DNA from: a virus
Virus record (IMG/VR): IMGVR_UViG_3300025630_000043
Location: 1-28,221 of that record
DNA length: 28,221 nt
Direction: 5' to 3' (one strand)
This document shows, one piece after another, positions 1-28,221 of this stretch. The notes beneath the pieces were generated by a model. The model made no database searches and was not told the DNA's origin. It worked only from the letters and a program-made list of their open reading frames with translations. The first letter of the stretch is position 1, and each line of letters starts with the position of its first letter. Position numbers and translations under genes: made by a program.

Positions 1-3
1 AGG

Positions 4-669
4 ATGGGACGATCAAAAATATTTACAGAGGATGCAATAAAAAAAATCTGCGCAGCGATCCGCTCAGGAGCGACCATCGAGATTGCGGCTAAATGCGGAG
101 GGATCTCTAAGTCGACTCTTTACACTTGGCTCGCTCAGGGAGAGAAGGACCGTAAACCGGATTATTTAAAATTTGCCAAAAGATTCAGAGAGGCAGAATG
201 TCAGGGAGCCCTCGATGCTCTGACGACAATACACTCCTCAATCACTCAGGGGGATGTCAAATCGGCTATGTGGCTCCTATCGAGACGACATGGATATAAA
301 CCGGATACGACACACGAGACGATAGAGATCAAATCCCAAAATAAAAACAGCAAACCTCTCGACTATAGGGAGATCCTCAGGACGCAGATTGACGAGCTCA
401 GGGAAAGCATGGCGAAAGCGAAGGACTCCGGATCATGGCAGGCATACGCAGCCTTACAGAGACAGATGGTCTCTCTCCTGTCAGAGCTCAGAGCACTAGA
501 CGCAGAGGAGGGAGCGATCGATCAATACGACAGCATGACAGATGATCAGGTCCTCTCTGAGATCGTGAATACGATTATCGCACTCCCTCCAATCCTGAGG
601 CAGAGAGTCGAGTCCGACCTGAGGAGCCTCGTCGGATCTAACATTGTGTCATTCAAATCCGGATCTTGA
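4..669 (+). CDS. terS: Terminase small subunit (putative)
   Basis: This 221-residue protein probably recognises phage DNA and hands it to the large terminase subunit for packaging. Residues about 19-44 form a helix-turn-helix (SGATIEIAAKCGG then ISKSTLYTWLAQG), typical of small terminases that bind pac or cos sites. It is followed by a basic, helical region (KFAKRFREAE, then LLSRRHGYKP near 91-100) and a long helical C-terminal half rich in Glu and Arg that could mediate oligomerisation. It is the first gene of the packaging block, and the large subunit lies about 1.8 kb downstream, which supports the assignment. Only the bases AGG precede the start in this window, so its ribosome site is not fully visible, and a slightly later start is possible. 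HTH proteins of this type are also annotated simply as phage DNA-binding proteins. Confidence 0.72.
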   Translation: MGRSKIFTEDAIKKICAAIRSGATIEIAAKCGGISKSTLYTWLAQGEKDRKPDYLKFAKRFREAECQGALDALTTIHSSITQGDVKSAMWLLSRRHGYKPDTTHETIEIKSQNKNSKPLDYREILRTQIDELRESMAKAKDSGSWQAYAALQRQMVSLLSELRALDAEEGAIDQYDSMTDDQVLSEIVNTIIALPPILRQRVESDLRSLVGSNIVSFKSGS

Positions 670-670
670 T

Positions 671-1843
671 ATGTGGGATGATTTGAGAGACTACAAAATA
701 TTAGAGGGAGACTGTATCGAGATGATGAGGACTCTCCCCTCTGACAGCATAGACGCAATCATCACAGATCCGCCCTATGGCTTAGGATTTATGAATAAAG
801 ATTGGGATGCCTCTGTCCCCGGTGTCGATTGGGCGAGGGAGTGTCTCAGGGTATTAAAGCCGGGTGGCCATCTCGTCGCTTTTGGTGGGACTCGGACTGT
901 GCATAGATTGACGTGTGCAATTGAGGATGGGGGATTTGAGATCCGAGATATGTTTAATTGGATCTACTTCTCAGGATTCCCAAAAAATCTCGACATCTCA
1001 AAACAATTCGACAGAGAGGCAGGTCTCCTCGGGATTGAAGGGGGATCTTATACAGATAAAAATAATCCGAGGTTTGTCATGACTCCTCCGACCGATCCTC
1101 GAGTCTATGTCCCTCCTGAGCCTCAGTCTGAGCTCGCTAAACGATATAGAGGATATGGGACTGCACTCAAACCCGCAATTGAGCCGGCTACACTCGCACG
1201 AAAGCCCCTCGAGAAAGGTCTCTCTGTCGCTCGTAATGTCGCAAAGTGGGGGACAGGAGCCATCAATATAGATGCGTGTCGTTTTGCTTTTGGTGATCCA
1301 TGTTGGGTAGGTCCTGACAATCGAAAAGCAGGATGGGGAGGAAGGCAGGGATTTAAATATACACATATGCAATGGGACAGAGAGGACATGTCACCAATGC
1401 ATCATAATAGAGGATATTGGCCTGCAAATATTTATCAATGCTCTAAGCCCTGCCGATCTGAGAGGGAGAGAGGACTCGAAGATCTCCCAAAAAAATCAGG
1501 AGCGGAGATCACAGGACGAGAGCCTGACTCCGCAGGATTAAAAAACGCAGCATCGGGAAAGGGGATCACGACTCCTATCGCAAATCACCATCCGACAGTA
1601 AAACCTCTTAAACTCATGAGATTTTTATGTCGATTGCTAGGGACGGAGAAGGGGAGTACTATTCTCGATCCCTTCTGTGGATCTGGGACGACAGGATGCG
1701 CAGCGATCCTCGAGGGATATGATTTTATCGGTATAGAGAGAGAGTCTCAGTATATCCCAATCATAGAGGGGAGACTGAGCTGGGCTCGTGAAGAGTATAA
1801 ACGAGAGAATGCTCAATTAGGACTTTTTGAGGAGGCTATATGA
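671..1843 (+). CDS. Amino-type DNA methyltransferase (N6-adenine or N4-cytosine), beta-class order
   Basis: The 390-residue product should transfer a methyl group from S-adenosylmethionine to an exocyclic amino group in DNA. The catalytic motif TDPPYGLGF lies near the N terminus (DPPY at residues 33-36) and the AdoMet-binding motif LDPFCGSGTT near the C terminus (from residue 333). This order is typical of beta-class enzymes such as those recognising GANTC or similar sites. HHPTVKPLKLMRFL just before motif I is also typical. A TTG at 644 would extend the frame into terS, but ATG 671, two bases after the terS stop, is the natural start. The gene sits between the two terminase genes, an uncommon place. 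Likely roles are protection from host restriction or marking of a packaging site. The target sequence cannot be read from the protein. Confidence 0.9.
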   Translation: MWDDLRDYKILEGDCIEMMRTLPSDSIDAIITDPPYGLGFMNKDWDASVPGVDWARECLRVLKPGGHLVAFGGTRTVHRLTCAIEDGGFEIRDMFNWIYFSGFPKNLDISKQFDREAGLLGIEGGSYTDKNNPRFVMTPPTDPRVYVPPEPQSELAKRYRGYGTALKPAIEPATLARKPLEKGLSVARNVAKWGTGAINIDACRFAFGDPCWVGPDNRKAGWGGRQGFKYTHMQWDREDMSPMHHNRGYWPANIYQCSKPCRSERERGLEDLPKKSGAEITGREPDSAGLKNAASGKGITTPIANHHPTVKPLKLMRFLCRLLGTEKGSTILDPFCGSGTTGCAAILEGYDFIGIERESQYIPIIEGRLSWAREEYKRENAQLGLFEEAI

Positions 1844-2148
1844 CAGATGAGCCGACAGATCACGAGCGACTAGAGGCTCGAATATTGGACGGAGTGACTA
1901 AGGTCGACAGGGGATCTCGTATCCTCTCCGATCTCGTAGTCTCTCTCGATTCTGCGAGGTCAGAGCTGCGGAATATTATCTCTGCATATCGGACTCAGGT
2001 CTCAGAGTCAGAGATAGACTCTCTCCTATATGCAATCATACGAGATGAGGCTCTCTCCCTGAGGGACATATTATTTGCGTTTGATATGACAGAGGAGGAC
2101 TATCTCAGATGCACACAGAGACTAAACGACAGGAGGGGAGGATGTTAG
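1840..2148 (+). CDS. Small acidic protein of unknown function
   Basis: I do not recognise this 102-residue protein. It is acidic in its first half and predicted to be mostly helical, with an ISAYRTQVSESEIDSLL stretch and a MTEEDYLRCTQRL stretch that look like amphipathic helices. There is no signal peptide, membrane segment or cysteine cluster. It starts at an ATGA overlap with the methyltransferase stop and ends overlapping the next gene by seven bases, so it is translationally coupled on both sides. Its place between methyltransferase and terminase large subunit hints at a packaging or modification accessory role, but that is only context. Confidence 0.7.
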   Translation: MTDEPTDHERLEARILDGVTKVDRGSRILSDLVVSLDSARSELRNIISAYRTQVSESEIDSLLYAIIRDEALSLRDILFAFDMTEEDYLRCTQRLNDRRGGC

Positions 2149-2510
2149 AAATATTATTGGTGATCGGAGGTTTGATTGTCGGAGCCGGGGGAGCTCTCCT
2201 CATGACACAAAAAAAGTCTCCCTCAGATGATACGACCTCTCAGACTCAGCAAGAGGTTATCAAACAGCTCACAGATCTCGACGTAATAAAGGAGGTCTGC
2301 ACTCCGGATAATATCACAGATGCCGAGAATCGGCTCCTGTGTCGTGAGATGACATGTCTCGTCTATAGCAGAGGGATAGACTCTCAGACCTCAGGAGCGA
2401 CCTGTGAGGAGATCTCAAATATCGCTAACACAATCTCGATGGTCAATTATTGCAAGGCTCAGACCTCAGAGGGCTCTCTGTGCTACGAGCTATTTTGGAG
2501 ACGTAAATAA
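2142..2510 (+). CDS. Small membrane-anchored Cys-rich protein, unknown function
   Basis: This 122-residue protein begins with a clear hydrophobic segment (residues 2-20, glycine-rich, EILLVIGGLIVGAGGALLM), followed by a short Lys/Ser linker and a soluble domain with six cysteines (VCTP, LCREMTC, ATCEE, NYCKA and LCYEL). The even, spaced cysteines suggest disulfides in an exported domain or a metal site. The start at 2142 is preferred over an in-frame ATG at 2109 because it follows a strong AGGAGGGGAGG Shine-Dalgarno site and leaves only a small overlap with the preceding gene. Its stop overlaps the terminase large subunit start (TAATG). I do not recognise the family with confidence. A membrane-anchored Cys-rich product between packaging genes could act on the host envelope, for example in superinfection exclusion, but nothing in the sequence proves this. 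Confidence 0.75.
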   Translation: MLEILLVIGGLIVGAGGALLMTQKKSPSDDTTSQTQQEVIKQLTDLDVIKEVCTPDNITDAENRLLCREMTCLVYSRGIDSQTSGATCEEISNIANTISMVNYCKAQTSEGSLCYELFWRRK

Positions 2511-3928
2511 TGAGTCTCTGTCAGATGGCGAAAAAGCTCTCGTGGCTCCGCAAAAAAAGCGACAACGATCCGCTCGTCTATTTTTGCCCTACTCCCCCGC
2601 AGAAAGCATATTTAGCCGACCCATCCCCAATCAAGGCACTCATAGGAGGGAATCAAGTCGGGAAAACTATAGCGAGTTGCGCCCTATTGCTATATCATTG
2701 TCTCGACAGACATCCCTATCTCAGGACGGATCCCCCTCCGATCGAGGCATGGATGATTACTCACTCTCACGAGCAATCTCGGACGATACAACAGAAATTA
2801 TATGACATGATACCAAAAGATGAGCTGGATCCCTCCTGTGAATTTGTGAGAGGAAAGGGCTTTAGGGGATTGGCTCCTCTCGTCAAATTTCGAAATGGTA
2901 GCATCATACGCATAAAAACAGCCAATCAGGGCTTAGGATTGGCCTCTGCTAGTTGCTCTCTTGTAGTGGTAGACGAGCCGGTCGATATTGCTACGTACAA
3001 CGAGATTATAGCTCGCATATCCAGAGGGGGAGCGGGTGGGAAACGTGGGACCCTTGCGCTCTCTCTGACTCCTGTCGGGGGAGTGGACGTCTCATATCTC
3101 AGAGATCTTATCGAGAGAGGATTGATCTCCGCACATCGAGCCCCTCTGACAGTCGAAGCGACTACTCCGATCGGACTCCCTCAGGGATACATCCTGAGTC
3201 AGGAGCAGATAGATCGCATAGTCGAGGGTTATCTCCCCTATGACAGAGCCGCTCGTGTAGAGGGATCTTTTGATGTCGCTCCTCAGGGAGTGATCTTCGA
3301 GAATTTTGAGGACGAGATGATCTCCTCACAGCCTGTCCCAAAAGGGGGAGACTATAGATTCTGTGTCGGCATCGATCATGGCTCGACCCCCGGCTCTCAG
3401 GTCGCAATCCTGAGCTGTATAGACATGAAAGATCCGCAGAATCCCCGGGTCTATGTTCTCGGGGAGTATGTCTCAGGACAAGCTCCCCCCGAGCACCATG
3501 CACAGGCAATTCTCGAGATGCTCAAAAATTACGGAGTAGATCCAAAAATCTGCAGATGGACAGGAGACGGAGAGCACAGAGGAGCAAATCAATATAGGAT
3601 GTCAAATATCCTCCTCATGAGAGCATTTGAGAGCATCCTCGGGTATCCCCCTCGCAATCTCCCTTGGACAGTCCGACAAGCGATAAAAAAGCGTCACTCC
3701 GTCTACTTTGGCGCATCACTAATACACGCAATCATGTCACGTCGTCATTTTTGGATCCGTCCTGAGTGCAGAGAGACGATAAAAGCGATCCGCTCGTGGA
3801 CTCTGAGCAAATCTCAATCCGTAAACAGTCGCAATCCCTCAGGGCACAAAATAGATGCCCTGAGATATGGATTATTGCCTATACTAGACTATAGAGTTAC
3901 TATTCCAAAAAATATCAGGGTGTTCTAA
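2510..3928 (+). CDS. terL: Terminase large subunit
   Basis: This 472-residue protein is the packaging motor: an N-terminal ATPase pumps DNA into the prohead and a C-terminal RNase H-like nuclease cuts it. The Walker A motif GGNQVGKT is at residues 46-53 and Walker B with its catalytic Glu (VVVDEP) at 152-157. The nuclease acidic residues appear in CVGIDHGS (Asp289), WTGDGEH (Asp353) and GHKIDALRYG (Asp449). The length is normal for the family. The start overlaps the preceding stop by one base, and the stop overlaps the portal gene the same way, so the three are translationally coupled. No frameshift or inactivating change was seen. Confidence 0.95.
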   Translation: MSLCQMAKKLSWLRKKSDNDPLVYFCPTPPQKAYLADPSPIKALIGGNQVGKTIASCALLLYHCLDRHPYLRTDPPPIEAWMITHSHEQSRTIQQKLYDMIPKDELDPSCEFVRGKGFRGLAPLVKFRNGSIIRIKTANQGLGLASASCSLVVVDEPVDIATYNEIIARISRGGAGGKRGTLALSLTPVGGVDVSYLRDLIERGLISAHRAPLTVEATTPIGLPQGYILSQEQIDRIVEGYLPYDRAARVEGSFDVAPQGVIFENFEDEMISSQPVPKGGDYRFCVGIDHGSTPGSQVAILSCIDMKDPQNPRVYVLGEYVSGQAPPEHHAQAILEMLKNYGVDPKICRWTGDGEHRGANQYRMSNILLMRAFESILGYPPRNLPWTVRQAIKKRHSVYFGASLIHAIMSRRHFWIRPECRETIKAIRSWTLSKSQSVNSRNPSGHKIDALRYGLLPILDYRVTIPKNIRVF

Positions 3929-5391
3929 TGTATTCCTCCCCCATCCCTCCTAAACCGACAGCCCCATCCGATGTAGAGCAGAGGAGATGGGATCATACAG
4001 CACTTAGACGCAGGATGTTAACCGGACTGTGGGAACAAGATCTCGAGGATGAGCTTCTCAGACATCTCCCGACCGATAGGAGAGAGGCTCTCGGAGTCTC
4101 TGACATGTCATTTAATGCATTTGAGCAGGTCACTCGACAGCTTGCCGTCCTATATCATACTGAGCCGGGAGTCTCTCATGAGGGAGACATCTCTGAGCTC
4201 GTCGGACGTAATGGATATGTGACACGAGCCGGATATTTTCAATTGATGCAGAGAGTCCAACAAATGACACTCGGACTACGAGAGATGTTTGTGAGAGTCG
4301 ATGTCGCTCCTCATGTCCCCGGGGGAGTCGCTCGATTGCCGGGTCTATGTTTCAGATCTGTCTCTCCTGATTTTGTGATCGCTGCGGCTTCTGAGGATGC
4401 TCCGGATATACCTCTCTATTATCAGGAGCTCCGACTGAGGATGCATCCCCTCAATCCTGAGGAGGCGAGATGGACGTGGGACATCATAGACGTGAGAGAT
4501 CTCAATAATCCTCTATTTGGTATTTTTGAGGCGACTCCATCAGGAGGGATCGGGAGAGATCTCAGTCCTGACTATATGGGACACGAGGCAATGAGAGGAG
4601 AGGCCTATCCCTATCAATCTCGAGATGGGATCCCCTATCTCCCTGTCGTTTTATACCATGCAGAAAAAACCGGCTCTATGTTTAATGCTTTCGACATGTC
4701 GGCTCTCCCCTATGGGACCCTGAGCTCGGCAGTTCTGGGATCCTTCTATGTTCATTGTGTGAGGGATAACTCGTGGCCTCAGAAGTACGCAGTCGGTGTC
4801 TCTGTTCAGGGGTTAGAGCAGGTAGAGGGAAATTTACTCGGTCGCAGATCTGCGATATCTACCGATCCCTCGTCGATCCTCATGTTTCAGTCCGATCCCG
4901 ACATGACAGGACAACCCCTCCTCGGCAGTTTTACATATTCAGATCCTCAAAAATTGCTCGAGAGTATCTCTGCGTATGAGTATAGATTCTCGACGGCAGC
5001 TGGGATCTCTGCGGATGTGATACGACAGAGCGGGGATCCGAGATCCGGATATGCTCTCAGTATATCGAGAGATGGTCAGAGGACGGCATCTGTCAGACTG
5101 GCTCCTCAGATGAGGAGAGGGGATGAGGAGATGATGTCCCTCTGTGCTATGCTATGTAATCGTTTTCTAGGGACGTCCCTCCCTGAGGATGGGTATAGAG
5201 TCAAATATAACTCTCTCCCCCTCTCTCCTGACGAGCTAAAGGCTCAGAGAGAGGATGTCGTACAAAAACTCTCGGCAGGATTGATAAGTCCTATCGATGC
5301 ACTCAAAATATTAAACCCAGATCTTGACGACATAGAGGCACGTCGAGAATTGGAACGTATCCGCAGAGAGCGAGCGGAATTTAGCCTCTAA
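3928..5391 (+). CDS. Portal protein
   Basis: The 487-residue product is placed as the portal, the dodecameric ring at one vertex through which DNA enters and leaves and to which the connector attaches. Its position directly after terL (one-base overlap) and before a scaffold-like gene is the classic portal position, and its length fits. The fold cannot be read directly, but the protein has an early region with FEQVTRQLAVLYHTEP, a long central mixed region, and a helical C-terminal part containing TAAGISADVIRQSGDPRSGYAL and ending in charged helices (LSPDELKAQRED onward). That SG..AL-type segment resembles the crown and stem helices of siphovirus portals. No nuclease or protease domain is fused to it. 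Confidence 0.85.
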   Translation: MYSSPIPPKPTAPSDVEQRRWDHTALRRRMLTGLWEQDLEDELLRHLPTDRREALGVSDMSFNAFEQVTRQLAVLYHTEPGVSHEGDISELVGRNGYVTRAGYFQLMQRVQQMTLGLREMFVRVDVAPHVPGGVARLPGLCFRSVSPDFVIAAASEDAPDIPLYYQELRLRMHPLNPEEARWTWDIIDVRDLNNPLFGIFEATPSGGIGRDLSPDYMGHEAMRGEAYPYQSRDGIPYLPVVLYHAEKTGSMFNAFDMSALPYGTLSSAVLGSFYVHCVRDNSWPQKYAVGVSVQGLEQVEGNLLGRRSAISTDPSSILMFQSDPDMTGQPLLGSFTYSDPQKLLESISAYEYRFSTAAGISADVIRQSGDPRSGYALSISRDGQRTASVRLAPQMRRGDEEMMSLCAMLCNRFLGTSLPEDGYRVKYNSLPLSPDELKAQREDVVQKLSAGLISPIDALKILNPDLDDIEARRELERIRRERAEFSL

Positions 5392-5402
5392 AGGAGATTA
5401 CG

Positions 5403-6056
5403 ATGAATGAAATAGAACATGAGGGAAAAACCTATATCCTCAAATCACAAATAGAAAGTATCATAAAGGAGCGAGTCGGAAAGGTCGCACAGAGAGCGAC
5501 AATCGCAGAGGAGGCACTCGCACAAGCGGAGAGTCGACTCGAAAAAGCCGAGAAGGCGATGTCCTCAGTCGACATTCTGAATCAGCAATTATCCGACATG
5601 CAGACCAAATTAAACACAGCCGAGCGGAGATTTGAGAGATATCAGTCAATCTCTAAACATGGCCTCACAGATCCGGATTTGATAGAGGCGATCGAGTGGT
5701 CTTATGAGAGATCTCAGAAGGGAGCCTCAGAGAAAGAGAGACTGACTCTGTCAGATTGGCTCGATACTCAGGTCGAGAATCCCGATAAAGCCCCTCTGAC
5801 TATCCGTCCACATCTGCGAGCCCTGAGAGAGGTCGTCACGTCCACAGAGGATCCTCCCGTCCCTCAGGAGGTCAGTACACAGGCACAGATGGCAGAGCTC
5901 GAGAGAGCGACTCCCCCTCGCACAAATAGCGGAGCCATCCCCTCTCCTGACTCTCCGAGTTTTCTCGACAGAGCTCTGAAAGATCCGGATTTTTATGCAG
6001 CTAATAGAGACAAGGTCATCGAGGCTTGGCGACATAGACAGAGACGACAAGGTTAA
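5403..6056 (+). CDS. Putative capsid scaffolding protein
   Basis: This 217-residue protein probably acts as the internal scaffold for prohead assembly. Residues about 15-85 form a charged, heptad-like coiled coil (RVGKVAQRATIAEEALAQAE onward, with QQLSDMQTKLNTAERRFERY). A middle segment with LTDPDLIEAIEWSYERS follows, then a Pro/Thr-rich linker (STEDPPVPQEVS, TPPRTNSGAIP), then a basic C terminus ending RHRQRRQG, as expected if it docks to capsid subunits. It sits between portal and capsid genes, the usual scaffold position. The start has an ideal AAGGAGATTACG leader at 5391-5402. No serine protease motif was seen, so prohead maturation by a phage protease is not evident in this window. Confidence 0.72.
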   Translation: MNEIEHEGKTYILKSQIESIIKERVGKVAQRATIAEEALAQAESRLEKAEKAMSSVDILNQQLSDMQTKLNTAERRFERYQSISKHGLTDPDLIEAIEWSYERSQKGASEKERLTLSDWLDTQVENPDKAPLTIRPHLRALREVVTSTEDPPVPQEVSTQAQMAELERATPPRTNSGAIPSPDSPSFLDRALKDPDFYAANRDKVIEAWRHRQRRQG

Positions 6057-6062
6057 CATGAC

Positions 6063-6329
6063 ATGGCGTTTCGATTTGCATTTATCAATCCTCCCTCAGG
6101 AGGCTCGGACGATATGAAAAAAGCCAATGTCACCTCTCAGATCAACGGAGAGAGGACCTCATTCACTGTCCCCGAGAATTATCAGTCCGGATCTCTGCGA
6201 GTATATTACAACGGAGTGAGACAAGTTGTCGGGGAGCATTTTTCCGAGGTTAACGAGAATACATTTAGTTGTAATTTTACTCCCCAGGTCGGAGATTTTT
6301 TGACTGTGGATTATATTAGGAGCTCATGA
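6063..6329 (+). CDS. Small structural protein with fibre-type beta domain
   Basis: This 88-residue protein looks like a single small beta domain. Residues about 42-88 match the pattern LRVYYNGVRQ, then GEHFSEV, then VGDFLTVDYI. That pattern also appears in the last 55 residues of the fibre protein encoded at 6706-8436 (VFKNGLSIRN, EFEV, LSDGDALMIWYW). This strand-turn-strand unit is common in phage fibre and decoration proteins. The gene follows the scaffold gene by a few bases and precedes another small structural gene. The ribosome site is weak (GACAAGG upstream), so translation may depend on coupling with the scaffold gene. A head decoration or fibre accessory role is likely but inferred. 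Confidence 0.65.
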   Translation: MAFRFAFINPPSGGSDDMKKANVTSQINGERTSFTVPENYQSGSLRVYYNGVRQVVGEHFSEVNENTFSCNFTPQVGDFLTVDYIRSS

Positions 6330-6330
6330 C

Positions 6331-6648
6331 ATGGCGACAAGAGATTATCAATCTATAAATATCTATCCTGCCTTTAAGACATTTACTGTCGGAGATGCCG
6401 CTTGTGATGAGATACTATTGCCCTCAGCATGCAATCAGGTCTCTGTCGGATGTGAGAGTACAAAAATATATATAGCTCAAAACGGATATAGTGAGGGAGA
6501 CGACATTGACACGACAGATAACGCATTTGTCCCGGCATCGAATTTTCTCATCATGAAACTCGGAAAGGGCAAAAATCGGACGAGCTCTATTTTTATACAA
6601 AGCTCGTCCGGAAATGTTAAGGTTCATGTAATATTAGAAGAAATCTAG
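6331..6648 (+). CDS. Small structural protein, unknown
   Basis: This 105-residue protein is rich in beta-forming residues, with Gly, Ser, Thr and Asn turns (YIAQNGYSEGDDIDTT, SIFIQSSSGNVKVHVILEEI), and has no membrane segment or coiled coil. It begins two bases after the preceding stop with GGAG about ten bases upstream, so it belongs to the same operon. The composition and place between scaffold and fibre genes suggest a head-surface decoration protein or fibre accessory protein. I do not recognise its family. Two cysteines lie close together in DAACDEILLPSACNQ, and a third in VGCEST. Confidence 0.62.
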   Translation: MATRDYQSINIYPAFKTFTVGDAACDEILLPSACNQVSVGCESTKIYIAQNGYSEGDDIDTTDNAFVPASNFLIMKLGKGKNRTSSIFIQSSSGNVKVHVILEEI

Positions 6649-6705
6649 ATTTTTAAAATTTGAGACTACGACAAATTAAACATGTTTATCGGAGATTAAA
6701 AACCT

Positions 6706-8436
6706 ATGGGTTCAGTACAAATTAAAGGCGATCAGATTGCCAATTCGGCAATTGTAGCCGCCAAAATTGCCTCGGCTGCGGTCGGCACATCCGCCCTCGC
6801 AGATTCGAGTATTACCTCAGCCAAACTCGGCTCAGGCTCAGTCACATCCTCAGCTATAGCGACAGGAGCTCTCGACACTGCGTCATTTTTTGCAGCCGGT
6901 GTTATTGCCACAGCAGCCCTCGCCAATGATGCGATCACTGCCGACAAGGTCGGAGATGGCGAAATTTCAACATCTGCCCTTGCGAGCCTCTGTGTCACCG
7001 AGGCTAAATTGGCCTCAGGAAGTGTCACAAGCAGCAAATTAGGGACAGGCTCAGTCCAGACCGCAGCCATCGGAGACTCTCAGGTCACAAATGCGAAATT
7101 AGCGGGCTCAATCGCAGCTAATAAGCTCGATCTGACAGATACTTTCGATTTTTCATCAGGTACTCTCCGAGTTGTGACTACTCCGACAAATGCAAATGAT
7201 GCGACCTCTAAGTCCTATGTCGACAATGTCGCAGCTGGATTATCTGTTAAGGAGAACGTGGTCGTAGCTACTGAGAGCAATGTGGATATAGCCTCCCTCC
7301 CTGCGAGCATAGACTCAATAAGCCTCAGTAGTGGAGACAGATTCCTCCTCCTCAATCAGGACGATGCCACAGAAAACGGAGTGTACTCATACAGCTCCTC
7401 AGGAGGCACAGCCTCTCGCACGAGCGACATGGATGCAAATGATGATTTCCCCGGTGCGTTCTTGTTTGTCTTACGTGGGACCTACTCTGAGGAGGGTTAT
7501 GTATGCTCAAACGACTCTGTCACTTTAGGCACTACTGATATCGCTTTCCAAAGATTTACGGGCACCGGTGCCATAACCGTCTCAGGAGGCTTGCAGAAGG
7601 ACGGAAACGAGCTATCAATTGCCGACTCAGGAGTGACCACAGCCAAATTAAATAACGCAAGTGTCACCTCAGCTAAGCTCGGAGCCTCTGCAGTCCAGAC
7701 GAGCAATGTCGGAGACGCACAGATCACGCAAGCCAAATTGGCGAATGACTCAGTCGGAGCGGATCAAGTAATTGATGGCTCAATTGGGACCGTAGCTCTC
7801 GCATCCTCCTCAGTCACCGAGGCAAAAATTGGAGACGCACAGATCTCGACAGCTAAATTACAGGACGCAAGTATTACCAATGCCAAATTAGGCTCGGCAG
7901 TCGTCCAAACAAGCAACGTCGGAGACGCACAGATCACGCAGGCTAAATTGGCGAATGACTCAGTCGGAGCCGATCAAATCGCAGATGCCGCCATTAATGC
8001 CTCTGCTATGTTTTCAGCTGGAGTTGTGGACTCAAACGCCCTCGCATCCTCCTCAGTCGTAGCGAGTAAAATAGCCTCAGGAGCGGTCGGAACGACAGCC
8101 CTCGCCACAGGCTCCGTAAATGCGGACAAATTGGCATCCTCATCTGTGACAGCCGCTAAATTGGGCATCTCATTCGCTCAGGAAGGAGCGCAGATCTCCG
8201 GATCCTCTACCACTACACTCGATCTCGCTGTCGGACTCCCTGCGGGTGCTGTTAACTCTGTATTGGTGTTTAAAAACGGTCTATCGATCCGTAATATGAC
8301 AGCTCTCGGAGACACAGCATCTGACAATGATGAGTTTGAGGTCTCTGCGACCGGGGGAGTATCCTCAGTCTGTCGTCTGACATTCGGAGCGGCTCTCTCT
8401 GACGGAGATGCATTGATGATCTGGTATTGGTACTAA
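6706..8436 (+). CDS. Repetitive fibre protein (head or tail fibre)
   Basis: This 576-residue protein is a phage fibre. Residues 1-140 and about 310-500 are Ala/Ser/Thr-rich repeats of the type SITSAKLGSGSV, with AKL or AAK recurring every 9-19 residues, as in trimeric phage fibres. Between them, residues about 145-310 hold a conserved fibre insert (SGDRFLLLNQ, ENGVYSYSSSGG, DDFPGAFLFVLRG, then FTGTGAITVSGGLQKDGNELSI). The C-terminal 60 residues form a small beta domain shared with the 88-residue protein encoded at 6063. GGAG lies 11 bases before the start. Position between scaffold and capsid genes, away from the tail module, makes a head fibre as likely as a tail fibre. A terminator follows at 8475. 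Confidence 0.82.
   Translation: MGSVQIKGDQIANSAIVAAKIASAAVGTSALADSSITSAKLGSGSVTSSAIATGALDTASFFAAGVIATAALANDAITADKVGDGEISTSALASLCVTEAKLASGSVTSSKLGTGSVQTAAIGDSQVTNAKLAGSIAANKLDLTDTFDFSSGTLRVVTTPTNANDATSKSYVDNVAAGLSVKENVVVATESNVDIASLPASIDSISLSSGDRFLLLNQDDATENGVYSYSSSGGTASRTSDMDANDDFPGAFLFVLRGTYSEEGYVCSNDSVTLGTTDIAFQRFTGTGAITVSGGLQKDGNELSIADSGVTTAKLNNASVTSAKLGASAVQTSNVGDAQITQAKLANDSVGADQVIDGSIGTVALASSSVTEAKIGDAQISTAKLQDASITNAKLGSAVVQTSNVGDAQITQAKLANDSVGADQIADAAINASAMFSAGVVDSNALASSSVVASKIASGAVGTTALATGSVNADKLASSSVTAAKLGISFAQEGAQISGSSTTTLDLAVGLPAGAVNSVLVFKNGLSIRNMTALGDTASDNDEFEVSATGGVSSVCRLTFGAALSDGDALMIWYWY
7711..7977 (+). repeat. Internal direct repeat in fibre gene, 210-base period
   Basis: Positions 7711-7767 and 7921-7977 are nearly identical at DNA level (both begin GGAGACGCACAGATCACGCA and run on through AAATTGGCGAATGACTCAGT, with only a few silent changes). 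The offset is exactly 210 bases, or 70 codons, so the frame is kept. This indicates a recent segmental duplication within the fibre repeats, which could change fibre length by recombination. Confidence 0.85.
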
Positions 8437-8474
8437 TCCACAATCCGATAAAAAAAACCTGAGTATATGGGGAG

Positions 8475-8493
8475 GGGAGACTCTCCCTTTTTT
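8475..8493 (+). terminator. Rho-independent terminator after fibre gene
   Basis: A GGGAG stem (8475-8479), ACT loop and CTCCC arm (8483-8487) are followed at once by six T residues. The hairpin lies 39 bases after the fibre stop codon and separates the early head genes from the capsid gene, which has its own promoter. Confidence 0.7.
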
Positions 8494-8506
8494 GTGCTCT
8501 GAAAAA

Positions 8507-8595
8507 GTTATACACAGGTTATTCACAGCCTATGAATAACCTATGAATAAAGTTATACACAAGTTATTCACAGCCTATGAATAACCTATGAATAA
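8507..8595 (+). repeat. DnaA-box / iteron array, candidate replication origin
   Basis: A 45-base unit occurs twice in tandem. Each copy holds TTATACACA and TTATTCACA (8508-8516, 8519-8527, 8553-8561, 8564-8572), all four matching the bacterial DnaA-box consensus TTWTNCACA on the same strand, with 11-base spacing inside each pair. Each pair is followed by two tandem CCTATGAATAA units, also 11 bases long, whose reverse complement is one or two bases away from a DnaA box. GTTATTCA and TGAATAAC form an inverted repeat around CAGCCTA. An AT-rich tract (ACTTTTTTTATTG) follows directly, as an unwinding element would. It lies in a non-coding gap. The repeats are seen directly; origin function is inferred. 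Confidence 0.65.
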
Positions 8596-8642
8596 CTTTT
8601 TTTATTGAGAAACTCACATGCCTCCCTCTGACGGTCCCTCAC

Positions 8643-8680
8643 TTTTTGAGAGGCTCCTCTCATAGGTTTAGGCTCAAAAA
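8643..8680. repeat. Inverted repeat upstream of capsid promoter
   Basis: TTTTTGAG (8643-8650) and CTCAAAAA (8673-8680) are perfect inverted copies. Between them GAGAGG and CCTCTC form a second, smaller inverted repeat. Neither arm is followed by a T-run in a way that makes a convincing terminator. The structure may be a protein-binding site or an RNA fold near the iteron array. The rest of 8437-8832 outside the listed sites shows no gene. Confidence 0.4.
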
Positions 8681-8722
8681 ATGGCACACCATCGATAATT
8701 CGGGCTCGGATCTCTATAATCA

Positions 8723-8754
8723 TTGCGGACTCCTCAGATATGATATAATATAAT
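8723..8754 (+). promoter_or_regulatory. Probable promoter of the major capsid gene
   Basis: TATAAT occurs twice, overlapping, at 8744-8749 and 8749-8754, both perfect -10 boxes. A partial -35 box TTGCGG lies at 8723-8728 (15 and 20 bases away respectively). The predicted leader of about 70 bases contains a small CGGT-CGC-ACCG hairpin (8767-8777) before the AGGAG site of the capsid gene. A dedicated promoter suits the need for high capsid expression after the upstream terminator. Confidence 0.55.
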
Positions 8755-8832
8755 GGTTAGAGGGTACGGTCGCACCGGTAAACAGCAGAGGAGCCCCAGT
8801 CGCAAAAAACCCTTTTTACATAGGAGCATCAA

Positions 8833-9801
8833 ATGGCAGATGCAGTTAATCCGATCCGTTTTGCGAATACGGTCGGCAATCAGCTCGAGGGAGTCGTCCG
8901 TCTCTCAGCAATGATCTCTCAGGAGATAAATTTACTACTCAAAGATTCCTCAAATCTCCGCAATAGTGGACTTATAAGCTATCAGGGGAGCATTAACGGC
9001 CTCGGAAGTGACACTGTACGTGTACGCTTGGCAGGTTTAGATGGTTATGATAGCATGGCAGCCGCTACAAATGAGATCTCCGACGAGTCAGGAAATACGA
9101 CAGCCCTCACCATCGACTCTGCGGATCTCGTAGCTGCGAGACAGTACATCATATATGAGATGTCGGATCTTTCTTCTATGACCGGCTTGGCAGGCTCTCA
9201 GGACATCGATCCCTTCCGAATTGCTCGCTCAATTAGTCAATCCTATGAGACTCGATTTGCAGAGCTCACAGGAGCCGCAGCCGCTAATTTTACAACCTCA
9301 GTCGGACTCAATACTACGACTCTCTCAGTAGACGACTTTTTTGACGCAATATTCGCAATTGAACAAGCCGCAGACGTCGGAGCCGCAGGTCCCTACGCAG
9401 CCGTCCTCTCGCCTAAGGCCTTGACAGAGCTTCAGGACAGTCTCCGCAATGAGACAGGAAACGCAGTAAGTCGTATGCAATCCTCACAGGAGATGCTTAT
9501 GGCTAAAGGTGCGAATTTTGCCGGTAATCTATTTGGTGTCGATGTATATCGCTCAGGTCATGTAAATGAGAATGCCTCCTCTGGCTATGATAACTATCTC
9601 CTATCGCCAATGGCTCTCGGATATGTTGACGGTATCCCCGCAAACATCCCCGGATCCTCTGACTTAATGTCTATGGGTAAGGTAGTTGTCGAATTTGATC
9701 GTCAAGCTATGAGTGCAAAAACTTACATCGTAGGACATGCGTATCTCGGCCTCGGTATCATTCAAGATGACAAGGGTGTAAAAATCCTCTCAGCACGATA
9801 A
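8833..9801 (+). CDS. Major capsid protein
   Basis: This 322-residue protein is taken to be the main head protein. It follows portal and scaffold genes, has its own promoter, a good AGGAG site and a strong terminator. The sequence fits a HK97-fold capsid protein without a fused protease: a helical, polar N terminus with VGNQLEGVVRLSAMISQEINLLL, a central helix near residues 160-195 (SVDDFFDAIFAIEQAAD), and a late segment with LLSPMALGYVDGIPANIP and TYIVGHAYLGLGIIQDDKGVKIL typical of the A-domain and closing strands. It has no cysteine. Low Lys and high Ala/Ser content differ from neighbouring genes, as is usual for abundant structural proteins. Confidence 0.85.
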   Translation: MADAVNPIRFANTVGNQLEGVVRLSAMISQEINLLLKDSSNLRNSGLISYQGSINGLGSDTVRVRLAGLDGYDSMAAATNEISDESGNTTALTIDSADLVAARQYIIYEMSDLSSMTGLAGSQDIDPFRIARSISQSYETRFAELTGAAAANFTTSVGLNTTTLSVDDFFDAIFAIEQAADVGAAGPYAAVLSPKALTELQDSLRNETGNAVSRMQSSQEMLMAKGANFAGNLFGVDVYRSGHVNENASSGYDNYLLSPMALGYVDGIPANIPGSSDLMSMGKVVVEFDRQAMSAKTYIVGHAYLGLGIIQDDKGVKILSAR

Positions 9802-9872
9802 CCGGATCATGATTTTGTCGGAGATTGTGACTTGTCGTAGTCTCCTCGTCATGATCTCCGGCCCTTTTTTTT
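9802..9872 (+). terminator. Long two-part terminator hairpin after capsid gene
   Basis: CCGGATCATGA (9802-9812) pairs with TCATGATCTCCGG (9849-9861) with a two-base bulge, followed by CCC and eight T residues. Inside it GGAGA (9820-9824) can pair with TCTCC (9841-9845). The loop-side sequence GTAGTCTCC (9837-9845) is also the exact complement of GGAGACTAC, the ribosome site of the next gene at 9876-9884, so alternative folding is possible. Confidence 0.8.
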
Positions 9873-9885
9873 ATAGGAGACTACA

Positions 9886-10539
9886 ATGACAACATATGAG
9901 AAATATTCTCAGCCTTGGGAGGAGGCTCAGCATACAGAGACTCGCATCCCAAAAAAGAAAAACCCTCGCTTCTTTTTTGCGCACCATCCCGAGAATTGGG
10001 AGCTAGTAATTTTTGAGACATACGACAGCTCAGACGACAAGCGTAAAAAAATCAGCACTCCTCTATTACTCCCCATCCTGAGCTCGATACAAGAGGAGCC
10101 GGGGGTAAATGGTACGAGAGCTGTCGGAGGGAGATTAGACTCCTCAATCATGAGGACCTCCCTGAGCGATCGGGATTGGGCTATAATCGATCCCAAAAAA
10201 CACGATTATCTCCGAGTCTATCCCGCGCACAAAGGCAATTATCACACATCGAGATGGATAAAACTCGAAAAGATAGGACGCAGGATTATCGAGCATTTCG
10301 ATCAGAAAGGATTTGACGAGTGGAGACGATCTCTGATTGCGGAGGGACATCTCAATCCTCCCCATCCTCAGATCGCAGAGCTCCGTCTGATATCGATGAA
10401 TCGAGCCATGTCACGACTCGAGAGAGATCAGCACATCCCCGAGGTCGCTACACGACTAAAGAGCAAACAAGAAGAATTTAAACAGACAAAAAAAGCGATA
10501 GCCCTCATCTCTAAATTAGGGAGGGATGCCTATGTCTAA
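9886..10539 (+). CDS. Conserved-looking phage protein of unknown function
   Basis: I do not recognise this 217-residue protein. It is basic and polar, with a KKKNPRFFFAHHPENWELVIF segment near the N terminus, a central region DRDWAIIDPKKHDYLRVYP, and a charged helical C-terminal half ending in KSKQEEFKQTKKAIALISKL. There is no membrane segment. It has an excellent TAGGAGACTACA leader and is the first gene after the capsid terminator, in the place where head-closure or head-maturation genes usually lie. A structural or assembly role is possible but not shown by sequence. The next short gene overlaps its end. Confidence 0.7.
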   Translation: MTTYEKYSQPWEEAQHTETRIPKKKNPRFFFAHHPENWELVIFETYDSSDDKRKKISTPLLLPILSSIQEEPGVNGTRAVGGRLDSSIMRTSLSDRDWAIIDPKKHDYLRVYPAHKGNYHTSRWIKLEKIGRRIIEHFDQKGFDEWRRSLIAEGHLNPPHPQIAELRLISMNRAMSRLERDQHIPEVATRLKSKQEEFKQTKKAIALISKLGRDAYV

Positions 10540-10675
10540 TGATGATAAAAAAACCGCAGCTTTCCACAGGATAGCCTCTCAGATCGTGAGGAGCAATCCC
10601 TCACTCACTCATGATGAGGCATGTCGTAAATTAGCCAAACATCTCGAAAGAGCACAACGTAAAAAGGAGCGATAA
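10532..10675 (+). CDS. Small basic helical protein (47 residues)
   Basis: A short ORF runs from ATG 10532 to TAA 10673-10675, filling the gap between two larger genes and overlapping the preceding gene by eight bases. AGGGAGG lies about seven bases before the start. The peptide is charged and helical (RIASQIVRSNPSL, then EACRKLAKHLERAQRKKER). The tight fit, good ribosome site and matching codon use support it as real. Its function is unknown; the HDEACRKLAKHLERA stretch could be a small helix pair that binds a partner protein or nucleic acid. Confidence 0.6.
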   Translation: MSNDDKKTAAFHRIASQIVRSNPSLTHDEACRKLAKHLERAQRKKER

Positions 10676-10676
10676 G

Positions 10677-11018
10677 ATGGCCTTTACAGATAAACAAGAA
10701 TTTAAAATTCCCCGACATATCATTCAGCCCGGGGGAGTGAATATTGAAACCATAACAGCAGATAAAGATCTAAACTATAAAGATGCTCAGTATCAAGTCA
10801 TCACAAATAATAAAGGATCCTCTGCTACCATTAAGGTCCCAGCCAAGAAGGATGGGGTGTGGTTTTGGTTTAAAAATAGCGCATCCAGTGGTCACTCTTT
10901 TGTTTTACAAGATGCTGATGGTAATCCTATCATTGGGGGAGCTGGACTCGCAGCGGGTAAGGCGGCTCTATTAGTTTGTGATGGCTCAGCTTGGGCCGTA
11001 GTATTCCAGCAAGCATAA
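10677..11018 (+). CDS. Small beta-rich structural protein, decoration-like
   Basis: This 113-residue protein is predicted to be mostly beta. The C-terminal half (SATIKVPAKKDGVWFWFKNS, HSFVLQDADGNPIIG, then LAAGKAALLVCDGSAWAVV) resembles the small beta domain repeated in many phage decoration and fibre proteins, where a hydrophobic strand ends in a DGSAW turn. AAGGAG lies seven to twelve bases before the start. It sits between capsid and connector genes, the usual place for a head decoration protein. The exact role is inferred from position and fold pattern. Confidence 0.65.
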   Translation: MAFTDKQEFKIPRHIIQPGGVNIETITADKDLNYKDAQYQVITNNKGSSATIKVPAKKDGVWFWFKNSASSGHSFVLQDADGNPIIGGAGLAAGKAALLVCDGSAWAVVFQQA

Positions 11019-11019
11019 T

Positions 11020-11790
11020 ATGTCCTTATCCACTCCCTACGCAGCGCAGATTAGGACCGTCGAGTTACTCGAGAGAGGACGAGCTCAGACGACAGAGATT
11101 CGTTTTTATCGGGATGGCTCTCAGGTCATCCCGACAGATGCTCTCTATACTCTCATAAAACCGACAGGAGCCGATCTCCTCACCGGAGCGACTGCGATAA
11201 TTGCGGGGAGTGGGACTGTCTCATACAATCACACAGCAGATCAGCTCGCAGATACAGAGCTCCTCGGAGAGGGATACATCCAAGAATGGACAGTCACGAT
11301 TGAGGGAGAGGATTTTATTTATCGCAGGATGGCGGCTCTCGTCCGTAAAAGATTATATCCTGTCGTCTCTGACATCGATCTTACTGCGACATATAGCGAT
11401 CTCAACAATCTCAGACCCTCCTCTCTGACATCATATCAACAATACATAGATGATGCGTGGTTTCAGATCCTGAGACGTATCCGCAATCAGGGGATGGGCT
11501 ATGAGTATCTCATGATGTCTCCCGAGGCATTTTTTGAGGTCCATAGACATCTCAGTCTATATCTCATATTTAGAGATTTCCATAGCTCCCTCGGGCAATC
11601 AAACGGCAGATACCTCGATCTCGCAAATGAACACTACAAGCTCTATAGAGACGAATTTGATCAGATCAATTTTGTATATGACGAAGATCACGATGGAAAA
11701 GCAGACGACGCAGACAAACGGACGAGAGGACAGCCGACAATCTATCTCACTCGCCCCGGGATCAATCATTATAGACGTCGGAGATACTAA
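11020..11790 (+). CDS. Head-tail connector / adaptor-like protein
   Basis: This 256-residue protein lies where siphoviruses encode the head-tail adaptor. Its N-terminal third is beta-rich (EIRFYRDGSQV, GSGTVSYNH, YIQEWTVTI). The middle third is helical, from YQQYIDDAWFQILRRIRNQG through FFEVHRHLSLYLIFRDF, as in connector proteins. Near the C terminus residues 221-232 (DEDHDGKADDAD) match an EF-hand or dockerin-type calcium loop (D-x-D-x-D-G). The protein ends in a basic patch, YRRRRY. The start follows the previous stop by one base and the stop overlaps the next start (TAATG). The connector role rests on position and helical pattern. Confidence 0.6.
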   Translation: MSLSTPYAAQIRTVELLERGRAQTTEIRFYRDGSQVIPTDALYTLIKPTGADLLTGATAIIAGSGTVSYNHTADQLADTELLGEGYIQEWTVTIEGEDFIYRRMAALVRKRLYPVVSDIDLTATYSDLNNLRPSSLTSYQQYIDDAWFQILRRIRNQGMGYEYLMMSPEAFFEVHRHLSLYLIFRDFHSSLGQSNGRYLDLANEHYKLYRDEFDQINFVYDEDHDGKADDADKRTRGQPTIYLTRPGINHYRRRRY

Positions 11791-12221
11791 TGGCTGTCTC
11801 CGTCTCTCAGGTCAGATCTGCGATCGCTCAAAATATATCCGACCTCTCAGGCTTTAGGGAGGTCAGGATGCTCCCTGAGTATTTTGGCAGGTCTCAAAAT
11901 ACACTCGGACATCTGGGTTTTACTGTCGAGATGTCTGCGACAAATGCAGCTAATGAGAGACAGAGGAATTCGATAGGGTGCTATGTCGAGTCGCTTGTGC
12001 GAGTCAGATTTGCGTATCGGATACGACCTCATGATGTCGTGTTAGATTATGGCAATGCACTCGATAAAGAGCAGGAAGTGATCGGAGCTGTGATGGCTCG
12101 AGACTTTAATCGAGCTATAGAGATACGATTTGTCAGATCTTCTCGTCGATCTCCTGACTCTCAGGAGTATATTATATCTGAGATTGAATTCTCAGCACTA
12201 CACACCTTTATATTATCATAG
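11790..12221 (+). CDS. Putative tail terminator / minor tail protein
   Basis: This 143-residue protein precedes the tail tube gene, the classic place for the tail terminator that caps the finished tail and joins it to the head. It begins with a helix (VSQVRSAIAQNISDLSGF) followed by alternating strands (HLGFTVEMSAT, ESLVRVRFAYRI, AIEIRFVRSS, YIISEIEFSALHTFIL), matching the alpha-beta layout of such proteins. It overlaps the preceding gene by one base. No catalytic motif was seen. The assignment rests on position, length and secondary structure. Confidence 0.55.
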   Translation: MAVSVSQVRSAIAQNISDLSGFREVRMLPEYFGRSQNTLGHLGFTVEMSATNAANERQRNSIGCYVESLVRVRFAYRIRPHDVVLDYGNALDKEQEVIGAVMARDFNRAIEIRFVRSSRRSPDSQEYIISEIEFSALHTFILS

Positions 12222-12230
12222 GAGATTATT

Positions 12231-12743
12231 GTGGCCTATTCTACTTTACCAAAAACACGTCGAGATGGTGTAATCACACTATCTGACGCAACCGGCACAC
12301 CGGTAACCCTCGAGATCGCATATGAAGAGGGAAATGTAACATTTGACACTCCCAAGGCGGCTCAGACTGTGATCAGAGACAGAGGGACGATCACGACAGT
12401 CAGAAAGGGGGATGATGAGCCCTCAGCGACAGGATCTTTCTCCGCATATTTCCGACAGTTTACAGATGGAGCCGAGGCCGGTAGTATTCTCGACTTTATC
12501 AATAAGACAGGACATTACTCCTCAAACGTCTCGACAGGCAATTCGGGGACTCCTTATGTCGAGTTTTATTGTATCGACATACAATATCAGGTCGATGCGA
12601 CAGCCCTCACAGATACAGAGACACACGAGGCGACTCTCTCTAAATGCGTGTGCACTGCTTCCTTCACTGAGGGAGATCCGTCCTCATTTACAATAAACTT
12701 TACATGCTACGGAGGAGTCACTTACACAGCGACTACTCCCTAA
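12231..12743 (+). CDS. Major tail (tube) protein
   Basis: The 170-residue protein starts at a GTG at 12231 after a strong AGGAGATTATT leader. It is beta-rich with Thr, Ser and Gly turns (RRDGVITLSDATG, TVIRDRGTITTVRKGD, ATGSFSAYFRQFTDG, HEATLSKCVCTASF). This layout and the use of GxITLSDATG-type and final FTCYGG strands fit siphovirus tail tube proteins. It is followed directly by the tail assembly chaperone pair, then the tape measure, which strongly supports it. It should form the hexameric rings of the tail tube. No extra Ig-like C-terminal domain is present. Confidence 0.75.
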   Translation: MAYSTLPKTRRDGVITLSDATGTPVTLEIAYEEGNVTFDTPKAAQTVIRDRGTITTVRKGDDEPSATGSFSAYFRQFTDGAEAGSILDFINKTGHYSSNVSTGNSGTPYVEFYCIDIQYQVDATALTDTETHEATLSKCVCTASFTEGDPSSFTINFTCYGGVTYTATTP

Positions 12744-12761
12744 TAGATATCAGGAGACTAC

Positions 12762-13139
12762 ATGAAAATATCTATCCGCAAATGGGGAGGGGAGATCGAT
12801 CTGACGACTCCCTCCCTTGCTACATCTTTTGAATTTGTCTCTCTGTGGACATCTGAGAGTGACAACGCACGTCTCGCTCGTCTCTGCGCAGGTGCGCTCG
12901 GAGTCTGTCTCGATCACGTCCGCAAATTGCCAAAATACAGACCCGGCAAATCATCCCCTCTCGAGTACGGACACACATGTCTCGATAGACTCCTGAGCGA
13001 GGGGATTGTGGCATCTGTCATTTATGAGGAGGGAGTGAAGGCTCTGTCATTTATGGCGACAAAAATCCCGACCGAGAAAGAGGTCGACGAAAAGGCAAAT
13101 TTTACGCATTCCATAAATTCGGACATCTCGACAGATTAG
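12762..13139 (+). CDS. Tail assembly chaperone, short form (gpG-like)
   Basis: This 125-residue protein should be the short tail assembly chaperone that coats the tape measure protein during tail assembly, as lambda gpG does. It lies between tail tube and tape measure genes, is mostly helical and of usual size, and has an ideal GGAGACTAC leader at 12753-12761. Near its end the slippery heptamer AAATTTT (13097-13103) lies in the correct phase (A AAT TTT). A -1 shift there leads into a second open frame that continues to 13321. The zero-frame product ends HSINSDISTD at a TAG. Confidence 0.8.
   Translation: MKISIRKWGGEIDLTTPSLATSFEFVSLWTSESDNARLARLCAGALGVCLDHVRKLPKYRPGKSSPLEYGHTCLDRLLSEGIVASVIYEEGVKALSFMATKIPTEKEVDEKANFTHSINSDISTD
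13097..13103 (+). other. -1 ribosomal frameshift slippery site
   Basis: AAATTTT is read as A AAT TTT in the frame of the upstream gene (codons for Asn113 and Phe114), which is the canonical X XXY YYZ form. Slippage lets both tRNAs re-pair with AAA and TTT. The 0 frame ends 34 bases later, and the -1 frame is open for a further 72 codons, as expected for a gpG/gpGT pair. No stimulatory pseudoknot was worked out. Confidence 0.75.
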
Positions 13140-13321
13140 AGCTCCTCATGAGTCGCAGATGGGGGAGAGATCCGGATTGGTTCCGCTCCCTCGATCCTGA
13201 CACTCAGACCTCCCTAATTGCCGACTATATCCTCGAGACTGAGACACAAAAACAGAGAGAGGAGAGAAAAACTCGCTATAATAGAGAGCAGATACACAGG
13301 ATGAGGAATAGAGATGGCTAA
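13103..13321 (+). CDS. Tail assembly chaperone, frameshift extension (gpT-like domain)
   Basis: This 72-residue open frame is expressed, by inference, only as the C-terminal part of a 186-residue fusion made when ribosomes slip at 13097-13103. The full product would run from 12762 to 13321. The extension begins YAFHKFGHLDRLELLMSRRW, continues GRDPDWFRSLDPDTQT, and ends in a strongly charged helix (ETQKQREERKTRYNREQ). WGRDPDWFRSLDPD-type segments are typical of gpT-like domains that bind the tail tube protein. The stop overlaps the next gene by eight bases. An independent start at ATG 13148 is possible but has no good ribosome site. Confidence 0.75.
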   Translation, partial: YAFHKFGHLDRLELLMSRRWGRDPDWFRSLDPDTQTSLIADYILETETQKQREERKTRYNREQIHRMRNRDG

Positions 13322-13877
13322 AGTTTTTATCAAGCAGGGAAACGCTGCGATCGGAGTATCTGACGAATTAGAGAGGATGGTCAACAATCTATTAGACCAG
13401 CTCCCCCTTATCCGTCAGATCTTCGAGAATGAGATGACTGAGATATATGAGGAGGCCTATCGACAATGGCCTGTGAGGACGCAGAGACCTCGCACAGCAG
13501 ACGAGAAGAAGGCGGCTATATTTGGAGCCCTCAAACGACAGAAAGGCACTCAGGAGGCCTCTGCTATCATGAGAGAGATTGACGAGTCAGGACGTATAAA
13601 AGATGATCCCATCCCTGTCAGAGTGTCTCCTAAATCTCAGGACTCAAAAAATAGACTACAAAAAGGGATCCTTATAGAGGGAGAGGATATTGTCGCATTT
13701 GTGCGCAATGATGCCCCTTATGCGTGGGCTATCACGACAGGAGAGTACACACTAAACGATCTCGCATTTGGGACTCGCACAGCGGACGAGCTCCTCTGGA
13801 AACCTACGAAGCGAGCCGCATCGAAACTTGTTAATGTAATTGCGGACGACCTCATGAGAGGAGGCAAAAAGAAATAA
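13314..13877 (+). CDS. Minor tail or tail-completion-like protein
   Basis: This 187-residue protein starts inside the end of the chaperone extension and precedes the tape measure by one base. It begins with a helical region (ELERMVNNLLDQLPLIRQIF, then YRQWPVRTQRPRTADEKK) and has a later segment VAFVRNDAPYAWAITTG that resembles the N-x-APYA strand of HK97 gp10-like tail completion proteins. It ends in a basic tail, RGGKKK. Such genes usually lie before the tail tube, so the position here is unusual. The family assignment is tentative. Confidence 0.5.
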   Translation: MAKVFIKQGNAAIGVSDELERMVNNLLDQLPLIRQIFENEMTEIYEEAYRQWPVRTQRPRTADEKKAAIFGALKRQKGTQEASAIMREIDESGRIKDDPIPVRVSPKSQDSKNRLQKGILIEGEDIVAFVRNDAPYAWAITTGEYTLNDLAFGTRTADELLWKPTKRAASKLVNVIADDLMRGGKKK

Positions 13878-13878
13878 A

Positions 13879-16224
13879 ATGGCAGATGTGAATAAAAGCG
13901 TCGAGATTAGTCTCAGAGCCAATCTCAAACAATTGCAGGACTCCCTCGGTCAGATCCCGGGGATGACAAAAAAAGAGGCTCAGGCTATGACGAGAGCCCT
14001 AGCCTCTGAATTTAACAAGGCACAAAAAGCGGCTCAGAAAGCGGCTCAGGAGAGCAAAAAAGCCGCTCGTGAGACGACAAAAAGTTATCAGGCCTCCTCT
14101 GCGAAAATACAGCAATCATTTAGAGATCAGGCAGATCAGGCTCAAAAATCCTCTAAGCAGATAGGGAGATCTTTTGACCTAGCAGGGGACCGCATAAAAC
14201 AGACTCGCAGACAAACAAGAGATTTTGGTGCGGCTATGGGTAGCCTCGAGGATGTGGTCGGATTTATCAATCCTGAGCTCGCAGCGATGGCAGGGGAGAT
14301 TGGGATGGTCGGCTCGGCTGCGAGATCCATGTCGAGATCACTAGCGACAGGCAATCTCGTCATGATAGGGGTTGTGGGGACCCTCGGGCTCGCTGCGGGT
14401 GCTTATACTCTATTTACGCACAACCAAAAAAAGGCAAAAGAGGAATTCGACAAATTTAAAACCGGCCTATCAGAGGGACGGAAGGAGATCGAGAGATTGG
14501 GACAGGAGCTCAGGGGACTCTCTGAGGATCTCGATCTCGGATTTGACATAAACGCAATAGAGCAGAGGAGGGAATTATCTCGACTCGATAATGAGAGATT
14601 GTTGGCATTAGGACAGATCTCTCAGAAAGAATTCGACATAAGAGAAGCCAAAAAGAAACAGACAGAGGAGACCTCTAAATTATACACGAGGATGCAAGAT
14701 CTCGAGAAAACAGCGACAGAGAGAGTCAAAACAGCACAGGCACAGATTGATCTCTTACAAGCCGAGAGAGTCCAGATGTACGAAGTCCAAAAAGGGCTCG
14801 CTATGAATAGTAAAGAGAGACTCGAGATTAGCAAAATGATCTCAGAGAGCCGAGATAAAGAGGAAGATCTGAAAAAGATTATTGCGGATAAAAAAATAAT
14901 TCTGCGAGATATATGGGGAGAGTATAGCGCAGCAAAAGATCAGACAGAAAAGATCCTAGCTGCGGAGATCGCAGTCATAGAGGCAAAAGACAAACAAAAA
15001 CGACAAGCCGAGGCGACTCAGAGAGCAGAGGAGCGCAGATTAAAAATCATACAAATAACCTCAGGACTCACAGATCAGATAAACGCCCTCGAGGCTCAAA
15101 ATGCGGAGATGTCTCTGTCTATGCTCTCCGACTCTGAGCAGATCAGCAGAAGCGCACAGGCTCGCAGAGATGCACTCGACGATCAATTATCTCTAATGCA
15201 GGCTCAGATTATAGAGCTCGAGACGACAGCTCAGACAGAGGCAGAGAGACTCGGATTAGAGGAGGCTCGAGAGGAGGTCGAGAGAGCATCCTCATTAGTC
15301 GCAGAGCAAAAGGCACTCATTACACAGAAAGAAAAAATAGACTTAGAGGAGATCAATCAAAAATTAGATGAGCAGATCGACAAACAGGAGAGCCTCTCTC
15401 AAATCGCTCAGGTCAGAGGAGATCTCGAGAGAGTCGCTCTAATGGCAATGTTAGATTCTCTTCCTGCCTCTGATGAATTATTTGCAAATGAGGCAAAGCT
15501 CGCACTACAAAAGAGGGACACAATAGACAAGATTAACGAAGCGACAGAGGCCACAATCAAACAGGCTAAGACTCAGGAGGAGATCGACAAGGCAAACGAA
15601 GATCGACAAAAAGCCCTCAGAGCTGCCGAGTTTAATCATGAGATAGCACTACAAAAGATCAGAGATGACGCAGAGCAAAAAAGGCAAGCTCAGATAGCCT
15701 CGGGGACATCTGCGATACTACAATCTCTCTCTACTGTCACGACAGCCTCTCTCGAGCTATTGCAAAAATCCGGAAATAAGAACAAAAAATTACTCGTCGC
15801 TCTCTTTACGGCTCAGAAGGTCGCTGCGCTCGGTGAGATCGCAATGAATACAGCAAAAAGCATAACAGCCGCCCCAGCTCAGTTCGGTCCTCTCGCCCCT
15901 GCGGCTATTGCGGGATACATAGCCACAGCCGCAGCACAAGCCGCTATTGTCATGTCACAACAACCTCCGCAATTCCACATGGGGGGTATGATTGAGAGGA
16001 CTCCTGACGAGTCGACAATCATTGTCAAGAGAGGAGAGGCAGTTCTCGACCGGGCGACAGTCAATAGACTCGGGGGAGAGCAGGGAGTAAACAGATTACA
16101 AAACGGACAGACAATCTCTCCTCAGGTGATAGTCATGAATCCTTACAAACATTATGATAGATTTATGTCAGATCGTCAGAGGATGGGACTGTCAGACGCA
16201 CGAAACGCTCGGAGGGGATACTAA
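13879..16224 (+). CDS. Tape measure protein
   Basis: This 781-residue protein should set tail length and be ejected with the DNA. It is highly helical. Residues 30-115 are a Lys/Ala/Gln-rich coil. Residues about 159-179 form a hydrophobic segment (LVMIGVVGTLGLAAGAYTLF). About 185-630 is a long heptad-like coil rich in Glu, Gln and Lys. A second hydrophobic region near 640-695 (FGPLAPAAIAGYIATAAAQ) is followed by a compact end with FHMGGMIERTPDES and an EAVLDRATVNRLGG motif common at the C terminus of phage tape measures. It follows the chaperone genes as expected. From about 0.15 nm per residue a tail near 110-120 nm would be predicted. Confidence 0.9.
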   Translation: MADVNKSVEISLRANLKQLQDSLGQIPGMTKKEAQAMTRALASEFNKAQKAAQKAAQESKKAARETTKSYQASSAKIQQSFRDQADQAQKSSKQIGRSFDLAGDRIKQTRRQTRDFGAAMGSLEDVVGFINPELAAMAGEIGMVGSAARSMSRSLATGNLVMIGVVGTLGLAAGAYTLFTHNQKKAKEEFDKFKTGLSEGRKEIERLGQELRGLSEDLDLGFDINAIEQRRELSRLDNERLLALGQISQKEFDIREAKKKQTEETSKLYTRMQDLEKTATERVKTAQAQIDLLQAERVQMYEVQKGLAMNSKERLEISKMISESRDKEEDLKKIIADKKIILRDIWGEYSAAKDQTEKILAAEIAVIEAKDKQKRQAEATQRAEERRLKIIQITSGLTDQINALEAQNAEMSLSMLSDSEQISRSAQARRDALDDQLSLMQAQIIELETTAQTEAERLGLEEAREEVERASSLVAEQKALITQKEKIDLEEINQKLDEQIDKQESLSQIAQVRGDLERVALMAMLDSLPASDELFANEAKLALQKRDTIDKINEATEATIKQAKTQEEIDKANEDRQKALRAAEFNHEIALQKIRDDAEQKRQAQIASGTSAILQSLSTVTTASLELLQKSGNKNKKLLVALFTAQKVAALGEIAMNTAKSITAAPAQFGPLAPAAIAGYIATAAAQAAIVMSQQPPQFHMGGMIERTPDESTIIVKRGEAVLDRATVNRLGGEQGVNRLQNGQTISPQVIVMNPYKHYDRFMSDRQRMGLSDARNARRGY

Positions 16225-19200
16225 TGCCTAATGTTACACCGGACTATCTGAGAGGGTTTCTCGTCCCTCTGGGACTCAATAATAATAATCTATGGCTCGC
16301 TCAATCGTCTTTTACGGTCGGAGATAGTATCGCAGGAGATCCCATCCCTACCGGATACGGACCTATGAGACTAATAGCGACAGGCAATCAGACGACAGGC
16401 TCAGATCTCACAATAAAAACTCAAAAATCAGGATACGCAGGATACGGAGCCGGATTTATATTTGAGGACAATCAAACCTCTGTCAATTACGGACGAGATC
16501 CTCAAAACACAATCTCGAGGTTTAAAAATCTATACTTTTCGAGATTGTCGAGCACAGTCTATTCTTTTCCCTCAGGACTCGACACAGGAGAGGGAGATCT
16601 CCTCATATCATACGCACGAGATACGACCTCAAACCGCACAGTCAGAGTTACGACATTAAAGATAGATGATACCAGCTCAGATGTCTCTATATACTCAGAG
16701 AGTACGACTCTGAGATATGCTCTCCTCTCCGGGATGTGTAAACTCTCAGACGGCTCCTATTTACTTGCCCATCTCGCAGGGGATGACGAGACAGTCAATC
16801 TCCGCACATATCACTCGACAGATGGGACGACTTGGACACTCCGCACTCGCAGAGCTCTCCCCGAGGCTCTCAATATAGGGACCCTCACCGGATCGGGAGC
16901 AGCATATCAGAACCACAATCCGCAGAGGCTCCGGATCGCAGAGGCTCTCGGAGTGGTTATGATTATGATTGAGACCATCTGGAATGATACCTCAGCGACT
17001 AAGCGCAATCGATTATTACAATATGCCTCCTCAGATATGGGGGGATCTTTCTCCCTCGTCACGACAAGCGCAGAAATAGACGATCACTCATTCAGATCTA
17101 TCTCCCTCTACTCTCACGAGGGAGTATTTCGATTCTGTTATGCAGGTGCGACAAACGAAATTCATTACATGACAATCCCCTCCGCTTATATCTCTGCGCA
17201 TAGACTCAGAGACTCAGGAGGCTATCATGTTATCTCTCAGACTGTCACAGGAGGGACGAGTAATGTCATGACAGGAGGGGACATCTCGGCGTGGACAGAT
17301 GAGGGAGCCTCTCATCATATCTCCGCACGTCGGCAGGCAGGGGGAGGAGACTATCGGATCTATTGGTCTCAGGATGCGATCTCATTTAGGGAGATGGGGA
17401 GAGACCAAAACGGAGCGGGGAGATTAATCCGCACAGGAGACGACAGCTCTCAGATCGAGAATTCATTTGGGTTGACGTGGTCAGGGAGATCAATCATCCT
17501 CTGCGAGCCTGTGTCGACTGCGGCAAATTACTCGATCTCGATGTTATATCTCGGGGGATACTCCTCTGTAACCCTCCCCTCTGCATATTACTCGACAGAT
17601 CAGGATGCGGAGTGGAATAGATTATCATTTGCATATAATTACCCCGGTCTCGATCTATATAGTAATTTTACAGGAGTCACGACAGCCGGAGCGGGGACTG
17701 AGAGTCTCGACTCAGGAGGAGTCCGTATTGATCGGCTCAAAAACTACACAGTCTCCCCCTCTATGGTAGGGATAGCGACATCAGAGATTATCCCTAAAGG
17801 GATGATTGTGAGGGCTCGTATCTCCTCAATGATAGGAGGGGATAATGTTAATGATATACGAGGGATCCGGATAAAAACAGACGACACGACGGATAATTAT
17901 GATGCAGAGCTCCGAGTCTCTCCCTCTGCGATTGTATTGGTCGACAATATAGCCGCTTCAAATGTCTTTACTATCTCAGGACTCTCTCTGTCAGATATTG
18001 ATCTCCTGATTGCGCTCTCAGGTGATGACATAACAGTCTATTATCGAGATATAGACTCAATCAACAATAAACGCAGATGGACGACAGCAGGGACAGGGAC
18101 TCTCTCCTCAGGAGGGGGAGGAGCATCAAATCTAAACGAGGTCAAGTGGGGACATCTGGCTTGGTCGGGAGGTCCTGCGGCCTTCGAGACAATTTGGAGT
18201 GATATAAACTTTTCACGAGCTCCTCAGATAGGAGATGATCATCTCGTCTCATTCTCCTCTCCGGGGGACCTATTTCAGAGAGCATATCCTCCGACCGGCA
18301 ATTATGCGTATGTCTCCGACAATGTCAGGATCTCAGGGACAGACGGAGCGACCTATGAGGGAGATCAATTCTCGATCACTCCGACATCAAATTTTAAAAT
18401 TGAGAATGTCCTCTATGACATATCTCCGACTCGTCGAGTTTATTGGAGATCTGAGAGTGTTATCTCAGGAAATGTCCCCGAGCAATTTATCGCATTTAAA
18501 CTCGATCCGGATACCTCCGTCCATATAGACGAGTCTCTCCCTAATGACTACGTGGGTTTACATCTGCAGAATTATAATTTTATCACAGGCAAGCTCGAGT
18601 ATTATAGCTCGGGGACGTGGACTGTCTTAGACACCTTCTCAGGGAGTATCTCGTCAGAATGTCTCGTTCAAGGGAGGACTGTGAGGGGAGCAAATACAGC
18701 CCCCAATCAGCCCTACTTTAGATATAACGAGTGCGCAGGATGGCGGGTGAGGATTGAGACAGGAGAGGAGTCCTATGTATGGCGGACAGTCGTCTCTAAT
18801 AGTGAGGGGAGATTCGGAGGGACTACGACAGGCACGAAACAAGCGGTTTTATTACTTGACGAGAGTCTGACAGGATTATCTCCCTCAGAGATTGAGCTTA
18901 TCCCTAATAGCATGACACTAATTGTCAATCTAAACGGTTTACGACTCGAGGCTCTCGGTCTCAGGATCCCAGCTCAGACGACTCTCGAGAATTATGCTCA
19001 GATAGGGATCCTCCATCTCGGCTCGGTCCTCATACCAGGTAAACAATATCAGAGAGGACGCACCATCTCGATTGACTCAGGGACAGTCTCCTCAGAGACT
19101 CAGGATGGGATTGTATACACAAAAAATAACAGACCATCTCGAAGGACATTCCGGATCGCTTGGACTGAGGGAGTCGACCTGTCAGATTTGCAGGGAGATA

Positions 19201-19505
19201 ACCCAGATCCGAATTACTGGATAGGGAGCTCCTCAGGGGGAGCGGAGCCGATCGCCATCGCTAATGATGTCCCCTATCTATTGCAGGGACTCCTCAAATA
19301 TTTGCAGGGAGAGAAAACACCAATTGTCTATCTCCCTCTCATAGATAAAACCACAGATCAAAAGGAGCTACATCGAGATTATGAACAGGCTCTCGTATCT
19401 GTGCAGGGTGAGATTGAGGTCGAGAATATACTCGGAGACGAGAATGTCTCAGAGTCAGGAGAGCTCGTCAGAATTGCGACTATGACACTCAGGGAGATCT
19501 TATGA
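16224..19505 (+). CDS. Large tail-tip protein with BNR/sialidase-like region
   Basis: This 1093-residue protein lies directly after the tape measure and probably forms part of the tail tip or host-binding apparatus. Residues about 95-480 are beta-rich and contain Asp-box-like turns (STDGTTW at 198-204, SSDMGGSF at 269-276, and WSQDAISF further on), pointing to a sialidase-like beta-propeller. Further beta domains follow, including an ECAGWRVRIETG segment. The last 150 residues (PSRRTFRIAWTEGVDLSD, VPYLLQGLLKYLQGEKTPIVYL) resemble a distal-tail type domain. Sialidase catalytic arginines were not identified, so binding rather than cleavage is likely. It overlaps the next gene by four bases. Confidence 0.65.
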   Translation: MPNVTPDYLRGFLVPLGLNNNNLWLAQSSFTVGDSIAGDPIPTGYGPMRLIATGNQTTGSDLTIKTQKSGYAGYGAGFIFEDNQTSVNYGRDPQNTISRFKNLYFSRLSSTVYSFPSGLDTGEGDLLISYARDTTSNRTVRVTTLKIDDTSSDVSIYSESTTLRYALLSGMCKLSDGSYLLAHLAGDDETVNLRTYHSTDGTTWTLRTRRALPEALNIGTLTGSGAAYQNHNPQRLRIAEALGVVMIMIETIWNDTSATKRNRLLQYASSDMGGSFSLVTTSAEIDDHSFRSISLYSHEGVFRFCYAGATNEIHYMTIPSAYISAHRLRDSGGYHVISQTVTGGTSNVMTGGDISAWTDEGASHHISARRQAGGGDYRIYWSQDAISFREMGRDQNGAGRLIRTGDDSSQIENSFGLTWSGRSIILCEPVSTAANYSISMLYLGGYSSVTLPSAYYSTDQDAEWNRLSFAYNYPGLDLYSNFTGVTTAGAGTESLDSGGVRIDRLKNYTVSPSMVGIATSEIIPKGMIVRARISSMIGGDNVNDIRGIRIKTDDTTDNYDAELRVSPSAIVLVDNIAASNVFTISGLSLSDIDLLIALSGDDITVYYRDIDSINNKRRWTTAGTGTLSSGGGGASNLNEVKWGHLAWSGGPAAFETIWSDINFSRAPQIGDDHLVSFSSPGDLFQRAYPPTGNYAYVSDNVRISGTDGATYEGDQFSITPTSNFKIENVLYDISPTRRVYWRSESVISGNVPEQFIAFKLDPDTSVHIDESLPNDYVGLHLQNYNFITGKLEYYSSGTWTVLDTFSGSISSECLVQGRTVRGANTAPNQPYFRYNECAGWRVRIETGEESYVWRTVVSNSEGRFGGTTTGTKQAVLLLDESLTGLSPSEIELIPNSMTLIVNLNGLRLEALGLRIPAQTTLENYAQIGILHLGSVLIPGKQYQRGRTISIDSGTVSSETQDGIVYTKNNRPSRRTFRIAWTEGVDLSDLQGDNPDPNYWIGSSSGGAEPIAIANDVPYLLQGLLKYLQGEKTPIVYLPLIDKTTDQKELHRDYEQALVSVQGEIEVENILGDENVSESGELVRIATMTLREIL

Positions 19506-21229
19506 GGACATACTCGGCATATGATTATCTCAGTACTGAGATTTGCTTTTTATTAGAGATCGACATAGCAGGGAGAACATATAGATTCTCGACATATCCC
19601 GTCCAATTTGACGAGGGAGGGGAGAGTGTATTGTATGAAGGGAAACTCGACAATCCAGATTTCTCGCTCTCATTAGAGGAGGTCGGAAAAGTCAAATTCT
19701 CTCAGTCTGCTATCTCGATGGCGATATTTCTCCCTTTTGACGTCTCAGATATGCAATTGCAGGGGAGGGGGATTGATAGGAGCCCGGCTCGGTTTTACTA
19801 TGTCACAGTCAAGAGAGGAGAGATACAACAATCCTATGATGAGCGGATCTCCCTATTCTCAGGAGTCGTCTCCTCTCCGATATACGGCCATCCCGACATG
19901 CCGAGCGGATATGTCGAGTTCTCTGTCGAGAATGAGATTGAGCTCTCAGATCAATCCCTCCTGAGGAGAGTAGTCGGAGAAAATGCGTTTCTCTCTGCGA
20001 CTCAATTCTCTCAGGAGTCCTATCGGACTAATGCAGTCGCTCCTCCTGTCGATCCGGATGGTATCACAGAAGTTATCCGACCGCACCTCGGCAAATCATC
20101 CCCAGTCGTGATTGGATCCCCGGGGAGTATCACAGATGAGCTCGGAGACAGCTATGGATTCCCCTCTACCCCTGCGTATCAAATAGCATTTCAGAATTCC
20201 GGATCTTTTCCGGCTTGGTATGTCATAGCCGGTCATCCGGTAAAGGCTTCGACTGTCGACATATACGACAATCAGGGAAATGTCGACACCAATGTCCCTG
20301 TCTATAGTCAAGTAGGGAGTAAGGGACAGGTCTACTCGTTTATCAATTTGCAGGCCTCCTCTCCTATCGATCAATCATTTGTCGTCAATACAGATTATGA
20401 GTATTGGATTAGATGGGATGATGGGGGAGGTCTCCTCTCTCCCTATGACACAGGACAAGCCCTCGAGGGAGGGGGAGATCTAATTGTCTATCTTTTGGAC
20501 TCCTCAGGGATTACCTATGACAGACAGGCGATGTCCTCAGTCCGATCTCTCCTCAATAAATACAAATTCGCAGGATACATTAACGACCCCGAGATCAGGT
20601 GCTACGATTTTTTACAGAGATATATCGTCTCATATTTGCCAATTGCACTCGTAGCGGGTCCCTCAGGATTGTATCCTGTCATAGATCACAGATTAGACGA
20701 CACAATCAACAATCCCAGAGTCGAGATAACAGCAGATGAGACATTTAGACGGATTGAGCCGATCTCCCCTCGGAGGTCTGAGATTATCAATGATTTGACT
20801 GTGAGATTTGCTCCCCAGGGGACGGCATCGAATGCAGAGGATGCATATAGAGGAGTCGCAGTCATTAGAGCACAGAGGCTCGAGGGAGTGAATGCTCAAT
20901 ATGAGATAGTCTCTCCCTATGCGATAGTCTCACAGCAAAGATATGGACGCAGAGAGCAGACCATCTCGCTCGATTATGTATACGACAGAGAGACAGCAAT
21001 TCGGATTGGGATGGATTATCTCATACGCAGAGCCCTCCCTGAAAAAATCACGACCTACCGAGCGAGTTTTGAGTGGGGATATTTAGATATAGGAGACATC
21101 ATCTCCCTCTCAGACTCTGAGATCTCCCTCTCTCAGTATAGGGTTATGATCATTGGGAAACGATACGATGGCGCATCATGGTTATATGATATACTCATAC
21201 AGGAGAACCCTATATTACAGGAGAGATAA
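19502..21229 (+). CDS. Tail hub / baseplate-like protein
   Basis: This 575-residue protein follows the distal tail candidate and is taken to be part of the tail tip complex. It opens with FLLEIDIAGRTYRFSTYPV and a MAIFLPFDVSDM segment, rich in beta strands, consistent with a hub domain that joins the tail tube. The middle part has RVVGENAFLSATQFSQ and a long mixed region. The C-terminal part (YRASFEWGYLDIGDIISLSD, YRVMIIGKRYDGASWLYDILI) closely resembles the end of many tail hub proteins where a DIGDII segment precedes a final strand pair. There is no obvious peptidase or lysozyme motif. It overlaps the preceding gene (ATGA) and the next one (TAATG). Confidence 0.6.
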   Translation: MRTYSAYDYLSTEICFLLEIDIAGRTYRFSTYPVQFDEGGESVLYEGKLDNPDFSLSLEEVGKVKFSQSAISMAIFLPFDVSDMQLQGRGIDRSPARFYYVTVKRGEIQQSYDERISLFSGVVSSPIYGHPDMPSGYVEFSVENEIELSDQSLLRRVVGENAFLSATQFSQESYRTNAVAPPVDPDGITEVIRPHLGKSSPVVIGSPGSITDELGDSYGFPSTPAYQIAFQNSGSFPAWYVIAGHPVKASTVDIYDNQGNVDTNVPVYSQVGSKGQVYSFINLQASSPIDQSFVVNTDYEYWIRWDDGGGLLSPYDTGQALEGGGDLIVYLLDSSGITYDRQAMSSVRSLLNKYKFAGYINDPEIRCYDFLQRYIVSYLPIALVAGPSGLYPVIDHRLDDTINNPRVEITADETFRRIEPISPRRSEIINDLTVRFAPQGTASNAEDAYRGVAVIRAQRLEGVNAQYEIVSPYAIVSQQRYGRREQTISLDYVYDRETAIRIGMDYLIRRALPEKITTYRASFEWGYLDIGDIISLSDSEISLSQYRVMIIGKRYDGASWLYDILIQENPILQER

Positions 21230-21828
21230 TGAGAATTAGAGTATATCCCCGGGATGAGCGACCTCCGATATTACAGAGAGTCAGAGATCTCGGATATGTA
21301 ACATTTGAGGATAAAGAGCACGATCTCAATTTGATAGGAGTCAGAGCTGCGGAGCGCAGACCCGGCAAATTTGACGATAAATTTCATGTCGTATATTTAG
21401 AGGGGGGATTGTGGATTCATGAGACGTATATATGCACAGTCGACCCCTCAAAAGAGCAACATCTCGACCCTACAAATCCGAAGGGAGTCGCCATCCTAAA
21501 GGCAGGCCAATATCGAGGATGTTGGAAATTAGATCTACACAGAGGAAAATATCTCGCCCTCTGTCAGAGAGAGGGAGTCGTGACTGTATACAGAGATAAT
21601 ACTGAGGATGGGACGTCAGATCACATTAGAGAGGAGTCGGGCATGTTTGGGATAAATATCCATCGAGCTCATGAGACAAAAATTGTCGACAGCACGAGAT
21701 ATTACTCCGCAGGATGCACAGCTATTCGACATCCTGCGGACTTTGCTCGTCTGATTGCTCTGTGCATAATGCAAACGAGACATGGATCCGGATATGATAA
21801 ATTTAGTTATACACTATTGGAGGACTAG
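21229..21828 (+). CDS. Putative lysis enzyme, YkuD/L,D-transpeptidase-like
   Basis: This 199-residue protein lies between tail genes and a holin-like gene, so it is the likely cell-wall enzyme. From memory it matches a phage and bacterial family with the pattern KFDDKFHVVY, then TVDPS, then GVAILKAGQYRGCWKLDLHRGKY, then GMFGINIHRA and SAGC. His145 in NIHRA and Cys163 in SAGC are spaced like the His and Cys of YkuD-type L,D-transpeptidases (HGT ... SHGC), so a cysteine-based activity on peptidoglycan peptides is plausible. No signal peptide or membrane segment is seen, so it would need the holin to reach the wall. It could instead be a structural wall-binding protein. Confidence 0.6.
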   Translation: MRIRVYPRDERPPILQRVRDLGYVTFEDKEHDLNLIGVRAAERRPGKFDDKFHVVYLEGGLWIHETYICTVDPSKEQHLDPTNPKGVAILKAGQYRGCWKLDLHRGKYLALCQREGVVTVYRDNTEDGTSDHIREESGMFGINIHRAHETKIVDSTRYYSAGCTAIRHPADFARLIALCIMQTRHGSGYDKFSYTLLED

Positions 21829-21830
21829 AG

Positions 21831-22196
21831 ATGGATCCGCAAACAGTGACGCAAATTTGGCTCGATCTGGCTACAAATGCCCCCTTTCTCGGCTTCCTTC
21901 TATATCAATATTGGGACCAAAGAAAAACCAATAAAGAACAACAACAAGAGATGAGGGAGATCCGACTCGAGGCTCGGGCTAATGAGGACGCAGTAAGGGA
22001 GAGATTTGAGAGAGTCGTCTCCGATCTCAATAAAGACAGAGATCAATTGATTGACGGATTCTCCTCTCGCATAGACTCCCTCGAGAAGGGACAGAAAAAA
22101 CTATTTGCCATCCTCGAGCCTCTTAAAGAGCAGATACACGAGATGAGGCTAAAAGAGCAGATAAAAGAGAGCATAAAGGGAGAAGCCGCTATATAA
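21831..22196 (+). CDS. Holin-like small membrane protein (BhlA/UviB-like)
   Basis: This 121-residue protein has one hydrophobic N-terminal segment (about residues 10-28, LDLATNAPFLGFLLYQYW), followed by a long, highly charged coiled coil (QQEMREIRLEARANEDAV, then DSLEKGQKKLFAILEPLKEQ). That layout, and the small polar N terminus, match BhlA/UviB-type holins. It follows the candidate lysis enzyme by two bases, making a two-gene lysis cassette, and a terminator follows 47 bases after its stop. A role as spanin-like or other membrane accessory protein cannot be excluded. Confidence 0.65.
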   Translation: MDPQTVTQIWLDLATNAPFLGFLLYQYWDQRKTNKEQQQEMREIRLEARANEDAVRERFERVVSDLNKDRDQLIDGFSSRIDSLEKGQKKLFAILEPLKEQIHEMRLKEQIKESIKGEAAI

Positions 22197-22242
22197 TTAT
22201 CATGTTCTGAGGTCGTCTCAGGACCGATGAAAAGTTACGGCA

Positions 22243-22275
22243 GAGAGGGATTATAATCTCTCTCTCCTATTTTTT
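22243..22275 (+). terminator. Rho-independent terminator at end of structural and lysis operon
   Basis: GAGAGGGA (22243-22250) pairs with TCTCTCTC (22257-22264, one G-T pair) across the loop TTATAA, followed by CTAT and five more T residues. It closes the long late operon just before a separate promoter. Confidence 0.75.
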
Positions 22276-22288
22276 CTTAATTATTATG

Positions 22289-22317
22289 TTGACACTCTGA
22301 AAACAATAAGATAATAT
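22289..22317 (+). promoter_or_regulatory. Strong sigma70-type promoter
   Basis: TTGACA (22289-22294) and TAATAT (22312-22317) are separated by exactly 17 bases, the best-matched promoter in the window. It drives the single 90-residue gene at 22349 and lies just after the late-operon terminator. The sequence ATGTTGAC at the -35 box recurs in inverted form (GTCAACAT) in the control region near 23252. Confidence 0.85.
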
Positions 22318-22348
22318 ATAAGTATCAACAACAACCGGAGACTACATC

Positions 22349-22621
22349 ATGACACTAAAGACAATCGAACAAAAAATGGTATCAATCCTCACAAAAGAAC
22401 TCAACATCAAAGCAGACGATTTCTCAATCAGATTCTTAGACAATGATGCATCCTTTAACGTGACTCTGTACACAGAGGACAATCAAGATCAAGACATGCA
22501 AAATATGAGCAATCTCAAATCATACTTTTTGAATCTCGGCTCTCGTATAACTTACGACATAGATGTCTATATCTGCGATGAGGATGGATATATCGGGACA
22601 TTCATGACAGTAAAGAAATAA
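22349..22621 (+). CDS. Small acidic protein of unknown function, own transcription unit
   Basis: I do not recognise this 90-residue protein. It looks like a compact alpha-beta domain: two N-terminal helices (LKTIEQKMVSILTKELN), strands (DFSIRFLD, FNVTLYTED), a helix (MQNMSNLKSYFLNLG) and two final strands (YDIDVYICDE, YIGTFMTVKK). It is acidic, with no membrane segment. It has its own consensus promoter, the GGAGACTAC leader (22337-22345) and its own terminator, so it is a free-standing unit between the late genes and the control region. Such placement is typical of early or constitutively expressed accessory genes, including host-takeover and anti-defence proteins, but its role is open. Its AT-richer sequence differs mildly from its neighbours. 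Confidence 0.72.
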   Translation: MTLKTIEQKMVSILTKELNIKADDFSIRFLDNDASFNVTLYTEDNQDQDMQNMSNLKSYFLNLGSRITYDIDVYICDEDGYIGTFMTVKK

Positions 22622-22648
22622 CAACCCTCTCCCTCTCAAGTCAATCTC

Positions 22649-22673
22649 CCCTCTCTCATGAGAGGGTTTTTTT
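22649..22673 (+). terminator. Rho-independent terminator
   Basis: CCCTCTC (22649-22655), loop TCAT and GAGAGGG (22660-22666) are followed by seven T residues. It ends the small gene at 22349. The stop codon of the convergent exonuclease gene falls in the loop region, so the two transcripts overlap tail to tail. Confidence 0.82.
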
Positions 22674-23225
22674 ATTCTTGATATACCAATATTTGAGCCG
22701 CCACAGGAGCCTCGAGAATGCACTAGCTCGATTGAGTCTGTTATATATCCATCTCATGTCCTCACAGTCTTTCTCGGCTCTGTGCGCTCCTATCAGAGAC
22801 AATCCAAAAAAGGCTCGCAGAGTCGATAGAGAGTGAGATGGCAGGAAGGGGAGATGTTCCATCGATAGGACGACTGTGTCGATCTTCTTTCTACTCGCTA
22901 GATAGGGGACTCCGTTTTGATGACAGAATTCTCGCAGATACTCGACGTCGAAGGACACGTTATGTCCCACAGGATGGGCATTCATCATAAATGAGGAGAT
23001 CTTTTGAGCGACATATTTAGCCTCGGGCGCATCCTGCCACTCCTCCGGATTGTAGCCGTTGACTTTCAGAGCTCCGGGATCTGCATGGTGTATCCTCTGA
23101 GGTTTTATTTTGGTCGTATATCGGATCTCGATATTATCCTGACATCGGATCATCGAGATCTCGATGATCTCTCCTATCGCAGGATTTAGATGCGTCGTCT
23201 CTATATCTATAAATACCAATTTCAT
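22656..23225 (-). CDS. DnaQ-like 3'-5' exonuclease (DEDDh family)
   Basis: This 189-residue protein is the only gene on the - strand. It carries the three exonuclease motifs: FIDIETT (Asp7, Glu9), GHNVSFD (Asp93), and HRAEKDCED (His148, Asp153), the set that binds two metal ions and marks the DEDDh group together with proofreading subunits and ExoX/oligoribonuclease-like enzymes. It should remove nucleotides from 3' ends of DNA or RNA. The C terminus is basic (RLLWRLKYWYIKNKKTLS). AAAGGAG lies eight bases before the start. It is divergent from the HTH genes and convergent with the small gene at 22349. No polymerase gene is seen in this window, so it may serve the host polymerase, repair, or nucleotide scavenging. 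Confidence 0.88.
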   Translation of the reverse strand: MKLVFIDIETTHLNPAIGEIIEISMIRCQDNIEIRYTTKIKPQRIHHADPGALKVNGYNPEEWQDAPEAKYVAQKISSFMMNAHPVGHNVSFDVEYLREFCHQNGVPYLASRKKIDTVVLSMEHLPFLPSHSLSTLRAFFGLSLIGAHRAEKDCEDMRWIYNRLNRASAFSRLLWRLKYWYIKNKKTLS

Positions 23226-23240
23226 TTTTATCTCCTTTTA

Positions 23241-23271
23241 TTGATTGCATATCGTCAACATTTATATTATC
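23241..23271. promoter_or_regulatory. Overlapping divergent promoters (control switch candidate)
   Basis: On the + strand TTGATT (23241-23246) and TATTAT (23265-23270) with 18-base spacing can drive the HTH gene at 23308. On the - strand, TAATAT (complement of 23264-23269) can drive the exonuclease gene, with only a weak -35. The two -10 boxes occupy the same bases, so RNA polymerase could use only one at a time. GTCAACAT (23252-23259) repeats, inverted, the -35 area of the 22289 promoter. Confidence 0.5.
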
Positions 23272-23307
23272 ATTTGGAGACATAATCAAAACACAGGAGA
23301 TTACACT

Positions 23308-23592
23308 ATGACAGATTATGTCCCTCAGGATGCCATCGGGTTTGCTCAATGGCTCAATAACATACTCGATAAATACAATCTAAGCGGCTCGGAATTCGCT
23401 CGTCAAATAGACGTCAATCGCTCGACCGTCTCTCTATATCGCTCAGGATCTCGTCTCCCTACTTGTGAGATTATCACTCAGATCGCTCAGTATCTCGTCT
23501 CACTCGGAGAGGATGGGTTTCACTCCCTCGTCAGGGAGATCCTCTATAGTGTGCATGTCTCACAGATGCGCAAATCAGAGGAGGGCAAATGA
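23308..23592 (+). CDS. Helix-turn-helix regulator (Cro/CI-like, XRE family)
   Basis: The 94-residue protein has one helix-turn-helix domain at about residues 10-65: a first helix GFAQWLNNILDKYN, then SGSEFARQIDVNRSTVSLYRSGSRLP, where SEFARQIDVNRSTVSLYRSG is the DNA-recognition unit of the XRE type. It is likely to regulate the divergent promoters just upstream. The start at 23308 is preferred over an in-frame ATG at 23245 because GGAGATTAC lies at 23296-23304 and the upstream part would read through the promoter. Its end overlaps the next gene (ATGA). It has no protease-sensitive or dimerisation domain like that of a full CI repressor. Confidence 0.85.
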   Translation: MTDYVPQDAIGFAQWLNNILDKYNLSGSEFARQIDVNRSTVSLYRSGSRLPTCEIITQIAQYLVSLGEDGFHSLVREILYSVHVSQMRKSEEGK

Positions 23593-23933
23593 GGAGATCT
23601 TTTGATAAAAATATCCTTCCTCAGGAGCCTCCCCCCTCTCAGTCACGATCCCCAAAAAAGGAGAAGATCCCCGACCCCCTTCGATGTCCTGAGCTCGGGA
23701 TATTACTGACAAAATATAGGACTCAGGTCGGAGACAGATTCTCACTTCCTGAGCTGGCTCGGCTCTGCGGAGTAAAGCTCAATACTGCTAAAAAATGGTT
23801 TTATGGATATATCCCCTCTCATCTCGTCTATTGGATAATCGCTCGCTATTTTGAGAGACATCTCGACATAAAAGCAGACCTCATAAAAGAGGAGATCGAC
23901 ACCACAATCACAGCATGGAGGGAGAGCAAATGA
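23589..23933 (+). CDS. Small DNA-binding-like protein
   Basis: This 114-residue protein has a basic, Pro-rich N terminus (PQEPPPSQSRSPKKEKIPDP) followed by a helical domain. Residues about 52-76 (FSLPELARLCGVKLNTAKKWFYGY) look like a helix-turn-helix, and IPSHLVYWIIARYFERHL resembles a third helix. The C-terminal part is charged and helical. It overlaps the regulator before it and the methyltransferase after it by four bases each, so it is coexpressed with both. It may be a second regulator of the control region or a replication protein. The family is not recognised. Confidence 0.62.
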   Translation: MRRSFDKNILPQEPPPSQSRSPKKEKIPDPLRCPELGILLTKYRTQVGDRFSLPELARLCGVKLNTAKKWFYGYIPSHLVYWIIARYFERHLDIKADLIKEEIDTTITAWRESK

Positions 23934-25057
23934 TAAAAATCGGCTCCCTTTTTGCAGGGATAGGGGGATTTGAGCTCGGATTAGAGAGAGCCATCCCCAA
24001 TAGCGAGACCATCTGGCAGGTCGAACAAGATAAATTCTGTCAGAGGGTACTCCGGAAACATTGGCCACAATCAAAAATATATAACGACGTCAGGGAGGTC
24101 TCCTCTCATAATTTGGAGCCTGTCGATCTACTCTGCGGAGGATTCCCCTGTCAGGACATATCAATCGCAGGAAAAGGAGAGGGATTACATGGGAAAAAAT
24201 CGGGTCTTTGGTGGGAAATGCACAGAATTATCAGGGATATACGACCTCGAGTTATCGTGCTGGAAAACGTCTCAGCTGTCACTTTTCGAGGGGGATTATC
24301 AGTTATTGGATCGCTTACCGAACTCGGGTATAGCTGCGAATGGGGAATTATATCCGCTCGTCAATTCGGAGCCCCTCATCTCAGAAAGAGATGGTTCTGT
24401 GTTGCCTACTCCGAGGACATCTCAGGACTACAAAAAGATCAGGAGACTCTCTCCGAGCGAGAGGGATGGGCGACATGGTGCGACATTAGTCGGAGCCATC
24501 GGGGAGATGATGCTCCCCACTCCGACAGCGATGGGAGACATAAACAGCCCCGAGAGGACAGAGAGAGCGATCTCATTAGCAAAACAGAACAAGCCCCTCT
24601 ACACTCGAAGGATAGTAAACGGGAAAAAGATCCCAGACAAGCGCACATTTGGGATAAAGGATGCGATCCTTTACAATATGATGCTCCCCACTCCGACAGC
24701 AGAGGATGCCGCTCATACTCCGACAGCTCCGACAATCCAAAAATACAACGGAGGGAGATCTCTAAACGCATTTGTAGGGAGGATGCTCCCGACTCCGACG
24801 GTCGACACATCAAAAAACAATTTCTCGCCCAGCCAATTAAAGAGAGACAACAATCTTCCCAAAACAATATCGGATCTGTGTCAATCTCAGGGTTCGGCTA
24901 TTGGGAAAGATGCCCGGCTCCGTCCCCAATTTGTCGAGTGGATGATGGGATTCCCCATCGGGTGGCTAAACTTAGAGCTTTAGGGAATGCAATTGTCCCT
25001 CAATGCTCTGAGCATATAGGGAGATTGATACATGAGTCAGGAGTCCTCTATGGGTAA
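23930..25057 (+). CDS. C5-cytosine DNA methyltransferase
   Basis: This 375-residue enzyme should methylate carbon 5 of cytosine in DNA using AdoMet. The motifs are in the standard order: I FAGIGGFE (7-14), IV GGFPCQDIS (Cys74 as nucleophile), VI ENV (112-114), VIII QFGAPHLRKRWF (145-156), and X with LRALGNAIVP (348-357). Between VIII and X (about residues 160-330) the frame is unusual: hydrophilic, Ser/Asp/His/Arg-rich, with DAPHSDS or DAPDSDG three times, and without a clear target-recognition domain. This stretch also encodes a second frame (24189-24983). ATG 23930 is preferred to ATG 23915 because it overlaps the previous stop (ATGA) and follows GGAGGGAG. Target specificity is unknown. Confidence 0.9.
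   Translation: MIKIGSLFAGIGGFELGLERAIPNSETIWQVEQDKFCQRVLRKHWPQSKIYNDVREVSSHNLEPVDLLCGGFPCQDISIAGKGEGLHGKKSGLWWEMHRIIRDIRPRVIVLENVSAVTFRGGLSVIGSLTELGYSCEWGIISARQFGAPHLRKRWFCVAYSEDISGLQKDQETLSEREGWATWCDISRSHRGDDAPHSDSDGRHKQPREDRESDLISKTEQAPLHSKDSKREKDPRQAHIWDKGCDPLQYDAPHSDSRGCRSYSDSSDNPKIQRREISKRICREDAPDSDGRHIKKQFLAQPIKERQQSSQNNIGSVSISGFGYWERCPAPSPICRVDDGIPHRVAKLRALGNAIVPQCSEHIGRLIHESGVLYG
24189..24983 (+). CDS. Nested +1-frame ORF in C5-methyltransferase gene, LPTP-repeat protein (dual-coding candidate)
   Basis: This 264-residue ORF lies wholly inside the methyltransferase gene in the +1 frame. AAGGAGA (24174-24180) lies eight bases before its ATG. The product looks like a real protein: CWKTSQLSLFEGD (24-36), LPNSGIAANGELYPL (43-57), four LPTP units (72, 109, 166 and 200; MMLPTPTA twice or nearly so), and RPQFVEWMMGFPIGW (245-259). 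From memory, this set (WRTSQxSLFGD, PRSGMxRNGxxYxL, LPTPTAxD, EWLMGFPxGW) is a widespread phage and prophage protein family of unknown function, often annotated beside or over C5-methyltransferases. It ends one codon into methyltransferase motif X. Both frames carry conserved motifs. Expression is not shown, and an open frame by itself is weak evidence in this stop-poor genome. Confidence 0.62.
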   Translation: MGKNRVFGGKCTELSGIYDLELSCWKTSQLSLFEGDYQLLDRLPNSGIAANGELYPLVNSEPLISERDGSVLPTPRTSQDYKKIRRLSPSERDGRHGATLVGAIGEMMLPTPTAMGDINSPERTERAISLAKQNKPLYTRRIVNGKKIPDKRTFGIKDAILYNMMLPTPTAEDAAHTPTAPTIQKYNGGRSLNAFVGRMLPTPTVDTSKNNFSPSQLKRDNNLPKTISDLCQSQGSAIGKDARLRPQFVEWMMGFPIGWLNLEL

Positions 25058-25361
25058 CGTCTCACGACATATTATAGATGCCTCTGAGGACGTCGAGATC
25101 ATCAATCTCGACTCTCAGGGGAGGGAGATCAACGGAGAGCTATATCTCGTCATAGCTGCGGATGTCGTCTCAAAAGACAGAGGAGTCTATCGCTGTCTCA
25201 TATATCGCTCAAAATACTCAGGGAGAGATTGGAGCTCGTGTAATTGCTCAGGATTCTATTATACGTCTATGTGTAAACATCTTTATCATTTAGAGGAGAG
25301 AGAACACAATCCCATCACACGAGAGTCCTATCGGAGATCAAAAAATGATACTAATGATTGA
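25050..25361 (+). CDS. SWIM zinc-finger-like small protein
   Basis: This 103-residue protein has a CxCx(8)CxH metal-binding pattern (Cys64, Cys66, Cys75, His77 in SSCNCSGFYYTSMCKHLYHL), the signature of SWIM domains, which bind DNA or protein partners and occur with helicases and recombination factors. The N-terminal part has short strands (GEINGELYLVIAADVV type). The start at 25050 follows AGGAG by about six bases and overlaps the methyltransferase stop; an in-frame ATG at 25032 is possible but less well placed. It overlaps the resolvase gene by 17 bases. A role in recombination or replication is inferred from motif and neighbours. Confidence 0.7.
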   Translation: MGNVSRHIIDASEDVEIINLDSQGREINGELYLVIAADVVSKDRGVYRCLIYRSKYSGRDWSSCNCSGFYYTSMCKHLYHLEEREHNPITRESYRRSKNDTND

Positions 25362-25716
25362 GCCTCGAGCCTGTCCCAGACCTCGAGTGACTCGGGGAGG
25401 GGGAGTGTATTATCCCAAAAAATATCAGGAGTGGGTTAGAGAGTGTGCGAGCCTCCTCTCTCAGATCTCTCTCCCCGAGGGACCTCTGCATATTGAGATT
25501 GTATTTGTATTTCACCGAGTCGGAAGGCTCCCTCGATACGGAGGGAGAGTGATACACGACAGGAGACCCGATCTCGATAACTGCGTAAAGAGTTTACTCG
25601 ATGCGCTCCCTCTGAAGGACGACAAAGTGATCTCATCACTATATGCACGTAAATATTATGCGAGCTCAGAGGAGACTCCTCATATCGAGCTCAAAATACG
25701 ACCACACAACCAATAA
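25345..25716 (+). CDS. rusA: RusA-like Holliday junction resolvase
   Basis: This 123-residue protein should cut four-way DNA junctions, as phage RusA does, to resolve recombination or packaging intermediates. The N terminus has PRPRVTRGGGVYYPKKY, matching the RPR and xYxPxxY elements. The active site region is RRPDLDNCVKSLLDAL (Asp76, Asp78, Lys82, Asp86) with KDDKVI (Asp92, Asp93) further on, the usual set of acidic residues. The length is normal. It overlaps the SWIM-like gene, and a hairpin directly follows the stop. A slightly later start at ATG 25354 is possible and would not affect the domain. Confidence 0.88.
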   Translation: MILMIEPRACPRPRVTRGGGVYYPKKYQEWVRECASLLSQISLPEGPLHIEIVFVFHRVGRLPRYGGRVIHDRRPDLDNCVKSLLDALPLKDDKVISSLYARKYYASSEETPHIELKIRPHNQ

Positions 25717-25746
25717 AAAAAGGGAGGGAGTGACACTCTCCCTCCC
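25715..25746 (-). terminator. Terminator-like hairpin, oriented on the - strand
   Basis: GGGAGGGAG (25722-25730) and CTCCCTCCC (25738-25746) form a perfect nine-pair stem with a seven-base loop. On the + strand it is preceded by A residues and not followed by T residues. Read on the - strand it is followed by a T-run, which makes an intrinsic terminator in that direction. On the + strand it may act as an mRNA end-stabilising hairpin. Confidence 0.6.
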
Positions 25747-25784
25747 TAAGCAACTTACAAACAATAAGGAGATGATAAAACATC

Positions 25785-26756
25785 ATGTTTAATATAACAT
25801 TATTACCCAAAATATATCAACCTGAGCGATTTGAGACACACAAATTATCATTTACTCAGGTCTATGATATTGTCACTCAGGAGAGACCCCTATTACCCAA
25901 AAAACAGCAAGTTTGCTGGAGCCCCTGCATATTTAAAAAGGGGACTAAAAAGGGGAATGAAAACGCAATTGAGCTCTCTCTGATGGTTCTCGATATCGAT
26001 GATTACTATCGATTTGATGAGGTACACGACATTCTAGTATTTTTAAAATTGTCGTTTTTTATACACACATCCTACTCTCACGACGAGAAAGTAAAAGATA
26101 AATTCAGAGTCGTGTTTCCTATGAGAGATCCTGTCCCTGCGGAGCTGTGGCGTTTTTATTTTGATGGGATGATGGACTGGTTTAGGGAGCATGTCACCAT
26201 CCCGATCGTCTCTAAATATGGCACTCTGCAGGGGAAAGATCTCAAATGGCTTAAACTCGATACCTCAGTAAACGACCCCGGGCGAGCCTACTATACGATG
26301 ACACACAAGCCCCTCTCTCGTCGAGTATTGTACGAGTCAGGAGAGATAGTCGATTGGGAGATGTACGCAGATCGAGCCCGCTACGCATACGAAGCGAAAT
26401 TGGACGAGAAACGCAGACTCGCAGAGGAGGAGAGGGAGCGCAGAGAGGCACATCTCAAAAATCTCGAGGGACGCAGAGTCTCACACTCTGACAGACGCAA
26501 ATATTATTATCATATGCTCAGTACACAGATGAGCTGGAGACAGAGACTCGCAGATAGACTCGGATGTGAGATCCGGATGTCCTCAGGAGGAGATCGAGCT
26601 CAGGGATTCTCCTGTCCCTCCTGTCAGAGGACGGATTGTAGTTATTTCTATATCGACCCCATCCGCAATAGCCATCTCGCTCGATGTGGACATCTCAAAT
26701 CCTGCGGATGGTCGGCATCTGTCGGATACCTCGCAGAAATAAACAATTTTATATAG
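25785..26756 (+). CDS. Primase-polymerase-like protein with C-terminal zinc motif
   Basis: This 323-residue protein probably synthesises primers for phage DNA replication. Features of the archaeo-eukaryotic primase (PrimPol) superfamily are visible: LMVLDIDD (residues 67-73, the metal-binding acidic motif I), HTSYSHDEKVKDKFRVVFPM (94-113), and a later DTSVNDPGRAYYTM (159-172). A charged helix about 195-235 links to a Cys-rich end: Cys277, Cys280, Cys285, Cys301 and Cys307 (CPSC, TDC, CGHLKSC), probably a zinc ribbon for DNA binding. The gene is directly upstream of the helicase-like gene. AAGGAG lies 13 bases before the start, a rather long spacing. Some related proteins are annotated as primases of phage-plasmids. 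Confidence 0.75.
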   Translation: MFNITLLPKIYQPERFETHKLSFTQVYDIVTQERPLLPKKQQVCWSPCIFKKGTKKGNENAIELSLMVLDIDDYYRFDEVHDILVFLKLSFFIHTSYSHDEKVKDKFRVVFPMRDPVPAELWRFYFDGMMDWFREHVTIPIVSKYGTLQGKDLKWLKLDTSVNDPGRAYYTMTHKPLSRRVLYESGEIVDWEMYADRARYAYEAKLDEKRRLAEEERERREAHLKNLEGRRVSHSDRRKYYYHMLSTQMSWRQRLADRLGCEIRMSSGGDRAQGFSCPSCQRTDCSYFYIDPIRNSHLARCGHLKSCGWSASVGYLAEINNFI

Positions 26757-26764
26757 GAGACGAC

Positions 26765-28117
26765 ATGACTAGACCAAACATTACAGAGATACACAGCACA
26801 GATGGACGGATACAAGCCCTTCTCAATCTCGGATTCGAGCTCAGAGTCAGACGCACAGATAACGGAGACTATATCAAACCCTCCCTGTTTAATATTGTCC
26901 AATTACTCCGCAATCATCCCCTCCTCAGAGGGAGACTCACTCAGGATGGCTTCTCAAACATCATATTTTGGAAAGACGAGAATGAAAAGGAGGTCAGATT
27001 CTCCGATAAATCTCATGTCCCTGAGCTGCGCTTTTTGTGTGAGGATCGATGGGGAGTATCATTTAAAAAAGAGGAGGTCCTCTCTGCAGTCCAGATCGTC
27101 TCGTCGGAGAATATTATCAATCCTCTACACGACCATCTCGACTCCCTGAGAGGTCTCTGGAATCCTGAGCGAGACAAACCTGAGGCATACAAACTATTAC
27201 ACTATCTCGGATCTCCTGACTCTGCTAAGAAGGGAGAGCCGGGCTATATGGCTCGAGTCTACTCTCACAGATGGCTCCTGTCTGTTATCGCTCGTGCGTA
27301 TGCGACCCTCGACAATCTCGTAAAAGCGGATCCCTGCCTCCTATTGTACGGACATCAGAGGATAGGTAAATCACGAGCCCTCGAGACTATCTGTTTTTAT
27401 GATGCGCTCGGACGTCGATATTTTGGAGACAATGAACTCGACATGTCAGACTATCCGGATGCCGTTATGCAGATCAGAGGCAAGCTCATCTATGAATTAC
27501 AAGAGATGGCAGGCAGACCAAAGGACGCAAAGATCGAGAAGCGATTTTTATCTATACAGAAGGATGATTGTCGGTTTGTATATGGGAAATTTAATGAGGA
27601 GGTCCCGAGACGGACTGTATTTGCATACACGACCAATAAAAAAAACGTCCTGACAGATGCCTCAGGGAACTCTCGTCTATGGTGTGTCGATCTCGGCAGT
27701 AAAAAAATAGACATCCCCCGGCTCAGGGATAGGATGCCTTATATTTGGTCAGAGATCCTCTATAGATATGATGAGTATATGAGAGATCCCAAAAATCCCA
27801 AAAAAGCGCACCTCGGCCAATGGTGGCTCACGAATGAGGAGGAGATTGAGCATATAGGGGAGAGCTCGGCATTTGAGCAAACCCATCCTATGACAGAGAG
27901 GGTTGAGGAGATTATCGCAGAGACAGAAGATCTCCCCATCTCAGTCGCTCAGATCCTGAGACAATTGAGAGAGGAGCTCTCCCCCTTCCTCGAGTCAGGA
28001 GTCCGAGCGAATAGTCAGATAATCTCCGATATACTACAACGTAATCGATACGAGTATGACAGACGGAGACCTCCTGAGGGAGGAGACAGAGTCCGAGGAT
28101 GGTGGCCTCCCTCATAG
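26765..28117 (+). CDS. VapE-like ATPase / replicative helicase
   Basis: This 450-residue protein belongs to the virulence-associated protein E type of phage SF3-like helicases. Walker A is GHQRIGKS (196-203), a Walker B-like strand with acidic residues is KLIYELQEM (240-248), the sensor region is FAYTTNK (286-292) and an arginine-finger-like segment GNSRLWCVDL (301-310) follows, all in the order seen in the family. An N-terminal region of about 190 residues likely binds DNA or partner proteins, and the C terminus contains a possible winged helix. The start at 26765 follows GGAGACGAC (26756-26764); an in-frame ATG at 26684 lies inside the primase gene and is rejected. Together with the primase it forms the replication module. 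Confidence 0.87.
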   Translation: MTRPNITEIHSTDGRIQALLNLGFELRVRRTDNGDYIKPSLFNIVQLLRNHPLLRGRLTQDGFSNIIFWKDENEKEVRFSDKSHVPELRFLCEDRWGVSFKKEEVLSAVQIVSSENIINPLHDHLDSLRGLWNPERDKPEAYKLLHYLGSPDSAKKGEPGYMARVYSHRWLLSVIARAYATLDNLVKADPCLLLYGHQRIGKSRALETICFYDALGRRYFGDNELDMSDYPDAVMQIRGKLIYELQEMAGRPKDAKIEKRFLSIQKDDCRFVYGKFNEEVPRRTVFAYTTNKKNVLTDASGNSRLWCVDLGSKKIDIPRLRDRMPYIWSEILYRYDEYMRDPKNPKKAHLGQWWLTNEEEIEHIGESSAFEQTHPMTERVEEIIAETEDLPISVAQILRQLREELSPFLESGVRANSQIISDILQRNRYEYDRRRPPEGGDRVRGWWPPS

Positions 28118-28151
28118 GAGTCTCCCTCCCCTCAGAGCAGATAATTAACGT

Positions 28152-28173
28152 GGCCACGAATTCGTGGCCTTTT
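28152..28173 (+). terminator. Rho-independent terminator after helicase gene
   Basis: GGCCACG (28152-28158), loop AATT and CGTGGCC (28163-28169) form a perfect palindromic hairpin, followed by TTTTC. It lies 34 bases after the helicase stop codon and closes the replication operon. The remaining 28174-28221 is very AT-rich and holds no gene; it could contain the promoter for the terminase operon if the genome is circularly permuted. Confidence 0.85.
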
Positions 28174-28221
28174 CTATATTTATTATATTTATACTTTTTA
28201 ATAAAAAATATATAAAATATC

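What the first reader, a model, noticed from the sequence alone, without database searches (positions are those of the whole stretch)
24189..24983. Dual-coding region: a 264-codon protein-like ORF nested in the +1 frame of the C5-methyltransferase
Both frames stay open across 795 bases, and each carries recognisable conserved motifs over the same DNA. The methyltransferase frame has motifs IV-VIII and X. The +1 frame has CWKTSQLSLFEGD, LPNSGIAANGELYPL, four LPTP units and FVEWMMGFPIGW. The +1 product also has its own AAGGAGA site eight bases upstream. Between methyltransferase motifs VIII and X the methyltransferase protein is hydrophilic and repetitive (DAPHSDS three times), while the +1 frame there looks more like a folded protein. 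I recall the +1 motifs as a widespread phage family of unknown function. If real, this would be an overprinted gene pair whose products are always made together; the nested protein could be a target-recognition or regulatory partner of the methyltransferase, a toxin or anti-restriction factor. Against it, this genome has few stop codons in other frames, and related database entries could be artefacts of the same overlap.
Basis: partly seen in the sequence, partly recalled or inferred. Interest (0 to 1): 0.85.

Follow-up and report, generated by a model that had tools for sequence, protein, structure and literature searches.

The report
Split DNA methyltransferase, two overlapping frames
A phage stores the two halves of one DNA-marking enzyme on the same stretch of DNA in two reading frames: the outer frame encodes the catalytic half and the nested frame most likely encodes the half that recognises the DNA target, an arrangement known from one bacterial enzyme and common, but mostly overlooked, in phages.

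Summary
The nested +1 ORF (24189-24983) is real and under selection. It is best read as the small (beta) subunit of a two-polypeptide C5-cytosine methyltransferase, the arrangement of M.EcoHK31I.

The outer frame (alpha, 23915-25057) carries motifs I-VIII and X. Between VIII and X its model is disordered. It lacks motif IX. Beta carries motif IX (FVEWMMGFPIGW) and the VIII-IX region, where canonical enzymes hold the target-recognition domain.

About 66 distinct viral sequences show the same dual coding. In the VIII-IX overlap, close pairs diverge as the beta frame predicts, not the alpha frame. Neither frame has stops, where synonymous recoding predicts dozens. In the VI-VIII overlap both frames are constrained. 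Beta's ATG is conserved more often than the alpha protein requires.

In actinobacterial genes the beta-type LPTP and motif IX segment lies in frame with motifs I-VIII, linking beta to the methyltransferase.

LPTP units are gained or lost whole between close relatives. This suggests exchangeable target-recognition cassettes, which was not tested biochemically.

The toxin and anti-restriction ideas have no support; beta is not a family of unknown function (PHROG 1008, 'DNA methyltransferase'). Expression and complex formation are inferred.

The parts
23915..25057 (+). alpha subunit: C5-cytosine methyltransferase frame, motifs I-VIII and X
   Evidence: PF00145 E 5.3e-48 over residues 8-226; the profile of alpha homologues matches M.HhaI only up to residue 204; model: residues 1-175 mean pLDDT 81-97, linker about 176-355 mostly 40-50, motif X helix 360-375 above 90; Foldseek match to M.HhaI over about 177 columns
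24189..24983 (+). beta subunit: nested +1 ORF, 264 aa; VIII-IX (recognition) region plus motif IX
   Evidence: PHROG 1008 E 1.4e-20; dual-frame conservation and constraint
24174..24180 (+). Shine-Dalgarno-like AAGGAGA inside alpha, eight bases before the beta ATG
   Evidence: ATG conserved in 19 of 19 near homologues (10.2 expected from alpha), ATG plus SD of 5 or more bases in 13 of 19 (4.5 expected)
24140..24154 (+). alpha motif IV GFPCQ with the catalytic cysteine; upstream of the overlap
   Evidence: translation; invariant
24255..24359 (+). beta N-terminal conserved block CWKTSQLSLF...LPNSGIAANGELYPL, dual-coded with alpha motifs VI-VIII
   Evidence: +1-frame identity across homologues z = 17 over alpha-preserving recoding, 0 stops against 84 expected
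24402..24917 (+). four LPTP units of beta (starts 24402, 24513, 24684, 24786); proposed recognition cassettes. Alpha reads the same DNA as a linker with DAPHSDS repeats
   Evidence: beta-frame substitution pattern; whole-unit gain or loss between close relatives; 23-bp direct repeat
24918..24965 (+). beta motif IX, LRPQFVEWMMGFPIGW
   Evidence: P, W, M, M, G invariant in 37 homologues; the same motif in L076 aligns to M.HhaI residues 270-307, the region of motifs IX-X (weak on its own), and L076 matches PF00145 end to end
24974..25003 (+). alpha motif X RALGNAIVPQ
   Evidence: GN and P invariant; helix with pLDDT above 90

Best explanation
The locus encodes a heterodimeric orphan C5-cytosine DNA methyltransferase of the M.EcoHK31I type. 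Shown by sequence and evolution: one ribosome path gives alpha, with the catalytic and SAM-binding large domain (motifs I-VIII), a disordered spacer and the motif X helix. The second frame, with its own internal start, gives beta, with the VIII-IX region and motif IX, the parts that make the small DNA-recognising domain in single-chain enzymes. Inferred: both are translated from one mRNA and associate into an active enzyme that methylates the phage genome at beta-specified sites to evade host restriction. Alpha's stretch between VIII and X is mostly a by-product that only has to stay open so that the ribosome reaches motif X.
For: About 66 distinct viral sequences have both frames open with motif IX in +1; in 99 of 121 classified locus records (redundant copies included) IX is in +1 and X in alpha. 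Divergence by codon position over 17 independent pairs: alpha-only N-terminus .070/.044/.190 (alpha frame); VIII-IX .118/.094/.251 in the beta frame, i.e. alpha position 1 fastest and position 3 slowest; after the beta stop .051/.018/.234 again alpha (Fisher 9e-32). In the VIII-IX overlap 0 alpha stops in 2042 codons, 78 expected. VI-VIII: +1 identity z = 17, 0 stops against 84; alpha-only control z = 0.2. Conserved ATG and SD. Alpha model lacks the small domain. L127, L136, L144: one polypeptide matches PF00145 and PHROG 1008. M.EcoHK31I's large subunit has I-VIII and X, its small subunit IX (PMC3404938). Phage Arcticfreeze is annotated with both nested genes.
Against: No expression or activity data. 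Beta modelled alone is poor (mean pLDDT 54.5), so the small-domain fold is not shown structurally. The beta profile finds no solved methyltransferase by sequence. For M.EcoHK31I the literature places the predicted TRD in the large subunit, whereas here the VIII-IX region is constrained in beta. GC-rich, more distant loci lack the conserved ATG position, and no near relative of the window itself was available for the substitution test.
Confidence: 0.87

Rival explanations
1. The beta frame is reached mainly by programmed +1 frameshifting from alpha, giving a fused I-VIII plus recognition region plus IX protein, rather than by internal initiation.
For: In L003, L004 and L005 alpha stops just after motif VIII and the LPTP, IX and X segments follow in +1; in some actinobacterial genes the LPTP run itself passes from +1 to frame 0.
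Against: Conserved internal ATG with SD; in L010, L014, L019, L083 and L102 a stop sits directly before the beta ATG; one shift would lose motif X, which stays in alpha in almost all loci.
Confidence: 0.07
2. Beta is made but is a separate regulatory, anti-restriction or toxic protein that only shares the DNA with the methyltransferase.
For: The N-terminal 50 residues have no named domain.
Against: It holds motif IX, missing from alpha, and in actinobacterial genes the LPTP-IX part is fused in frame with the catalytic domain. No beta was found without the methyltransferase frame over its N-terminus in the loci read.
Confidence: 0.04
3. The nested ORF is a composition artefact; related database entries are mis-called frames of the methyltransferase.
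For: The genome has few stops in some frames; part of the beta similarity follows automatically from alpha conservation.
Against: Recoding nulls and the reversal of the codon-position pattern within one gene.
Confidence: 0.01
4. An out-of-frame homing endonuclease insertion, as in the ShiLan domain of a mycobacteriophage methylase (PMC11855218).
For: Same theme: a hidden +1 ORF in a phage methylase gene.
Against: No HNH match; no insertion: the ORF overlaps the essential motifs VI-VIII and is present in all close relatives.
Confidence: 0.01

Closest known systems
M.EcoHK31I (YGGCCR), two-polypeptide C5 methyltransferase
   Same: Large subunit with motifs I-VIII and X, small subunit with motif IX (PMC3404938); from memory, the small subunit is read in another frame inside the large gene
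   Different: Literature puts the predicted TRD in the large subunit; here the VIII-IX region is constrained only in the nested frame.
M.AquI (CYCGRG), alpha and beta subunits
   Same: Split between motif VIII and motif IX on two polypeptides; Stasia gp76/gp75, Samy and Eesa look like this, with IX and X on the second protein
   Different: In the window motif X stays on alpha and beta is fully nested
PHROG 1008 'DNA methyltransferase'
   Same: The nested protein matches it, E 1.4e-20
   Different: The label does not say which part of the enzyme it is; Mycobacterium and Arthrobacter members continue into motif X
Paenibacillus phage Arcticfreeze genes 56 and 57
   Same: GenBank annotates a 705-bp gene wholly inside a 1056-bp methyltransferase gene, offset +1, both called DNA cytosine methyltransferase
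   Different: Diverged sequence, annotated without explanation
ShiLan domain, hidden HNH endonuclease in phage methylases
   Same: +1 ORF hidden in a phage methylase gene
   Different: An optional insertion encoding a nuclease; here it is a core part of the enzyme

Membership tests
C5-cytosine DNA methyltransferase (alpha) | Motifs I, IV (PCQ), VI (ENV), VIII (RxR), X (GNxxxP) in order | tested here: met
   PF00145 E 5.3e-48; invariant motif residues in 37 homologues; Foldseek match to M.HhaI
C5-cytosine DNA methyltransferase (alpha alone, single chain) | TRD and motif IX on the same chain | tested here: not met
   No motif IX in alpha by pattern search; alpha profile stops at M.HhaI residue 204; linker disordered and not constrained in the alpha frame
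M.EcoHK31I-type two-polypeptide methyltransferase | I-VIII and X on the large subunit, IX on a second polypeptide | tested here: met
   definition from PMC3404938
M.EcoHK31I-type two-polypeptide methyltransferase | Both polypeptides needed for activity | not testable with these tools
   needs expression
M.EcoHK31I-type two-polypeptide methyltransferase | Sequence homology of beta to M.EcoHK31I beta | not tested
   Sequence not found; the E. coli prophage genes found have the same dual coding but no restriction gene beside them in the stretches read
M.EcoHK31I-type two-polypeptide methyltransferase | Specificity YGGCCR | not testable with these tools
   no methylome data
PHROG 1008 | Profile match | tested here: met
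   E 1.4e-20; L014 2.3e-22
Hidden HNH homing element | HNH nuclease motif in the alternative frame | tested here: not met
   No Pfam or PHROG nuclease match to beta

The most novel reading that the evidence does not exclude
The LPTP units of the nested subunit are exchangeable target-recognition cassettes, so the phage can gain, lose or swap methylation specificities by moving whole units through the alternative frame of its own catalytic gene, with both frames kept open each time; a four-unit array such as this one may recognise several sites. Support: L083 and L084 (85-94% identical in shared parts) differ by one whole unit, as do L010 and L014; L007 and L017 match at 88-96% in the segments before the array and after the beta stop but carry different units; one unit type recurs at different positions in otherwise dissimilar loci (L013 and L066); a 23-bp repeat marks the unit starts here.
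Probability: 0.3. Interest if true: 0.75.

Novelty: new member of a known kind. Interest (0 to 1): 0.55.

Why it matters
It gives a long, well-supported and testable case of same-strand dual coding in which the two frames encode complementary parts of one enzyme. It explains why many phage and prophage C5 methyltransferases look as if they lack a recognition domain: it is in the other frame, and gene callers that keep only the longer ORF drop it. Anyone cloning such a gene by re-coding alpha alone would destroy beta and get an inactive enzyme. It also offers a natural system to study how two proteins evolve on one DNA sequence.

Tried and rejected
Beta-only AlphaFold model: too poor for a fold search. 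Beta profile against PDB sequences: only chance hits. Pfam and NCBIfam on beta: nothing. First start-codon test used loci already seen to have the ATG; replaced by an unbiased set, in which the signal holds for near homologues but not for the distant set. HNH homing element, toxin and anti-restriction readings: no support. Search for M.EcoHK31I itself in E. coli genomes found prophage relatives with the same dual coding but no restriction gene beside them in the stretches read. The original M.EcoHK31I and M.AquI papers are not held.

Full report
Observation. The window is a 28.2-kb IMG/VR virus record with terminase, tail, RusA and VapE-like genes. ORF 23915-25057 (alpha) is a C5-cytosine methyltransferase (PF00145, E 5.3e-48). 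ORF 24189-24983 (beta) lies inside it in the +1 frame, with AAGGAGA eight bases before its ATG. The nesting is not a chance product: alpha-preserving recoding leaves beta open in 0.03-0.04% of trials, and beta-preserving recoding leaves alpha open in none of 20,000.

Relatives. Searches with either protein brought in about 100 viral loci, in which the second ORF is almost always at +1 to the methyltransferase. Sixty-six distinct sequences have motif IX in that +1 ORF. Of 121 classified locus records, redundant copies included, 99 have motif IX in +1 and motif X in alpha; a smaller set, seen in actinobacterial genomes and a few viral contigs, has IX and X in frame 0 with LPTP units in +1; a few have IX and X both in +1 with alpha ending early. 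Hosts include Actinobacteria, Bacteroidota, Patescibacteria, Gemmatimonadota, Bdellovibrionales, Firmicutes, Leptospira, Acinetobacter and E. coli prophages. The pattern search needed FV[ET]WMMG, so this census is biased toward that motif. GenBank already annotates overlapping pairs in mycobacteriophages and a fully nested pair in Paenibacillus phage Arcticfreeze.

Selection. In 17 independent pairs, the alpha-only N-terminus evolves as an alpha gene (.070/.044/.190 by codon position). In the VI-VIII overlap alpha still dominates, but its third position is slowed (.131) and its first is raised (.093). Between VIII and IX the pattern is that of a beta gene (.118/.094/.251 in the beta frame; the alpha third position is the slowest). 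At IX both frames are held; after the beta stop the pattern returns to alpha (.051/.018/.234) (Fisher 9e-32 for VIII-IX against the N-terminus). Most of the 17 pairs come from one group of related prophages, so divergent pairs such as L016/L017, L032/L037, L019/L102 and L069/L072 matter most; they show the same VIII-IX pattern. For saturated pairs, +1-frame identity in VI-VIII is 0.252 against 0.191 under alpha-preserving recoding (z = 17) with 0 stops against 84, while the alpha-only control gives z = 0.2. The +2 frame also rises (z = 8.6), as expected when nucleotides are held, but keeps 64 stops. Alpha stays free of stops over 2042 beta codons where 78 are expected.

Translation of beta. 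In the 19 loci with alpha at least 46% identical to the window, an ATG sits at the same place in all 19 (10.2 expected from the alpha protein), and 13 have an SD match of five or more bases (4.5 expected). In several loci a stop codon directly precedes that ATG, which favours internal initiation over readthrough from upstream. More distant, GC-rich loci do not share the ATG position.

What each half is. The alpha model is confident for residues 1-175, disordered to about 355, then confident for the motif X helix; Foldseek aligns it to about 177 columns of M.HhaI. The alpha profile matches M.HhaI only to residue 204, so the small domain is missing. The FVEWMMGxPxGW motif is motif IX: in L076, where it lies in frame with I-VIII and X, the protein matches PF00145 end to end and phmmer aligns the segment with M.HhaI 270-307 (weak alone). 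In actinobacterial genes L127, L136 and L144 one polypeptide matches PF00145 and PHROG 1008 together. The beta model is poor, so its fold is inferred.

Comparison. M.EcoHK31I has motifs I-VIII and X on its large subunit and IX on the small one; M.AquI splits after VIII (PMC3404938). That M.EcoHK31I's small subunit is read in another frame is from my own knowledge. The window fits the M.EcoHK31I layout; direct homology was not tested. The published placement of the TRD in the large subunit differs from the constraint seen here. Function in the phage, protection from host restriction, is inferred from orphan phage methyltransferases in general; the target site is unknown.

Cassettes. LPTP units are gained or lost whole (L083/L084, L010/L014), and L007 carries different units from L017 while the segments before the array and after the beta stop match at 88-96%. 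One unit type is found at different positions in dissimilar loci, and the window has a 23-bp repeat at unit starts. This fits exchangeable recognition modules, but no specificity has been measured.

Noticed in passing
window 644-1840: A second DNA methyltransferase (N6_N4_Mtase, E 4.7e-31) whose match spans 340 residues for 220 profile positions, so it seems to carry an insertion of over 100 residues.
   Followed up: no
L127, L135, L136, L144, L121: Actinobacterial genes where the LPTP run passes from the +1 frame to frame 0 part-way, so that recognition-type units, IX and X are fused with the catalytic domain; suggests repeated shifts of the frame boundary in evolution.
   Followed up: partly
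L071, L076, L110, L143 and others: Motifs IX and X are in the catalytic frame while the LPTP units stay in +1: a third way of dividing the enzyme between frames.
   Followed up: partly
L161 3492-4253: E. coli prophage copy marked as a pseudogene in RefSeq; both the alpha and the +1 frame contain a stop at nearly the same place.
   Followed up: no
window 24507-24802: 23-bp direct repeat (two exact copies, one 83%) at the starts of LPTP units 2, 3 and 4, which could promote unit gain or loss by recombination.
   Followed up: no
L158 2225-3010, L161 and L162: In Leptospira and E. coli relatives the +1 frame is open from near the start of the methyltransferase gene, ahead of the usual beta start.
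   Followed up: no
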